Under the pieces are notes generated by a model that saw only the letters and a program-made list of their open reading frames with translations, was not told where the DNA came from and made no database searches. This document shows, in pieces, positions 1 through 64,000 of a DNA stretch of 64,000 nt. This stretch comes from Bacteroidota bacterium (GTDB lineage: Bacteria > Bacteroidota > Ignavibacteria > Palsa-1295): assembly GCA_030706745.1 (NCBI GenBank), contig JAUZNX010000006.1, positions 1-64,000 on the forward strand. Direction: 5' to 3'. How positions within the stretch are numbered: the stretch's first letter is position 1; each line of letters opens with the position of its first letter. Made by a program: the position numbers and the translations under genes.

Positions 1-233
1 TCCGGAACAGGGTCGATAATGCATCTAACAGTATCGCCGCTAAGGAACGGTGAAGTTCACCACGCTTCTGCTACACTCCGTCTGTTGCGGTTTATATACC
101 GTAACAAAGGCTGCTACAGAATGTGAGCAGTATACAAGGGACGAAGTATTTTGTAGCCTTGGGATTTTGTATTATATTACGTATAGGTTGATGGGCACCA
201 TGTCGAGTAGACATGTGTCCTTACCTATGACCA

Positions 234-686
234 ATGGCATTAGCACAATTAGAATTTGAGGTTACCCCGAAGAAGCGCAGCGCGAAGCCCTTCCTTAAGT
301 GGGCTGGCGGCAAGAATAGCCTTTTGCCCGTTCTGTCGAAGTACGTCCCGAAGGAATTTCGAAAGTACGTTGAGCCATTCGTGGGAGGCGGCGCTCTCTT
401 TTTTTCCATCCAGCCAGAGCAAGGAATAATCGGCGACGAGAATGCAGAGCTAATCGCCTGTTATGAGGCGGTTAGGGATAATCCTGAAGAACTCATCGCG
501 TTGCTTTCAAAGTATCGTGTCTCATCCGAGGAGTTCTACCGCGTACGCGCTCAGAACCCAAGGGTGCTCTCCGGCCCCGAACGAGCGGCACGAATGATCT
601 ACTTGAATAAGACGTGCTTTAACGGATTGTATCGTGTCAATCGTTACGGTCAATTCAATACGCCGTTCAGTTGCCTACTGAATTAG
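234..686 (+). pseudogene. dam: N-terminal fragment of a Dam-type adenine-N6 DNA methyltransferase
   Basis: The 150-residue product matches the first half of DpnM/Dam-class methylases, which normally run to about 270 residues. The AdoMet-binding motif X (FLKWAGGK, residues 20-27), motif I (PFVGGGALFF, 48-57) and the conserved YLNKTCFNGLYRVN stretch (about 123-136) are all present. The reading frame leaves the family right after FNTPF (141-145), and a TAG follows four codons later. The target-recognition region and the catalytic DPPY motif are therefore missing, so the product cannot be an active methylase. The next gene, a DpnI-like nuclease, starts within a few bases of the break. The neat join suggests that the 3' half of dam was replaced by the nuclease gene. 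The start is the ATG in front of ALAQLEFEV. Identification as a Dam fragment is firm; its loss of function is an inference. Confidence 0.85.
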
Positions 687-691
687 AGGGT

Positions 692-1477
692 ATGGAACGA
701 GCAGCACCAATTCTTTCTCTTCAAAGCGCCCTTGCCACGAACTACAAGAGTAATTCTCAACGAGCGCGAGTCCTAACTGAACCGTGGGTTGAAGAGAATG
801 TGTATTGCCCCGCTTGCGGGTCTGAGCTAAGAAGATTTCCGAACGGCTCTCCATTGGCCGACTTGTTTTGCCCAGGATGCAACGAACAATACGAGCTAAA
901 GAGCAAAGCTGGTGTTTTTGGCTCCTCTGTTGCGGATGGAGCCTATGCTAAGAAGGTTGAACGGCTAAGCAGCAATACCAATCCGAGTCTATTCTTGTTA
1001 TCATATCGGGCCAGTGACCTCCGAATTCTGAGTCTGGTTGTAATACCAAAATTCTTTTTCGTCCCAAGAATAATTCGCGACCGACCGCCCTTATCCGCGT
1101 CGGCACGTCGTGCGGGATGGATTGGTTCGATTATCAAGATCGACCAAGTGCCCGATGTAGGAAAGATCTCCATGATTCAGGATGGGAAATTGTTGCATAG
1201 GCCTGATGTGCTCAAACAATGGGAGAGGACTGATTTCTTATCTTCGCGAAAATCAATCGAAAGGAGGTCATGGCTGATTGACACGCTGGAATGTATTGAG
1301 CGAATCAAATCGGCGCGTTTTAGATTGGCGGATGTCTATTCTTTTGAAGGGCTGCTATCTCGCCGACATCCTGAGAATCGACACGTTCGTGATAAGGTAC
1401 GTCAGCAACTTCAGGTGCTGCGTGATCAAGGGCTGATTCGCTTCTTAGGGGACGGCTTATATGAGAAAATGAAGTAA
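692..1477 (+). CDS. dpnC: DpnI-like endonuclease cutting methylated GATC
   Basis: The product is about 261 residues (DpnI has 254). It carries the DpnI landmarks: YKSNSQRARVLTE (18-30), a four-Cys zinc site (C39, C42, C60, C63), the PD-(D/E)XK catalytic residues D57, E68 and K70 within PLAD...YELKSK, and SARRAGWIG in the middle. A C-terminal winged helix ends in RQQLQVLRDQGLI, the second methyl-adenine-reading domain in DpnI. DpnI cuts GATC only when the adenine is methylated, so it can live only in a host without Dam activity; the broken dam just upstream fits this. The ATG at 692 is preferred because it gives a DpnI-like N-terminus. A TTG at 671 in the same frame would add seven residues and overlap the dam fragment. 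The family call is strong. Confidence 0.92.
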   Translation: MERAAPILSLQSALATNYKSNSQRARVLTEPWVEENVYCPACGSELRRFPNGSPLADLFCPGCNEQYELKSKAGVFGSSVADGAYAKKVERLSSNTNPSLFLLSYRASDLRILSLVVIPKFFFVPRIIRDRPPLSASARRAGWIGSIIKIDQVPDVGKISMIQDGKLLHRPDVLKQWERTDFLSSRKSIERRSWLIDTLECIERIKSARFRLADVYSFEGLLSRRHPENRHVRDKVRQQLQVLRDQGLIRFLGDGLYEKMK

Positions 1478-1515
1478 CGAACAGTGATCTTGAACCAATA
1501 CCTCACAATCACACC

Positions 1516-1776
1516 ATGGCTAGTATCGCAATTGAACTAAAAGCTGTCCAAGCCCAAGAATTCAAACCAGTTTCTCTGTTTTGGAAAGACGAAGATGAAG
1601 ATGCTGATGGTGAGCCAATCGGGCCTCTATATTGTGTCAATGAACGTGGTGTTCCCCGCAAGTTTGAAGAGGTCTTCAATGGCGGCACAGATGGGCTGCC
1701 GCTGGCAAAATGGCTCTTGTTAAGTGGGGCAGAGGAAATCGCTGAAAGGCTTGGTCTCGATCTTGAGACATTCTAA
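1516..1776 (+). CDS. small acidic protein of unknown function
   Basis: An 86-residue reading frame starts with ATG 38 bp after the DpnI-like gene and on the same strand. The product is acidic, with a DEDEDADGE run at about residues 25-33, and has no signal peptide or membrane segment. I do not recognise the family. It sits where accessory genes of Dpn-type cassettes occur, but no homology to DpnD is evident. It could also be the N-terminal part of a gene split by the transposase element that begins about 55 bp downstream, since a nuclease-like reading frame without a clear start lies on the far side of that element. Coding status rests on position, start codon and composition only. Confidence 0.5.
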   Translation: MASIAIELKAVQAQEFKPVSLFWKDEDEDADGEPIGPLYCVNERGVPRKFEEVFNGGTDGLPLAKWLLLSGAEEIAERLGLDLETF

Positions 1777-1783
1777 ACGGGGT

Positions 1784-1801
1784 GCGGAAACGGTGCTTCC
1801 A
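1784..1801. repeat. degenerate third copy of the REP hairpin
   Basis: GCGGAAACGGTGCTTCC-type sequence resembling the REP core GGAAGCGCTGCTTCC found at both ends of the transposase gene. The left arm has one change and the hairpin would be imperfect. It lies about 35 bp outside the left REP. Confidence 0.45.
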
Positions 1802-1830
1802 TACGAGCGGGAAGAGAAGGAATCCTGATT

Positions 1831-1855
1831 GTGTGGACGGAAGCGCTGCTTCCGT
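1831..1855 (+). repeat. left REP palindrome of the RAYT element
   Basis: GTGTG is followed by a hairpin with arms ACGGAAGC and GCTTCCGT (1837-1844 and 1848-1855) around loop GCT. The same unit occurs in inverted orientation at 2437-2461, so the transposase gene is bracketed by inverted REP-like ends of about 25 bp. This is the organisation known for RAYT genes and the REPs they mobilise. Confidence 0.8.
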
Positions 1856-1861
1856 CATCTC

Positions 1862-2422
1862 TCAGTCGAAGCCCTTGAGGTCAGGGCTGAGATAAGTGTG
1901 AGGATAGTCTTGCCATCGCTTGCAGAGTCCGGCCTTGAGAGGATTATTCAAGATATACCATATCACTTTTCCGAAACGGCCTCTGCGAATTACATGGTCA
2001 TACCCTTCGTGCAACCAGAAGTCGCCTTGACGACCAAGCACCTTATTACACGCGACCGCCGTGAAAGACTTCAATTGTTGAAGTACCCGATCTAGTGTCA
2101 AATCACCTGTGAGCGTGATTACCATATGGACATGGTTCGACATGATTGTATACGCGTGAAGTTCGTACTGCCTCTTGTCGCGGTGATGAATTGCTTCCTT
2201 GACAATGGCTGCGATCCGCTCATCCTTCAACCAGTGAGGGCCGTGAGTCATGGTGTCCAGCACGCGGTCGTATTCGAGGAATTGTCGCTTCAGAAGAAGC
2301 AACGCGAGGTGTTCATGGTCCTTCGGTTCTGAACTGGCAAGTCGAAACGTCAGGAAGTATGGCCGGTCATTGGGGAGGTAATGTGGTAGTGCTCCGTGGT
2401 AATAAGGTTTGGTCTCACGCAT
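1862..2422 (-). CDS. REP-associated tyrosine transposase (RAYT, Y1/IS200-like HUH family)
   Basis: A 186-residue single-domain HUH transposase. It has the FLTFRL opening strand (23-28), SNHVHMVI with the metal-binding histidines H97 and H99, and a candidate catalytic tyrosine Y141 in GYDHVIRRGRFGKV. The NNPLKAGL segment (159-166) is typical of RAYTs. RAYTs cut and join single-stranded DNA at REP hairpins; they are usually single-copy genes domesticated by the host and not multicopy insertion sequences. Inverted REP palindromes lie 6 bp beyond the stop codon and about 14 bp upstream of the start. The ATG giving MRETKPYYHG is chosen because the frame upstream of it runs through the REP sequence. 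All expected residues are present, so it may be active. Confidence 0.9.
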   Translation of the reverse strand: MRETKPYYHGALPHYLPNDRPYFLTFRLASSEPKDHEHLALLLLKRQFLEYDRVLDTMTHGPHWLKDERIAAIVKEAIHHRDKRQYELHAYTIMSNHVHMVITLTGDLTLDRVLQQLKSFTAVACNKVLGRQGDFWLHEGYDHVIRRGRFGKVIWYILNNPLKAGLCKRWQDYPHTYLSPDLKGFD

Positions 2423-2938
2423 GGTGCAAAAATAACGCGGAAGCAGCGCTTCCGCGCACACGGGTGCAATTTTATTCTTGGTCGTCAGCCTCAGGCACGT
2501 CGAGTAAGGAAGAGTGAGGAAGCGATTCAGTATTTTGTCGATCAGGCTTCAAGGGAGCGGGCAAACTCGGTGCATCGTGATCTTGTCAATCTGATGGCAG
2601 AGAAGATTCGCAAACATGGTGCCGTGCCACGCATGAACCGGTATGTAGATCTCTCTGCGAAGATAGGAGACCAAAACTATCTTTTTGAAATGAAGTCAAC
2701 GACCGAGACAAAAGTGCATCATCAGGCGCGTCGCGGTCTTTCGCAACTCTACGAGTATCGGTACATTCAGAATGTGCCCGATGCTAAATTGGTACTCGTT
2801 CTCGAATCCCCTCTTCCAGGTAAGATGGCCTGGATGTCCGACTATCTACTCAAGGATAGGAATGTGCTGCTTGTGTGGGATGGCAACAATCGATTCTACT
2901 GCCCGGAAAGTATTTCCGATCAGCTGACTTTTATCTAA
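2396..2938 (+). CDS. 5'-truncated PD-(D/E)XK nuclease-like protein
   Basis: The frame is 180 residues long, but its first 25 or so are read through the transposase start region and the REP in antisense and are unlikely to be native. From about residue 30 (GRQPQARRVRK) it looks like a real protein. VDL (D85), a GDQNYLFEMKS strand with E98 and K100, and a following RGLSQLYEYRY helix form the order seen in PD-(D/E)XK nuclease folds. A strand LVLVLESPL and LLVWDGNNRFYCP follow. The family is not recognised further. No good start codon exists downstream of the REP before the conserved part, so the natural 5' end was probably displaced when the RAYT element inserted. Function, and even expression, is uncertain; a restriction or defence role is suggested only by the DpnI-like neighbour. 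Confidence 0.5.
   Translation: MVIRFGLTHGAKITRKQRFRAHGCNFILGRQPQARRVRKSEEAIQYFVDQASRERANSVHRDLVNLMAEKIRKHGAVPRMNRYVDLSAKIGDQNYLFEMKSTTETKVHHQARRGLSQLYEYRYIQNVPDAKLVLVLESPLPGKMAWMSDYLLKDRNVLLVWDGNNRFYCPESISDQLTFI
2436..2461 (-). repeat. right REP palindrome of the RAYT element
   Basis: Perfect hairpin with 9-bp arms CGCGGAAGC (2436-2444) and GCTTCCGCG (2448-2456) around loop AGC, followed by CACAC. Its reverse complement matches the left REP including the GTGTG flank, so the two copies face each other across the transposase gene. Confidence 0.82.
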
Positions 2939-3362
2939 TTTTCGAGGGCTACCCGCCCCGGCGGGCAGGCACATATTTCGTCCCTAACGGGACTGATGTG
3001 GTGCTTCCCCGTTGGCGCTGGGAAGGCCGTCAAGATGAATTCTTGCTAATGAATCTCAAAACCTGCGATGCCGGGAGGGTCGAACAACGTTGTATTAGAT
3101 GGAAGGGGTCTGCTCCACTAAAAGCATGAAAGATGAAGTATGAAATATGAATTGTTTTTTATTTGTGCCTAAGTATATAAATATTTGATGTCGCTGCAAC
3201 ATCAGGAGGGTCGATCCTTGTTATATTGGGTGGAAGGGGGCCGCTTCGCTTCGCGAATGAGGAATGAGGAATTAGGAATGACAAAAATGGTTTGGCATTC
3301 TCCCTGTAAGTCCTGTAATGTCAATCTTTTATGGAGAGTGTGCGATGGATTGATGTCACTTT

Positions 3363-3478
3363 GATGTTATATTAATAGGGGGGTTCTCTTCAGATTCCGA
3401 TTCGGTGAACTGGTCTGCACTTGCTGATAGGCACTTGCCTTAAGGCAATGCACTACTTGGGACTGGCGGAATGCGAGA
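3363..3478 (+). repeat. dispersed repeat, copy 1 (decayed coding remnant?)
   Basis: It shares ATTCCGATTCGGTGAACTGG, CTGCACT and ACTTGGGACTGGCGGAA, in the same order, with 50738-50824. The spacing between the last two blocks is 5 bp shorter here, which shifts the frame relative to the other copy. In the other copy the segment reads openly as protein (NSDSVNW...LGLAE), so both may be remnants of one gene. Confidence 0.65.
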
Positions 3479-3510
3479 AGAGATGGATAGTCCAGCTAAC
3501 CACCCCCCAG

Positions 3511-3543
3511 CCCCCTCCTTTTCGCTTCGCTCATAGGAGGGGG
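3511..3543 (-). terminator. hairpin downstream of the fibre-like gene
   Basis: Eight-bp stem CCCCCTCC/GGAGGGGG around a 17-nt loop, just beyond the stop codon of the minus-strand gene. There is no clear T run, so it is either a weak terminator or part of a dispersed G-rich repeat. Confidence 0.35.
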
Positions 3544-3546
3544 AGT

Positions 3547-6500
3547 TTACCTCGACTTATTGACGATCATGTATCCAACGCGGAGCTTATCGTTGCTGGA
3601 ATAATTCGAGGCGCTGGTCACGGTGGGCAGCATCTTGATGCGAATCTTGAACGAGCCGCCCGCGACGTTATCGGCGTTGACGATGAAGGCCGCATCCTGC
3701 GGGTTAGGAGCAGCGCCATCATCGATCATGGCGACGACGTTCGTGAGCACGATCGAGCCAGTCTGGCAGTAGCGGTTATTGATCGTGACTGCGCCCAAAT
3801 CCTGGACTTGGCTGGCCGTCGGCGCGGCGGTGTGGAGATCGCCGGAAGGACCAAGCGAGAACTCGATGATTCCGCTGGGTCCCTGCTGAGTGTATGCTGT
3901 GCCGCCGGTGGCAGGCTCCACATCGGTGCCGACGCTGGGTGATTCGGTGGTGCGGCCCACGGCCAGTTCGCCATCGTTCACCTGCAATGCCACGTTGGTA
4001 TTGCCGGCGATGGCGTTGCCATTACCGGTAGCGAGCACGCCAATCGTGCCGGTGTTGGAGCTCGAGTTATTCGAGGCTCGGCCCCATACGCCAATGGCTT
4101 GATTGGATGTCGAAGCCGAGGCCAGGCCGTAGGCTGCTGCGATTTCGTCAGTGGTGCCCGCGTAGACGCTGTGCAGCGGATGCGCCGGAGCATTGGTGTT
4201 AATGCCGAGACGCGAGTTGGCATTATCCCAGACGAGATTGGTTGACCATGCCATCGCGCTGGGCAAGGCCGAACTGGCAAGCAGCAGATTGCCACTTGCC
4301 ACAGGCGCGGCAGTTGGCAGCGTATAGCTGATGTCATTCGACTGCGAGCCGGCAGCAATGCTGGTGTAGTGCGTGGAAGCCGCCGGGAATCCAACGCCGC
4401 CATTTTGCGGAGAGTACCACCGGAGTTGGCTCGGCGTATTATTGGTATTGCCAAGCCAAAGGTTGACATTGCCGAAGAAGGCGGTGTTGCTCGAGCTGAC
4501 GAAGGCGCTATCGGTGGAGGACGAGCCAGCATGGAATCCGAACGATCGGCTGCCGGTAAGTCGCAAGTATCCGCCGCCGGCGATCGTCGAGTTTTGCGCG
4601 GCAACATAATTGTTGACTCCAGTGATGATCGCTGCATTGCTGGAGTTGACATCGATATAGCCATACTGGCCACCGAGAATGACAGAGTTATCTGCATAGG
4701 AGGTATCATCCCATCCGCCGATGACAGCAGCACCAGTATGGAGCGTGCCGCCGGCAAGACCTGCGATGCCTCCACCGATGAAGGAATTGAGGTATGCCGT
4801 ATTATTGACACCACCAATGACAGCACCATCATCGCCGCGAACGATATTATGATTTCCTCCGGCAGCAACACCGCCGAAGGCACTCGACGTTATGGTATCG
4901 CTGTAACCGCCGCCGATAAATGAGTTGTCAGCGGCGATAAGGTTCAACTCGCCACCGGCGATAACGCTGACCTCATTGGAGACTTTGCTGCCGTAGCTTG
5001 CGATGATGCCACTGAAATCCCCGGCAGTAGTGATGGTATCCGCGGCACCACCAAGTATGGTGGCATAGCTCGCAGCAATGCGGTTCTGCTGGCCAAAGCC
5101 GATGAAGGAGGCTGTATCGCCAGAGGCGATTGTATTATCGGTAGCACCGCCAATTGCGCTGGCGACACCAGTGTTATTCGAAGGCTGCACACGAAGCGCC
5201 TGCTGATTATTGACGCGAAGTGTGAAAGGAATATTATCAGTGGTGCCGAGGAAGTTGGTGCCGTCAGTCGTGCCGGAGTTGCCGGAAAGGGACCAGTTGT
5301 TCGCAGTTGGCGATGTCCAGCCGAGTGCTACATTATATGGTCCGGTGCCAGAGATGGAGGAGGCGGTGAGTACTTGATTGGCAGAAGGCTGAGAGGTTGG
5401 AAGGATGTATGAGATCGAGGAAGTCTGACTTCCTGCTTTGATCGCACTATAGTTGGAGCCGGAGAAATTCTCAACGGTATTCGGCGCATAGAATCGAACT
5501 GCACGGGACGCTCCGTCAATGTTGCCGATCCAGAGATCGACATCGCCAAAGAAAGAGATATGGCTAAAAGCAGAGAGATCGACAAGCGGGCTGGTGGGTT
5601 GATCGGCATTATAGCCAAAGCTCTTAGTTCCAAGCTGAAGGTAGCCGCCACCGGGAACAGCCGACCAATCTCCGGCCCGATTCCCGTTACCACCACCGAT
5701 GGAGGCGTATATATTTTGCGCCCAATTCGAGCGACCACCACTTACAACAGAAGCATAGCCTTGCGCATTATTGGACGTACCACCCGCGACTGTTGCTTCT
5801 CCGTTACCTCCGCCAGCAGTGTTGTTATTACCTCCGCTGATGGTGCTGTATGCACCATCGGCATAATTGCGATAGGATGCTGCGCCATACACGCCTCCAC
5901 CACCAGCGATCGTTGCACCATACGTGCCAGCCGAAACAGCATTGGTATGATTGCCAAGGATCATGTTGGGCGCTCCAGATATCGGTTCTATTCGCAAGAC
6001 ACGTCCACGTCCATCAGATGTGGCGGCTGCTTCATACACATGAATCTCGAATGCCTGGTTGTCCTGCGTGCCGACATAGTTGGTCCCGGCAGTGGTGCCG
6101 CTGTTACCGGTGAGATTCCAGTCCGTCCCAACGCCGCCGTTCGTCCAGCCGAGCGTGACCGCATACGGACCAGCGCCAGTGACTGCCGTTGCCGAAAGCA
6201 CTTGATTCGCGGAAGGCTGCGATGTCGGCAGCGTGTAGTTAATCGTGGCGGATTGGGAGCTAGCCGCGAAGCTCGAATAAAAACGTGCAGGATAGTTCAG
6301 ACTCGTACTTGGCGCAAAAAATCGAATTGCTCGCGACGAATTGTCCGTGTTGCCGAGCCAAAGGTCCATATTACCAAGGTAGGCAAGATGATTGGACGAG
6401 GAAAGGTCGAGAATACCAGACTGAGCACCATTACCAGGTACGTTGACGCCCAAACTCATTGCACCAAGCGTGAGGGAATCTCCGCCCGGTATTGTGCTGA

Positions 6501-8043
6501 ACTGGCCAGTTGTACGATTGTACAGTCCACCTCCGATGGCAGAGAAATCAGAGGAAGGAGAAATTCGGTTACCTCCACCGCCCGCGACGGTCGAAATGCT
6601 CCCGGCTGCGGAATCGCCGATACCTCCTGCGACACTAGCATAGTCTCCACTGGCGGTATTTGTCGAGCCACCGCCAACAGTCGCCGCAACGCCGCCCGCA
6701 ATATTACTGGCCCCACCCAGGACCGATGCGTAAGTCCCGCTAGCGGTATTGCCGCCGCCGCCACCGACTGTCGCGTGGCTCGCATCGACAGTTGAGCCGT
6801 TACCGTTGCCAGCTTGATTCAACGAGCCGCCGCCGACAAAACTAAAATCATCAGTAACAGAATTAGTAAAGCCATTAAGACCACCACCCGCAATCGTCGC
6901 TCCCACGACAGTACTGCTGACAGAATTACCTTGATACCCGCCGATGAGATTCGCGCTCACGCCATTCGGTTCGTACCGCATGACTCGTTTCGATCCATTC
7001 GCAGGTGCGTCGGTATTGAAAACGTGAATTTCGAACGGCTTATTGTCCAGCGTGCCGAGAAAATTAGTGGGCGGATTGGTGCCAGCGTTTCCCGTCAATG
7101 CCCATCCAGTGATGCCGGCAGTGTTGGAAATCGTAATGGTACCGGCATTGGGTATGATCGAGATGCCAGTGCCGGCACTCAGTATCGCAGTAGTAACGGG
7201 ACTCTGTCCGTTGCCAACCAACACCTGTCCGGACGCGAGAATATTGGTGCCTGTGCCACCATGCGCCACAGGCAAAATTCCCGAGGCACTTCCGAGATCG
7301 ACAGAATCATCCACGATGGTCCATCGCGATCCTTCCCATTTGAAAATCTGTCCTTGGGTGGCACCAGCTTGCGCTAGTTTCGCAGGCGTGATGGCACCGT
7401 TGGCAAGCTTCGGCGTTGTGATCGCGCTATCGGCAACACCAATCAAAACGGTTGGTCCATTCTGGTTCGCAACAGTAATGGTTTTGTCCGGACTAATGAC
7501 TGATTGGATTCCAGATCCGGTAAGAACATTTGCATGAATCGTCAGAACATTGCCATTGATCGAAATCGAGGTTGTGCTATCGCCAACCAAATGCAATGCT
7601 CCGGAAACCTCGTTCACGCTTGTGACCACACCCGAAGCACCGGGCGTGAGACCTTTGGCGAGATCGGCAACGTGCGAGCTGAGAGCATATGGCGCGCTCG
7701 AAAGCGCCGTTCGGGACAACTCTGGAGAGCCATCAATGCTGACACCAAGATAATATGGTCGATCGAATGCGAGCGTACTCGGCAGTGGATTGACCGAGCC
7801 GACAGCAATATCGAACGTGCCATTTGTAACGGCAACCTGCTGGGACTCCTGATAGAGTGGCGTGCCGCCACTCGCTGACGCATAAAGCGCGACGGTAAAT
7901 AGATGCTGACCTGTCATCGCAGCACCGGAGGAAGTTGCCGTACCCTGATAGCTGATCGTGCGTGGAATTTGTGCGCGCACGCCGGACACGCTGCATAAAG
8001 CAGCGATCGTGACCATCAGGCAGTGGCGGATCGTGGACTTCAT
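3547..8043 (-). CDS. giant secreted fibre-like protein with YadA-type head repeats
   Basis: The product is 1,498 residues. A signal peptide (MKSTIRHCLMVTIAALCSVSGVRA) precedes an N-terminal domain of about 130 residues beginning PRTISYQGTATSSG. This domain is shared with the gene that starts at 63764. After a linker, three related modules of roughly 280-350 residues follow. Each has a GNSGT...FLGTxDNxxFEIHV opening and a run of hyaline/YadA-head-like repeats (GGGxxNTASGxYASVxGG). Each then has a DLWLGN...AIRFYAP stretch and a closing SxSxxYxLPTSQPSANQVL. The repeats predict a left-handed beta-roll, as in trimeric adhesins or tail fibres. No T9SS sorting domain or outer-membrane anchor is visible at the C-terminus. 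A role as a surface adhesin or fibre is an inference. The ATG at 8043 is chosen because it opens the signal peptide; upstream frame is unlike a protein. Confidence 0.85.
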   Translation of the reverse strand: MKSTIRHCLMVTIAALCSVSGVRAQIPRTISYQGTATSSGAAMTGQHLFTVALYASASGGTPLYQESQQVAVTNGTFDIAVGSVNPLPSTLAFDRPYYLGVSIDGSPELSRTALSSAPYALSSHVADLAKGLTPGASGVVTSVNEVSGALHLVGDSTTSISINGNVLTIHANVLTGSGIQSVISPDKTITVANQNGPTVLIGVADSAITTPKLANGAITPAKLAQAGATQGQIFKWEGSRWTIVDDSVDLGSASGILPVAHGGTGTNILASGQVLVGNGQSPVTTAILSAGTGISIIPNAGTITISNTAGITGWALTGNAGTNPPTNFLGTLDNKPFEIHVFNTDAPANGSKRVMRYEPNGVSANLIGGYQGNSVSSTVVGATIAGGGLNGFTNSVTDDFSFVGGGSLNQAGNGNGSTVDASHATVGGGGGNTASGTYASVLGGASNIAGGVAATVGGGSTNTASGDYASVAGGIGDSAAGSISTVAGGGGNRISPSSDFSAIGGGLYNRTTGQFSTIPGGDSLTLGAMSLGVNVPGNGAQSGILDLSSSNHLAYLGNMDLWLGNTDNSSRAIRFFAPSTSLNYPARFYSSFAASSQSATINYTLPTSQPSANQVLSATAVTGAGPYAVTLGWTNGGVGTDWNLTGNSGTTAGTNYVGTQDNQAFEIHVYEAAATSDGRGRVLRIEPISGAPNMILGNHTNAVSAGTYGATIAGGGGVYGAASYRNYADGAYSTISGGNNNTAGGGNGEATVAGGTSNNAQGYASVVSGGRSNWAQNIYASIGGGNGNRAGDWSAVPGGGYLQLGTKSFGYNADQPTSPLVDLSAFSHISFFGDVDLWIGNIDGASRAVRFYAPNTVENFSGSNYSAIKAGSQTSSISYILPTSQPSANQVLTASSISGTGPYNVALGWTSPTANNWSLSGNSGTTDGTNFLGTTDNIPFTLRVNNQQALRVQPSNNTGVASAIGGATDNTIASGDTASFIGFGQQNRIAASYATILGGAADTITTAGDFSGIIASYGSKVSNEVSVIAGGELNLIAADNSFIGGGYSDTITSSAFGGVAAGGNHNIVRGDDGAVIGGVNNTAYLNSFIGGGIAGLAGGTLHTGAAVIGGWDDTSYADNSVILGGQYGYIDVNSSNAAIITGVNNYVAAQNSTIAGGGYLRLTGSRSFGFHAGSSSTDSAFVSSSNTAFFGNVNLWLGNTNNTPSQLRWYSPQNGGVGFPAASTHYTSIAAGSQSNDISYTLPTAAPVASGNLLLASSALPSAMAWSTNLVWDNANSRLGINTNAPAHPLHSVYAGTTDEIAAAYGLASASTSNQAIGVWGRASNNSSSNTGTIGVLATGNGNAIAGNTNVALQVNDGELAVGRTTESPSVGTDVEPATGGTAYTQQGPSGIIEFSLGPSGDLHTAAPTASQVQDLGAVTINNRYCQTGSIVLTNVVAMIDDGAAPNPQDAAFIVNADNVAGGSFKIRIKMLPTVTSASNYSSNDKLRVGYMIVNKSR

Positions 8044-8265
8044 GGACGCCTCAGTTTTGGGAATACTCCGCTGACATAAGACATATTTCAGTCCCAAAAA
8101 GTATCCACCTGTACACTGAGGATTTTGCCATTTCAAGGGAGCGGGGTCCATTCAGCAATTTCGTCATTTTCCGCCAATCTTTTTCGCCACTTGTGCGTTC
8201 TGTGCGCGACTTCAAGAACAGCCGGGTCTCTCCGCTGTCCATAATGTTCAGGAATACGTGACCGT

Positions 8266-9879
8266 ATGAGTGAAACTTCCCTTCCGCAAACTGCAGGTGT
8301 GGGTACCGTTGGTGTTAGCACCACTCCCATTAATACGAATGGCGCGAGCCACGCGCTTATCATTGGTATCCCCAAAGAGGTCTATCCTGGCGAGCGCCGC
8401 GTCGCGGCGACACCCGAAACCTCACAGAAGCTTCAGAAGCTGGGCTTCGAGGTCCGCGTCGAGTCGGGCGCTGGCGAAGCTGCCGATTTTCCCGACGCTC
8501 GGTACGAGCAGGCCGGTTGCAAGATCGTCAGGAACGCACAGGATGTGTGGTCCCAGGCGAACATCATTCTGAAGGTTCGCGCGCCACAGCCGAATGAGGT
8601 CGATCAGCTTTCGGCCGGTCAGATGCTGATTTCGTATCTTGCTCCCGCACAGAATGCGGAATTGCTGCAGAAGATCGCCGCGCGGAAAGCGAATGCAATC
8701 GCGATTGACATCATCCCACGCATTTCACGCGCGCAGAAAGAGGATGCGCTCTCCTCGATGGCCAATATTTCCGGCTACCGAGGTGTCATCGAAGCGGCGA
8801 ATCTCTTCCCCAGATTTTTTACGGGCCAAATCACTGCCGCTGGCAAGATTCCACCTGCGAAGATTCTGGTGATCGGCGCGGGAGTCGCAGGACTCGCCGC
8901 CATTGGTGCGGGTCGTGCACTTGGTGCCATCGTTCGCGCATTCGATGTCCGGCCGGCCGTGAAGGAGCAAATCCAGAGCATGGGCGCGGAATTCCTCGAG
9001 GTGAAACTCGCCGAAAGCGGCGAGGGCGAGGGTGGCTATGCGAAGGAGATGAGCAAAGAGTTTATCGAAGCCGAAATGGCCCTCTTTGCGAAACAGGCGA
9101 AGGACGTTGACATCATCGTCACCACCGCTCTGATTCCGGGCCGTCCAGCTCCGAAGCTGATTACACGCGCGATGGTCGAATCGATGAAGGAAGGCTCCGT
9201 CATCGTCGATCTGGCCGCCGAAGCGGGTGGCAATTGCGAGTTGACGCAACCTGGTGCCGTCGCAAAGCACGGTGGCGTTTCGATCATCGGCTATACCGAT
9301 CTTCCAAGCCGCATGGCTCCGCAGGCCAGCCAACTTTACGGCATGAACCTCTATCATCTGCTCGATGATATGGGTGGTTCGGCGAAGTACCGCATCGACA
9401 TGGAGGACGATGTGGTCCGTGGCGCACTTGTCGTGCATGACGGTTCTATTACTTGGCCGCCTCCGAAACCCAAGGTCGCGCCACCAGTGGCACCGAAAGC
9501 CGCAACGACTGCGAAGCCAGTTGTGAAGGAGAAGAAGAAGAGCAACCCGCTGCCAAAGATTGCCATCGCTGTAATCGCATTCGTTGGATTGACACTTGGT
9601 GCGCCACCCACTTTCCTGTCGCATTTCACAGTTTTCATTCTCGCCATCTTCGTTGGCTGGCAAGTGATTTGGAATGTGACTCCCGCGCTGCATACGCCAC
9701 TGATGAGCGTGACGAACGCGATCAGCGGCATCATCATCATCGGCGGACTTCTCCAGATCGGCGGCACGATGCCCATGGGCGTCATGGTACTTGGTTTTGC
9801 CGCCATCTTCCTCGCTACCATCAATATTGCAGGCGGGTTCTTGGTGACCCAGCGCATGCTCAAAATGTTCAGAAAGTAA
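8266..9879 (+). CDS. pntA: proton-translocating NAD(P) transhydrogenase, alpha subunit
   Basis: The 537-residue subunit carries the NAD(H)-binding domain I. It begins [19 protein letters not shown] (about 33-51) and has the Rossmann GAGVAG loop (204-209) and the family stretch [13 protein letters not shown] Pro/Ala/Lys-rich linker (about 395-430) leads to a C-terminal membrane part with about four helices, as in the fused PntA of Escherichia coli. About 30 residues precede the conserved domain, longer than usual. With PntB, encoded 15 bp downstream, it moves hydride from NADH to NADP+ using the proton gradient, supplying NADPH. The two genes form a clear operon that ends at a strong terminator. 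Confidence 0.97.
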
Positions 9880-9894
9880 CCTCCCGCACCTTCT

Positions 9895-11334
9895 ATGGAC
9901 TTTACACAAAGCTTCGCAAGCGTTAGTTACATCGCGGCAATCGGCCTGTTTATTCTCAGTCTGGGCGGACTCTCTCAACATGAGTCTTCTCGTCGCGGGA
10001 ATATGTTTGGCATCATCGGTATGCTGCTGGCTCTCGTCGCGACCATCGTCATTATCGGCACCCAGCCGGATATTTCGGCAGGCAGCCTTGGCACACTCGC
10101 CGTGATATTGATTCTGGCCGCGACTATCGGTGCAACGGTTGCATCGCGCGTTCCGATGACCTCGATGCCCGAACTTGTCGCAATGTTGCACAGCTTCGTT
10201 GGCGCGGCGGCCGTGCTCGTTGGATTCAGCAACTATCTCGGACCGCAACACGGCCTGGAAGGTTCTGAGCTCACGATCCATTATGTCGAGATTTACCTCG
10301 GTATCTTCATTGGCGCAATCACCTTCACTGGCTCGGTGATCGCCTTTGGTAAGCTGAATGGCAAGATAAGCGGCAAGCCGCTAATGCTTCCGGCCCGACA
10401 TTATCTCAATCTGGCGATGATCATCGCGGTTGTCATTTTCGGAGCACAGTTCCTTTCGAATGCCTCCGGCGCCGATCATGCCGGCCTTACTCCGCTCCTG
10501 ATCATGACAGGAATCGCATGTCTCATCGGTGTCCATCTTGTGATGGCAATTGGTGGCGCGGATATGCCCGTCGTTGTTTCGATGCTGAATAGCTACTCGG
10601 GTTGGGCAGCAGCGGCGGCAGGCTTCATGCTCTCGAACGATCTTCTGATCGTTACTGGCGCGCTCGTCGGCAGCTCCGGCGCCATCCTGAGCTTCATCAT
10701 GTGCCGTGCGATGAACCGCTCCTTTATCAGCGTGATTCTTGGCGGATTCGGCACAGGAGGCGGCACAGCGCCAGCGGCAGGAGCGGCCGAGCAACAAGGC
10801 GAGGTGACACCTGTTGAGGTGCCCGAGGTTACGGAGATGCTGACGAGTGCGAAAAGCATTATCATTGTGCCAGGCTACGGCGTTGCGGTTGCGCAGGCCC
10901 AACATGCGTTGGCCGATATGGTCAAGCGGCTTCGTGACAAAGGTGTGAATGTTCGCTTCGGCATCCATCCGGTTGCTGGACGTTTGCCGGGCCACATGAA
11001 TGTGCTCCTAGCCGAAGCCAATGTGCCATATGATATCGTCTTTGAGATGGACGAACTGAACCACGATTTTCCGACGACGGATGTCGCGCTTGTTATTGGA
11101 GCGAATGACATTGTCAACCCTGCCGCGCTCGAGGATCCGACGAGCCCCATCGCAGGGATGCCGGTTCTCGAAGTCTGGAAAGCACGCACGTGCATCGTGA
11201 TGAAGCGGTCAATGGCCAGTGGATATGCCGGTATCGATAATCCCCTCTTCTACAAAGAGAACAGTCGCATGTTCTTTGGCGACGCGAAGAAGAACGTGGA
11301 TGCAATCGTTGCCATGCTACAGGCAGAAGCCTAA
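9895..11334 (+). CDS. pntB: proton-translocating NAD(P) transhydrogenase, beta subunit
   Basis: The 479-residue subunit has an N-terminal membrane domain with about nine helices and an NADP(H)-binding domain III from about residue 300. That domain has [15 protein letters not shown], the [14 protein letters not shown] segment, [16 protein letters not shown] and the C-terminal [13 protein letters not shown] stretch that closes over NADP. It is the partner of PntA; the intact complex spans the inner membrane and couples hydride transfer to proton entry. The start is the ATG giving [17 protein letters not shown]. The length matches PntB (about 460-480). No anomalies are seen. Confidence 0.97.
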
Positions 11335-11374
11335 GCAATTCTTTGTGACCTGATCGCAATCTTAAATTCGTATC

Positions 11375-11407
11375 AACCCCCGCCTAGAACGATGGCGGGG
11401 GTTTTTT
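11375..11407 (+). terminator. Rho-independent terminator of pntAB
   Basis: Stem AACCCCCGCC/GGCGGGGG-TT around a 9-nt loop, followed directly by TTTTTT. It lies 40 bp after pntB and before the convergent cytochrome gene. Confidence 0.92.
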
Positions 11408-11423
11408 CTTTAGCCCACGAGAG

Positions 11424-11900
11424 TTATTGTCTCTTCGGCTGCGGAGGCGTTGGCAATGAGTCCACGCTGGCAATTGGCTTCGGCCGACCATGGTGGCAGG
11501 AGACACATGAAATTTCTTCGAAGCTCTTGTCCATCTTCTTAAGATACTTGCGATTGATGTCCTCCACCATGTGGTACATCTTTCGCGCGTTACGCTTTTC
11601 GTCCTTGGCATCGCTGGCAAAATCGAGCATCGGCGGCCTGTCCGATTCCGGCTTCAGCGCAGCATGACAGAATCCGCATCGCACGCCAAGCGAGCGGGAG
11701 AATGTCCGCATCGCCATCTGCAGGTCCTTCGGCGCGATGGTCTTCGGAAAGATCTTCAGGTTCTTTGGATGCTCGAACTCCGCGAGAGGATTACCCTTTG
11801 GGATTGGCTTTGTGCTATCGGCTTGGGCCTGGGCATCAGATGCTCTAAATGCGAATGCCCCGACAAGAATCAAGAAAAGAAATGCGAATCGAATCTTCAT
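11424..11900 (-). CDS. secreted dihaem c-type cytochrome, reaction-centre-cytochrome-like
   Basis: The 158-residue product has a signal peptide (MKIRFAFLFLILVGAFAFRASDAQA) and two haem-binding motifs, CGFCH (75-79) and CVSCH (132-136). LQMAMRTFSRSLGVRCGFCH before the first haem, and KMYHMVEDINRKYL between the two, resemble half of the tetrahaem cytochrome subunit of photosynthetic reaction centres. That fold is widespread in non-phototrophic Acidobacteria and Bacteroidota, and no photosynthesis genes are present here. It would be a periplasmic electron carrier; its partners are not shown by the sequence. A longer frame starts upstream, but the ATG at 11900 opens the signal peptide. It is convergent with pntAB and divergent from purT. 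Confidence 0.85.
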   Translation of the reverse strand: MKIRFAFLFLILVGAFAFRASDAQAQADSTKPIPKGNPLAEFEHPKNLKIFPKTIAPKDLQMAMRTFSRSLGVRCGFCHAALKPESDRPPMLDFASDAKDEKRNARKMYHMVEDINRKYLKKMDKSFEEISCVSCHHGRPKPIASVDSLPTPPQPKRQ

Positions 11901-12197
11901 ACGTGAATCGCTAATTTGTTTTAGTGTAGGCAAAAGGCATGCGTGGGCGACCATGCGAGGCCAGTGCAACCGCCAAGGAAAACCCCGGTTGCTTTGAGTA
12001 AATGCCCGCCCTCCGCCTGGACATGCCCCCGAATCGCCAGTCATTTTCGCTTGTGGTGGCGAACACCGTCGAATACGACCTGCTAAGCTACGACTCGGGC
12101 ATTCGCTTATCCCATTTGTTGTTCGGGACAATGCGGGCACGGGCGTGGCCCGCCTTTTATTTTGTCGTTTGCGAGACTCGCCACCAAATGTCCTGTT

Positions 12198-13376
12198 ATG
12201 AAGAAGACAATCCTGTTGCTAGGCTCGGGTGAACTGGGCAAAGAACTCACCATCGCGCTGAAGCGTCTTGGGCAGCGTGTGATCGCTGTCGATTCTTATG
12301 AGAACGCACCCGCCATGCAGGTGACGCATGAGCGCGAAGTTCTCGACATGCTCGATGGCAAAGCTCTGGACCGAGCGGTCGCAAAATACTCCCCGGACAT
12401 CGTTGTTCCAGAAATTGAGGCGATTCGCACCGAGCGGTTTTACGATTACGAGAAGGGGGGGATTCAAGTCGTGCCCAGTGCGCGAGCGGCGAACTACACA
12501 ATGAACCGGAAGGCAATTCGTGACCTGGCCACAAAAGAACTGCGCCTGAAAACGGCGCGATATGCGTATGCAGATTCTCTCGATTCATTTCGCGTAGCGG
12601 TAGCGCAGATCGGCATCCCCTGTGTGGTCAAGCCTCTCATGTCCTCATCCGGTAAAGGCCAATCCTACATCCGAAGCGAGGACGAGATTGATCATGCCTG
12701 GGAAGTGGCAATGACCAAGGGACGCGCAAACGTCAATGAAGTTATCGTTGAGGAGTTTATCCAATTCGATTCCGAGATCACCTTACTCACTGTGACACAA
12801 AAGAACGGCGAGACTCTCTTTTGCCCGCCAATCGGTCATCGCCAGGAGCGGGGCGATTACATGGAAAGCTGGCAACCTGCGGCGATCAGCCCCATGCATC
12901 TTGCCGAGGCTCAGCGGATGGCCCGGCTTGTCACAACTTCACTCACTGGCGCGGGGATTTGGGGTGTTGAGTTCTTCTTATCACAGAAGGATGGAGTATA
13001 CTTCTCTGAGCTATCACCCCGACCTCATGATACTGGCATGGTGACGATGAGCGGCTCACAAAACATGACCGAATTCGAGCTGCACGCCCGAGCGATTCTT
13101 GGCCTGCCAATTCCGGCCATCACACTGGAACGCGTGGGTGCGAGCGCGGTTATTCTTGCGCCCGACGCCTCCGAAAAAGAACCGAGCTATCATGGCTTGG
13201 ATCTGGCCTTTGCGATGCCAGACGTCGACGTTCGAATCTTTGGCAAACCGAATACGCGAAAATATCGACGGATGGGTGTTACTCTCTCGCATGACACAAT
13301 CGGCTCATCCAGCGATGCTGTTCGCGCTGTTGCGAAGGCTGCGGCTGAGGAAATTCGTGTCGTTATCAATGATTGA
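12198..13376 (+). CDS. purT: formate-dependent phosphoribosylglycinamide formyltransferase (GAR transformylase 2)
   Basis: The 392-residue ATP-grasp enzyme makes formyl-GAR from GAR, formate and ATP in purine synthesis. It opens with [21 protein letters not shown] (5-25) and has [16 protein letters not shown] (about 75-90). [14 protein letters not shown] marks the ATP-binding loop, [21 protein letters not shown] follows, and [14 protein letters not shown] holds the metal and substrate residues. The length equals E. coli PurT. ATG 12198 is used because the 12 upstream codons in frame are not part of the family. It stands alone, convergent with galK. Confidence 0.97.
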
Positions 13377-13399
13377 ATATCTGCCACAATCTATCTTCA

Positions 13400-14503
13400 T
13401 CACATCTCGGATGCCCCTCCAACAATCTCGCACTCATAGATCGCCAATTCGCGACCACTTTGTGCGGCATACTCTCGTGTCATTCGATCTCGGAATTCCT
13501 CGATGCACTCCCGTTTGACAAAACCAACCGTGCAGCCGCCGAATCCGCCGCCGGTCATGCGTGTACCAAGTGCATCCGGTACGGTAGCGGCAATGTCAAT
13601 CAGCAGATTAAGCTCAGGGCAGCTCACTTCGTAGTCGTTTCGCAACGAAGCATGCGATGCCGCCATAAGCTTCCCCATCCGAATTACATCTCTGTCGCGG
13701 AGCGCATCGGCAGCGGCGAGCGTCCGTGCATTTTCAGAAATGACGTGCCGGGCTCGCTTCTGTAACTCCCGCGGAAGAAGACCTTCAAGGACTTCAAAAT
13801 TGGGGAAGGTCACGTCTCGAAGTGAACGTATCCCTTCCAATCCAACTGAAGCATTTGAAATAATTGAGATAGCGTCTTCGCACTCCTTCCGGCGCAAATT
13901 GTACTCCGTTAGTGCGAGCTCATGCTTGATGCCTGTGTCACAAACAATAAGGGCGTATGCATCGGTGTGAACTCGAATCTCTTCGTATTGAAGGGACCGG
14001 CAATCGAGCAGAATTGCCGATCCTTCACGAGCATTTGCCGAGATGAACTGATCCATGATACCACAATTCGATCCGGCATATTCATGCTCAGCCCTCTGGC
14101 AGGCCTGAGCCATCGCAAGACGGTCGATGGGAATACAGGCAAGTGAAAGAAGAGAGAACGCAATGACGGTCTCTAGAGCCGCCGAAGAGGAGAGCCCTGC
14201 GCCAATAGGAATATCCGAGTCGATCAGAATGTCTGCGCCACGAAGCCGATGCTGAAGACGTTCAAGGATACGCGCTGTGCCCTCCACGTAGTTCCACCAA
14301 TGTCCTTGCACCATCTCGCGTGGAATGTCGAGATCGAACTCGACCAGTTCAGGGAAACGGACAGAAAAGACGCGGACTAATCGGTCGTCACGAGGCCGAG
14401 CCGCAATAAAAGCGTATTTGTCAACCGCGACCGGCAAGACGAAACCGTCGTTATAATCGGTATGCTCACCAATGAGATTTACGCGTCCTGGCGCACGGAA
14501 CAA
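13400..14503 (-). CDS. galK: galactokinase
   Basis: A GHMP kinase that phosphorylates galactose at C1 in the Leloir pathway. The signature RAPGRVNLIGEHTDYNDG is at the N-terminus, the ATP loop GAGLSSSAALE in the middle, and motif 3, MTGGGFGGCTVGF, near the end. The first ordinary start codon in the frame is TTG at 14503, which leaves only two residues before the signature. The frame stays open for 22 more codons upstream and reads TLLAAFADRFGAADGVRLF, just like the N-terminal helix of galactokinases. That part begins at an ATA codon (14569-14567) overlapping the TAG of the gene before it. The true start is probably near 14569, with an unusual initiator or a mutated ATG. No other galactose genes are nearby. 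Confidence 0.93.
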   Translation of the reverse strand: MFRAPGRVNLIGEHTDYNDGFVLPVAVDKYAFIAARPRDDRLVRVFSVRFPELVEFDLDIPREMVQGHWWNYVEGTARILERLQHRLRGADILIDSDIPIGAGLSSSAALETVIAFSLLSLACIPIDRLAMAQACQRAEHEYAGSNCGIMDQFISANAREGSAILLDCRSLQYEEIRVHTDAYALIVCDTGIKHELALTEYNLRRKECEDAISIISNASVGLEGIRSLRDVTFPNFEVLEGLLPRELQKRARHVISENARTLAAADALRDRDVIRMGKLMAASHASLRNDYEVSCPELNLLIDIAATVPDALGTRMTGGGFGGCTVGFVKRECIEEFRDRMTREYAAQSGRELAIYECEIVGGASEM

Positions 14504-14565
14504 ACGAACGCCGTCGGCGGCACCGAACCGATCGGCAAATGCAGCGAGAAGTGTATTCGTACCGG

Positions 14566-14862
14566 CTATGGCTTATATGTCAGCCAGGCACGGGAGAGAT
14601 AGTCCGTCATCGTAATCGCGAGCATCAGGAACAGCCAAATAAATCCGACTGCGACCCAGAGCTTAGTGAGTCGTGAAGAATACTTGACATGCATGAAAAA
14701 AAAGATAACAAGCGTCGCCTTTACGCCAGCGATGAGCAGCGCGACCACAATGTTGAAGCTGTGGAGATTTACAAATGCGGCGGCAACGGTCAGCGCCGTC
14801 CCCAGCATGAGTGCGAAGAAGACCGTGTAGTACGTCTTTTTGGAAACGATGTGCTCTGACAT
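14566..14862 (-). CDS. ctaF: caa3-type cytochrome c oxidase subunit IV
   Basis: A 98-residue protein with three predicted membrane helices (about 12-32, 38-58, 67-88) of the prokaryotic COX4 family. IAGVKATLVIFFFMHVKYS is the typical central stretch. It is the last gene of the oxidase operon, after subunit III, and its role is structural in the inner-membrane complex. The stop TAG overlaps the putative ATA start of galK by two bases. Confidence 0.88.
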   Translation of the reverse strand: MSEHIVSKKTYYTVFFALMLGTALTVAAAFVNLHSFNIVVALLIAGVKATLVIFFFMHVKYSSRLTKLWVAVGFIWLFLMLAITMTDYLSRAWLTYKP

Positions 14863-14919
14863 GATTCTAAATAGTAAGTGCTATGTGCTGATCTCATCCT
14901 GAGCGCAGCAACTGGCGGT

Positions 14920-15765
14920 CTATGGATGTCGGTCGATCAGATACAGCAGTGCAAAAAGGAAGATCCACACGATGTCGACGAAATGCCAATAGAGGCCGAA
15001 TAGCTCGATATACGAGTGATATTCCTTCGAAAATTTGCCCCGTCGCGTCTGCACAATCAGCACGAGGAGAATTCCAATTCCGATGATCATGTGGAGTGCA
15101 TGGAATCCTGTCATCGCGAAATAGATCCAGAAAAACATCCGCACGTGGCCGGCCATCAACGGATCGGCAGCCTGTTCTGCCGTTTGACTGGCGTTATTAA
15201 TTGCGGGTTTCTCTGGCACTGCTTCGGCGGGTCCAGCGCCATTCAGATGCTCCGCTCCAACGAGCATGAGCAGTAGATCGCCAATATTATTCGGGCGAAC
15301 GGATTCATTCACGATCGGCCATCGGAAATCGCCAGCCGGAAACACGTGCTCAACGAATTTGTCGTTGTATTCTATATACTTTACTCGAAGGAATACGCTT
15401 CCAAGCACGATCGTCGCAAGCAAGAAGATCACGACCTTCCGCGGGTTACCGGTCTGGGCATGGAAGACGGCAAGGGCCATCGTCAGACTGCTTCCAATGA
15501 GGACCATCGTGTTGAAGGTACCCCACCAGATATTCAAAACATTACTACCCGCCGCGAAAGCATCAAAATAAAGATGCCGGTAGACGGTATAGGCCAAGAA
15601 CATGCCGCCGAAGAACATAATCTCGGTCAGCAAGAACCACCACATGCCAAGGGTGCCCGCCTCGCGCTGCTGCTCCATGCTCTCGAAGTGGTGCACGAGC
15701 CGCGGGTGACGGTGCGAGTGCATTTCCACCCGCGCCGGATCCCTCTCTGTTTCGATTAGTGCCAC
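14920..15765 (-). CDS. ctaE: cytochrome c oxidase subunit III
   Basis: A 281-residue membrane protein. [20 protein letters not shown] marks the first helices, and [20 protein letters not shown] and [18 protein letters not shown] mark the last ones. Between the helices lies a hydrophilic insert of about 80 residues ([13 protein letters not shown]...PLMAGHVRM) that is larger than in short subunits III. The start is GTG at 15765; an ATG 14 codons further in is possible. It sits between subunits I and IV in one direction. Confidence 0.95.
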
Positions 15766-15862
15766 GTTCTCTGTTAAGTGCTTAGTCCGAGGTGCTTAGT
15801 TATCAGTTCTGAAATTCATTCATGCGTTCCGAGCGCTTCGCATCAAGCTCTTGGCACAGGGA

Positions 15863-17578
15863 TCAATCCTCCGTGCCATGCTCCGAATGCACTGGCTGTG
15901 CCGGCGTGTGCGGCTCGCCAGGATAGCCCAGCACGTCCATTGTCTCCATTGGAGCGAATTCATACGCCTCCCACGTCACAATCGGGGTCGTCAAGAAATT
16001 CTCCGTGGGCGGCGGCGAGCTGGTATGCCACTCAAGCCCTGATGCTCCCCATGGATTCGGGGTTGCGCGTGTTCCATTCTTGAGCGACCAGATGAAGTAC
16101 GAGATTGTCATGAGCATCCCGATTCCAAGGATGGTCGCGCCTGCTGTCGATAACACGTGAAGCAACTGGAATTCCGGTGGGTATGAAGCGTACCGGCGCG
16201 GCATGCCAAGATAGCCCAATAAAAATTGCGGGAAAAATGTCAGATTAAAACCGACGAACTGAATGACAGCTGCGGCGCGCGCCCAATACTCAGGATAATT
16301 CCGTCCGGTCATCTTTCCCCACCAAAGATGCAATCCGCCAAGGAATCCCATCAGTGAGCCGCCGACCATCACGTAATGGAAATGGGCGATAACAAAATAG
16401 GTATCGGTAATATGAACGTCCAGCCCAAGCGCGGCGGTAAAGAGTCCAGTCATGCCACCGATCAGGAACAATCCGATGAAACCCAAACCGTAGAGCATCG
16501 GGGTATCATACGAAATGGATCCTTTGAAGAGTGTCGCAGTCCAGTTAAAAACTTTGATGGCTGATGGAATCGCAACGGCATAGCTCAGGAAGGAAAAGAT
16601 CAATCCGAGATACACTGACTGCGTTGAAACGAAGAGATGATGGCCCCACACCAAGAATCCAAAGACGGCAATGGCAAGGCTTGACATCGCGACGAACTTA
16701 TAGCCAAAGATATTCTTCCGCGACATGTTCGCAATGAGCTCGGAGACTACCCCCATGGCAGGCAAGACCATGATATACACGGCTGGATGCGAATAGAACC
16801 AGAACATGTGCTGGAATAAGACCGGATCGCCTCCCATCGACGGATCGAAAATGCCGACATGAGCAACGCGCTCGATCGCCATGAGCGCAACGGTGATCGC
16901 AAGCACCGGCGTGGCAAGCATGATCACGAGAGCTGTTGCATAATGAGCCCAGATAAACAATGGCAGGCGAAACCACGTCATCCCAGGGGCACGCATCGTA
17001 TGAACCGTAACGATGAAGTTCAGGCCCGTCAAAATCGAAGAGAAGCCAACGATGAAAATTCCGATCCCGACCAAAAGCACGTTGGAATTCGAAAAGCTCG
17101 TGCTATAAGGCGTATAGAAAGTCCAACCAGTATCGACACCGCCAGCGATGATCGCAACGAGACCAAAACAGGCGCCGACGATATAGCAGTACCAACTGAG
17201 TAGGTTGATCTTTGGGAATGCCAGATCTTTGGCGCCGATCATAATCGGCAAGAGAAAATTGCCGAGAATCGCTGGCACTGCTGGCACCAGGAAAAAGAAA
17301 ACCATGATTACACCGTGCGCGGTAAAGAGCCGGTTGTAAGTGTCCGGTTCGAACAGGCCGCTGGGAGATAGCAAATTGATGCGAATGAGAAGCGCGAAGA
17401 CGCCTCCGATCACAAAAAAGATGCTGACTGTAATCAGATAGAGGATTGCGATCCGCTTGTGGTCCTTCGTCAGCAGCCACGAGCGAAGGCCGTGCCCATT
17501 ATTCAAATAGTTCAGCCCGCCGTCACCGTTCGTATGAACGGCGCCGATCTCGCTGGGCATTGTTGCAGTTAAACTCAT
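15863..17578 (-). CDS. ctaD: cytochrome c oxidase subunit I, A2 type
   Basis: The 571-residue catalytic subunit has about 12-13 helices. The ligands are visible: H88 for low-spin haem, H264 with H313/H314 for CuB, and HFH (399-401) for both haems. The loop before CuB reads FYSHPAVY (261-268) where A1 oxidases have GHPEVY. The Tyr-Ser pair replaces the D-channel glutamate, the mark of A2-type heme-copper oxidases such as that of Rhodothermus marinus. It reduces O2 to water and pumps protons, with electrons coming from the CuA site and haem c of subunit II. The start ATG lies 11 bp after subunit II. Confidence 0.97.
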
Positions 17579-17589
17579 ATTCTAAACTG

Positions 17590-18774
17590 TTATCTCTTGA
17601 CGCCTGCTGATTTCGCGCTCGCTTCTGCCTGCGTGTTCTGGCTTTCACTTCCGGCCTTCTCATTCTGCGGCGGAATAGACTCGGACGCACTGGAGGTCAT
17701 GATGGGTGGTCTTACCGCAGCCGGGACGGATCCCGGGGCAGCGCCTTTGCCGGGTGCCGGTGCGGCTACAGGCGTACCAATCGACTTGACATACGCGATC
17801 AGTTGCTGCAACTGTTCCTCACTGACGATACCCTGGAATGAGGGCATGAGTGGTTTATAACCCTTGACGATTTTTGCCGTCGGACTCAGGATCGATTCGC
17901 GCACGTAACTATCATCCGCCAGCACGCTCGTGCCACCTTCGAGATCCTGCTGCTTTCCGTATATGCCCTCTAATTTCGGGCATGGTCCTGTGCCATCGGA
18001 CTTGTGGCATGTAATGCAGCCCAGTTGCTGGAAGAGTGCTGCACCACGCTCGGCCATTGTACCGGTTGCCGCCCCGCCGGAAAGCCACGCCTGGTAATCC
18101 TTGTCATTCATGACCGTAACCCATCCGATCATGCCAGAGTGGCTTGTTCCGCAATACTCCGCGCAGAAGATATGGAACGTACCGGTCTGAGTGGCCTCAG
18201 CCCAGACGGTTGAGTATCTGCTTGGTCCCGGCACAATGTCTTCCTTCATTCGAAATGCAGGGATGAAAAAGCTATGAATGACATCCTCGGTCGCCATGAT
18301 GAAACGGATCTTCTTGCCGACCGGAATATGAAGCTCATTGATCTCCCGTTGCCCTTCCGGATGCTGGAACTTCCACATCCATTGCTTGCCCACAACATAA
18401 ATATCGAGCGCGTCATTAGGAACCGTGTATTCCGTGAGGTAGATGTTTGCGCCCCATGCAAAAATCCCGAATGAAATTAGAAGCGGGATGATCGACCAGG
18501 TGCTTTCGAGCACGATCGATCCGGCAATCGGTCGTGGAATTTCCGAGTTCGAGCGACGGCGATATTTGACGAAAAAATAGAGGATCGCGGCCGATATCAG
18601 AACCGTAAAAAAGATCGTCAGACCGACCAAAAACAGATATAAATTATCTACGTCCGGCGCATAGGTCGACGCCTGATCCGGCAACATCCAGGACATTCCC
18701 AGAAGTGGCCGTAGACCATTGCCCATGATGGACTGAGTGCTGAGTGAAAGTATCCCGTGCATTGTCTCAGGCAT
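17590..18774 (-). CDS. ctaC: cytochrome c oxidase subunit II fused to cytochrome c (caa3 type)
   Basis: In the 394-residue subunit two helices (about 47-70 and 92-112) anchor a cupredoxin domain. The CuA ligands are H167 and the CAEYCGTSHSGM cluster (204-215). A class I cytochrome c domain follows with CITCH (253-257) and a likely Met ligand in LMPSFQG. A Pro/Ala-rich tail of about 60 residues closes the protein. The fused haem makes this a caa3 oxidase that takes electrons from a cytochrome or directly from the alternative complex III. Its first eight bases overlap the SCO gene, so the two are translationally coupled. Confidence 0.96.
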   Translation of the reverse strand: MPETMHGILSLSTQSIMGNGLRPLLGMSWMLPDQASTYAPDVDNLYLFLVGLTIFFTVLISAAILYFFVKYRRRSNSEIPRPIAGSIVLESTWSIIPLLISFGIFAWGANIYLTEYTVPNDALDIYVVGKQWMWKFQHPEGQREINELHIPVGKKIRFIMATEDVIHSFFIPAFRMKEDIVPGPSRYSTVWAEATQTGTFHIFCAEYCGTSHSGMIGWVTVMNDKDYQAWLSGGAATGTMAERGAALFQQLGCITCHKSDGTGPCPKLEGIYGKQQDLEGGTSVLADDSYVRESILSPTAKIVKGYKPLMPSFQGIVSEEQLQQLIAYVKSIGTPVAAPAPGKGAAPGSVPAAVRPPIMTSSASESIPPQNEKAGSESQNTQAEASAKSAGVKR

Positions 18775-19651
18775 TCCCGATCTGTAATTGGCTCCTCATG
18801 CGCTTCGCTCGACGACGGAAACCGTAAAACATTAGCCCCATACCGATTAGTGTGAGCACCCCACCGATTCGCAATACATTCGTGATGGCGACACTGTACT
18901 TACTACTCGCTGGGTCGTAATGATAACAAAATAGCAGCACCTGGTCCGAAAGAGACCCGATCTTGCGGCCCGATGCGTCCATTAAGCCGTACTTCATGTC
19001 GCTTGGCGCGAATTCGACTCCATAAAAATATCGAGACAGCTTGCCATCCGGCGTGAGCATCATGATCCCGCTCGCGTGCGCGAACTGCTTGCTCGCGGTG
19101 TCATAGGTATACCGAAAACCGACCTCTTTTGTCAATTGCTCGATCGTACGCTCATCGGTCGTCAGGAAGTGATAGGCCGCAACATTCTGCTCCTGATGAT
19201 AGCTGGAAAGATACGAATCTCGCTTTTTCCGCGCGAGATCCGAAGTCTCTGTCGGATCGATCGAGACCGAAACCACATCGAAATCTTTGCCCGGAGTAAA
19301 CGGCAGGGTCTTCATCGATCCGAAGACGCCATTCATAACCATGGTGCAGAGGTTCGGGCAGCCGTAATAAGCCATTACGAGAATCACGGGTCTCTTACCG
19401 AAATATGCGCCAAGCGTCGTCCAATTACCAGCTTCATCACGCATTGGCAGACTCAGCGTAACCTGCTCGCCCAAATGCTGATCGATGCCGATATTCTTTA
19501 CTGCCTTTGGCAGCCCGGGATCTACTTGTTGCCCCTGAACTTCGCCTTTGAAGAAAGGAGAATTGCCTGCGAAGGCCGGTCCCGAGACCAATAGCAACAA
19601 GATGCACATCACGAAGCGCGAAGCAGAGCGGTAGTCGAAGGTCAGTCGCAT
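18767..19651 (-). CDS. SCO1/SenC/PrrC-type copper chaperone
   Basis: A 294-residue thioredoxin-fold protein with a signal peptide. CPNLC (98-102) and a histidine in FAHASG bind copper, as in Sco proteins that load the CuA site of subunit II. A C-terminal helix (about 268-285) followed by a basic tail would anchor it to the inner membrane, an addition seen in several oxidase-linked Sco proteins. The ATG at 19651 overlaps the previous gene's TGA (TGATG), and its own 3' end overlaps subunit II, so chaperone and client are made together. A GTG one codon upstream is possible. Confidence 0.92.
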   Translation of the reverse strand: MRLTFDYRSASRFVMCILLLLVSGPAFAGNSPFFKGEVQGQQVDPGLPKAVKNIGIDQHLGEQVTLSLPMRDEAGNWTTLGAYFGKRPVILVMAYYGCPNLCTMVMNGVFGSMKTLPFTPGKDFDVVSVSIDPTETSDLARKKRDSYLSSYHQEQNVAAYHFLTTDERTIEQLTKEVGFRYTYDTASKQFAHASGIMMLTPDGKLSRYFYGVEFAPSDMKYGLMDASGRKIGSLSDQVLLFCYHYDPASSKYSVAITNVLRIGGVLTLIGMGLMFYGFRRRAKRMRSQLQIGNA

Positions 19652-20247
19652 CACTTGCCCGCCTCCCGAACGTCAGAGTTTCCACCCGTGACGGTAAATG
19701 TCCCGCCGGGAATGCGATTATCCCGCGCAGTCTCTGTCCGGCCCGAACTTGAAAATTCCGGAATCATGAGCGCTGGTGTTTCCTGATTGGTCGCGCGAGT
19801 CGCGAAACCACGTTTCACGACCATGTCCTTGGCGAGATCAATGGGAATATGGATATCTCCGGTCGCCTGATTGATGTAGCCGAAGGATTCCAGCAAATGT
19901 TCAACAGAGTCCCGGTAGGCAGCCCCTTCAGCCAACGGGTGCATTGCATGTCCAGGAGCGAGCTGCAGTCGCGGCTCGGGCGGCAACTGCTCGGCTTTGG
20001 TCTTTGCCACGTGCGTTACAACTTCATTCGCCGACTTCACACGCGATTCATTCCATTTGATAATGCCGAAGACAATGAAATAAACGACAACCATTCCGGC
20101 ACCAAGCCAGAGCAATGCCTGATAGACCGAACGAACGTTGATATCCCCTTCCTCATGGTGGACTTCATCGTTTCGGATATCCGCCACATCGAGCTCGTGC
20201 GAACGCTCGGCGTGCGGATCGTTAAGATGACTCTTCTGGCCTTTCAA
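19651..20247 (-). CDS. conserved membrane protein of aerobic oxidase loci, function unknown
   Basis: The 198-residue product has an acidic, His-rich N-terminus, one membrane helix (about 45-63) and a periplasmic C-terminal part. PPEPRLQLAP, followed by a segment ending LLESFGYINQATGDIHIPIDLAKDMV, recalls the PEPRLQ...SYGW...G...IPI..AM pattern of small proteins encoded beside SCO and caa3 or alternative complex III genes in many aerobes. From that recurrent context it may help in assembly or haem/copper delivery, but this is not shown. The TGA is shared with the SCO start. A gap of 68 bp separates it from actF. Confidence 0.75.
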   Translation of the reverse strand: MKGQKSHLNDPHAERSHELDVADIRNDEVHHEEGDINVRSVYQALLWLGAGMVVVYFIVFGIIKWNESRVKSANEVVTHVAKTKAEQLPPEPRLQLAPGHAMHPLAEGAAYRDSVEHLLESFGYINQATGDIHIPIDLAKDMVVKRGFATRATNQETPALMIPEFSSSGRTETARDNRIPGGTFTVTGGNSDVREAGK

Positions 20248-20315
20248 AATTCTACGGTGCTAAGTTCTAAAGTATTACGTGTTCAGTGCTCAGACGTGCT
20301 TTCTTGATTTCCGAT

Positions 20316-21533
20316 TTATCCGTGCGCCCCTCTGGGATGCAGAGCCAGTCCCAGCTCCGGTTCACCCGTAGGTAACGCTGCCTTCTTTTTGTATTGCCCG
20401 ACGAATAGATACACGTAGAGTCCAACAAATCCAACGGGAGCGGCGACATCAGCCCAACTGAAGAAGAACTGCTCGCGGTGCCAGTTCGGCTCGATGAGCC
20501 AGTAGAGATCAACGATCCGCATAATGAAGAGCCATGCGGCCATCATCATGAGCCGTCGCCCATTTCGCTTCAAGTCGCGCGATAGTAAGATCGCAAACGG
20601 CACGATAAAGTGAACAAAGATCACGATATACGCAACGACCTGCCAGCCGCCGCGAATGCGATGATGATACCAAACAATCTCTTCCGGCAAATTACCGGCG
20701 TAGATGATGATAAGCTGTGAGAAGCAGAAGTAACCCCACAAAAAGTTAAATGCGAATAACAGCTTCCCGAGATCATGAAGATGGCCCGGAATGAGCGCGC
20801 CGGACATCGGCTCCTCTTTCGAGAGCGTAACCAGCACCATGATTGCGAAGGTCAGCGCGAGAATCCCCTCTCCGACAATAATGATAAACCCGTAAATCGT
20901 TGAATACCACTCCGGCGCAAGCGACATGATCCAGTCAATGGCAGCAAACGAAACGGCGAAGAAGAAGAACAGCAATGCGCCGCCAGAAAAATTCTCGAGC
21001 TTGCGACTCCAGCGGTGGCCGGGTTCGCGATCGAGATTCTGCGCGTACTTGTTTAGTACTACTCCAATTATGATCAGATAAGCAAAGTAAACGATCGCGC
21101 GAATCGTCCAGAATGTGGAATTGAGATAGCCGGCTTTATCCGTCAGTACTGGACTGGCCTTCACAACCTCCGGGATTGTCCACTCGAAGATATGATTCAG
21201 ATACATCCCGATGATGACCGGAATAAACAGAATCGCAGCAATGGGCATAATACGACTCCCGGCCTCAAAGATTCTTCGGCCCATGATTCCCCATGCGCCG
21301 CCAGTCAGGTACTGCAACAGCAGCAATCCTAAGCTGCCAACGCAGAGGCCGAAGAAGACCATGAACCCGAGCAAGTAGGAATGGAAGAATTGCGTCAGCG
21401 GTGCAACACCAGCGCCACTCGGTACAACGATGGCGAGGAGGAGCAACGCGAAGCCAATAACAGCCGCGATCAAGCCGCGCTTCCGCTGCGTCTCGAGCGC
21501 GTTCGGTGACAATATGAAATTACCTGGTGCCAA
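20316..21533 (-). CDS. actF: alternative complex III subunit ActF, quinol-binding membrane protein
   Basis: A 405-residue protein with about ten membrane helices, related to ActC/NrfD. GIYL-type segments such as IIGMYLNHIFEW and ILFAFNFLWGYFCFSQLIIIYAGNLPEE are characteristic of ActF. It sits at the end of the act genes and is thought to form the second quinol-binding or proton-path half of the complex. The start appears to be TTG at 21533, seven bases after the actE stop; no ATG is available before the conserved part. Confidence 0.93.
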   Translation of the reverse strand: MAPGNFILSPNALETQRKRGLIAAVIGFALLLLAIVVPSGAGVAPLTQFFHSYLLGFMVFFGLCVGSLGLLLLQYLTGGAWGIMGRRIFEAGSRIMPIAAILFIPVIIGMYLNHIFEWTIPEVVKASPVLTDKAGYLNSTFWTIRAIVYFAYLIIIGVVLNKYAQNLDREPGHRWSRKLENFSGGALLFFFFAVSFAAIDWIMSLAPEWYSTIYGFIIIVGEGILALTFAIMVLVTLSKEEPMSGALIPGHLHDLGKLLFAFNFLWGYFCFSQLIIIYAGNLPEEIVWYHHRIRGGWQVVAYIVIFVHFIVPFAILLSRDLKRNGRRLMMMAAWLFIMRIVDLYWLIEPNWHREQFFFSWADVAAPVGFVGLYVYLFVGQYKKKAALPTGEPELGLALHPRGAHG

Positions 21534-21539
21534 TGCTTC

Positions 21540-22181
21540 TTACTTCAAATTCTTGACTTGGTCCGGCGGCAAATCCGCAAGCTTCGCATTCTGACTGTAT
21601 TGCAACGCCCGAATGTACGCGATAATCTCCCATCGCTCATGCGGCGGAATCTGCATCGCATAATCAGGCATTACACCAAATCCGTTGGTTATGACATCGA
21701 AAAAGTGTCCGAGGGTCTCGTTCCGCAGGCGGTCCTGATGGTAGGTCGGCGGCTGACGAAATCCACGGAGCACGATGAAGCCACGCCCATCGCCAAGCAC
21801 GCCATGACATGGCGAGCAAAAAATATTGAATCGCTCTTGCCCGTGATCGAGGATCTCTCGCGTGATTGGAAACGGAAACTCATTGACCATCGCCATTTGC
21901 GACTTTGCCCCAGTATCTTTTGCCGTCGCGGGAGTCGATGAAGCAGCGGTCTTGCCAGTGTAATATGCTTCATCTTCGCGCAAATATCCTCGAGCAACGG
22001 TACCCTGAACGAGGTTGCGCGAAGAGAGACTATCCGGGAAGATCTCGCTTCCACGAAATGCCTTGTACTTCGGCTGGTCCTGCATATCCTGGCGGCAGGA
22101 TATCAGGGTCGATGCCGTCGCGAATAGGATCACGACGCCCTGTAGGCGATACCAAAGACGCATCGTCTGTTTGTTATCCAT
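21540..22181 (-). CDS. actE: alternative complex III subunit ActE, monohaem cytochrome c lipoprotein
   Basis: The 213-residue protein has a lipoprotein signal with the lipobox LISC (Cys29) and one haem motif, CSPCH (122-126). A distal Met in GVMPDYAMQIPP and the closing helix WEIIAYIRALQYSQNA complete the cytochrome c fold. ActE passes electrons from the ActB/ActA part toward the oxidase. Its start overlaps the end of actD by eight bases. The ATG at 22181 is preferred over a GTG two codons upstream. Confidence 0.93.
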   Translation of the reverse strand: MDNKQTMRLWYRLQGVVILFATASTLISCRQDMQDQPKYKAFRGSEIFPDSLSSRNLVQGTVARGYLREDEAYYTGKTAASSTPATAKDTGAKSQMAMVNEFPFPITREILDHGQERFNIFCSPCHGVLGDGRGFIVLRGFRQPPTYHQDRLRNETLGHFFDVITNGFGVMPDYAMQIPPHERWEIIAYIRALQYSQNAKLADLPPDQVKNLK

Positions 22182-22725
22182 CGACACGCACCACCTCTCT
22201 CGCGCCTGTCGTTCGCAGAAAATCGGTCACGGCTGATTCATCATAGTTGGGATCGCGCGCCTCGATACACAAAAAGAATCGATTGTTGGTGGCCAGAGAA
22301 AAACTCGGAACATTGAACACGGGGTGATAGGGCTGCGGCAAGCCATTCATGGCAAGCATCCCAATCCCGCAACTGAGTCCGGCAATGAGAATCGTACTCT
22401 CGAAGGTGACGGGAATGTACATCGGCCATGTAATAAACGGCCGACCCGCAATATTCAAAGGGTACCACACAGCGGACGCCAGACAAGCCAGCGAAAAACC
22501 GCCGATGCCTCCGAGGAGTCCACCAATCAGCGTAGCAAACGGAACTTTGTTGTGGTGCCGTTGGAAGCCAATCATTTCCGAAACGGCCTCAATTGGGAAT
22601 GGGGTGAAGGCGTCCATCACTCGATACCCCGCATCGAACGCCTTCCTGGTTGCCGCAATAATTTCTGTGGTGGAATCATATTCCGCCATGACGCCGTATA
22701 CCGGGTAGCTCTTCACTTGCTTCAT
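22174..22725 (-). CDS. actD: alternative complex III subunit ActD (DUF3341)
   Basis: The 183-residue protein has an N-terminal cytoplasmic alpha/beta domain (YPVYGVMAEYDSTTEIIAATRKAFDAGY...DAFTPFPIE) and two membrane helices (about 63-84 and 100-120). This is the usual ActD plan. It is a structural subunit without cofactors. The ATG overlaps the actC stop as ATGA, and its end overlaps actE. Confidence 0.94.
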   Translation of the reverse strand: MKQVKSYPVYGVMAEYDSTTEIIAATRKAFDAGYRVMDAFTPFPIEAVSEMIGFQRHHNKVPFATLIGGLLGGIGGFSLACLASAVWYPLNIAGRPFITWPMYIPVTFESTILIAGLSCGIGMLAMNGLPQPYHPVFNVPSFSLATNNRFFLCIEARDPNYDESAVTDFLRTTGAREVVRVDG

Positions 22726-24185
22726 GATGCCACCTCCTCTTCAAACGTGCCGACCTCGGGATGTCCGGCGGGAATTGCCTGCGGAAGGGAAGTCTTGAGT
22801 TCAAACATCGGAATGATTGGCATGGCCCGCATAAAGAGCAGCATCAGCGTCAGGAATAATCCTAGTGTGCCGACGAAGGTCATGACATCGTAAATGGTTG
22901 GCTTAAAGTAACCCCAGGAACTCGGCAAGAAGTCGCGGTGCAAGCTAATCGCAATAATCACGAACCGCTCGAGCCACATGCCGATATTGACGACGATGGC
23001 GAGCACAAACAAGAGTGGAATGTTGCTTCGTATCTTTCGCCACCATAAGAATTGCGGTGTCACAACATTACACAGAACGAGCGTCCAGTAAAACGGTGCG
23101 TAGGGTCCGAACATCCGATTCAGGATGAGGAATTTCTCGTATCTGTTTCCGGAATACACCAAGCCGAAGAACGGCTCGAAGGTGTACGCATAGCCAACGA
23201 TGAGTCCCGTAGCCAGCATTACTTTCCCCATGTTGTCGATGTGCTTCATCGTTATGAAGTCCTCGAGTCCAAAGAGTTTGCGAGCGGGGATGGCAAGGGT
23301 GAGTACCATTGCAAATCCCGAATAGACAGCACCGGCAACGAAGTATGGCGGAAAGATCGTCGTGTGCCAGCCAGGGATAATGCCGATCGCAAAGTCCATA
23401 CTGACAACCGAGTGAACGGAAACAACCAGCGGCGTGCACAGACCGGCTAGCAGGAGACATGCAGTCTCGTACCGACTCCAATGCCGCGTCGAACCGCGCC
23501 AGCCCATTGAAAGCAGGCCGTAGAATCGCTTGACGAAGGTGCTCTTCGCCCGATCACGCATTGTCGCAAGATCCGGAACAAGGCCAATGTACCAGAATAC
23601 AACCGAAAGCGTGAAGTACGTAGAAACCGCGAACACATCCCATACAAGCGGACTCTTGAACTGCGGCCAGACACCCATCGTGTTTGGCAGCGGGAAGAGC
23701 CAGTATGCAAGCCACGGACGACCGGTATGGAACACAGGGAAAATACCCGCGCACATAACGGCGAAAATCGTCATCGTTTCTGAAAACCGGCTGATCGATG
23801 TCCGCCACTCTTGCTTGAGCAGCAGTAAGATCGCCGAGATCAGCGTCCCAGCATGACCAATTCCGATCCACCAGACGAAATTCGTAATGTCCCAGGCCCA
23901 GCCGACCGGCTGATTGTTTCCCCAAATACCGATGCCTTTGAAGACGAGTACCGTCAGCGCGAAGAGCAAGCCCATCGCGAAGGCCGAGGCGATCAACAGC
24001 GTCCCGAACCACCAGCGTGGCGTGCCGGGCCGAAGCACGACGTTCGAGATTTTTTCTGTAATCGACTCGAAGGTATGTCCCGGCGCTATGACCGGCACAT
24101 CCAGAAGTGGATGAATACCAGGCACAGCCTTGCCATTAGTCGCGGCCGGGCGTGGTTCGAGTACGTCTGTTGCGTAGCTACTCAT
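22722..24185 (-). CDS. actC: alternative complex III subunit ActC, NrfD/PsrC-like quinol-binding membrane protein
   Basis: A 487-residue protein with about ten helices. TNFVWWIGIGHAGTLISAILLL, GRPWLAYWLFPLPN and PLVVSVHSVVSMDFAIGIIPGWH are NrfD-family landmarks near the menaquinol site. In alternative complex III this subunit oxidises quinol on the periplasmic side and hands electrons to the iron-sulphur clusters of ActB. It is tightly packed between actB (3-bp gap) and actD (4-bp overlap). Confidence 0.96.
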   Translation of the reverse strand: MSSYATDVLEPRPAATNGKAVPGIHPLLDVPVIAPGHTFESITEKISNVVLRPGTPRWWFGTLLIASAFAMGLLFALTVLVFKGIGIWGNNQPVGWAWDITNFVWWIGIGHAGTLISAILLLLKQEWRTSISRFSETMTIFAVMCAGIFPVFHTGRPWLAYWLFPLPNTMGVWPQFKSPLVWDVFAVSTYFTLSVVFWYIGLVPDLATMRDRAKSTFVKRFYGLLSMGWRGSTRHWSRYETACLLLAGLCTPLVVSVHSVVSMDFAIGIIPGWHTTIFPPYFVAGAVYSGFAMVLTLAIPARKLFGLEDFITMKHIDNMGKVMLATGLIVGYAYTFEPFFGLVYSGNRYEKFLILNRMFGPYAPFYWTLVLCNVVTPQFLWWRKIRSNIPLLFVLAIVVNIGMWLERFVIIAISLHRDFLPSSWGYFKPTIYDVMTFVGTLGLFLTLMLLFMRAMPIIPMFELKTSLPQAIPAGHPEVGTFEEEVAS

Positions 24186-24188
24186 ACG

Positions 24189-27100
24189 TCAGGCGCTCTC
24201 CTCCCAGCTATTCGTACGCTTCACAAGTTCGCGTTTAATTTCAGGATTTGGATTTCGTACCACGCCGAGATACGTCGTTCGGGGATGCGTGTTCAAGTCG
24301 CCGAGCAATGAATAATTGCGCGAGTCCGATTTGAGTTTCGCGACGCGGCTATTCGGATCGTTAATGTCACCAAAGACGATCGCGTCCGTGGGGCAGGCTG
24401 CTTCGCAAGCGGTGATGATTTCGCCGTCGCGCACGCGGCGACCCTCCTTTTCGGAGTCAATCTTTGCTGTTTGGATCCTCTGCACGCAGTAGGTGCATTT
24501 TTCCATGACACCACGGCTTCGGACTGAAACCTCCGGATTGCGCAGCATCTTATACTGCGGCGTCGTCCAATCCTGATACAGCAGGAAGTTGAACCGACGA
24601 ACTTTATAGGGACAGTTATTGCCGCAGTACCGAGTGCCAACGCAACGGTTATAGACCATGTCGTTCAAACCTTCGGCGCTGTGACTTGTCGCATCGACCG
24701 GGCACACGAGTTCGCAGGGCGCATCCTCGCATTGCTGACATGGCACCGGTTGATAATACGTCTCCGGATCATCTGCAGCGCCAGTATAATAGCGATCGAC
24801 GCGAATCCAGTGCATTTCGCGGCTCCGTGCAACTTGCTCCTTGCCGACGACCGGGATATTGTTCTCCGCCACGCAGGCGATCATGCAGGCATTGCAGCCG
24901 ATACACGAATTCAGATCGATCGTCATGCCCCAGGCATATCCCGTGTATTGATACTTCGGGAAAAAGCCCATATCCTTGGAGGGCTCGGGCTCCTGCTCAT
25001 GGACGTAGTTCGGGGTCTTCTTATACTCTTCGAATGTCGCCGACCGCACGGCTTCACGGCCCTCCATTGTAAAATGGATTTGCGTGCCAGCGAGTTGGTA
25101 CGTGCTGCCAGTTTTGCGGACTTTCGCACCCGTTACGAACCAGCCATCCTTAGATGTCCGGACTAAACCAGCATCGAATCCCAGATTATTACCCACACGA
25201 CCAGCGCGTCTGCGGCCGTAGCCCATTGGGAGCGTGATCGTATCGTCCGGATGTCCTGGAACAATCCAGACTGGCGCTTCGAGATGAAGGCCATTGACCT
25301 CGATATATACTATGTCCGACTCGTAGCTGCCACCCTTAAACTGCAGCGTCGCACTGAGGCCGAGCCGTTCAGCGGTCGCATTGCTCATGAGCGCCGCGTT
25401 ATCCCAGGTCAGTTTGGTGATCGGTTTCGGCAATTCCTGCAACCAGCCTAGGTTCGCGTAGCGCCCATCCCATACGGAAGGATCCGGGCGGAACACCAGA
25501 TCGAAACCAGACGCCTGCGCTACTGTGGACGGAACTCCAGATCCGCTCGGCTGCGCTGTCTTAAGTGCGATCGAGGTATTCTGGATCACACCATCATTAA
25601 GTGCACGCCGCCATGTCTTCTCAACATCGCCGCCCTTAACGCCGGAAGTCCAGTAATTTTTGACAATATCGTATGCTACCGCGGATGTATCTTTCGTGAA
25701 GGGTGAAAGGACTTCCTGTGATGTTTTACCTTGATAGAGCGGCGAAATCAGTGGCTGAATGATCGATGCGGTCCCATCCTGCGCGCGCGCATCGCTCCAG
25801 GATTCAAGAAAATGCGCTTCGGGAATGTGCCATTGCGCAAGTTCAGCAGTCTCATCGTAATACAAACCGTGATGCACGATGAATGGCACCTTCTTCATCG
25901 CTTGCGCGAAATTCAGATCGCGCGGTGCGGAGTAAACCGGATTGACTCCACCAAGGATTACCAGCGCCTCGACCTCACCCTTCGCCATATCCAGCGCGAG
26001 ATCGGTAATAGACGCAAGATGATCGACAGGATTTGCATCGACCGGCTCGGAATAAAACACCGTTTGTCCGACATTTCCGAGCGCGGCGTTGATTTGATGC
26101 GCCAATGCGTGAACGTGTGGCGATTGCCACTCGCCAGCGATGACGATTGAGCGCCCGCGATACGAAAGAAGATCTTTCGCAACCGCATCAATGAAGGACT
26201 GCTGCTTTATGTGGCCTGCACCCGCTCCGCCAACTCCTAATCGATTTGCCAGCGCATCGACGACAGCCTCGAACTCACTCGGGCGTACCGAAACACGATT
26301 ATCCGCATTGGAGCCCGTCGTTGTTGCCGTCGTCTCCATGACGTAAAGCCGGCTCATTTCGGTGCTCGAAGTACTGACTCTGCGCATCTGGGCCCAGTCA
26401 CGAGCATACCGAACGCTCGCGGCGGAATCCATCATAAAATCGCTATCGAGCGAAAGAACGCGAAGAGCTTTGTCGAACCGGTAGTGCGGAGTGACCTGCG
26501 CACCGAATACGGCCTGCGAAGCATAAAACGCACTGCTGGATTTCGCCGGCTCCCATTGATGCCACTTGGCCTGCGGCAGATCGGCTAGGATGCCCTTGAG
26601 CATTGCATTGAGCGAGGGCGACGTGATCGATTCGGTCAAGAATCGGAGCCCAGCACCTTTTGTCCCGGTAAATCCACTTGCACGCCCGCTCATGGCGGTC
26701 ACAAAGTCGCCCCAGGCGCGGATGTCACCAAGGTGGAGGATCGCTTGCGAGCGATCAGGATCGTACAATTCGAGAATCGCCGCCTGCGCAAAAATGTCGG
26801 TCGCGCCGAGGCTTGCCGGATGATCGGGATTGCCTTCAATCTTTGTCGGCCGGCCTTCATTACTGCGAACGAGCAAGCCCATGGCCCCACCCGATCGTGG
26901 CATGGCCGTGGCGAAATAGAGCGCCTTGCCTGGTACGATCTCCTCCGGCTGCTTGATGTACGGAATAATTTCTTCTTTGGGCTGCACCGTACAAGCCGCG
27001 AGCCCTGCAAGTCCGGCCGAGGCGCCCATCAACTTGAGGAATGAGCGGCGGCTGACCGGATCGACCAGAACCTCCATTTGGGATGGGTACTCGCGACGCA

Positions 27101-27254
27101 CGAAGTTGTCAAACTCGGGCGTATCCGCAAGTTCCTCGAGGGAGCGCCAGTATTGCTTCTCCCCGGCTTTTGGAAGGCGCGATGAATCATCGGCAGCCTG
27201 GGCCAACGGGCCCGGTGTACCGAGAACTGGAAGGTCGAGTGTAATCCCGTTCAT
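24189..27254 (-). CDS. actB: alternative complex III subunit ActB, molybdopterin-oxidoreductase-like iron-sulphur protein
   Basis: The product has about 1,021 residues. A Tat-like RRSFLK (69-74) is followed by a hydrophobic stretch ending LAAC, so the protein is probably exported folded and may be lipid-anchored. The first 700 residues resemble a molybdopterin enzyme but, as in all ActB, are expected to lack the cofactor. The last 300 carry four cysteine clusters: CIGCNACMIAC, CQQCEDAPCELVCPV, CVGTRYCGNNCPYKV and CTYC...CEAACPT. Together they hold the Fe-S wire. The ATG at 27254 overlaps the actA stop (ATGA); an in-frame TTG six codons upstream is less likely. Confidence 0.96.
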   Translation of the reverse strand: MNGITLDLPVLGTPGPLAQAADDSSRLPKAGEKQYWRSLEELADTPEFDNFVRREYPSQMEVLVDPVSRRSFLKLMGASAGLAGLAACTVQPKEEIIPYIKQPEEIVPGKALYFATAMPRSGGAMGLLVRSNEGRPTKIEGNPDHPASLGATDIFAQAAILELYDPDRSQAILHLGDIRAWGDFVTAMSGRASGFTGTKGAGLRFLTESITSPSLNAMLKGILADLPQAKWHQWEPAKSSSAFYASQAVFGAQVTPHYRFDKALRVLSLDSDFMMDSAASVRYARDWAQMRRVSTSSTEMSRLYVMETTATTTGSNADNRVSVRPSEFEAVVDALANRLGVGGAGAGHIKQQSFIDAVAKDLLSYRGRSIVIAGEWQSPHVHALAHQINAALGNVGQTVFYSEPVDANPVDHLASITDLALDMAKGEVEALVILGGVNPVYSAPRDLNFAQAMKKVPFIVHHGLYYDETAELAQWHIPEAHFLESWSDARAQDGTASIIQPLISPLYQGKTSQEVLSPFTKDTSAVAYDIVKNYWTSGVKGGDVEKTWRRALNDGVIQNTSIALKTAQPSGSGVPSTVAQASGFDLVFRPDPSVWDGRYANLGWLQELPKPITKLTWDNAALMSNATAERLGLSATLQFKGGSYESDIVYIEVNGLHLEAPVWIVPGHPDDTITLPMGYGRRRAGRVGNNLGFDAGLVRTSKDGWFVTGAKVRKTGSTYQLAGTQIHFTMEGREAVRSATFEEYKKTPNYVHEQEPEPSKDMGFFPKYQYTGYAWGMTIDLNSCIGCNACMIACVAENNIPVVGKEQVARSREMHWIRVDRYYTGAADDPETYYQPVPCQQCEDAPCELVCPVDATSHSAEGLNDMVYNRCVGTRYCGNNCPYKVRRFNFLLYQDWTTPQYKMLRNPEVSVRSRGVMEKCTYCVQRIQTAKIDSEKEGRRVRDGEIITACEAACPTDAIVFGDINDPNSRVAKLKSDSRNYSLLGDLNTHPRTTYLGVVRNPNPEIKRELVKRTNSWEESA

Positions 27255-27913
27255 CTGTGGCAGGTTGAACAACTCGTTAATACGTCCGAACCGAGCACGT
27301 TGTACTCCTTTTTCAATTTCAATCCAAGCGCTTGTTGATTCGAAGGTGGCTCATAGGCCATGTTGAAGACCTGACTGCGAGGTCTCAGAAACTGCTCCGG
27401 CGCACGATGGCACTTAATGCACCACTCCATCTGGAGTGAGGCGACTTGCCGAACAAGCGGCATTTGATCCACGCGGCCATGGCACGTTGCACAGCCGACG
27501 CCTTTGTTAATGTGGATCGAATGGTTGAAGTAGACATAATCCGGAAGATCGTGAATGCGGGTCCACTTTATCGGGATTCCTGACTTCCAGCTTGCACGGA
27601 CGGGCTCGAGATACGTCGTCGTGGCCCAAAGCTGCGTATGGCAATTCATGCAAGTTTTGGTCGGCGGCAACCCTGCGAAATTCGAACTCTCCACCGATGT
27701 ATGGCAGTAGCGGCAGTCGATCCCATCGTCACCGACGTGATGCTTATGGCTGAATTGAACAGGCTGCGTCTTGACGACGTCCGATTGATTCCAGTAAGAA
27801 GATCGCGGAATGCCGATGAATACCGCGTAAACGGCGATCACAGCAAGCCCACCCGAGGCCATAATGGACGCTCGGGCGATCGAATTAGCACTTTTCGGGA
27901 ATAATTGCCCCAT
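27251..27913 (-). CDS. actA: alternative complex III subunit ActA, pentahaem cytochrome c
   Basis: The 220-residue protein has an N-terminal membrane anchor (about 16-35) and five haem motifs: CRYCH (67-71), CMNCH (88-92), CATCH (141-145), CIKCH (165-169) and CSTCH (215-219). Five haems with this spacing are typical of ActA, which relays electrons on the periplasmic face. It is the first gene of the long act-SCO-oxidase block, with a promoter-like site about 90 bp upstream. Confidence 0.96.
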   Translation of the reverse strand: MGQLFPKSANSIARASIMASGGLAVIAVYAVFIGIPRSSYWNQSDVVKTQPVQFSHKHHVGDDGIDCRYCHTSVESSNFAGLPPTKTCMNCHTQLWATTTYLEPVRASWKSGIPIKWTRIHDLPDYVYFNHSIHINKGVGCATCHGRVDQMPLVRQVASLQMEWCIKCHRAPEQFLRPRSQVFNMAYEPPSNQQALGLKLKKEYNVLGSDVLTSCSTCHR

Positions 27914-28002
27914 CTCAGATCAATGCACTAAATGCACACATGATGACGCGCACGTGGAAAATATCCGGCGAAAAAAACGGCGCGACTGGTTCAGAGTGAT
28001 TG

Positions 28003-28036
28003 CAAAAATACGACGGAAAGTTTCACTTCCCACAAA
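28003..28036 (-). promoter_or_regulatory. possible Bacteroidota-type promoter for the act operon
   Basis: On the minus strand TATTTTTG (28010-28003) fits the -7 consensus TAnnTTTG. A TTTG (28036-28033) lies 22 bp upstream, slightly more than the usual 19-21. The site would start transcription about 85 bp before actA. Confidence 0.4.
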
Positions 28037-28053
28037 AATGTTTTTTTTTGTCC

Positions 28054-28065
28054 CACTCATGAGTG
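28054..28065. promoter_or_regulatory. 12-bp perfect palindrome upstream of actA
   Basis: CACTCATGAGTG is fully self-complementary and lies just upstream of the possible actA promoter, after a run of nine T. It could bind a dimeric regulator; nothing else supports this. Confidence 0.3.
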
Positions 28066-28157
28066 AGCAATCATGATTTTTGCTGCGACGAATTCGAGAT
28101 GCTCGGCACTACCCGGCACACATTCCTCGTTATCCGCAGTATCACAAATAACTCACT

Positions 28158-28406
28158 ATGAAGAATCTCACACTGCTGGCGACCTACCAGACCGAATTCG
28201 AAGCGGAACTCGTTCGCACCAAATTAGAACGGGAAGGCATCGAGGCGATGATCGAAGCGCAAGACCGTTCGAATGTTATGCCTTCGCTCGACTATGCCGG
28301 AGGAGTGCACGTCTATGTCGAACCCGAAGATTTCGATCGCGCTAAATCGATTCTCGAAGATACGACAGATGATCTGACCGACGAAATGGACACGGAACAA
28401 GCATAG
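28158..28406 (+). CDS. DUF2007 small cytoplasmic protein
   Basis: The 82-residue product has the pattern LLATYQTEFEAELVRTKLEREGIEAMI...GVHVYVEPEDFDRAKSIL. This is the single beta-alpha-beta-beta-alpha-beta unit of DUF2007, described as a putative signal-transducing, GlnB-like fold. The acidic tail DDTDDLTDE-type ending is common. It is a lone gene divergent from the act operon; its function is not known. Confidence 0.85.
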   Translation: MKNLTLLATYQTEFEAELVRTKLEREGIEAMIEAQDRSNVMPSLDYAGGVHVYVEPEDFDRAKSILEDTTDDLTDEMDTEQA

Positions 28407-28447
28407 GACCCAGTGGCCACAACAATTGTGTCGTGGCCACTTCCGGA

Positions 28448-28792
28448 TTATCTTACAATTGTCGTGCGGCTCTCGGTTCGCTTGTTGGATGCTGCGCGCG
28501 CGAGGACGATAACCAGCACCAAAAATGCGATTGCTGCAATCGCGATGAGCAACCAGGTATTGCTATCCTGAGGTACCTCTGTGGTGGTCGTGGTTGTGCG
28601 TGAGCTGGAATGCTCGACGGCCCCACCGGAGGAACTGCTCGGCGCGGTGGATGGTGTGCTGGAAGAAGGCGAGCTGCTCGGCGCCGGCGCCGTTTGGTCA
28701 CCTTGAGCGGCTACTCGGATTGAGCCGGCCGATAGAACGAGCATCATCGTCAGCAGGCTGAAGGCATAACGGATGTAATTCGATGTCTGCAT
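28448..28792 (-). CDS. small secreted or membrane protein with a Ser/Pro/Thr linker
   Basis: The 114-residue product has a signal peptide (MQTSNYIRYAFSLLTMMLVLSAGSIRVAA). A low-complexity stretch rich in Ser, Pro and Thr (about 33-75, ending in a TTTTTT run) leads to one C-terminal membrane helix (LLIAIAAIAFLVLVIVLA) with a short basic tail. No family is recognised. It lies between DUF2007 and the cytochrome b gene, about 70 bp beyond the latter's stop and on the same strand. The start is the ATG that opens the signal peptide, not an ATG 14 codons earlier. Confidence 0.7.
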   Translation of the reverse strand: MQTSNYIRYAFSLLTMMLVLSAGSIRVAAQGDQTAPAPSSSPSSSTPSTAPSSSSGGAVEHSSSRTTTTTTEVPQDSNTWLLIAIAAIAFLVLVIVLARAASNKRTESRTTIVR

Positions 28793-28864
28793 AAATAGTA
28801 TCCAATAATAATGATTTAAGTAAGCCAGCCTCAAATCCTCAGCAGATACATCTGAGACGTACCG

Positions 28865-29929
28865 CTATGGACTTGCAACTGTCTGTTCAGGTTTAGCTAT
28901 CTCAGCCTCAACCGAAATGTATGCCAACGTTGTCAATGTAATCATTCCAAGAATGGCCGTAATCCCAAGCCAGGTGAAGATAGAAGCCCTTCCATGCCTG
29001 CCATTCTTTCGGTCGAGCCAAGGGACCAGCGTCCAAAAGATGAGTACCAGTGTGTATAACAGGACTGCAAGCCATTCTGGGACATACTTGAGGCTTTGGA
29101 AAAGAAACATGAAATACCACTCCGGATGGACACCTGCGGGGGGTTCCGTCGGCTTGGTGAGATCATAGGCGGGCCCAAGATTCCAGGGATAGAGCACCGC
29201 GAGGCAGAGTAAAATGGCCAAACCGATGAGCCATAAAATCGACTCACCAAGAACATACTGCGGGATAAAGCGAGTCTTCGCCTTCGCCTCGATTCCCGGC
29301 GGTAATGAGCTGCCGAATAACGCGGTCATGGTGACGTGCGCACCCACAAGGATTACCGCAATCAACGGCAACACGGCGACATGCAGACCGAAGAGTCTCG
29401 TGAGCGTCGCGCCCGTGACGTTCTTCGATCCCCGGAGCAGACCTGAGATGGCATCACCAAAAATCGGAACAGTTTTTGGGATCTCCGTGCCGATTCGTGT
29501 CGCGAAGTAGGCCGTCGAGTCCCACGGTAGCAAATATCCGGTAAATCCAAAACCCAGCATTAGCAGGAGAAGCAGGATTCCAGTCAGCCACAGAATCTGA
29601 CGCGGCGATCGATAGCTTCGCATAAAAAACGTCGAGAACATATGCAAAAACACCACGGAGATCAACGCATTTGCGCTCCACGAATGGAGCGATCGCAGGA
29701 CAGATCCAAATGGGACCTTCGTAATTAGCAGTTCAAGCGATTGGTGTGCAGCCTCCGGTGTTGGCTGGTAGTAGAACAGCAAGAGCATACCAGTCGCGAT
29801 CTGGATGCAAAACAAGAAGAACGCGAGCCCTCCCATGTAGTACCACATCGAGCTCTTATGACGCGGGACATGCTTCGCTTTCAGCGCCTCGTAAGGCTCA
29901 CGAAGATGGAGATGATCGATTAGCGTCAT
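28865..29929 (-). CDS. cytochrome b of a Rieske/cytochrome b complex
   Basis: The 354-residue protein has both halves of cytochrome b in one chain. The haem-ligand histidines are in LRSLHSWSANALISVVFLHM and LFGLHVAVLPLIAVILVGAHV, and the Qo-site motif PEWY is in HPEWYFMFLFQSLKYVPEW. It oxidises quinol together with the Rieske protein, whose stop overlaps its start (ATGA). No cytochrome c1 or f gene follows, so the electron acceptor is unclear. Its coexistence with alternative complex III gives this organism two routes from quinol to cytochrome c. Confidence 0.95.
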   Translation of the reverse strand: MTLIDHLHLREPYEALKAKHVPRHKSSMWYYMGGLAFFLFCIQIATGMLLLFYYQPTPEAAHQSLELLITKVPFGSVLRSLHSWSANALISVVFLHMFSTFFMRSYRSPRQILWLTGILLLLLMLGFGFTGYLLPWDSTAYFATRIGTEIPKTVPIFGDAISGLLRGSKNVTGATLTRLFGLHVAVLPLIAVILVGAHVTMTALFGSSLPPGIEAKAKTRFIPQYVLGESILWLIGLAILLCLAVLYPWNLGPAYDLTKPTEPPAGVHPEWYFMFLFQSLKYVPEWLAVLLYTLVLIFWTLVPWLDRKNGRHGRASIFTWLGITAILGMITLTTLAYISVEAEIAKPEQTVASP

Positions 29930-30384
29930 GCGGCTGGGTTCTTCGGTGCAAGAGAGACTTCGAGATCGTCCGCCTGTTGGTTCACAACAAGTTCAGTTAG
30001 TGGTGATTTTGGCCGCGTGCCGGGGACGTTCACGCCGTTGACATCATATTTCCCGCCATGACACTTGCAATAGAATCCGGGCATTTGTGGCCGATATGAA
30101 ACGATGCATGCAAGGTGGGTACAGGTCGCTGTAAATGCACGAATGGAGTTGTCCGCCTCACGCACAACGATCACAGGTTCGCCCTCGATCTCGACAAGTT
30201 TTGACGGTGAGTCTGGCGTTAATTCCGCCGCAGAGAGCTTCGCGGTTTTGTTACCGGCGAACGCACCCTGAAACGCAAGAAATTTTCCGACCGCGAACGC
30301 GAACGGCGCGGCGAATGCCGTCAACCCGACGGCCACAAGCCAGCGAAGAATGTTGCGTCGTTTGGTGGGAAGGTGTTCGAACAT
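29926..30384 (-). CDS. Rieske 2Fe-2S protein
   Basis: The 152-residue protein has a basic N-terminus and one signal-anchor helix (about 12-35, after TKRRN). The Rieske cluster boxes are CTHLAC (C88, H90, C93) and YCKCHGG (C106, C108, H109). The loop between the boxes is short, as in bacterial arsenite-oxidase or b6f-like Rieske proteins. It is the upstream partner of cytochrome b. The ATG at 30384 is taken; a TTG one codon earlier is in frame. Confidence 0.95.
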   Translation of the reverse strand: MFEHLPTKRRNILRWLVAVGLTAFAAPFAFAVGKFLAFQGAFAGNKTAKLSAAELTPDSPSKLVEIEGEPVIVVREADNSIRAFTATCTHLACIVSYRPQMPGFYCKCHGGKYDVNGVNVPGTRPKSPLTELVVNQQADDLEVSLAPKNPAA

Positions 30385-30478
30385 CAAGAGCGACTACACT
30401 ATTGTTAAACGGAAACATTCGATGGGGATGCCGGTGATAACGCGATCAGGATCATCGGCAGTCTCAAAGCTATAAGGA

Positions 30479-31996
30479 TTACCCGTTCAAATCCACCCAG
30501 ACAGTCTTCGTCTCGGTATAGAGATCGATCGCGGCGCGGCCAAGCTCGCGACCAAACCCGCTGGACTTATATCCACCAAACGGTGCGGCATTCTCCGTAG
30601 TCGAGATTGTATTGATCCAAATGGTACCCGCCTTTACGCTACGCGCAACGCGGTGTGCCTTCTTGATGTCCCGCGTCCAAATCGCAGCAGCGAGGCCGAA
30701 TTCGGAGTTGTTCGCCTCTCGCACGCCCTCCTCCAAATTCGCAAACTTGATGACGCTCGCGACGGGCCCGAAAATTTCCTCCTGCGCAACCCGCATGGAA
30801 TTCGTCACGCCTTCGAGCACAGTCGGCTGCATGAAGTAACCTCGTGAACCGATGCGCTCTCCGCCAATGGCGACGGATGCACCCTCTCCCCTTCCGACCG
30901 CAACATAGCTCATTACGCGGTCCAAATGCTCGGACGAAATGAGCGAGCCAAGCCGTGTCTTGGGATGCAGTGGATCGCCAGCAACCATTTTGCCAGCGCG
31001 CCCACGCAGCACTGCCATAAACTCATCATAGCCTTTCTCCTCCACAAAGATTCGGGATCCGGCGGTACACATCTCGCCCTGATTGAAAAAGATACCACCC
31101 AGCGCGAACTTCGCAGCTGTTTCAAGATCGGCATCGGCGAACACAAGGTTCGGCGATTTACCACCGAGTTCGAGGGAGACACGCTTGAGAGTCTTCGCGG
31201 CAGCGCGCATGATTTCCTTGCCAACTTCAACCGAACCGGTAAACGCGATCTTGTCGATGCCAGGATGTTCGACCATCGCAGCGCCCGTCGTGGGCCCAAA
31301 GCCGGTCACGACATTGAAGACTCCCGGAGGTAGCCCGGCTTCGAGTGTGAGTTCAGCAAAACGCAAAGCCGTGAGCGGAGTTTGCTCGGCAGGTTTGAGT
31401 ACGATGGTATTCGCACAGGCGAGCGCTGGCGCGACTTTCCACGCCAGCATCTGCAGCGGGAAATTCCAAGGGATAATCTGTCCGCAGACACCGACCGGCT
31501 CCCGGAGCGTGTATATAAGCGCTTCGCCACCCGCCGTATTTGGGATTGTCTCACCGGTAATCTTCGTCGGCCAGCCTGCATAATACTCGAAGCACTCAGC
31601 CGCGAGTGGAATGTCGAATCGCGAAGACTCGAAGATTGGTTTGCCTGTGTCGAGCGTCTCGAGTTCGGAAAGCTCTTCGGCATTTGCACGAATTAATTCG
31701 GCAAGCTTCCAAAGCACTCGAGCGCGATCGCGTGGCGTCATTTTCCGCCACGGACTCGACTCCTCAAACGCCTTGCGCGCTGCGTGGGCGGCGAGATCGA
31801 CATCCTCCGCTCCGGCTTCGGCGACCAGTGCCAGCACCTCTCCCGTTGCAGGATTTCGTGTTTCGAAAGTCTTGCCCGACCGTGCCTCGACAAATTCGCC
31901 ATCGATAAAGAGCTTGCCGGGCTTCGGGTTTGCCTTGAGTGGCTTGATCTCAGCGAGAATATCGGGGGATGCGGGTGCCGTGAGCGTCTCTGCCAT
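30479..31996 (-). CDS. NAD(P)-dependent aldehyde dehydrogenase
   Basis: The 505-residue enzyme belongs to the ALDH1/betaine-aldehyde class. PWNFPLQMLAWKVAPALA and the FTGSVEVGKEI loop bind the cofactor. The general base glutamate lies in SLELGGKSPN, and the nucleophile cysteine in FFNQGEMCTAGSR. PFGGYKSSGFGRELG closes the domain. It would oxidise an aldehyde to the acid in the cytoplasm; the natural substrate cannot be read from the sequence. Its ATG overlaps the stop of the upstream TPR gene (TAATG), so the two are co-transcribed. Confidence 0.95.
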   Translation of the reverse strand: MAETLTAPASPDILAEIKPLKANPKPGKLFIDGEFVEARSGKTFETRNPATGEVLALVAEAGAEDVDLAAHAARKAFEESSPWRKMTPRDRARVLWKLAELIRANAEELSELETLDTGKPIFESSRFDIPLAAECFEYYAGWPTKITGETIPNTAGGEALIYTLREPVGVCGQIIPWNFPLQMLAWKVAPALACANTIVLKPAEQTPLTALRFAELTLEAGLPPGVFNVVTGFGPTTGAAMVEHPGIDKIAFTGSVEVGKEIMRAAAKTLKRVSLELGGKSPNLVFADADLETAAKFALGGIFFNQGEMCTAGSRIFVEEKGYDEFMAVLRGRAGKMVAGDPLHPKTRLGSLISSEHLDRVMSYVAVGRGEGASVAIGGERIGSRGYFMQPTVLEGVTNSMRVAQEEIFGPVASVIKFANLEEGVREANNSEFGLAAAIWTRDIKKAHRVARSVKAGTIWINTISTTENAAPFGGYKSSGFGRELGRAAIDLYTETKTVWVDLNG

Positions 31997-33192
31997 TAGT
32001 GTGTAGTGTGTGTCGTGTCTTCATCCAGTTCAGCGTGCGCTTTTTCTTTCAAATCGCGATAATGCTGAAGCTGCGTTTCAAAATAATTCTTGTCTGCCTT
32101 CTCGGCAAATTTCAGCGCCTGCTCTTCGTCGCGAATCGCGTCATCGAATTTCTCAAGATTCCCTTCGACAAGTGCGCGCGTATCGAGAAAGTTTGATTCG
32201 TCCGGCCTAGCCGCGAGTGCCTCATTGATAAGTCCGAGAGCGCGTGCCGACTGCGATGATGTGCTTGCGAGATACCAGGCCTCCTCGTTTATCAGGTCCG
32301 GATCCCGTGTCCCCATTAATGCCATGATTTGATCATACGTCACCGCGACGCTATCGAACTTCTTTCGCTGTTTGTAATAAGCAAGTACCTCATGCAGCAA
32401 CTCGTAGTGAAGCACGCTATCGGGGCCACGCTTGGCAAGTGTCGCCATGAGCGCCTGGACCGGCTCGACGGCGCCTTCCACGTGAAGCCGAAGGTCAGCC
32501 TCACGAATCCATGCCTTGCGAGCGTCGACGGGATGCGCAGCATTCAATCGAATCATATCGAGGTGCCGAACGACGCTATCATACTTCGAACGCTCTTCAA
32601 ACAGGTCAATCAGCTTCCAGTGCAGCGCAAGATTTCCGGGATTGCTCCAATACTTCGCCACAATAGATTGCACCGTATTGCGGCCATGAAGAATATCATC
32701 GAGCTTCTGCTCGAGCTCTCGCGCGCTCAGTTTATCGGGAAAAACAATTCGATCGATTTCCTGCTTATCGGTGCCGATCACAATGATGCATGGCCGTTTT
32801 GCGATCTTGTAATCCTTTTCGAGTCCGCTCAATCTCCAGCCAAGATTCCGCAGACTATCCAAACCGACGGTCGGTGGTGGATCGACGGCAAAATCATTCA
32901 TCGCCGGTTCAAAGTGGTTGCGAAGATATATTTGCAGCCGCCTGTCGTGAATTATGGTATTTGCAAGCCGGATACTGGCCGAGTCGATGAGATCAAGATC
33001 GAAGGCAGCGGTTGGCTTGCCTGACTTGGCCGACCTCAGGACGGCATCGTCCCACATCGTTTGAAACGGAAACTGATAATGAATCCTGGGCGTCGTGCTT
33101 GCACCAATATCGGCCGTCGACTGGGCATGGATCTGACCCACCCAGAAAAGCGCGATAAACAGCATGATTGCGGAATTGGCAGAGATTCTCAC
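31996..33192 (-). CDS. periplasmic protein with thioredoxin-like and TPR-like regions
   Basis: The 398-residue product has a signal peptide (about 1-23). Residues about 40-175 follow a thioredoxin-like pattern (MWDDAVLRSAKSGKPTAAFDL...RPCIIVIGTDKQEIDRIVF) but lack a CxxC. The C-terminal half is alpha-helical with TPR-like pairs (ALHWKLIDLFEERSKYDSVVRHLDMI; EEAWYLASTSSQSARALGLINEAL). Proteins of this plan are common in Bacteroidota and usually uncharacterised. The start is a GTG at 33192. It is translationally coupled to the aldehyde dehydrogenase. Confidence 0.75.
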   Translation of the reverse strand: MRISANSAIMLFIALFWVGQIHAQSTADIGASTTPRIHYQFPFQTMWDDAVLRSAKSGKPTAAFDLDLIDSASIRLANTIIHDRRLQIYLRNHFEPAMNDFAVDPPPTVGLDSLRNLGWRLSGLEKDYKIAKRPCIIVIGTDKQEIDRIVFPDKLSARELEQKLDDILHGRNTVQSIVAKYWSNPGNLALHWKLIDLFEERSKYDSVVRHLDMIRLNAAHPVDARKAWIREADLRLHVEGAVEPVQALMATLAKRGPDSVLHYELLHEVLAYYKQRKKFDSVAVTYDQIMALMGTRDPDLINEEAWYLASTSSQSARALGLINEALAARPDESNFLDTRALVEGNLEKFDDAIRDEEQALKFAEKADKNYFETQLQHYRDLKEKAHAELDEDTTHTTH

Positions 33193-33404
33193 GAAACGAT
33201 GGCCCCTTTGTACCAGAAGTAGTATTATTCCTCGTCAAACTTCCCAAACACTTGAGTGTGGCATCCGTTTCGGATAGCCTGCATTCTCATAATCGGCGAA
33301 CCGTTTGGATCGTAACGAGCGGCTGCGGGTAACGACTTTTGTCTGGTGAGTGTTTCCACGCCCGATTATTACTCTTTACTCATCACTCTTTACCCCTTAC
33401 TCTA

Positions 33405-34601
33405 TTGAGCGTATTAGTCGATAAGAACACACGCCTGTTGGTGCAAGGCATCACGGGCAGCGAAGGGTCCTTCCACACCCAGCAGATGGTCGAGTATGGC
33501 ACGAACGTCGTGGCCGGCGTCACGCCCGGCAAGGGCGGGACGGTCCATGAAGGCATTCCGGTCTTCAATACGGTAGCCGATGCCGTCCGCGCGACCAAGG
33601 CAAACGCCGCGTGCATTTTCGTGCCGCCGCCGTTTGCAGCCGATGCGATTTTGGAAGATGTTGCCGCCGGGCTGCCGCTCGTCGTCTGCATTACCGAAGG
33701 CATTCCGGTCCGCGATATGATCCCGGTCTATCATGCTGTCCGCGCTTCGAAAACGGTTCTCGTTGGACCGAACTGCCCCGGGGTAATCTCACCCGGAAAA
33801 GCAAAAATCGGCATTATGCCGGGATTTATCCATAAAGAGGGCCGAGTCGGTATCATTTCGCGCTCCGGCACGCTGACCTACGAAGCTGTCAACCAGCTTA
33901 CGGAAGAAGGCCTCGGCCAATCGACCGCTATCGGCATCGGCGGCGATCCAATCGTTGGGACACGGTTTATCGATGCAATCAAGTTTTTCGCGAATGACCC
34001 GCAGACCGATGCGGTCGTCATGATCGGCGAAATCGGCGGTACCGCAGAAGAAGAAGCTGCGGCCTGGATCGGGAAGCATTTCAAAAAGCCGGTCGTCGGA
34101 TTCATCGCCGGTCGCACTGCCCCTCCGGGTCGCCGCATGGGCCATGCCGGAGCGATCATCTCCGGCGGTGCGGGCACCGCTGAAGAAAAGATGAAGGCGA
34201 TGACGGCCAATGGCATCACGGTCGTGGATACCCCGGCGGTCATCGGCGAGACCGTGACGAAAGTGCTTGCCAGTGCCAAGTGGAAGAAGAAACGGGCGGC
34301 CACGAAGGGACTCTCTCGCATTTGGAAGCCCGGTAAGGGCCAGACAATCATGATCGAAGAGCCAAGAGGAGTGATGAAGGTGGAGTTTAAGACGGCGAAG
34401 GCGAAAGCCGCCGCGAAAGCAAAGCCGAAGCCTGCTAAGAAGGTCGCCAAGTCTGCTGCAAAGCCTGCGAAACGTGCCGTCAAGCCCGTTGCGAAGGCCG
34501 TGAAGCGTACCGCCAAAGCGAAGGCAAAGCCGGTGAAGAAAGCGGCGCCGAAGCGCACAGCAAAACCGGCGCCAAAGCCAAAGAAGCGCGCTCGCCGCTA
34601 A
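33405..34601 (+). CDS. sucD: succinyl-CoA synthetase alpha subunit with a histone-H1-like C-terminal tail
   Basis: The 398-residue protein has a core (about 1-290) that is a standard Suc[20 protein letters not shown], the CoA site, [19 protein letters not shown] and [10 protein letters not shown] with the phosphohistidine. It makes succinyl-CoA, or ATP/GTP in the TCA cycle, with SucC, which is not in this window. After the usual end (about [10 protein letters not shown]) an extra 108 residues follow. The last 70 are almost only Lys, Ala, Pro, Arg and Val in AKPAKK-type repeats, like histone H1 or Hc1 tails. The frame is continuous with no stop between. The TTG at 33405 gives the normal family N-terminus; the upstream frame is a simple repeat. 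Confidence 0.95.
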
Positions 34602-34632
34602 TTGTGGCAGAGAATTGGAAAGCTGAAGGACC

Positions 34633-35238
34633 ATGCATATACGCTCCAACCGTTACAGAACCGTTGCATGCGTCCTATCCGTCTTATCGGTCCTATCGGT
34701 CCGATCAGAAGCCCAGGAAGCTCCCAAGTACTTTGACAAAGCCTACCGCGATTCCATCGCAAGTTACCGCGGCCACCTCGAAACCTACCATCAGGAGTTC
34801 TACAGCTACGACTATGGGATGAGCCTTGCAATGCTGCCAGTTGCCGGCGAGTGGTACGTCGGCAAGATGGGCACCGGCATTCGATACTCGATCGCGAGAG
34901 CGGCAACCGTCGCGCTAGCGACGGTCGGGACGGTTCGCCTGCTCAAAGGAAGCCCGCATCTGGATCTCAATATTGGGATGCTTGCCGGGGGCATCATCGG
35001 GTACTTCGCACTCAAATGGTCGGAGATCTCGAACGTGATGCACAGCGTCTCGGAGAAGAACGAAGCGCTGGTCGAGCAATACCAGATTGCCGAACCGGAC
35101 ATTGTCCCAGGCTCGATCCGTTACCCAACCAGGTCGTGGCCCGAGTGGATCACCAAAGCCCCGGAACCTCGTCACCCGGAACGGGCACGAGAAGCGGTGG
35201 ATAAACCGTTACCGGCGGCTTCCAAATTGGAACAATAG
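34633..35238 (+). CDS. secreted protein of unknown function
   Basis: The 201-residue product has a signal peptide whose hydrophobic core is VLSVLSVLSV, encoded by four 9-bp repeats (34672-34707). A Tyr-rich segment and two hydrophobic stretches (about 93-107, 114-127) follow, with a Pro-rich C-terminus. It may be a membrane-associated or lipid-exposed periplasmic protein. No family is recognised. It starts 31 bp after sucD in the same direction and is followed by a palindromic repeat pair. Confidence 0.7.
   Translation: MHIRSNRYRTVACVLSVLSVLSVRSEAQEAPKYFDKAYRDSIASYRGHLETYHQEFYSYDYGMSLAMLPVAGEWYVGKMGTGIRYSIARAATVALATVGTVRLLKGSPHLDLNIGMLAGGIIGYFALKWSEISNVMHSVSEKNEALVEQYQIAEPDIVPGSIRYPTRSWPEWITKAPEPRHPERAREAVDKPLPAASKLEQ
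34672..34707 (+). repeat. 9-bp tandem repeat coding for the signal-peptide core
   Basis: Four units of the form GTCCTATCG (with 1-3 changes) encode Val-Leu-Ser repeats. A similar nonamer makes up the signal peptide of the unrelated gene ending at 36499. Confidence 0.7.
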
Positions 35239-35253
35239 AACTGGCGGCTATAG

Positions 35254-35302
35254 GGGCTAATGGCATTAGCCCTACCGCGTTACGGGCTAATGCCATTAGC
35301 CC
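35254..35302. repeat. pair of GGGCTAATG/CATTAGCCC palindromes (REP-like family 2)
   Basis: Two 19-bp palindromes, GGGCTAATGGCATTAGCCC (35254-35272) and the same with a C centre (35284-35302), 30 bp apart. A second pair is at 36441-36499. They lie between a secreted-protein gene and ndk. Confidence 0.85.
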
Positions 35303-35334
35303 TTACCCAAACAATCAATTTATTCTATACATCT

Positions 35335-35763
35335 GTGGCCATCGAACGCACCCTCTGCATCATCAAGCCCGACGCCGTAGCTGCGGGCAATACCGGTAAC
35401 ATCATCGCCCACATCCAGAAGGAAGGCTTTCGCATCCTCGGGATGAAGATGGTCGCACTCTCGCACAAAGCCGCTGCGAAGTTTTACGAAGTCCACAAGG
35501 GACGTCCGTTCTACGATGGTCTCGTCGATTTCATGTCGAGCGCGCCGTGCGTGCCGATCGCACTCGAAAGAGACAATGCTATCTCCGAGTGGCGCCGCGT
35601 GATTGGCGCGACCGACCCTGCTGAAGCTGCTGCGGGGACCATCCGTAAGCTCTACGCGAAGAACAAAGGTGAGAACGCCGTGCATGGCTCGGATTCCGTC
35701 GAGAATGGTCTTCGCGAGATCGCGTTCTTCTTCACCGAGCGCGAACTGGCGGATTTGGCTTAA
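35335..35763 (+). CDS. ndk: nucleoside-diphosphate kinase
   Basis: The 142-residue enzyme transfers the gamma-phosphate between nucleoside tri- and diphosphates through a phosphohistidine. ERTLCIIKPDAVAAGNTG opens the family, and the active-site stretch NAVHGSDSVENGLREI holds the catalytic His. The GTG at 35335 gives the right length. A longer frame from 35260 runs through the palindromic repeats and is rejected. It is a lone gene. Confidence 0.97.
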   Translation: MAIERTLCIIKPDAVAAGNTGNIIAHIQKEGFRILGMKMVALSHKAAAKFYEVHKGRPFYDGLVDFMSSAPCVPIALERDNAISEWRRVIGATDPAEAAAGTIRKLYAKNKGENAVHGSDSVENGLREIAFFFTERELADLA

Positions 35764-35775
35764 GCGAACTCGCTC

Positions 35776-35903
35776 TGTCATCCTGAGAGGAAGCGAAGCG
35801 GAGTCGAAGGGTCGCTCGACTTCATGCTAGAGATTCTTCGACTTCGCAAATTGCATCGTGGGCGATGCCAGCTTCGCGACGAGTTGCTTCGCTCACAATG
35901 ACA
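35776..35903. repeat. intergenic repeat with TGTCATCCTGAG / ATGACA ends
   Basis: The 128-bp segment starts TGTCATCCTGAG, contains GAAGCGGAGTCGAAGGGTC and GAGATTCTTCGACTTCGC, and ends CACAATGACA, so it can fold on itself. Sequences of this kind occur between genes in many bacterial genomes. A fragment (CTCATCCTGAGCGCAGCAA) is also seen at about 14893-14911. Confidence 0.6.
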
Positions 35904-35927
35904 TCCCTTGAGCCGCATGGCTCCCTT

Positions 35928-36311
35928 CTACCGCGTCTTCTTCAATGTCCCCATGCCTGAGGTATTCGTCGTTTCCCACTGTCCGCTCTCGGTATTGAAC
36001 CGGAAAGACTCAGGATGCTGCTGTACGAGCGCCCACGGGAAATCGCCATGCTTATAGAGGGTGTCGGCGTTCGTCCAGCGTTCATCGCCATTGAAGAATG
36101 GATGAGCCAAATTGTACGGGTCGCCCGGCACGGAAGCAGTCACGCCGCTTACTTCAGCGCCGGCTGAGGAAGTCTGCGGCTCCGTCGTCGTCGTGGTTTT
36201 CAGCATCGTTTTGATCTTGTGATGCTTTTTGATGGCCGAAGGATAACTCTGAGCGTATGTATTCATCGCGAAGAAAGACAAAAGAAGCGCGCTTGCAATA
36301 AGAAGTTTCAT
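35928..36311 (-). CDS. small secreted protein of unknown function
   Basis: The 127-residue product has a clear signal peptide (MKLLIASALLLSFFAMNTYA), a short Lys/His-rich segment and a TTTTTE run. The C-terminal part has aromatic residues spaced as in small binding domains (NLAHPFFNGDERWTNADTLYKHGDFPWALVQQHPESFRFN). No family is recognised. It is flanked by the two repeat clusters and not linked to another gene. Confidence 0.65.
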   Translation of the reverse strand: MKLLIASALLLSFFAMNTYAQSYPSAIKKHHKIKTMLKTTTTTEPQTSSAGAEVSGVTASVPGDPYNLAHPFFNGDERWTNADTLYKHGDFPWALVQQHPESFRFNTESGQWETTNTSGMGTLKKTR

Positions 36312-36440
36312 AATCGTAAAATTTAGTGAACTCCTGAGATGCCATGCAAGCGGCGCACCAATTTATAGTGCTGAGTGCTAAGTCCTAAGTGCAGAACTCA
36401 TCCGTTACTTCGCGCGAATTCTTGGGAATAAAGGACGTTG

Positions 36441-36499
36441 GGGCTAATGGCATTAGCCCGAGATTGTAAAACGAATCGTGGGTTAATGCCATTGATCCC
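36441..36499. repeat. second GGGCTAATG/CATTAGCCC palindrome pair
   Basis: One perfect copy (36441-36459) and one degenerate copy starting GGGTTAATGCCATTGATCCC (36480-36499), which reaches the stop codon of the next gene. The head-to-head arrangement is the same as at 35254-35302. Confidence 0.8.
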
Positions 36500-37587
36500 T
36501 ACACCACCAGGATCGCAAAGAGTTTCAACATCTCGGCAACCTCGGGTAAGAACGGAACTGCAAGTGGGACGCCGAGATATGAACCGCTCGTCACGGGTTT
36601 GCCTTTTGAATCGTAGCGTGAGAAGAATCCGTGCTCCGCGATATCGCTTGCGGTTCGCTGACCTGCAAAGAAATCGATCATACGGATTGCCTCGGTTTGA
36701 TACGACCTATTGTGCATGACAGTGCTCATGTGGATGAGTCCATCGGCGATGTCTCCGACATCGGTCGGATTGAGTTCGCCTTTACGTTTCCCCCCCATAA
36801 TCTCATGCGCTTGCGCTACGGCGGTTCCTGCAAGCTTTTGTGCGCGAGTGAGAAGATCAGCATCCTTTGTATGCTCGGAGCATGTGATCGCCGCATCGGC
36901 AGCCACCATCATATCACGCGGGAAGAATCCCACTTGCGGCGTTTCGAGTGCGTTGAGCGACGTTACAGCCCACTGCTTATAGACATTATCGTTTGTCGCA
37001 TGGTACAACCGTGCCGCTGCCAGCGCGCCATAGGCCGTGCTGACGCCGTTCGGCCTTCGGTCGGCAGAATTCCATGCCCATCCTTTGGATCCACCATTGC
37101 CACCATCGATCCAGAATCCCATGTCGATCAGGGCATTGAACGCAAACTTTGCCGCCTCCAGATATTCAGTGTCCTTCGTCGCTTCGAAGCAATGCACGAG
37201 CGCGGCACACCACTGGAGATCGTCATCCCCGCCAACGTAGATCTGATCGCCTTGCTGCGCAAGGATGCGCGCACCACGTGTGCCATTCGTCTTCTCATAG
37301 AGCGCCGATGACGATTGATAATACTGTTTGAGCTGCTCCGGCTTCAGTAGTCCACCCTCGACCATATACGCATACGCATCGAGCACGATGGTGATGCCCC
37401 ACGCATCACTGCCCGGCGCGCCCGGCTGATCGGCACGGCGGACGTAATTTTGCGAGGCTGCATTCCACATGTGCTTTTGCATGTAGCTCATAGTCGCTTG
37501 GGCGCGGTCCGCCCACAGCTTCTTCTGTGCCTCAGCGTTCGGGGAGAGGACGGACAGGACAAATAAGACGGATAGAATTCTTCGCAT
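36499..37587 (-). CDS. secreted six-hairpin glycosidase-like protein (GH76-like)
   Basis: The 362-residue product has a signal peptide (MRRILSVLFVLSVLSPNAEA). The body is all-helical with the repeated A-x-x-Y/A-x-x pattern of (alpha/alpha)6 barrels. A GGDDDLQWCAALVHCFEATKDTEYL stretch recalls the paired catalytic aspartates of GH76 alpha-1,6-mannanases. IDGGNGGSKGWAWNSADRRPNGVSTAYGALAAARLYHAT follows. The exact family and substrate are uncertain. It is divergent from the NamZ-like gene (20 bp between starts), suggesting shared control of two secreted glycan-acting proteins. The ATG at 37587 opens the signal peptide. Confidence 0.7.
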   Translation of the reverse strand: MRRILSVLFVLSVLSPNAEAQKKLWADRAQATMSYMQKHMWNAASQNYVRRADQPGAPGSDAWGITIVLDAYAYMVEGGLLKPEQLKQYYQSSSALYEKTNGTRGARILAQQGDQIYVGGDDDLQWCAALVHCFEATKDTEYLEAAKFAFNALIDMGFWIDGGNGGSKGWAWNSADRRPNGVSTAYGALAAARLYHATNDNVYKQWAVTSLNALETPQVGFFPRDMMVAADAAITCSEHTKDADLLTRAQKLAGTAVAQAHEIMGGKRKGELNPTDVGDIADGLIHMSTVMHNRSYQTEAIRMIDFFAGQRTASDIAEHGFFSRYDSKGKPVTSGSYLGVPLAVPFLPEVAEMLKLFAILVV

Positions 37588-37607
37588 GATCGTGTTGTGG
37601 TAGTTCG

Positions 37608-38840
37608 ATGAGGCAAAAATACGTCGGTTTCCTTCTTGCGATTCTATTGGTCGCAACTTCCGCCAAGGCGCAAGTTGTCACCGGTCTCGATAATCTCGCA
37701 AGTCAGCACTTTGCTGCTCTTAAGGGCAAGCATATCGGGCTCATCAGCAATCAGACCGGACGAACGGCCAGCGGTGAACTTGGTGCCGATCTGCTTGCGA
37801 ACGAGCACTCGCTGAAGCTCGTTGCGCTCTTTGCGCCAGAGCACGGTCTCATGGGCACACGGAAGGCCGGAGTTCCAAGCGACTCAGCGGAGTGGTATCA
37901 CGGTGTTCGAGTATACTCGCTCTACGGCTCAACGCGCAAGCCAACGAAGAAAATGCTTCGGGGCATCAATGCACTCGTCTTCGATTTGCAGGACATTGGC
38001 GTGCGGCCCTATACGTATCTCTCGACGATGGTCCTCGCAATGGAGGCTGCTGCCGAGCAGGGCATTCCATTCTACGTGCTCGATCGTCCGAATCCGCTCT
38101 CTGGCGAACGCATCGAAGGAAATACGCTCGACCCAACCCTCAAGAGCTTCGTCGGCGCACTGCCGATTCCCTATTTGCACGGCTTGACACTTGGCGAGTT
38201 GGCGCGCATGGCGAAGGCGAAGGCATGGTTCAACAAGGCGCAAAAGCTCAAGCTCACCGTGATTCCGATGCGCGGCTGGAAGCGCTCGATGTACTGGAAC
38301 GAGACGGGACTCCCGTGGACGGCGCCAAGCCCGAACATCCCGCATTTCGAGAATGCCGTCGGCGCGGCCATGCTTGGCGCTACGGGCGAGCTTGGCGTTC
38401 TCTCCATTGGGATCGGCACCGACGCGCCGTTTCTGCGTATGGGTTCGACACTTCTTGGTACAAGTGAAATTCTTCGGATCGCCGACTCGATCTATCATGG
38501 CACCGCATCAATCAACGCGGAGGACTTCGTCGGTCAGAATGCCGGACAAACAAAATCGTATCATGGCGTTCGCATCTCGGTATCATCACTACACGCCATT
38601 CCCTCTCTCTATCCACTGCAATATCAGCTACTCGAAGCCATGCTTCACGATACGGCATTCCGAAAGAGCTTTGACGCACTTCCATTCTCCGTGGATGCTA
38701 TGTTCGATAAGGTGACCGGTATGCGAGGCCTTCGGGATATCCTCATACGTTGTGCGGACCTCGCACGGGTATTTGCCAATTGGCAGCGCGATTGCGATGC
38801 GTTCCGGCGCGACCGAATGCCCTATTTGCTCTATCACTAA
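37608..38840 (+). CDS. NamZ-like exo-beta-N-acetylmuramidase (DUF1343)
   Basis: The 410-residue product has a signal peptide (about 1-21). Family landmarks are GLISNQTGRTASG, LFAPEHGLMGT, the strongly conserved VFDLQDIGVRPYTYLSTM, DRPNPLSGERIEG and PSPNIPHFENAVGAAMLGATGE. NamZ of Bacillus subtilis removes terminal MurNAc from peptidoglycan fragments, so a role in wall recycling or scavenging in the periplasm is likely. The length fits. Confidence 0.92.
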   Translation: MRQKYVGFLLAILLVATSAKAQVVTGLDNLASQHFAALKGKHIGLISNQTGRTASGELGADLLANEHSLKLVALFAPEHGLMGTRKAGVPSDSAEWYHGVRVYSLYGSTRKPTKKMLRGINALVFDLQDIGVRPYTYLSTMVLAMEAAAEQGIPFYVLDRPNPLSGERIEGNTLDPTLKSFVGALPIPYLHGLTLGELARMAKAKAWFNKAQKLKLTVIPMRGWKRSMYWNETGLPWTAPSPNIPHFENAVGAAMLGATGELGVLSIGIGTDAPFLRMGSTLLGTSEILRIADSIYHGTASINAEDFVGQNAGQTKSYHGVRISVSSLHAIPSLYPLQYQLLEAMLHDTAFRKSFDALPFSVDAMFDKVTGMRGLRDILIRCADLARVFANWQRDCDAFRRDRMPYLLYH

Positions 38841-38845
38841 CCAGA

Positions 38846-39709
38846 CTACCGCGTCACGCGGAGGATACAATTCACCGGCTTGTTGAGCGCGGTGTTGGCG
38901 AGACCATCCACTGCTTTCCACGCACTAAATGGCAAGAGCCTAAGGGCGGGATACGTCCGGCCAAAGAGCAAGAGCTTATTGTTGAACGTGTAAAAATCAA
39001 CACGGATGGAGCTGTCTATGAAAAGGCTCGTCAGGCTCTCCTTCGTCCACGAATGCAAGTGTGCATTGTGAGGCGTCGGCTGGTGGCAGTGGATGCAGAT
39101 TTCATACACCAACCGCTCGTTGAATGGCGTGCTCACGATCACGACGCCACCGGGGCGAACGACGCGCATTAGCTCTTCGGCAAACACCTTGGGATCGTGC
39201 AAATGCTCGATAATCTCGGCGGCAACGATGGCATCGAACGAGCCATCGCGGAACGGCAAGCGATAACTATCCGCAACTATAGCGACATGATCGGGGGATG
39301 GATACCGCTCGATGGCCTTTTTCGGATTGACGATCGAGACATCGAGCGAGCAAACGAACTTACCCGAATGCTGAAATGCCTTCGCGACCCAAGCTGAGCC
39401 GCAGCCAACATCGAGAATACTCTTGGACTCGCTTGGAATGAGCGAGAGAACGTACTCACGCAATCTCCGCTCGCTATGCGCGGTGGCGCCGGTGCGTTCT
39501 TCGAAGTAATCGAACTGCTCCGAATCGAGGGTGTAATGCGTTAGGTAATCGAAATTCCCCGTTGGTTCTTTCCGCTCGATCAGAATCGGGATCGAGTGCT
39601 CCACCTTGAACTCGCAGCCGTGATCGCGGCAACGAAGTGTGTCCCCCGACTCGTCGAGAACTCCACCACAGTTCGGACACGCAAGGACTTGCGCTAATCG
39701 AGCATCCAT
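38846..39709 (-). CDS. SAM-dependent methyltransferase with a zinc-ribbon N-terminus
   Basis: In the 287-residue product a Trm112-like ribbon (CPNCGG...CRDHGC, about 11-33) precedes a class I methyltransferase domain. SILDVGCGSAWVAKAF binds AdoMet, and the post-motif regions are FDAIVAAEIIEHLHDP and RVVRPGGVVIVSTPFNE. Such proteins often act on quinones or sugars, but no substrate can be inferred. It begins just after the rplT terminator and is convergent with the NamZ-like gene (5 bp between the stops). Confidence 0.87.
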   Translation of the reverse strand: MDARLAQVLACPNCGGVLDESGDTLRCRDHGCEFKVEHSIPILIERKEPTGNFDYLTHYTLDSEQFDYFEERTGATAHSERRLREYVLSLIPSESKSILDVGCGSAWVAKAFQHSGKFVCSLDVSIVNPKKAIERYPSPDHVAIVADSYRLPFRDGSFDAIVAAEIIEHLHDPKVFAEELMRVVRPGGVVIVSTPFNERLVYEICIHCHQPTPHNAHLHSWTKESLTSLFIDSSIRVDFYTFNNKLLLFGRTYPALRLLPFSAWKAVDGLANTALNKPVNCILRVTR

Positions 39710-39715
39710 AAAGCA

Positions 39716-39739
39716 AAAGGGCGGGTATGATACCCGCCC
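39716..39739 (-). terminator. terminator after rplT
   Basis: On the minus strand GGGCGGGTA-TCA-TACCCGCCC is followed by TTTT. The 9-bp GC-rich stem is nine bases past the rplT stop. Confidence 0.9.
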
Positions 39740-39747
39740 TCTCTAAA

Positions 39748-40092
39748 CTACTTGACTTGCTTTACAAGTTGCGCGAACACATCGGAGTGATGATACGCGA
39801 TGTCGGCCAGCATCTTCCGGTTGAGTGTGATGCCCTTCTTGGCGAGCGCGCCCATCAGACGGGAGTATGTCGTGCCATTCTCACGGGCGGCGGCATTGAT
39901 GCGGACGATCCATAGCGAACGGAAGTCGCGCTTCCGGACTCGGCGATCACGATATGCGAACTGACGCGCCTTATCAATGCGACTCTTGGCAACGGTATGG
40001 ACGTTGCCGGCCATTCCAAAGAAGCCCTTCGAGGCTTCAAGGAGTTTTTTCCGGCGGTGCTTGGCTGCTGGTAGATTTTTAGCTCTTGGCAT
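39748..40092 (-). CDS. rplT: 50S ribosomal protein L20
   Basis: The 114-residue protein is typical L20: MPRAKNL, then the helical RNA-binding N-terminus (KHRRKKLLEASKGFFGMAGNV...YRDRRVRKRDFRSLWIVRINAA) and a globular end (YSRLMGALAKKGITLNRKMLADIA). It helps early 50S assembly. It follows rpmI, as usual. The normal upstream partner infC is not adjacent; it lies about 10 kb away at 50846. Confidence 0.99.
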   Translation of the reverse strand: MPRAKNLPAAKHRRKKLLEASKGFFGMAGNVHTVAKSRIDKARQFAYRDRRVRKRDFRSLWIVRINAAARENGTTYSRLMGALAKKGITLNRKMLADIAYHHSDVFAQLVKQVK

Positions 40093-40228
40093 GGTAAATT
40101 CTCAGATTTTTAATGTGAATGAGCCATTCGAAGCATCTGAACCCTGGTTATCGCGTCCCGAAGGTCACGCAGGGCCGCCCGCAAAACAGCGGACGCTCTG
40201 AACGGCAAAACTTTTAGACGATCGGTGC

Positions 40229-40423
40229 TTAAACCCCGAGGAGCCGGCGGACCATCTTCAGGTCGCTGGGAGCCACCAGAGTGGCATGACGCAGATTGCG
40301 CTTGCGCTTCTGCGACTTGGAGGTCATAATATGCGCCTGGAACGCCTTCTCGCGCTTAATCCCACCGCTACCGGTCAGCTTAAACCGCTTCTTCGCACCC
40401 GACTTCGTTTTCATTTTCGGCAT
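40229..40423 (-). CDS. rpmI: 50S ribosomal protein L35
   Basis: The 64-residue protein is [17 protein letters not shown]... with KNLRHATLV-type [16 protein letters not shown] and KMVRRLLGV at the end. It is the small basic 50S protein and first gene of an rpmI-rplT pair. A gap of about 135 bp separates it from the T9SS gene upstream, where its own promoter must lie. Confidence 0.99.
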
Positions 40424-40533
40424 AATACCCTCCGATTCGCTACTTTTGCTCTGAAATATCTTCTAAAATTGAGTCCGCGCTAACAGGCCGCACGGCTGCT
40501 TGGTTCGGATGAACTGCATCCGCGCGGCCGGCG

Positions 40534-40568
40534 CTGATTCCTAGCGCTGGCTGATTCCTAGCGCTGAA
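40534..40568. repeat. tandem duplication of 17 bp at a gene end
   Basis: CTGATTCCTAGCGCTGG is followed by the same unit with a final A. The inner copy carries the last codons and the stop (Gln-Arg-TAG) of the minus-strand gene, so the gene end has been copied once. Confidence 0.7.
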
Positions 40569-41970
40569 TGATGACAGGCACCTTCCAAAGCGACGCGCCC
40601 GAATGCCCAACAGCCTCGTACCGTCCTGGAACGAGCGACGAGACATCAAGTGGCTGCTCATTAACGATCTTTGTTCGCAGCACCGAGCGTCCGAGCATGT
40701 CGAGTAACTCCACGGTCGCGCCTTCGGCGGCACCATCGATTCGAAGTGCATTCGCCGTCGGATTCGGATAGACTATCACGGCTGAATTATCCACGCCGGT
40801 GGGATCGACTCCGCCATTGGCCACGCCGGTGCCGGTCAGCGCAATCTGGAGTGTCGAACCATCATCCATTGTGAGTATCGCTGTCGCAGATTGCGGACCA
40901 AGGTTCGTTGGTGCGAATTTGACGCTCACAAAGGTATTCTTGCCAGCTTTGACTACAAACGGCGTGATGGGAGTCGGTACACTGAAATCCGGACCATCCT
41001 GCGTGACAGCAATGTCGGTCACCGCTACATCGTTACTGCCAGTATTCGAAAGCTTGATGCCGAAGCTCGGTGATGCGCCTAATGCAACATTGCCGAAGTC
41101 GTACGAAGTCCGCGAGAGCGAAAGTGTGGGCACCGGCGCGTTGGACTGCGCCCATGCCGTGATTGCAAAGTTGAGATAGAGCGGCAGAGCGTTACCGGTG
41201 GGCGTAAAGTAACCGTCCATGATCCCGGTCGTCCGAGTGCCTCCCTGAAGGTTGATTCCGATGAAGGTCGAATGGGCATTACTGAGCGAAGGAGTGTGTA
41301 CGGCCTCGCTATCAGCGCGAATAATAAATTGCGAGGTGGCAGTCAGGTTTGTGCCGCTGGCGACAACGCGCGGGAAGAGCACCACGTGGAAATTCTTGGT
41401 CACAAGCACATGTGGGAATCGGAATTTCAAGTTTACGGCCCCCGAGGCCTGCGGAGCCGGGATGGTCAGCGCCGCGAAGGGTTTTGCCGTCGAGCTGAAG
41501 ATGTTCACGAAATGAAATGGGCCACCAGCCGTCGTGATAACTGTATCCGGATAGATCGCGATCGTAAGACTGTCCCCCACTATTCTATCCAAAAGAAAAT
41601 TCAAAGAATCGAGGTATCCTGAATCATTGGGTAGCGTAAAGCGCTCCGCCGCTGCAACAGCATAGAGGTTTCCGGCCTGAAATGGAAATAGCCAATCATG
41701 CGCGGGCGCCGTCCCATCGAAATACGATATAGAATCTGTTGCCCCGAGTGGAGCGAATCCCGCCTGCCTAGCGGGTGCAACCGTTGCCTGTGAGGCCGGA
41801 TAAGACTCCTGCAACCAAGGCACACCAGACTGAACCATGGTGGATGAACCGGTCGGCTCCGGGCCAGCCGTTGCGTTCGTGACGGTCAACGTCCTTTGCG
41901 CCGATGCGGTCCCGACTGATAAAAAGCAAATCACGAGGAAGGATAGGAAAGTACGAAGAAGGACTTTCAT
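40558..41970 (-). CDS. T9SS-sorted secreted protein with an ASH-like domain
   Basis: The 470-residue product has a signal peptide (MKVLLRTFLSFLVICFLSVGTASA). The N-terminal part is shared with the next gene upstream (SYFDGTAPAHDWLFPF...FHVVLFP). One choice-of-anchor-D/ASH-like domain (SYDFGNVALGASPSFGIKLSNTGSNDVAV) precedes a type IX sorting domain, VYPNPTANALRI...LDMLGRSVL...GRYEAVGHSGASLWKVPVIIQR. The sorting domain is expected to send it across the outer membrane by the Por machinery, which is not in this window. The ligand is unknown. The start is the ATG opening the signal peptide. Confidence 0.85.
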   Translation of the reverse strand: MKVLLRTFLSFLVICFLSVGTASAQRTLTVTNATAGPEPTGSSTMVQSGVPWLQESYPASQATVAPARQAGFAPLGATDSISYFDGTAPAHDWLFPFQAGNLYAVAAAERFTLPNDSGYLDSLNFLLDRIVGDSLTIAIYPDTVITTAGGPFHFVNIFSSTAKPFAALTIPAPQASGAVNLKFRFPHVLVTKNFHVVLFPRVVASGTNLTATSQFIIRADSEAVHTPSLSNAHSTFIGINLQGGTRTTGIMDGYFTPTGNALPLYLNFAITAWAQSNAPVPTLSLSRTSYDFGNVALGASPSFGIKLSNTGSNDVAVTDIAVTQDGPDFSVPTPITPFVVKAGKNTFVSVKFAPTNLGPQSATAILTMDDGSTLQIALTGTGVANGGVDPTGVDNSAVIVYPNPTANALRIDGAAEGATVELLDMLGRSVLRTKIVNEQPLDVSSLVPGRYEAVGHSGASLWKVPVIIQR

Positions 41971-42038
41971 AGTTGTCTTGAGTTTAGCAAATGAAGCAGC
42001 GCTGGATAACACTGTTCGACCAATACTTATTCCGAAGA

Positions 42039-42073
42039 TTCCGGATGCGGACGGCTGAAGTCCGCATCCGGAA
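42039..42073 (-). terminator. hairpin after a T9SS gene
   Basis: Perfect 14-bp stem TTCCGGATGCGGAC / GTCCGCATCCGGAA around a 7-nt loop, eight bases past the stop. There is no T run, so it is a terminator or an mRNA-stabilising hairpin. Confidence 0.6.
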
Positions 42074-42080
42074 TGGCCCC

Positions 42081-43103
42081 CTACCGTTGAATAATAACCG
42101 GGTACCTGACTTCGCTAGACAATGTATGCACGACTGCCATATATCGCCCTGGCATCAGATGACTAACGTCTATCGCTGTGACCTCTGGTGAGGTGAGCAC
42201 GATGCGCCCGAGTACGTCCAGAAGATCGATGCCAGTGACGCGGAGGCTGCGCGGAAGCGAAACACTCAGAAGATTCGATGATGGGTTCGGAAAAATTGAA
42301 ATGCCCTTCGCGGGAGTAATCGTGTTATCCACGGCGGCACCGGCTGCAGCGACAAATGCCTCCACATACAAGTTGCTATATATTGGAAGTATATCGCCGG
42401 GAGGAGTAACATTGCTGTCGATTACACCTGTATATCCCAAACCGTTTGCGGCAATGATATACGTAGATTGGGTATTCTCCAGTGTTCTTGCACGGGTCGC
42501 CTCGCTATCCCCAAGGATCGAATATGAGGAGCTAAATCCCGCGCCGTTACTCAGAGGGTTCGGAACCACAGTCACGTGAAAATTCTGCGGTACCGCTACA
42601 TGGGGAATGGGCACTGAGATCCACCCTGACCCTGAAGTCTTTGAAGGATAAATCACCGCAACATAATAGGGATTGAGGGTATTATCAAATACCGTTTCAT
42701 CGAGATGCTCAGGTCCGAACGGCCCATCGATCACAGTGTCAGGATCCAAGAGGACGGCGATACTATCACCTGCAAGTGCACTGAAATCAATACGAATTGA
42801 GTCGACAAAGCCCGCATTGGAGTTCAAAGTGATTCGCTGGCTAACGGCGATCATGATGGAAGAACCCCAGAGCGACGGGATGTCCCAGGAGTGAGACGGC
42901 GTCTTTGAATCGAAGTAACTGTATGGCTCATCCGCTGCGAGCGCACGATCGCCGTGTTGAAACCTCCCGCCGCTGTTTTGCTGTCGCCAGCCGTGGAGCG
43001 CGGACCCTTGCCCGATCGCCGCGGCCGATTGATCGATCGTTTGCGCCACGGCGACATCCGATAAAATCCAACATACCGAAGCTAATAGGAGAATGTGTTT
43101 CAT
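42081..43103 (-). CDS. T9SS-sorted secreted protein, paralogue of the downstream gene
   Basis: The 340-residue product has a signal peptide (MKHILLLASVCWILSDVAVA). The body aligns with the first two thirds of the gene at 40558 (SYFDSKTPSHSWDIP; FHVTVVPNPL; SEATRARTLENTQSTYI) but lacks its ASH-like domain. It ends in a type IX sorting domain (FPNPSSNLLSV...LDVLGRIVL...GRYMAVVHTLSSEVRYPVIIQR). Both genes end in PVIIQR. The pair looks like a tandem duplication with later loss or gain of a domain. Confidence 0.85.
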   Translation of the reverse strand: MKHILLLASVCWILSDVAVAQTIDQSAAAIGQGSALHGWRQQNSGGRFQHGDRALAADEPYSYFDSKTPSHSWDIPSLWGSSIMIAVSQRITLNSNAGFVDSIRIDFSALAGDSIAVLLDPDTVIDGPFGPEHLDETVFDNTLNPYYVAVIYPSKTSGSGWISVPIPHVAVPQNFHVTVVPNPLSNGAGFSSSYSILGDSEATRARTLENTQSTYIIAANGLGYTGVIDSNVTPPGDILPIYSNLYVEAFVAAAGAAVDNTITPAKGISIFPNPSSNLLSVSLPRSLRVTGIDLLDVLGRIVLTSPEVTAIDVSHLMPGRYMAVVHTLSSEVRYPVIIQR

Positions 43104-43165
43104 GTTGCGTAAGATAGAAGGAGGCGTGATTTAACCTACCCTCAAAGGGCTTAGTTCAGCGCAAC

Positions 43166-46100
43166 TCACTCCACTACGAGCAGCCGCCGCGTTGCCGCAA
43201 AACCGTTCGATGTGATGCGCAGGAAATACGCGCCCGATGGCACGCCAGCGAGATTCCACTCGATAGCATTCTCCTGCGCCCCGAGCACGAGCGACTTCCG
43301 AGCGCGCATTTGGCCTAGCACATCAATGATTTCCGCGCTCGCAGTCAGCGACATGATGGCATTGCGCTCAATCGTGAAGTGAAGTGATCTATCCACAACC
43401 TCCACTTGCGAGACATCGATCGGAAGATCGCGTAGCATGTTTCGGATCGTTTGCTGGCCACATAGAAATACCACAGTGAGATTCGAAGACGGTGTGGAGT
43501 CCACCAGTGCAATGCACGAAGCCGGAAGATCGCCGGAAGCCAACAAGGTGTCATGCACGAGACTTATGGCGGTACTATCATGCTGTGCGACATTAGTATG
43601 AAACTGTATCGTCGCAAGCGTCGGACGGTCCACGACCGGACTCATCGCAAATGTTTGCAATGCATCGCCATTGGCAAGCCGGACTGAATTCGTCTGATGG
43701 ACATCACTCTCGATAGTACTGAGATAAGTCAGCATGTCATCATCGTGCCGAAGGGTAAAATCAAGTTCGGCGAGTCCCGGTGGGATTGCGGCTTGGCGTG
43801 TCAGTTGGATGGTATAGGCCGTGCCGGCAATTGCGCTGGTCGCTGGCGCGGTACCACTCACCTGCGTGAGAGCAAGCGAAAAGTGCGAGGGATAGGAAAT
43901 GCTCGCTTGCAGTGGCAAAGTGAGTTGACCCAAATCGGAGTTGCTATTGAAGAATACTACTCCGCCGATAGTCGCGGGCGCTCCGGTGGTATCGGGTGCA
44001 AGGTGCAGCGTTACCTTCTTCGAATCACCTGGCAGGATTACCAAAGGATATGTCGCATCGGTCCTATAGGTCCCGTTGGTCCCCGCAATACTATCGCCAA
44101 ACACTCGCAGCGTATCGCAGCCGGTGTTCTTTAGCCATACCGCCGTGTCGCGCTCCTCGCATACACGCAGACTGCCAAAGTCCACCGCCTTAGTGCTGAG
44201 CGCGGCAATGCGCGATCCGTGCGTGACGTGTGCCACAAGCGATAGCGTTCGATCCGTTGGATCTTCGCCAAACACGCCTACACCGTGCACGTGGAATGCT
44301 GCATTGAAGAGGCCGGTATCGTTACAGCGAAATCGAACGCTCACGCGCCGGGATGAATCCGGGGCTAGCGAGACATGAGATGTGTCCGAAAGCACATAGC
44401 GGCCAAGCGAATCGACGCCAATGTCCGAAAGCAAGAGTGTATCGCAGCCTTGGTTCGCAAGCGTGAACGAGAGCGTCGTATCCGCGTGGCAGACGGTCAT
44501 CGTGCCGAAATCGAGCAGTGAGTCCTTGAGAGAAAGAAGCGCCGCACCGCGAACGCTCGTGCCAGCAAGCGAGAGAATTGGATCATAGGGAAGTCCCATC
44601 GAGACAACATCGATCTCCGCGGTTCCGGTAGCGGCACCCAAGTTCACTGGTGCAAAGCGAAAGCGAAGCGCAACCGAATCGCCGGGAGGAACGATGATTG
44701 GGAGCGAATCGCGAAGCCAGGAAAATCCGGTGCCGCTCATATAGAGACTTGTGATCGTATCCGGCGCACAGCCGTGGTTCGTGAAGACCACCGACGTATC
44801 ATGCGAGCCGATACAAGTACTGACCGGTCCAAAATCGAATGAAGATGCCATTGATTGAAGCTCCGGCGAGGCGGGGGTTGCTGCAATATGAATGGAGAGA
44901 ATCGTATCGAACGCGACGCTCGTCCCAAGATAGTAGCCGCGAAGTACTACCTGCACATTCCCGTTCGCGTTCGTATCGTGTGGATCGAATGCAAAGGGAA
45001 GCAGTTGGTTGTTGGATCGAACCGTATCCGGAAGCGCATGCTCAAAACGTAAGCGGTTGGCGAGAGACGGCGTGACCGTCACATTCGTAATCACGAGTGA
45101 CTGGCACGAATCAATGCTGACACGTCCCGTATCGAGCACCAGATCGCAACTTCCTTGCATTGCTTTTGGAGCCACGGCGTAAGCAGTCGGAGGGCTGGTC
45201 ACGATAACCGTCCGCGTCTCCGTCCAGTCCGAGCAATGCCAGGTATAATGGAAGAGAAGCTTGAGCGTGCTCGATGATGGCGTGACGCGCGGCGAATAGT
45301 CGATCCATGTTGTGTCTCGCTGGCCGGTATTAAAAACGAATGATGTTTGCCCACGCAATCGAAATTCTTTGAGCGTGTCGCTTTGGATCGAAACCGTTGT
45401 GCTAATGCTATCGACCGTTGCGGCGAATGGGATTGGAATACTGACCGGGCATGACGAAGAAATCCTCAACGAATCCGATGTCAACAAGTAGGAATCGAGC
45501 GGACCATGAAGCATCCCATCGATGCCACTTGTGAGCAGATAAAGTTGATTCGCAATCGGCCAAACCAAATAATTCCCCATCGGACCGAAGACGGGAATGT
45601 GAAGGTGAAGGTAATTACCACTCTCAGCATTGAATGATGTCAATTTCCATGTCGTTCCAGCATCCACTGAATATCTCGTTGTCTGATTCCCATTCTCAAG
45701 ATAGACAACCTCCGCGTTTCCTTCAATTCTGTTAGGATAAATTGTGAAGCTATCTCTATTCTCCTGCCAGCTTAGGCCATAGTCGGTGGAGCGATAGACA
45801 CCGTAAGTATCCAAAAACATAAAGACCTTTGTACAAGTATCACCATAACAGTCAAAACGTGGTGAGTGAATACCTGTGCTCGTCCATGTGATGCCACCAT
45901 CGCTCGAAATCCTCGCCGGAAAGTAAGAGTCTGTCCAGAGGCAGTGAAGACGATCGACGCGCGCAAATGTCGCGCCCCAAGCCCCTTCCGGATTAATGTC
46001 ATAGTGGAGCGTTCGAACTGTGCCAGTTGGATCGCTATAGACATCCTGGGCATCGCCAAGTCCGAGTCCCGAGTAATTCCAGGTCGCGCCAGAATCGGTC

Positions 46101-46510
46101 GAGACGAGAAGATCGGGTCCGAACGTAGCGGCATACAGCTTTCCGCCGATAAATCTAATCGCATTGATGTACTTGACTCCTTGAGGAAGAATGGCCGCTT
46201 TCCATGTCCTCGTATTCGAAGTATAGAAAATGCGTTCAGTGTCCGCAAAATCCGTGGGAAAGTTATTGCCTGGACCAAGCTTGTAAGTGACAGACACGGA
46301 AACGATCCCGTGAAGCGTATCAAAAAAGAAGAGGCCATCGATAGAGCCACCTGTAAACGGATCAGTATCAGGCCAAGGAATAAATGGCAGTGTGGCAATC
46401 GACTCGCCCTGAACGGGCACAACCTGCGCGCATACCAGAGGCGCATGAAACATCGCAGCGAGTAATAATGCGCCTGTGATAAGCCTGATTTTAGAATAAA
46501 CGTAGCACAT
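43166..46510 (-). CDS. large T9SS-sorted protein with Asp-box repeats and ASH-like domains
   Basis: The 1,114-residue product has an N-terminal signal segment ending APLVCAQ and a BNR/Asp-box propeller with STDSGATW, SSDGGITW and STDYGLSW in the first 260 residues. Three ASH-like domains (DFGPVSTCIG...TNHGCAPDT; DFGTMTVCHADTTLSF; DFGSLRVCEERDTAVWL) follow, each with a paired Cys and a GCDT strand. A cohesin-like region and a type IX sorting domain (EIIDVLGQM...GAYFLRITSNGFAATRRLLVVE) close it. Asp-box propellers occur in sialidases and in plain surface proteins; no sialidase catalytic residues were identified. Confidence 0.85.
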   Translation of the reverse strand: MCYVYSKIRLITGALLLAAMFHAPLVCAQVVPVQGESIATLPFIPWPDTDPFTGGSIDGLFFFDTLHGIVSVSVTYKLGPGNNFPTDFADTERIFYTSNTRTWKAAILPQGVKYINAIRFIGGKLYAATFGPDLLVSTDSGATWNYSGLGLGDAQDVYSDPTGTVRTLHYDINPEGAWGATFARVDRLHCLWTDSYFPARISSDGGITWTSTGIHSPRFDCYGDTCTKVFMFLDTYGVYRSTDYGLSWQENRDSFTIYPNRIEGNAEVVYLENGNQTTRYSVDAGTTWKLTSFNAESGNYLHLHIPVFGPMGNYLVWPIANQLYLLTSGIDGMLHGPLDSYLLTSDSLRISSSCPVSIPIPFAATVDSISTTVSIQSDTLKEFRLRGQTSFVFNTGQRDTTWIDYSPRVTPSSSTLKLLFHYTWHCSDWTETRTVIVTSPPTAYAVAPKAMQGSCDLVLDTGRVSIDSCQSLVITNVTVTPSLANRLRFEHALPDTVRSNNQLLPFAFDPHDTNANGNVQVVLRGYYLGTSVAFDTILSIHIAATPASPELQSMASSFDFGPVSTCIGSHDTSVVFTNHGCAPDTITSLYMSGTGFSWLRDSLPIIVPPGDSVALRFRFAPVNLGAATGTAEIDVVSMGLPYDPILSLAGTSVRGAALLSLKDSLLDFGTMTVCHADTTLSFTLANQGCDTLLLSDIGVDSLGRYVLSDTSHVSLAPDSSRRVSVRFRCNDTGLFNAAFHVHGVGVFGEDPTDRTLSLVAHVTHGSRIAALSTKAVDFGSLRVCEERDTAVWLKNTGCDTLRVFGDSIAGTNGTYRTDATYPLVILPGDSKKVTLHLAPDTTGAPATIGGVVFFNSNSDLGQLTLPLQASISYPSHFSLALTQVSGTAPATSAIAGTAYTIQLTRQAAIPPGLAELDFTLRHDDDMLTYLSTIESDVHQTNSVRLANGDALQTFAMSPVVDRPTLATIQFHTNVAQHDSTAISLVHDTLLASGDLPASCIALVDSTPSSNLTVVFLCGQQTIRNMLRDLPIDVSQVEVVDRSLHFTIERNAIMSLTASAEIIDVLGQMRARKSLVLGAQENAIEWNLAGVPSGAYFLRITSNGFAATRRLLVVE

Positions 46511-46523
46511 TGGGATAAAAGTA

Positions 46524-46549
46524 GCCGGAAGCCATTTCAGGCTTCCGGC
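46524..46549 (-). terminator. terminator-like hairpin after a T9SS gene
   Basis: Ten-bp stem GCCGGAAGCC/GGCTTCCGGC around a 6-nt loop, about 15 bp beyond the minus-strand stop and followed by TACTTTTATCCC. Confidence 0.65.
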
Positions 46550-46563
46550 CCATATTGTTACGG

Positions 46564-49500
46564 TTACTTCACAATCAGCATTGTCTTATTAATGATCACG
46601 ACACCCGATGGGAATTCGATCTGATAATAATACGTGCCCGCAGGTAGCGTGCTCGCGGTAAAATAGAAGAAGTGTTTTCCTGTATAGGTCACCTCTTCCT
46701 TGTCGCTCAGGACTTCCTTGCCCATTTGATCGACGATACGGATGGCGGCAATGCCTTCGGCCGTAGTCGTATATGGGATCGTCGTCTTAAATCCCGTTGA
46801 AGCTGTTACCGGATTCGGATAATTCTGGCCGCCCGTGCTGATCGTGCCGGTCCGCAGGAATTGCTGGAGCGTGTGATCGCTGCAGGAGTAAATATAGCGG
46901 AAGCCCGATCCCGCGTCATCGATCGATGCAATGCAGTCCGGCGCAAGACCCAGCGCGTTATCGAACGTGATGTTCGAAAGCGTAAGCGAGGTCGTGGTGG
47001 AATCCGAAAGATATACGTTGAATGTGAGCGTGCCGATCGTGTCGCCGGCGGGGATTGGGCCGAGATCGAAGTGCTGTACTTGTGCTGTGCTCGGTCCGCT
47101 GGCGCTCGCGGGCGAAAGTCCGCGCGCATAGCCGAGCAGATCGTCGTTGTGTGTGAGATCGAAGTGCAGGCCGCTCAGCCTCGAATGATTGCCCGTTAGC
47201 AGCACATCGAACGTCACCATCCCGCGGGCCTTCGCGCTGTCCGCTGCGGAGAGCGAGAGATGTACATGCGAGGGAACGATGATGCTCGCGGTCATTGGAA
47301 TCGAGATTGCGCCCGTGTCTGAATTGCTCGCGAACGATAGGAGCCCATTCATTCCGTTCGTGTCTGCTGTGAGATGAACGGTCACTCGCGACGAACCATT
47401 CGGCGGAATCACAAGCGGAAAGAGTGTGGCTGTGGTGTATGCGCCGTTCGAAAGCGAATCGCCGAAGACGATTAAGGTGTCGCACCCCGTGTTGTAAAGC
47501 GTAATCGTCGTGTCGCGGGATTCGCAGCGGTAGAGCGAGTCGAAATTGGCCGAGGCAAGGCTTGCGGAAATAAACTTCTCGCCCGAAAGTCCCGAGCCGC
47601 TCAGAGCGATGGCAGTTTTGCGCACGGTGTCCCCGCCGTGAAGGCTGTGCGAATCAAACAGAAGTTGAGCGGTGTGCGGGCCTTTGGTGCGCGGCGAGAA
47701 GTGAATCGAAATGATGGCCACAGAGTCCGGCGGAAGCTGCGTGGGCAACGGCGTGAGCAGTGTAAACGTCGGATCGCCTTGAAGCTGTCCGTTCGAGAGC
47801 GAGAGAGTGTCGCAACCGGTATTCTTGATAGTGTCGAAGACCGTTGTATCTCCCGCGCAGAAGGAGAAGCTGCCCGCCTGCAAGGACGTGCTGAGCACAT
47901 TCAGAATGCCGGTGCCATGGACACCCACTCCAGAAAATCCAAGTTGTGGAGTTTGGGTCAGTCCCATTGAGACGACCGTGAGCTTCGCCGTGCCGGTAAA
48001 CGCGCCCGAATCCGGAGGCACAAACCGAAAGCGTAGACGCACCGAATCGCCACTCGCAATAACGATCGGCAGTGAGTCGCGAAGCCAGGAGAATCCCGCG
48101 CCGAGGGTGTTTGCGTCCGTTAGCGTATCCGATGTGCAGCCGGTGTTTATGAACATGACGCTTGTATCACGCAAGCCAACGCATATACTCAGCGAATCGA
48201 AATTGAATTGTGTGGGTGAGGATAAAAGACTAGGAGGCTCAGGGATTGCAATCGCCGTGAGTGTCAGGATTGTATCGAACACATCCGTCGAATCCGGCAA
48301 GAACTTCGCGCCGAAAATATGCAAGTGCGCCGTAAAAGTCCCTGCTTGGCCCAGAGGGCTAAATTGTAGAAGGAAGGAATCGGCCACTCCGCCGCCAAGT
48401 GTAATCGGAAAGTGTTTTGTCGCAATCGAGAATCTCCTTGAATCATCGAGAACGAGCGAATCGATTCGCAAAGCGGCTGGACATGAATCAGAAAAGACGC
48501 GAACATAGAATTTACTTTTGGCACAGGCCGCAGGAGACGGAATCAAGTCGGCACTAAAATGCTTGTTTTGCGATGAATATTCGCTATCGTAAAGAGTTGT
48601 CCTCCACACGCCGCCAGAATCGTCGCATGCAAAAACTGTGATGCCCCCAGCACACGATTGAATGACAGCCATGCGGTTATCGGGACCATAGTACCTTGGG
48701 CCGCCAATGGCCTCCCATGTTGCACCCAAATCACGAGATCTGTAAATACCACCACCAGTTCCCGATGCGGAAGAGACTTGAATAAATGCATCTTGGGATG
48801 TTCCTTGAACATCACCGGTGACCCAAAACGGTAAGGAGTTGATATCTAACCATGTGGCACCATTATCGGTCGATCGAAAGACATGTGCTCGACCACTAAT
48901 CTGCATTTCAGGGACGACGAGCATGTTAGTTGTTCCTTGAAAGGCGTGTAGTCCCCAACTGTCACCAATCCAAAGTGAATTTAGCTGCCATGTTGCTCCT
49001 CCATCGTTTGTAAAAGAGAGATTCCCATAATAACTATTTGTTGCTCCGTGTTTGTAATCCGTAAATCCAATAGTAGTCTCGGACCTATACGTACCTGTGC
49101 CGAGTTGAGCATACCTAAATGAATTTCCATTATCATTAGAAATATGAATCCCATATGAAGTCGAGAAACCGCCTGTAATAAATAGAGCTGGTTGTGCCGA
49201 TTTCGGATTCGTCTCAAAAACAGACCATGCTTGCCCAGAATAACTCGAAACGTTGGCCCAATCCAAACCCCGATTGGTTGAATGAAGCAGCCCTTCGGTA
49301 GGATCTAAGGAAGTAGCCCAGCCTTCGTTTGAATCCTTAAACCAAATTTGCGTAAACCAATTACCAGCTTGAATCGCAGGTTGAGTTACTTGCTTCCACG
49401 TATTGCCTCCATCGGTGGTCCTCACAATTATTTCCGAACTCTTTGAAGAATAAGAGACCAGACCTTCGTCACTATTGAAAAAAAAGCATGCCCTTGGCTG

Positions 49501-49611
49501 TCCGGGCAATTGCGAAACATGGTGCCACGTGACGGCCTGTCCCGTTAATGGAAACACGAGCAAAGGCAAGGAGAGCAACAACCACTTCGCGAAGGGTATT
49601 TTATTCATCAT
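46564..49611 (-). CDS. large T9SS-sorted protein, paralogue with Asp-box and ASH-like domains
   Basis: The product has about 1,015 residues and a signal peptide (MMNKIPFAKWLLLSLPLLVFPLTG). A run of Asp-boxes (TTDGGNTW, STNRGLDW, SNDNGNSF, TNDGGATW, STDNGATW, SRDLGATW) forms a propeller of about 330 residues. Four ASH-like domains with GC(T/D)SDT/GCDTL strands and a cohesin-like region follow. The type IX sorting domain is NYPNPVTASTGFKTTIPY...GTYYYQIEFPSGVVIINKTMLIVK. The ASH part is closely related to the neighbour at 43166, the sorting domain to the fragment at 49673. Either of two adjacent ATGs may be the start. Confidence 0.85.
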   Translation of the reverse strand: MMNKIPFAKWLLLSLPLLVFPLTGQAVTWHHVSQLPGQPRACFFFNSDEGLVSYSSKSSEIIVRTTDGGNTWKQVTQPAIQAGNWFTQIWFKDSNEGWATSLDPTEGLLHSTNRGLDWANVSSYSGQAWSVFETNPKSAQPALFITGGFSTSYGIHISNDNGNSFRYAQLGTGTYRSETTIGFTDYKHGATNSYYGNLSFTNDGGATWQLNSLWIGDSWGLHAFQGTTNMLVVPEMQISGRAHVFRSTDNGATWLDINSLPFWVTGDVQGTSQDAFIQVSSASGTGGGIYRSRDLGATWEAIGGPRYYGPDNRMAVIQSCAGGITVFACDDSGGVWRTTLYDSEYSSQNKHFSADLIPSPAACAKSKFYVRVFSDSCPAALRIDSLVLDDSRRFSIATKHFPITLGGGVADSFLLQFSPLGQAGTFTAHLHIFGAKFLPDSTDVFDTILTLTAIAIPEPPSLLSSPTQFNFDSLSICVGLRDTSVMFINTGCTSDTLTDANTLGAGFSWLRDSLPIVIASGDSVRLRFRFVPPDSGAFTGTAKLTVVSMGLTQTPQLGFSGVGVHGTGILNVLSTSLQAGSFSFCAGDTTVFDTIKNTGCDTLSLSNGQLQGDPTFTLLTPLPTQLPPDSVAIISIHFSPRTKGPHTAQLLFDSHSLHGGDTVRKTAIALSGSGLSGEKFISASLASANFDSLYRCESRDTTITLYNTGCDTLIVFGDSLSNGAYTTATLFPLVIPPNGSSRVTVHLTADTNGMNGLLSFASNSDTGAISIPMTASIIVPSHVHLSLSAADSAKARGMVTFDVLLTGNHSRLSGLHFDLTHNDDLLGYARGLSPASASGPSTAQVQHFDLGPIPAGDTIGTLTFNVYLSDSTTTSLTLSNITFDNALGLAPDCIASIDDAGSGFRYIYSCSDHTLQQFLRTGTISTGGQNYPNPVTASTGFKTTIPYTTTAEGIAAIRIVDQMGKEVLSDKEEVTYTGKHFFYFTASTLPAGTYYYQIEFPSGVVIINKTMLIVK

Positions 49612-49629
49612 TGATAAACGAAGAAACCA

Positions 49630-49662
49630 ATGCCATGTCCTCACATCGAGGGCATGGCATTA
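49630..49662 (-). terminator. hairpin after the sorting-domain fragment
   Basis: ATGCCATG-type stem (ATGCCATGTCCT / AGGGCATGGCAT, one mismatch) around a 7-nt loop, 11 bp past the stop of the next minus-strand reading frame. Confidence 0.5.
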
Positions 49663-49672
49663 AGTAATTGAT

Positions 49673-50269
49673 CTACTTAATAATGAGCATCGTGCGGTTT
49701 ACGATGATGACGCCAAAAGGAAATTCGATCTGGTAATAATACGTGCCAGCAGGCAGTTCGCTTCCCGTAAAATAGAAGAAGTGCTTACCCGTAAAAGTGA
49801 CGTCCATATTGTCCTTCAGGATTTCCTTTCCGGTCTGATCGACAATACGGATCAGAGCTGTTCCCTGGCCCGATGTCTCAAATGGGATGGTCGTCTTGAA
49901 CCCTCCATTCGACGTCAGCGGATTGGGGTAGTTCTGTTCACCATTCGCTCTGGGCGCGAATTGTGCCGGAGCCGTTCCCGATGAAATTTTGAGCGCCGGA
50001 TAGTGATAGGTTACCGTTCCATTATCCCCTGATGAACTGGTCCAGTAGGTAATAAACGTGCTCATGGTGCTTATGTCACAGTCTTTTCGCGCCAGTCCGA
50101 AGAGGACCGGTGCAAACTTTGGTTGATTGGGATGTGCGAGGGGAAGGCGCGGCAATCCCCGCTCCCGCGAGGACGCCACTACAATACACGATTTGGGTTG
50201 AGGCTGTGCTATCGCTACCGGCGGCTTTAGGCTGGTTGAGACGGCTCTGTTGTAAGAAACAATGCTCAT
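49673..50269 (-). pseudogene. orphan type IX sorting domain, remnant of a larger surface-protein gene
   Basis: In a 198-residue frame the last 85 residues (NYPNPLTSNGGFKTTIPFETSG...GTYYYQIEFPFGVIIVNRTMLIIK) are a sorting domain about 70% identical to that of the gene at 46564. There is no signal peptide, and the N-terminal 60 residues are basic and low in order, unlike exported proteins of the family. It is therefore most likely the 3' end of a broken paralogue at the edge of the T9SS island. A short expressed protein cannot be ruled out. Confidence 0.7.
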
Positions 50270-50845
50270 AAAGTCTGTCTCCGAAATAAATTTCAGAATC
50301 GACAGACGACAAGTATCACCTTACGCGCTGTTGCTTCTACCTCAACAGACCTTGCATCGTGTTCGATGCGCATCATGGTTGATCGATATCATGCCTGATG
50401 CTCCCGGTGGCCGGGCGTTACCGAAGCGCTGGAGAACCGGAGACCCGGTCACGCATTGGCAGGGATAACTACCGTTCAATGAACCTCATAGGTTGAGCAA
50501 AAGATTCTCGCTTCGTTACAATATGTCCGATCTAACTGAAACTGTGGAAATGGAGTAGTGAGTGAGTACTCCTCTTACAATCTTGGCCCCAACCTGCCCA
50601 TTCAGCCTTGATTATGAATTTCAGCCGATGAATTATGAATAATAATTAAATCATCGCAGAAGTATATATTTTTATGATGTTCATGCAACACCGAAGGGGT
50701 CGAATAGCGTTGTAATAGATGGAAGGGGTACTCTTCGCGAATTCCGATTCGGTGAACTGGGCTGCACTGCGCACACTGATGCGCTTCCATCTTAAATGGC
50801 TGCACAACTTGGGACTGGCGGAAGAAGAAAACCCATCAGAGTATT
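50270..50845. other. gene-poor junction between the T9SS island and infC
   Basis: No convincing gene in about 575 bp. The left part holds unassigned sequence. Short-period AT-rich repeats such as ATGAATTATGAATAATAATT lie at about 50628-50647. The right part (50675-50830) is a copy of the dispersed repeat also found at 3188-3478. Confidence 0.7.
50675..50830 (+). repeat. dispersed repeat, copy 2
   Basis: Starts GATGTTCATGCAACACC, then AGGGGTCGAATAGCG and TAATAGATGGAAGGGG (compare 3064-3110 and 3188-3240), then ATTCCGATTCGGTGAACTGG and ACTTGGGACTGGCGGAA (compare 3363-3478). The second half is open as NSDSVNWAALRTLM...LGLAEEEN. It abuts the end of infC. Confidence 0.7.
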
Positions 50846-51787
50846 TTAGGAATCCGAAGGCTCTTCGGCTTGACCATCGGGAGAGATGTCAAGATCGACG
50901 CTGGGCTGCTCCTTTTTCCGGAGTTCGGCTCTCGGTTCTGGTTTCAGTTCAGCTTTGGCTTCGGTACCAGCCTTAGCTTTCTTGCCAGCCGGTGAGAGGA
51001 CCATGGACATTGTCCGGCCCATCATGGAAACATTCTGGTCGATCTTCGCGATATCTTCCATTCGCTTCCAGAAATCCGTAAGCAACTTCTCGCCGAACTG
51101 CTTGTAGCTGACTTCGCGTCCCTTGAACTGGACGTAGGCCTTGACCTTATGCCCTTCTTCGATGAAGGCACGCGCATGGCGAACTTTGAACTCGAAATCG
51201 TGCGTATCGGTGCGAGGGTGGAATCGGACTTCCTTCAGAAGCTGCTGATGTGACGCTTTTTTTGCCTGTTTATCCTTCTTCTGCTGTTCGTATTTCCACT
51301 TGCCAAAGTCGATGATCTTGCAGACAGGTGGCTTTGCATTGGGGACAATCTCGATCAAGTCGAGCATCTTTGCACGTGCAATTTCCAGCCCTTCTTTCGG
51401 CGACATGACGCCGATCATTTGGCCTTCGGAATCGATAACGCGAATTTCCGGGACGCGGATATTCTCGTTCATGCGCACGCCGGGATCGCGGCTTGGCATG
51501 ACGCGGCTGAATCGCTCCATGCGCTTGGAAACCTTTGCAGGACTTGGTCCGGCTGGACGTAATGTGGTGCGCGGCGGTCCAACACGCGGCGTGAGCACCG
51601 CTGCGGCTGTGCCAGGTGCACTCGGAGTCGCGCCAGGCGCGGCTCCGGTAGTGGTGGAAGTCCGAGAGGGAGTACGCTTTTTGAGCGTTAATCCGCCAAC
51701 GCTGACAGGCGTTGGGGTCTTCGATTCAGGAGCATCGGAGCCGTTTGTTTCTACATCTGGCGCCGCAACCGTATCCAAATTGTTCAA
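50846..51787 (-). CDS. infC: translation initiation factor IF-3 with long terminal extensions
   Basis: The conserved IF-3 body starts at about residue 104 (MNENIRVPEIRVIDSEGQMIGVM) and runs through IIDFGKWKYEQQKK, EVRFHPRTDTHDFEFKVRHARAF and FKGREVSYKQFGEKLL to MMGRTMSMVLSP. IF-3 keeps 30S subunits free and checks the start codon. About 100 Pro/Thr/Ala-rich residues precede the body and about 40 charged residues follow it. The only start in front of the extension is TTG at 51787. Internal ATGs (MERFSRV, MPSRDPG, MNENIRV) would give a normal-length factor. The upstream gene is thrS, 51 bp away, as is usual. Confidence 0.95.
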   Translation of the reverse strand: MNNLDTVAAPDVETNGSDAPESKTPTPVSVGGLTLKKRTPSRTSTTTGAAPGATPSAPGTAAAVLTPRVGPPRTTLRPAGPSPAKVSKRMERFSRVMPSRDPGVRMNENIRVPEIRVIDSEGQMIGVMSPKEGLEIARAKMLDLIEIVPNAKPPVCKIIDFGKWKYEQQKKDKQAKKASHQQLLKEVRFHPRTDTHDFEFKVRHARAFIEEGHKVKAYVQFKGREVSYKQFGEKLLTDFWKRMEDIAKIDQNVSMMGRTMSMVLSPAGKKAKAGTEAKAELKPEPRAELRKKEQPSVDLDISPDGQAEEPSDS

Positions 51788-51838
51788 ATAGTCGCTAGTT
51801 CGTTATAATGATAGGCCTCGAATGGATCCCTGCAAAGA

Positions 51839-53845
51839 CTATTCCGGAATCGCGCATTCAACCTGGAGGACGGCTAATGCCTCCTCCAGCGAAACCGTTC
51901 CGGTGTTGCCCTTTCCGTGCCGCCGGATGGCGACCGCGCGAGCTTCGCGCTCACGCTCGCCCAGAACCAGCATGACTGGGACTTTCTTCAGTTCATGATC
52001 GCGAATGCGGGCGTTGACCTTCTCGCTGGAGGCATCGAGCTTCGCACGAATACCCATTGATTCCAGCGCGGCATAGACTTCCTCGGCGTATGCTTCCTGA
52101 GCATCGGTAATGGGCAGGACAACAACCTGCACCGGTGCAAGCCATGTGGGGAAATTGCCTGCGTAATGCTCGATGAGCAAGCTGCAGAAACGCTCGAACG
52201 ATCCGAACGGCGCACGATGAATCACGACCGGACGATGCTTTTGTCCGTCCGCACCGATGTATTCCATGTTGAATCGCTCGGGCATGACATAGTCAACCTG
52301 AACGGTGCCAAGCTGCCATGAGCGGCCGATCGCATCCTTGAGCATGAAGTCGATCTTCGGCCCGTAGAATGTTGCTTCTCCAATACCGATGGTGTATTCC
52401 AGGCCCATGGCATCGGCGGCTTCGCGGACGTCGCGTTCGGCACGTTCCCACTGTTCATCGGAGCCACCATATTTATCGACGTTCGCTTTATCGCGAAACG
52501 AAAGCCGCGCGCGAAATCCTGTGAGCCCGACTACCTCGCTGACATACTTGGTGAGCGCAATAACGTCACATAACTCATCGCGCAGTTGCTCTGGCGCCAT
52601 GAACAGGTGAGCATCGTCTTGAGTGAAACCGCGGACGCGGCTCATGCCGGTCAGTTCGCCAGACTGCTCGTAACGATAAACGGTGCCAAACTCCGCAAAC
52701 CGCACCGGCAGATCTCGGTACGAGTGCGGCTTAGAATTGAACATCGTAAAATGATGCGGACAATTCATCGGCTTCAGCAGGTACGATTCGTCTTCGAGCG
52801 TGATCGGTGGGAATTGGCTATCCTTGTAATACGGATAGTGTCCGCTGGTTTTGTAAAGCTCAAGACTTCCGATATGCGGAGTGATTACTTGCTCGTATCC
52901 ATGCTTGCGAAGAACCTTCTTGAGAAATGTCTCAAGAGTTTGCCGAAGCGCCGCGCCATTTGGTAACCAAAGTACGAGCCCCTGACCGACCTTCGGCGAT
53001 ATGAGAAACAGCTCGAGATCCTTTCCAATCTTGCGATGATCGCGTTTCTCCGCTTCCTCGCGGGCGGTAATAAACTCGTCGAGTTCTTTCTTCGTCGGAA
53101 AACTCACGCCATACACGCGGGTGAGCATCGGCCGCTTTTCATCGCCGCGCCAGTAGGCACCGGCAATCGAGAGCAGCTTAGGAAATTTGATTTTACCAGT
53201 CGAAGGCACATGGGTGCCACGGCACAAATCGACAAAATTACCTTGCTCGTAAAACGTGATCGGCTGGCCCTTCAAGCCATCGAGCAATTCAAGCTTGAGC
53301 CAATCGCCCTTCGCTTTGAAGTATTCGATAGCCTCACTATATTCTTTCGAGATACGACGATACGGCACATCGCGCTTCGAAAGCTCGTACATCTTTGCCT
53401 CGATCACAGCGAGGTCCTCTGGCGTGAGTTTCACTCCAGCAGGAAGCTCCATATCGTAGTACCATCCATTCTCGATGGGTGGTCCAATGCCGAAGCGGGT
53501 ACCGGGATAGATTGCCTCGATTGCCTCGGCCATCAAATGTGCACTCGAATGCCAGAAGATGCCCTTGCCTTCTTCATCGCGCCACTGAACGATCCGAACC
53601 GATGAATCTTGCACGATCGGAGTCGCAAGATCGAATGGAACGGAGTTGACGAAAATCCCAAGCGCGGCATCCGCCAGCCGTGGCGAAATCGAGTGGGCGA
53701 TCTCCATGCCCGTTGTTCCGCGCGGATACGTCCGCTGCGAGCCATCGGGCAGCGTGATCGTAATCAGCCCTTCATTCGAACTGAGCGAAGGATCGAGCAT
53801 CGTGCGCGATGCTCCAGGCGCGGGTATGGCTTCTGGGTTCATCAT
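51839..53845 (-). CDS. thrS: threonyl-tRNA synthetase
   Basis: The product has about 668 residues. A TGS domain (ITITLPDGSQRTYPRGTTG, about 28-46) comes first. The editing domain has HSSAHLMAEAI with HxxxH. The class II core has LKPMNCPHH and RFAEFGTVYRYEQSGELTGMSRVRGFTQDDAH, whose Cys and His ligate zinc. An anticodon domain (VVVLPITDAQEAYAEEV...) closes it. It charges tRNA-Thr. The ATG at 53845 is chosen; a GTG three codons earlier is possible. It is upstream of infC in the same direction. Confidence 0.98.
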   Translation of the reverse strand: MMNPEAIPAPGASRTMLDPSLSSNEGLITITLPDGSQRTYPRGTTGMEIAHSISPRLADAALGIFVNSVPFDLATPIVQDSSVRIVQWRDEEGKGIFWHSSAHLMAEAIEAIYPGTRFGIGPPIENGWYYDMELPAGVKLTPEDLAVIEAKMYELSKRDVPYRRISKEYSEAIEYFKAKGDWLKLELLDGLKGQPITFYEQGNFVDLCRGTHVPSTGKIKFPKLLSIAGAYWRGDEKRPMLTRVYGVSFPTKKELDEFITAREEAEKRDHRKIGKDLELFLISPKVGQGLVLWLPNGAALRQTLETFLKKVLRKHGYEQVITPHIGSLELYKTSGHYPYYKDSQFPPITLEDESYLLKPMNCPHHFTMFNSKPHSYRDLPVRFAEFGTVYRYEQSGELTGMSRVRGFTQDDAHLFMAPEQLRDELCDVIALTKYVSEVVGLTGFRARLSFRDKANVDKYGGSDEQWERAERDVREAADAMGLEYTIGIGEATFYGPKIDFMLKDAIGRSWQLGTVQVDYVMPERFNMEYIGADGQKHRPVVIHRAPFGSFERFCSLLIEHYAGNFPTWLAPVQVVVLPITDAQEAYAEEVYAALESMGIRAKLDASSEKVNARIRDHELKKVPVMLVLGEREREARAVAIRRHGKGNTGTVSLEEALAVLQVECAIPE

Positions 53846-53897
53846 TTGTCGCACTAACCCGCGTGCGGCAGAAAAAGGCTCCCGAACAGAAGCATTC

Positions 53898-56573
53898 TTA
53901 GTGCGCTTTCATCATCCGAATGGAATGGGTCTTATCGTGCATGTGACAAACGACGATGTATAGCCCAGCCGGCAAATTTGCTGTTTCAACTACCGCTTCC
54001 CGATCTTTCCATAGGACTTCGGACGTTGTGGAGCGACCGAGCACGTCCACAATCTCTACGCTGGTAATAATCCGATCCGGGTCATCAATGCTAATGCGAT
54101 CCTCGAATGGATTTGGATGAACTTGGATTGGACTTGACAATGCCGTGGATGAAACTGAAGATGACTGTTGTATGATCTCGACGCCCCATAACTCATCTTC
54201 TGTGGTACCGAGGCAAACCTCGTCGCTGGAGTCTCCGATCTTCAACCATAGGTCATTCAGAGCCACGAGTGTCATTCCGGCATGCCGACCATGGACAGTG
54301 AAAAGTGCCGATCCCATATCCAATGGATTCGTAGGCGATGACGATACATTCGTGATTGAGAATTGCAGGCTATTACCATGAGGCACAACAGATGACGCTG
54401 TCCAGCCAAGGGGGGCGACATATGATAGATAGGTCAACTTGGTGGAATCGAAGGAGATCAATGCTGTGAGACTCTTGAGATTACTCCAGGAAGCCATAAG
54501 ATAGGCCTGGGCACTCAGATCCTCCTGGAGCGGCATCGTGACCGATTCGCCGAGCGCACCACTGCGAATGGCAAGATGCTGATATGCATTGCTACCAATA
54601 AAGGGCGAGGAGGATGTGCCCAAAAGCGATAACGTGGTGTCGTGCATCACACCACCAAAATCATATCGGATATGCAACAGACCTGTATCGATCGATCGGC
54701 CTCTCGGAGCGTAGCGCAATGGAATGCTATCATTCGGACTCAGCACACGCGGCAATTTTCTGACATCGTTGATGCGGAATGTTTGTGATCCATCAATCCA
54801 TATCGAATCCAGCTTAGATTGTTTCGGCAAACAGCCAAGGATTCCAAGGGGCAAGGTTGAATCCAACGATCCACTGCAAGCAGTTCGGAGAAAGGTTCGC
54901 TCAGTCGGCAACAAAAGCGTTGGTGGAGTGCTGGCGCTTGCCCCGAAGAGTCCAATGATCGTATCGATGGCACCGGCCCCAAGATCATATCGAAGATGAA
55001 GCCAACTCGTGTCAGCTCCGTTTGGATCAGGCGCATAATGGAGTTGAATGCTATCTTTGGGCCTCAGGACTCGAGGGGTCGACCGGAAATCAGAAATTTG
55101 GAACGCCGCCGAGCCACCGATCCAAGCAGTATCTAGCTTGGTCAATGCTGTCAGACAGCCAATAATGGAAAGGGGAACGGCGGTATCAAGTTCGGTGCAG
55201 ATGCTCCACATGAACTCCTCAGGATTCACGGAGAGTGTAGCAGGAGTCCCTCTGTTTGTACCCATGAGTTCAATCGATGTGTCGCGAGTTCCTGCACCAA
55301 GATCAAAACGCATATGCAGCCAGCTAGTATCAAGCAAATGGTTGGAAGGAGCATAGCGCACGCCAATACTGTCTCTTGCACCTAAATAGCGTGGGGACTT
55401 TCTAACATCATATAGTTGAAAAGCAGATGATCCTTCGATCCAAGCACTATCCAGCATCGCCGTGGAGGGAAGGCAGCCTTCGATCCCGAATGGAACGATG
55501 GTATCAAGTCCGGAGCACCGAGCCCACATGAACATCTTCTCATTGATAGATAACGCCGATGGACCGCCGCCACCTGATCCGAAGAGTGAGACTGCAGTAT
55601 CTCCGAACAAATTCCCCGAATGAAATCGCAGGTGCAACAGACTGGTGTCCGGCAAGTATGTATTCGAGAGATACTCTAAGCCAACAGAATCATCGGCGAA
55701 GACCAAACGGGGCACCCTTCCAAGATTCTTGCCGCGGAACGCGGTTGCCCCACTAATCCAAACACTATCCAAAGAAACGGCCGATGGACCGCAACCTTCG
55801 GCCCAAAAGTGAACGGCCGTGTCGAATGGAACACAACCATGCCCATTGATTTTTTCTGATGATGTTGAGAGCGCAAACGTGCCAGGACCCCGCCAAAGGT
55901 AAAGAGCCATTACTTCGGAATCGGAAAGTGCGCGATCGTAAAATCGCACCTCATCAAGAATGCCAGAATACATATCCTTCTGGTAGTTGCCTTTAATCGC
56001 CATTCCGAGCGGATTCATGGATCGACCGATTGGCGTTCCCTTTGCGACCTGGTCCTCAAGGACTCCATTGACGAAGATTTTCCAACTGCTTTTACGATAG
56101 ACCCCTACAACATGGTACCACTGCCCAGCCTGAGGCCTGGTGGTTGAAAAAGTCTCGTGATTCGGCCAGCTGCAGCCGAACATGAAGCTCCCGCTGATGT
56201 CAATATAGAGACCATAGTCCCAAGCATCTGAACCCTTCACAACAAGTGCTTGGTATCCGCCTATGCTGCTCGGCTTGACCCATGCGGCCAAGGTAAGAGC
56301 ACTGTCTGTAGGGATATCGAATGCTGATGAGAACGGCACAGCGATCCAATCGGAGCCATGGAATTGAAAGGCCGAATCGTAAATGCCGGCAACACAGGTT
56401 GGACCTCTCACAAGCGTGCCATCATGTCCATTGCCCGTATGATCTTTGGCTGAGCAATCGCAGAACGGCCAGTAGGCTACGAGCCCAGTGTTGAGGTCCT
56501 GGGCGAAACTGAGACTCTGAAGACAAACCAGGGCAACGCAGACATTTAACGAGATGACCCCAAATTTCTTCAT
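53898..56573 (-). CDS. T9SS-sorted protein with a LamG domain and tandem repeats
   Basis: The 891-residue product has a signal peptide (MKKFGVISLNVCVALVCLQSLSFA). A concanavalin/LamG-like domain lies at about 28-235 (GLVAYWPFCDCSAKDHTGNGHDG...WYHVVGVYRKSSWKIFVNG...LDEVRFYDRALSDSEV). At least four tandem units of about 95 residues follow, each with a paired Cys, LDSxWIxGSxAFxxxDxRxxPR, and DTSxLHxRxDxGxGxxDTxxxLxG. A type IX sorting domain (VHPNPFEDRISI...VDVLGRSTT...GLYIVVCHMHD) ends it. LamG modules usually bind glycans; the role here is unknown. It is divergent from the Kelch gene. Confidence 0.86.
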   Translation of the reverse strand: MKKFGVISLNVCVALVCLQSLSFAQDLNTGLVAYWPFCDCSAKDHTGNGHDGTLVRGPTCVAGIYDSAFQFHGSDWIAVPFSSAFDIPTDSALTLAAWVKPSSIGGYQALVVKGSDAWDYGLYIDISGSFMFGCSWPNHETFSTTRPQAGQWYHVVGVYRKSSWKIFVNGVLEDQVAKGTPIGRSMNPLGMAIKGNYQKDMYSGILDEVRFYDRALSDSEVMALYLWRGPGTFALSTSSEKINGHGCVPFDTAVHFWAEGCGPSAVSLDSVWISGATAFRGKNLGRVPRLVFADDSVGLEYLSNTYLPDTSLLHLRFHSGNLFGDTAVSLFGSGGGGPSALSINEKMFMWARCSGLDTIVPFGIEGCLPSTAMLDSAWIEGSSAFQLYDVRKSPRYLGARDSIGVRYAPSNHLLDTSWLHMRFDLGAGTRDTSIELMGTNRGTPATLSVNPEEFMWSICTELDTAVPLSIIGCLTALTKLDTAWIGGSAAFQISDFRSTPRVLRPKDSIQLHYAPDPNGADTSWLHLRYDLGAGAIDTIIGLFGASASTPPTLLLPTERTFLRTACSGSLDSTLPLGILGCLPKQSKLDSIWIDGSQTFRINDVRKLPRVLSPNDSIPLRYAPRGRSIDTGLLHIRYDFGGVMHDTTLSLLGTSSSPFIGSNAYQHLAIRSGALGESVTMPLQEDLSAQAYLMASWSNLKSLTALISFDSTKLTYLSYVAPLGWTASSVVPHGNSLQFSITNVSSSPTNPLDMGSALFTVHGRHAGMTLVALNDLWLKIGDSSDEVCLGTTEDELWGVEIIQQSSSVSSTALSSPIQVHPNPFEDRISIDDPDRIITSVEIVDVLGRSTTSEVLWKDREAVVETANLPAGLYIVVCHMHDKTHSIRMMKAH

Positions 56574-56631
56574 CGGTGATTGGGATTAGATTTCGAGGGA
56601 AAGAAGTGGCCACGGCCTTAGAATCGTTCCA

Positions 56632-56661
56632 TTTGAAAACATTTCAATATTAATAATTTTG
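56632..56661 (+). promoter_or_regulatory. Bacteroidota-type promoter for the Kelch gene
   Basis: TTTG (56632-56635), an 18-bp spacer and TAATTTTG (56654-56661) match the -33 TTTG / -7 TAnnTTTG consensus of Bacteroidota primary sigma factors. The gene starts about 90 bp downstream. Confidence 0.55.
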
Positions 56662-56756
56662 GATTCGACTTGCATCTCCTGGAAAATGTATTATCTTCGT
56701 CTATCGTGAAAGATAGATTTCACGGATACTGCTCCACAATTTAACTCTCAGACGTT

Positions 56757-58274
56757 ATGAAACATCATACGATAGTAACGATTCTTGGGTTTCTCGGTCT
56801 AACAATCATCGCGCAAGTGTCCACGTCTCAGCAAACCTGGAGGACCGTTGCTCCGATGAACACACCGCGGTTTTACTTCTCTATGGTTCCTCTTCAGAAT
56901 GGGACCGTTCTTGCGATCGGTGGAGAAGACGTAAATGATAATCCGATTGGCTCCTGCGAATTATACGACCCAGCCAGCGGGATATGGACTTACACTGGAT
57001 CCCTGGCGGTGCCGCGAGGAAGAGGCTGCGCCGTTGTTCTCTCAAGTGGCAAGGTTGCGGTCTTTGGAGGCCAAGTCAGTGCCTCCGTTGCACAGACAGA
57101 TCAAATCGAGGTCTATGACCCCGCAACTAAGACGTGGAGTAGTGGAGGTCACCTATTACTCGCGCGACAGAATGAAACTGCAACATATGTTAATGATAGT
57201 AGCATTGTCATAATTGGCGGCCTGAGCGCAGATGGAACTACAGCATCATGCGAAGTATACAATTCTTTGACGATGTCGTCTCGGGCAATTGCATCGATGC
57301 ACCAGAATCGGCATGATCACATGTCACTTTTGCTCTCCAATAGCAATAATATTCTCGTGGCTGGCGGAAGAGATGGTGGTTCCGGCTCGCGGTATTTCAG
57401 CGAGTGCGAGATGTATGATCAGGAAAATGATGTATGGACAGTGATGACACCCATGCAGCAGGCACGGATCATGGGTGTTCTGGCACAATTTCCTGATGGC
57501 TCAATATTGGCCGCCGGCGGAAGGAACACCCCATCGACCTCCGCGCCTGGCTCAGAATTATTGGACACCGCTTCACTTCAATGGACGACGATAAGCCCGA
57601 TGCTGCAACCTTGCACGGTCAGCGGCAATGTCATGCTTCCTGATGCACGATACCTTATGACTGGGGGACAAATTGGTGGGGTGTGGTCTATTGAAACAGA
57701 TAATATTACGACTCCGACTTGCGAGTGGTATGATCGACCGAACCAGAGATGGTATTATGCTCCGACTCTTAATCTCTCGAGAGACAAACATGTCGCCGTG
57801 TTCCTTCATCAAGGTGTGAACAATTCTTTGCCCTCTGACATGGTCATGGCAGCCGGAGGACTCGTTGGCATCCCCATCGTGGACTCATTCCAACACATGA
57901 CAACCGTAAATCCATATATTACTAATACAGTCGAAGTCCTCGACGTCTCCCCTCAGGCTATGGGTTATTACATCGCGCATCAGCCAACCACTGCCGGAGT
58001 AGGCCCCCAGACTGCTTCGACCCAATCTCATTTCGAAGTGAGGTACGACGCTGATTTCAACTCCATTCTCTTCTTCGAATCCGCCCAGAGCACAGTTGGG
58101 CTTCTGGAAGTTTATGACTCTCGCGGCGCACGAGTTGTTTATCTCCAATCAAACTTGGGACCCGGCCCTTATGAGATTCGTGCGAGTCAACTCTCTCTTC
58201 AATCTGGAGTCTACTTCGTTCGCATGACATTCGACAATTTGGTCCAGACCGCAAAGCTAGTAATTGCAAGATAG
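56757..58274 (+). CDS. T9SS-sorted Kelch-repeat protein
   Basis: The 505-residue product has a signal peptide (MKHHTIVTILGFLGLTIIAQVSTS) followed by about six Kelch blades. Markers are VLAIGGEDVNDN...CELYDPASGIWT, VAVFGGQ...IEVYDPATKTWS, VIIGGLSADG, ILVAGGRDGG...CEMYDQENDVWT, ILAAGGRNTPST and YLMTGGQIGG. A type IX sorting domain (LLEVYDSRGARVVYLQSNLGPG...SGVYFVRMTFDNLVQTAKLVIAR) closes it. A beta-propeller exposed on the surface is expected; the ligand is unknown. Confidence 0.9.
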   Translation: MKHHTIVTILGFLGLTIIAQVSTSQQTWRTVAPMNTPRFYFSMVPLQNGTVLAIGGEDVNDNPIGSCELYDPASGIWTYTGSLAVPRGRGCAVVLSSGKVAVFGGQVSASVAQTDQIEVYDPATKTWSSGGHLLLARQNETATYVNDSSIVIIGGLSADGTTASCEVYNSLTMSSRAIASMHQNRHDHMSLLLSNSNNILVAGGRDGGSGSRYFSECEMYDQENDVWTVMTPMQQARIMGVLAQFPDGSILAAGGRNTPSTSAPGSELLDTASLQWTTISPMLQPCTVSGNVMLPDARYLMTGGQIGGVWSIETDNITTPTCEWYDRPNQRWYYAPTLNLSRDKHVAVFLHQGVNNSLPSDMVMAAGGLVGIPIVDSFQHMTTVNPYITNTVEVLDVSPQAMGYYIAHQPTTAGVGPQTASTQSHFEVRYDADFNSILFFESAQSTVGLLEVYDSRGARVVYLQSNLGPGPYEIRASQLSLQSGVYFVRMTFDNLVQTAKLVIAR

Positions 58275-58300
58275 ATTGGACTTTGGTTTTCATTGGAACT

Positions 58301-58325
58301 AGCGCCTCTAGTATCTAGAGGCGCT
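58301..58325 (+). terminator. terminator after the Kelch gene
   Basis: Perfect 11-bp stem AGCGCCTCTAG/CTAGAGGCGCT with loop TAT, followed by TTCATTTCT. A weaker hairpin AAGCCC/GGGCTT (58347-58365) may serve the convergent FkbM gene. Confidence 0.8.
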
Positions 58326-58375
58326 TTCATTTCTGCCTACACTAATAAGCCCAATCCGGGGGCTTACCCGAAAAG

Positions 58376-59308
58376 CTAAGCTTGAGAAATCAGGCTCTTA
58401 ATCTTTGGCATGGCCAAGTGCTTCTCAGTGAGGAAGCAAAAGTTCTCTGAGTCCGAAATGATCTTTTTGACCGGTCCGATTAATCCGGTCTTCACCATTT
58501 GGAATGGCCTATATCCAAATTCTGCAAGATAATTCTGCACTTCTTCAAACGTGTAGCCAGCCAAGCCCATCATGAGCTCGTTCATTTCCAGAACCAGCGG
58601 GGGAGCCGAATTCCGAAGAAGATTCGGCATTCCGCGCAAGGCAAACAATTCAGCGCCTTCAATGTCGATATTGACCAGATCAACTGTTTTCACGCCTTCT
58701 GACTCAAGGAAATCATCCAGACGAATTGCCTGAATTGCGATAGTCTTTTCATTCGGTGACCGACCCAGGATCGTACTTGCGTTGCCACTCATTCCTCGAT
58801 CCGGATCAGTGATGACAAGCGACTTAGCTTCATCGCTCAATGCTTTAGTAACCAGAACCACCTTGGATTCCAAGTGATTAAGCGCGATTTCGCGTCTAAT
58901 TCTATCTGCAAGTCGAGGAAGGGGTTCGAAAGAGTAAACCTTTCGCGCATAGCGGGCGAACCATAATGTATGTTGTCCCACGTTTCCACCAATATCCAAT
59001 ACCACATTCGTATCCTTCATCAAGGCAAGCATCACCTTATCATATTTGGCCTCATATAGATTGTAATACATGGTATATTGTGTCCAATCATCCACGTCTA
59101 GTATCATTCGCCCTCGATCCTTCGTCATGACTTCCTCTGTAGCAGGCTCGCTTAGGAACCTGTGAAAGAACATCATGATAGGATAGCGACCCACTTTTAT
59201 TGGTGTATAAGTGAGATACGCTCTAAGAGAGCGACGGAGGAGCTTTTTTATCATTGAAGTAATTGATGGAGCACGATCGTGAAGAATTGAGCGGGATTTT
59301 ACATGCAC
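58376..59308 (-). CDS. FkbM-family methyltransferase
   Basis: The 310-residue product has the FkbM pattern: VVLDIGGNVGQHTLWFARYARKVYSFEPLP (AdoMet binding), SKVVLVTKALSDEAKSL, IRLDDFLESEGVKTVDLVNIDIEGAELFALRGM and LVLEMNELMMG. FkbM enzymes O-methylate sugars or polyketides, often in surface-polysaccharide gene sets. Here the neighbour upstream is a flippase, so methylation of an exported glycan is plausible. The ATG at 59308 is used; one 18 codons later (MIKKLLRRS) is also possible. Confidence 0.88.
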   Translation of the reverse strand: MHVKSRSILHDRAPSITSMIKKLLRRSLRAYLTYTPIKVGRYPIMMFFHRFLSEPATEEVMTKDRGRMILDVDDWTQYTMYYNLYEAKYDKVMLALMKDTNVVLDIGGNVGQHTLWFARYARKVYSFEPLPRLADRIRREIALNHLESKVVLVTKALSDEAKSLVITDPDRGMSGNASTILGRSPNEKTIAIQAIRLDDFLESEGVKTVDLVNIDIEGAELFALRGMPNLLRNSAPPLVLEMNELMMGLAGYTFEEVQNYLAEFGYRPFQMVKTGLIGPVKKIISDSENFCFLTEKHLAMPKIKSLISQA

Positions 59309-59367
59309 CTTACGCAGATGGTTCCTTTCCGATAGTCGAATGCTGTGACGATTGGAATATGCTGAAT

Positions 59368-60672
59368 CTACTTAAGGTCGAGCAGATACCCAAAAATATC
59401 AAACAGCCCACGATTCAGTAATTGCGATGGTACAACCTGAACCTCCTTGCGAATATAGATTAAGAATTGAACGGCCTGGACCGCACTTGCGACAACGAAA
59501 GCGATCGCCGCACCTGTAATACCGATCGTCGCAAGCAGGATCGTCGCAAGAATGACGTTAACTATCAGACTCAAAACAAACATTCGAAAGAGCTCCTTGA
59601 TCTTTCCCATGCCTGACATTGCGACTCCAAAGACCATTTGGATTGGGAAGATCGTAATCGCCATTAGCAGCAACCGAAAAATTGGCACGCTGGCATCGTA
59701 CTTCGTCCCATACAACAAATGGAATAGTGTTGGAGCCACGATCTCCAGTAGAATTCCTGCTGGAATCATCACCAAATAAAGCAAACTCACACTCTTTTCG
59801 AGGATCGCTCGAAGTGTAGGAATATCTTTGCGAGAATAGTATTTACTCGCCGCGGGAAAGACAAACAGTGTCATCGTTTCGCGTACGACGTCGAATCCAC
59901 GGAACAGCATTTTTGCTACTCCATACACTGCTGCCCCCGTTGCCCCTGCAAACCCTGAAACCACAAGCGTATCAAAATTTTGCTGAGCTGTCGACGCAAC
60001 TCCCATCGCCGCCTGATAACGAACGAAATTAGAGATGCGCGAAAGCATCGAACGGGAGTACTTTGGACGAAACTTGAGGAATGGTCGAACGAGTATCGTG
60101 GCGACGACTGAAGATAGCAGACCAGTTGCAATCGTGACGCGAATGACATCGGTCGCAGAATGGACGTGTCCCGAGGTGAGCAACACAACGAGGACGATTG
60201 CGGCCATTCCGAAATTGGCAAAATCGACGAAGAATATCTCCTTCATTCGAAAATTGGTCTGCAAGACTTTTGCAAACACGACGCGCGGCATTGTAAAGAT
60301 AGCGAAGAGGGCGAGCCAGGGCAGAAGCTGCGTCAAAGCAGCAATATTCAAAATCGAAGCAACGAAGGAGCTGAAAATAAGGAGTATTGTTAACGACACC
60401 GACAAAAACGCAACGAAAAGGGCGACAGTCGTCGTCACTAATTCCTCTAGATTCACATTCGGCTCTACCCCGAATTTCACAATCGCCTGTAGAGCAAATC
60501 CGTCCGAGAAGGTGAAGAGCATTCCAAACAGAGCCTGAAAGACTTGTAGGGTGCCATATTCCTCTCTCGGGATCGCGCGCGCAACCATGATCAGGGCAAT
60601 CGCATAAACAAGCGGTAGCGCTCGCGATGCAAATGCCCACGCCCCCTTTCCGAGATGCTCGCTAAATCTCAC
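59368..60672 (-). CDS. Wzx-like polysaccharide flippase (MOP superfamily)
   Basis: The 434-residue protein has about 12 membrane helices. It starts LGKGAWAFASRALPLVYAIALIMVARAIPREEYGTLQVFQALF, the usual first helix pair of O-antigen/teichoic-acid exporters. The later SGFAGATGAAVYGVAKMLF and LFHLLYGTKYDASVPIFRLLL also fit. It would move lipid-linked oligosaccharide across the inner membrane. No glycosyltransferases are nearby, so the substrate is unknown. It is divergent from the aldo/keto reductase. Confidence 0.88.
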   Translation of the reverse strand: MRFSEHLGKGAWAFASRALPLVYAIALIMVARAIPREEYGTLQVFQALFGMLFTFSDGFALQAIVKFGVEPNVNLEELVTTTVALFVAFLSVSLTILLIFSSFVASILNIAALTQLLPWLALFAIFTMPRVVFAKVLQTNFRMKEIFFVDFANFGMAAIVLVVLLTSGHVHSATDVIRVTIATGLLSSVVATILVRPFLKFRPKYSRSMLSRISNFVRYQAAMGVASTAQQNFDTLVVSGFAGATGAAVYGVAKMLFRGFDVVRETMTLFVFPAASKYYSRKDIPTLRAILEKSVSLLYLVMIPAGILLEIVAPTLFHLLYGTKYDASVPIFRLLLMAITIFPIQMVFGVAMSGMGKIKELFRMFVLSLIVNVILATILLATIGITGAAIAFVVASAVQAVQFLIYIRKEVQVVPSQLLNRGLFDIFGYLLDLK

Positions 60673-60760
60673 GGTGTTCTGCGCTCAGGATGGAATTCTT
60701 GATGTTCGGCACGGTTGCAGGGTGGAAACGGTTACGAGGCGCGCAAGTTTCAAAGTCATC

Positions 60761-62344
60761 ATGCATATCACAGCAAACGGTCAACTCGAAGAACTGCAAA
60801 TTGCCGGGCACGCGACGGCTGAAGCGACTCACACCATTCCCATTCGGCATCCGGAATGGACTGATTCCTATCGGTCTCTGGGCCGCACCGGCTTGACTGT
60901 AAGCGGCGCAGGGTTCGGGTCCTATCGCGTCGATCACCGGGTAGCGTCGCATCGTGCCGCATTGGCCAAAGCAATTCGAATGGGCGTCAACCTGATCGAT
61001 ACCTCCTCGAATTACGCCGGCGGCAACGCTGAGCGTTTGATCGGAGAAGTACTCGCCGGTTTGGTGAAGCAAGGGCTTACCAAACGCGATGAAATGGTCG
61101 TTATCTCCAAGGGCAGCTATATTCAAGGGGCGCTCTTCGAGGAGATTCAGCTCCGAGCCAATGCCCCACATGCCGACTACTCCGCTGGCTCTGAACTTTC
61201 GGACCTCGTGCGCCACAGCAACGGTCTTTGGCACTCGATTCACCCAGACTTCCTTCGCGATCAAATCACCGCTTCGCTCGACCGCCTTGCATTGCCGGCA
61301 ATTGATGTCTATCTTCTCCATAATCCTGAATATTTCATTGAATGGGCCATCGCGGAAGGCCACCCCGAAGATGAAGTGCAAGAAGAGTACTATCAGCGCA
61401 TTCAGAAGGCGTTTCGCCATCTTGAGTCTGAAGTCGAGCAGGGCCGCATTCAGTGGTATGGCATCAGCTCAAACACGTTCGTCAAGCCCGAAGGCACTGT
61501 AAATCGCACTTCGCTCGAAGCTTGCTGGCGAGCCGCTGAAGACATCTCTCCAAATCATCACTTTGCCATTGTCCAATTTCCGCTCAACATATTCGAGCAT
61601 GGCGCCATCACCGAGCGAAACCAGAAGCGTGGCACACAAACCGTTATGGAGTTCTGCCGGGAGAAGAATCTCGGCGTCCTTATTAATCGTCCACTGAATG
61701 CAATCGTTGGCAAGCAACTCATACGCCTTGCAGACTTTCCTGAGCGGGAAGTCCCGCCGGAACAGGACATTGACGATCTGACACATGATCTTCGTTTGCA
61801 GGAGGAGGAGTTCTTCTCCGTTAAGTTCAAAGGCCTCACACTCAATCCCCAGTCCAGCGATGCTGTACAAAAGCTGATGACGCTTGGACGCAACCTAGAC
61901 GAAGGCAACTGGCGCGAGTTCGCCAGCGTCGAGGAGTGGCAGGATATTTCCCAAACCGTACTGGCGCCGCGACTCCAATATGTCTTCGACATTCTTCGAC
62001 CACTATCCAAAGACGATGAAGGGCTCTACTCCATAATGGTCCAGTATGCGGAGACGGCCGATGACGTTTTCGAGCATATATCGAACTACTATTCGAATCG
62101 CGGTCACGCTCGTGCCGAGAAGATTCATGCCGCACTCGACTCCCTGCTCCCCGCAGAGGATCACGCCCTTTCGCTCTCGCAGAAGTCGGTATTGCTGGTT
62201 CGTAGTGTTCCTGGCGTCTCGTCGGTGCTGGTCGGAATGCGCTCCGAGGAATACGTCGATGATGTCGTCTTCGGCTTGCAGGCAAAACCAGTTCCGAACG
62301 CTGAAGCGATCTGGCCTCGCATTGCGCCGGCGCAGGCGGAATAA
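60761..62344 (+). CDS. aldo/keto reductase, long form
   Basis: The 527-residue product begins with a TIM-barrel region of the AKR family: GRTGLTVSGAGFGSYRV, then AIRMGVNLIDTSSNYAGGNAERLIGEVL with the catalytic Asp and Tyr, YLLHNPEYFIEW and WYGISSNTF. Typical AKRs have about 320 residues. Here an insert and a helical C-terminal extension (about residues 310-470) separate the main part from the closing LLVRSVPGVSSVLVGMRSEEYVDDV. It probably reduces carbonyls with NADPH; the substrate is unknown. The ATG at 60761 is chosen because the preceding 29 codons are unlike the family. It ends at a strong bidirectional terminator. Confidence 0.85.
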   Translation: MHITANGQLEELQIAGHATAEATHTIPIRHPEWTDSYRSLGRTGLTVSGAGFGSYRVDHRVASHRAALAKAIRMGVNLIDTSSNYAGGNAERLIGEVLAGLVKQGLTKRDEMVVISKGSYIQGALFEEIQLRANAPHADYSAGSELSDLVRHSNGLWHSIHPDFLRDQITASLDRLALPAIDVYLLHNPEYFIEWAIAEGHPEDEVQEEYYQRIQKAFRHLESEVEQGRIQWYGISSNTFVKPEGTVNRTSLEACWRAAEDISPNHHFAIVQFPLNIFEHGAITERNQKRGTQTVMEFCREKNLGVLINRPLNAIVGKQLIRLADFPEREVPPEQDIDDLTHDLRLQEEEFFSVKFKGLTLNPQSSDAVQKLMTLGRNLDEGNWREFASVEEWQDISQTVLAPRLQYVFDILRPLSKDDEGLYSIMVQYAETADDVFEHISNYYSNRGHARAEKIHAALDSLLPAEDHALSLSQKSVLLVRSVPGVSSVLVGMRSEEYVDDVVFGLQAKPVPNAEAIWPRIAPAQAE

Positions 62345-62359
62345 AATGTGAAAGAACGA

Positions 62360-62385
62360 AAAAGCCCGCTTCGCAGCGGGCTTTT
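62360..62385. terminator. bidirectional terminator between the aldo/keto reductase and rpmA
   Basis: AAAAGCCCGCT-TCGC-AGCGGGCTTTT is symmetric, with A and T runs on both sides. It serves the two convergent genes. Confidence 0.93.
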
Positions 62386-62391
62386 GAATAC

Positions 62392-62661
62392 TTATGCGTT
62401 CGCGGCTTCGGCCGGAATGACACTGACCTTCCGCCGGTCCAGACGGAACCGGGAGAACTTCACGAAGCCATCTGCGATGGCGAACAGCGTGTCGTCCTTC
62501 GCCCGAAGCACGTTCGTGCCCGGATGATACTTCGTACCGCGCTGGCGAATGAGGATGTTACCTGCGCGGACGAATTCTCCGCCGAAGCGTTTGACACCGA
62601 GTCGTTGTGCATTGGAATCGCGCCCGTTGCGCGTCGATCCCATTCCTTTTTTATGTGCCAT
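62392..62661 (-). CDS. rpmA: 50S ribosomal protein L27
   Basis: The 89-residue protein begins [17 protein letters not shown] directly, without the cleavable N-terminal extension of Firmicutes. It continues with [27 protein letters not shown] and VSVIPAEA. Its N-terminus reaches the peptidyl-transferase centre. It is the second gene of rplU-rpmA, 42 bp after rplU. A GTGCTAAGTGCTGAGTGCT repeat lies in the gap. Confidence 0.99.
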
Positions 62662-62703
62662 TGGAAAATCTTGAGTGCTAAGTGCTGAGTGCTATGAGCG
62701 TTC

Positions 62704-63000
62704 TTACCAATTAAGAGCGAGCTCGGTGTACTGCTGAGTGTGGCCGTTCAACTTACGATAACGCTTGCGGCGCTTCTTGTGGAAGACGATTACCTTGTCA
62801 CCACGGCTATGGCCGGTAACCGTCGCCGTCGGGAGTGTACCGCTGCCGAGCTTGATGCCGCCTTCGCTCTGCGATACCATGGCATTACCCAGCGTGACCT
62901 CCTGCCCGATCGATGCGTCGGCCATGTACGGCACGCGCAACGACTTCATGGCCTGGTCGATCTTGAACTGCTCTCCTGAAATCTCGACGATCGCGAACAT
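62704..63000 (-). CDS. rplU: 50S ribosomal protein L21
   Basis: The 98-residue protein has MFAIVEISGEQFKIDQAMKSLRVPYM at the start and VTGHSRGDKVIVFHKKRRKRYRKLNGHTQQYTEL at the end. It binds 23S rRNA. It is the first gene of the pair with rpmA. Its upstream region holds nine 13-bp tandem repeats 69-193 bp before the start. Confidence 0.98.
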   Translation of the reverse strand: MFAIVEISGEQFKIDQAMKSLRVPYMADASIGQEVTLGNAMVSQSEGGIKLGSGTLPTATVTGHSRGDKVIVFHKKRRKRYRKLNGHTQQYTELALNW

Positions 63001-63763
63001 AATAAGCTCCTTGGTTCGATGAGATCTGATATGATCCCGAGATCACCTGTGATCTCACTCCATACCCGCACGATGCACCAGCACGATGCACCAGCATGAT
63101 GCACCAGCATGATGCACCAGCATGATGCACCAGCATGATGCACCAGCATGATGCACCAGCATGATGCACCAGCATGATGCACCAGCATGATGCGGGGCTC
63201 CTTCCTTGCGATGGCAAGGATTCGGAGCGCCTTCAAATGCCTCTCAGCCCTGAAAAGTTCAGAAAATCTCGAATTCGGCTCCCGCCCGTCCCCCAATTAT
63301 CCCCCAATCTGGCATCGCAATTTCCTGTGGCCCTTGGGCAGCGCAAATAATTTTATATTTAATTTTCGGATATTTTTCATGAATAAATTACGGTGTCTTT
63401 TGGCAACCCTTCGTTCGCATCGCCAGAAAGCCGATTGTGAGCCAAATTCTTAATTCGTCATTCGTAGTACGTAATTTGCGAAGAGACTCCCCTCCACCCT
63501 GTATAACGAGGTTCAACCCATCCGGCATCGCATATTTTCGATGAATTCTGCAAATAATAGTTGGGACCCATTCGACGGGTTCAGGGGCCAGGCTCCGCGC
63601 TGCGCACGTCCTGCTAAACCGGTATCGTAAGAAGTTTACGGCAGTTGTGCGAAGAATTGTCTGGATAACAGACAGGTGTTGAGAATGAGCATGTATGGAG
63701 AGCTTGCCAGCTAAGGCATGATTCTTCCCCTTTGTGGCAGGCAACAGGAAACACGCTGCCATC
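63001..63763. other. gene-poor region between rplU and the last gene
   Basis: No convincing gene in about 760 bp. It contains the 13-bp repeat array, an AT-rich stretch (63345-63390) that may hold the rplU promoter, and a simple-sequence stretch AATTCTTAATTCGTCATTCG (63446-63465). The remainder is unassigned and must contain the promoter of the gene at 63764. Confidence 0.7.
63069..63193. repeat. 13-bp tandem repeat upstream of rplU
   Basis: Nine full copies of CATGATGCACCAG (the first two read CACGATGCACCAG) plus eight bases of a tenth. Each unit holds the near-palindrome GCATGATGC. There are no spacers, so this is a microsatellite-like array and not CRISPR. It lies in the leader or promoter region of rplU-rpmA. 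Confidence 0.97.
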
Positions 63764-64000
63764 ATGACAAAACGAATCATATGGCTGATGGGGGCATTTT
63801 TCATTTTCTTTCTCTCAGCCATAGCCCCCGCACTCCGAGCCCAGGACAACCTCACGCGGCTCGTGAGCTATCAGGGCGTACTCTCCATTGGGACAGCGGG
63901 TTCTTCCGGACCGCTGCTCAATGGGGAGTATAAGCTGACGTTCCGAATCTATACCGACAGTCTTGCACAGAGTAGAATTTGGGCCGGCACGTACAATACC
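63764..64000 (+). CDS. secreted fibre-like protein, 5' part only
   Basis: Seventy-nine codons are open to the window edge. A signal peptide (MTKRIIWLMGAFFIFFLSAIAPALRA) is followed by QDNLTRLVSYQGVLSIGTAG...LLNGEYKLTFRIYTDS. This is the same N-terminal domain as in the 1,498-residue protein at 3547 (ISYQGTATSSGAAMTGQHLFTVALYAS). It is therefore probably another modular surface fibre, continuing beyond the window. The ATG fits the signal peptide. Confidence 0.82.
   Translation, partial: MTKRIIWLMGAFFIFFLSAIAPALRAQDNLTRLVSYQGVLSIGTAGSSGPLLNGEYKLTFRIYTDSLAQSRIWAGTYNT

Follow-up and report, generated by a model that had tools for sequence, protein, structure and literature searches.

A DpnI-type nuclease segment probably replaced the central part of a Type II restriction-modification operon in a bacterium of the class Ignavibacteria

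How can a bacterium pass from marking its own DNA to cutting DNA that carries the mark? If a system that methylates GATC is exchanged for a nuclease directed at the methylated site, the cell should die, as has been stated for pneumococcus (PMC3573125). The question is raised anew by a locus of a Bacteroidota genome in which a DpnI-type nuclease gene directly follows the broken half of a dam-type methylase gene. The locus lies at the left end of the window, by which we mean the whole stretch of 64,000 nucleotides that was analyzed. Because the window shows no avoidance of GATC (414 sites, an observed/expected ratio of 0.94 counted over the 64 kb), an active Dam and an active DpnI would be lethal together.

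The upstream gene (positions 234 to 686, forward strand) consists of 145 dam-derived codons without an internal stop, five junction codons and a TAG, and encodes 150 amino acids. It matches the D12 family (Pfam PF02086, E = 5.8e−32) over profile positions 1 to 135 of 253 and the NCBIfam model TIGR00571, "dam" (E = 3.1e−46), over positions 2 to 134 of 267. What remains is thus the 5′ half of an adenine methylase gene of the dam/DpnM type. It retains FLKWAGGK (motif X) and EPFVGGG (motif I) but, of the target-recognition hairpin, only the first strand (NGLYRVN..GQFNTPF); the remainder of this hairpin, the DPPY of motif IV and all downstream parts are absent, and the methyltransferase core is incomplete, with the D12 profile positions past 140 of 253 missing. 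Because DPPY and the C-terminal half are missing, the fragment cannot methylate. These profile matches bear out the initial annotation, which had recognized a Dam-type gene with motifs X and I but without DPPY. It had also placed the break just before target recognition; DPPY is indeed absent, but the break falls inside the recognition hairpin.

The downstream gene (692 to 1477, forward strand) encodes a complete DpnI-type methyl-dependent restriction endonuclease, in which the PF06044 domain (E = 2e−64) is followed by the winged-helix methyl-DNA sensor domain PF17726 (residues 197 to 266, E = 5.5e−28). The protein matches the PADLOC model mREase_II (E = 9e−91), aligns with the DpnI structure 4esj over nearly its whole length (E = 1.8e−68) and is up to 49% identical to its homologues. 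At such E-values, chance is no issue for the matches of either gene. In an alignment with 4esj and nine homologues, the PD-(D/E)XK catalytic residues (D53, E64, K66) are kept, as are L129, R135 and W138, with G140, of the methyl-binding cleft and the K/R of the winged helix; the corresponding cleft and catalytic residues of R.DpnI have been reported (PMC4117772). The enzyme is predicted to cleave Gm6ATC and not GATC.

The likely start of the nuclease gene is the ATG at 692, placed 5 nucleotides after the TAG of the dam fragment, as expected from the earlier claim that a complete DpnI-like gene begins within a few bases of the dam stop; a TTG at 671 is a possible alternative. Homologues start about five codons further in, so that the first codons of the window gene appear to be junction sequence. 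A Shine-Dalgarno-like GAGGG stands very close to the ATG. A frameshift fusion of the two genes is not favored because the nuclease gene has its own ATG. The remnant had further been described as in frame, which is right insofar as the dam frame is open up to the junction but not for the pair, as the two open reading frames (ORFs) are in different reading frames.

A comparison among 100 relatives included a same-genus genome, G003, with an intact operon of three genes: a dam gene (M1, 281 amino acids), a second D12 methylase gene (M2, 321 amino acids) and a gene for a 339-amino-acid protein (R). The G003 Dam is DpnM-like (2dpm, E = 2e−67), and M1 and M2 match the two halves of a single PADLOC two-methylase Type II model (PDLC03261, 643 positions). 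R is probably a PD-(D/E)XK restriction nuclease, as judged from a D..ExK pattern, its context and weak fold matches; its AlphaFold model has a mean pLDDT of 49 and is useful only for residues ~205 to 300. A relative of R adjoins a C5 methylase in another genome (G024). With two methylases and a probable nuclease together, the three genes form a Type II restriction-modification operon, and the presence of two methylases suggests a non-palindromic target that may only contain GATC.

The window preserves both ends of this operon. On the left, the dam fragment is 78% identical in amino acid sequence to residues 1 to 145 of the G003 Dam; the break follows codon 145, and nucleotide similarity ends at position 668. 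The 5′ leader of the old operon is also present (167 to 233, forward strand), with ~65 bp alignable to the G003 leader (L077, 8913 to 8848) and with TTGTATTATATTA identical in the two. This leader is presumably the promoter region; promoter prediction, which found 6 promoter-like sites versus 3.2 expected, was not relied on. On the right, 1 kb beyond the nuclease gene, a remnant of the third gene (2486 to 2938, stop included, forward strand) corresponds to the last 150 codons of R (residues 190 to 339; 78% amino acid identity, E = 2.3e−75), and its nucleotide alignment to the end of the G003 gene spans 2492 to 2938. It holds the C-terminal PD-(D/E)XK domain of this probable nuclease, with D244, E257 and K259 conserved, a weak match to PDDEXK_9 (E = 0.009) and weak fold matches to XisH and Hjc. 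The two flanks are equally identical to G003 at the protein level (78%) and have similar pN/pS values (0.15 and 0.16), and neither relic contains a stop codon.

Between the two relics lie the nuclease gene, an 86-amino-acid ORF (1516 to 1776, forward strand; third-position G+C content [GC3] 0.40) with no match in Pfam, NCBIfam or PADLOC, and a RAYT-type (Y1_Tnp) transposase gene (1862 to 2461, reverse strand; PF01797, E = 9e−7). On either side of the RAYT gene stands a REP-like palindrome (1838 to 2454 for the whole arrangement), CGGAAGCgctGCTTCCG on the left (1838 to 1854, unstranded) and CGGAAGCagcGCTTCCG on the right (2438 to 2454, unstranded), and the two have identical arms; a third, similar one is found at 39920, and by palindrome count the window holds 3 versus 0.02 expected. 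The GC3 of the nuclease gene is 0.47, versus 0.59 for the dam piece and ~0.58 for a large neighboring gene, a difference that fits a later arrival of the nuclease gene. Searches for relatives of the DpnI-type protein returned, in IMG/VR, only winged-helix relatives belonging to other proteins; in collections of phages and plasmids, the matches were confined to Neisseria chromosomes and isolated winged-helix domains. The dam fragment has a viral relative, an intact orphan Dam that has no DpnI in its vicinity.

We propose that a segment carrying the DpnI-type gene replaced the central part of such a restriction-modification operon. We regard this replacement as real with good confidence, and as a variant of dam replacement that has not been described before. 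The old operon would have had the order M1, M2, R, and a foreign segment, made up of the DpnI-type gene, the 86-amino-acid ORF and the REP-flanked RAYT gene, would have replaced everything from dam codon 146 to about R codon 190. The cell would thereby have lost the enzymes methylating GATC-containing sites and the nuclease cutting unmethylated sites, and gained a nuclease expected to cut Gm6ATC. Because the methylases and R were lost as DpnI was gained, the cell's own unmethylated DNA would be spared and incoming Dam-methylated DNA destroyed; the host would be safe from DpnI because it no longer methylates. The original proposal, that the nuclease gene took the place of the 3′ half of dam, is supported but proves too narrow, as the whole of M2 and the first half of R are gone as well.

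In the proposed arrangement, the old promoter would drive the dam fragment and then, through coupled translation, the nuclease gene, so that the dam 5′ half, with its stop just ahead of the nuclease ATG, would probably serve as a transcription and translation leader. Translational coupling itself, suggested by the spacing but weighed against by the Shine-Dalgarno-like GAGGG near the ATG, has in our estimate about an even chance of being correct. The exchange may have occurred within this lineage in one step, or the chimera may have been imported ready-made. In G003, the operon is located between yceI/murB and HNH/rhomboid/ispG, so the suggested search of relatives for an intact dam succeeded within the genus, but at another chromosomal site. 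In the window genome, yceI and murB are together on a different contig, C4, and the operon is absent there. Given these locations, the operon is likely mobile. In a simulation of neutral drift, 0 stops in both relics are expected if fewer than ~0.1 substitutions per site have accumulated since the break; the break is therefore young or the relics are constrained. Because dS to G003 is saturated, an in-place switch is not datable against that genome.

A profile search of the genome for D12 recovered the dam fragment as the only match, and no methylase of the PF05869 type was found. Matches to PF01555 comprised an orphan methylase, only 25% identical to a DpnA-like protein, and, at a separate locus on C4, a gene resembling a Type III Mod gene. 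An intact Dam elsewhere in the genome, which would have spoken against the initial annotation, was thus not encountered by sequence in any of the three families, and the genome appears to have no other clear GATC methylase. Host DNA would accordingly be expected to be unmethylated at GATC. Both junctions, the loss of the motifs, the intact nuclease gene and the lack of another clear Dam are evident at the level of sequence.

The arrangement recurs elsewhere. DpnI genes from several phyla were screened for adjacent dam pieces, and the DpnI proteins of the 53 scored loci besides the window fall into 18 clusters at 70% identity. In 3 of the 18 clusters (G018/G062, G398 and G1298), a 3′-broken dam is directly upstream of DpnI on the same strand. 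Including the window, the dam stop is within about 17 nucleotides of the DpnI start in all four junctions, and this short spacing suggests that what is kept is the feed of transcription and translation into DpnI. The extent of the break differs: with the same order and strand as in the window, dam lacks only the last ~17 residues in G018/G062 and the last ~10 in G398, where an AlwI-family nuclease is downstream of DpnI, whereas in G1298 it is broken after about profile position 235 and fused in frame to a DpnD-like domain. Of the four, only the window preserves both ends of an old operon.

These loci have features of their own. In G018 (L078, 5680 to 7414) and G062 (L079, 6394 to 8128), dam and DpnI are followed by a DpnA-like gene, with RhuM in between in G018. 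The G398 locus (L080, 4922 to 8247) holds two nucleases of opposite demand, DpnI and the AlwI-family enzyme, behind one damaged methylase. In G1298 (L129, 15 to 1318), the fusion of the dam piece to a DpnD/PcfM-like domain overlaps the DpnI start, and the 5′ end of dam is cut by the contig end. Small, phage-like Dam genes of the PF05869 type adjoin DpnI in three further loci, each in a different genome (L067, 1416 to 1898; L068, 2466 to 2948; L069, 585 to 1067).

Over its first 282 codons, the G018/G062 dam has a dN/dS of 0.057 at a dS of 0.95, and is at least as constrained as DpnI (0.085; the DpnA-like gene has 0.059); all three genes are under strong purifying selection. The predicted fold of this dam product resembles Dam through residue ~276 and has a tail of low confidence, and because the junction tail is common to both genomes, the junction is old. 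This broken dam is either inactive and kept for another role, or its activity is regulated; an active enzyme would be expected to make DpnI lethal to the cell. One could conjecture that 3′ breakage of dam with DpnI right behind is a repeated, selected arrangement, the dam ORF being kept as a translational governor or as a methylation-dead DNA-binding partner. We consider this rather unlikely, but, if true, it would explain both the recurrent broken dams before DpnI and the purifying selection in G018/G062.

For the window itself, the dam fragment might be a selected small protein, such as a regulator that binds SAM or DNA, or a protein that antagonizes the nuclease. Its frame is open over 145 codons, and the low dN/dS in G018/G062 indicates that dam-derived ORFs beside DpnI can be constrained. 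However, the R remnant is equally intact without an obvious use, recent decay within the simulated limit accounts for the lack of stops, and a coupling leader requires only an open frame; we find a selected product improbable. We attach a similarly low probability to an old dam-DpnI operon, of the kind seen in G018/G062, in which a later deletion fused the dam 5′ half to DpnI. DpnI neighbors with a nearly complete dam do exist, but in the closest intact operon that position is occupied by M2 and R instead of DpnI, the G018/G062 dams are only 38 to 39% identical to the window dam, and the GC3 of the nuclease gene differs from those of dam and R.

That the nuclease gene replaced just the 3′ half of a solitary dam, in the manner of drg in Neisseria, agrees with the left-hand break and the loss of the dam 3′ half, both as first described. 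This reading is very improbable, since the remnant at 2486 to 2938 and the dam fragment have their counterparts in one and the same G003 operon. Unless the remnant arrived independently, the replacement went beyond dam, and that dam belonged to a restriction-modification operon. A misjoining of the nuclease gene and its neighbors to dam during assembly or binning is hardly credible, even though only 233 bp of contig precede dam, near a possible repeat, because two independent junctions point to a single operon, with correct order and orientation and equal identity, the contig is 223 kb long in a genome that is 99.5% complete in 30 contigs, and analogous dam-DpnI junctions are found in three other assembled loci and in Neisseria.

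The replacement of the operon's middle is most closely paralleled by drg, the dam-replacing gene of Neisseria (the NmeBII/NgoAXI endonuclease at the leuS-dam locus), likewise a DpnI-type gene of lower G+C content in a dam-type operon with a truncated dam. In four meningococcal strains, drg is inserted within dam, which is truncated (PMC4269198); dam and drg are mutually exclusive in Neisseria (PMC4269198, PMC516771), and two gonococcal strains carry dam in place of drg (PMC6789123). In the window, too, a DpnI-type gene lies inside a dam-type gene that is inactivated thereby. In the gonococcal locus that we inspected (L133, 4917 to 6756), a 3′ dam piece corresponding to E. coli Dam residues 200 to 268 stands directly behind drg, and a DpnA-like gene and a short ORF similar to the DpnIIB-like gene described in PMC4269198 are also found 3′ of drg; the source record of this locus is filed as a plasmid, but at 2.17 Mb it is a chromosome. 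Because drg within a truncated dam has been published and the gonococcal locus keeps the dam 3′ end, the initial statement that no case with the methylase remnant in place had been described does not stand. The two arrangements are mirror images: in Neisseria the 3′ end of dam is behind drg and the 5′ part is lost, whereas in the window the 5′ half and its leader are in front. The window further differs in the relic of the old nuclease 1 kb downstream, the D12 type of the former second methylase and the unrelated host lineage. No leuS is seen among the ORFs of positions 1 to 8151, although the contig reaches only 233 bp upstream of dam.

The pneumococcal DpnI (dpnC-dpnD) and DpnII (dpnM-dpnA-dpnB) systems similarly place opposite methylation demands at one location, and the G003 Dam is DpnM-like. 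However, they are intact alternative cassettes, whereas the window combines a broken modification operon with DpnI in one locus and has no dpnD. The second methylase of G003 is of the D12 type and not of the DpnA (PF01555) type, which sets the old operon apart from DpnII.

The window locus would preserve a step that is expected to be lethal, from marking the cell's own DNA to cutting marked DNA. Because the new gene and the two ends of the former operon share one locus, the extent of the switch can be read there. The recurrence of 3′-broken dam genes before DpnI makes two questions testable: whether the switch always proceeds via dam, and whether expression of the nuclease depends on the dam leader.
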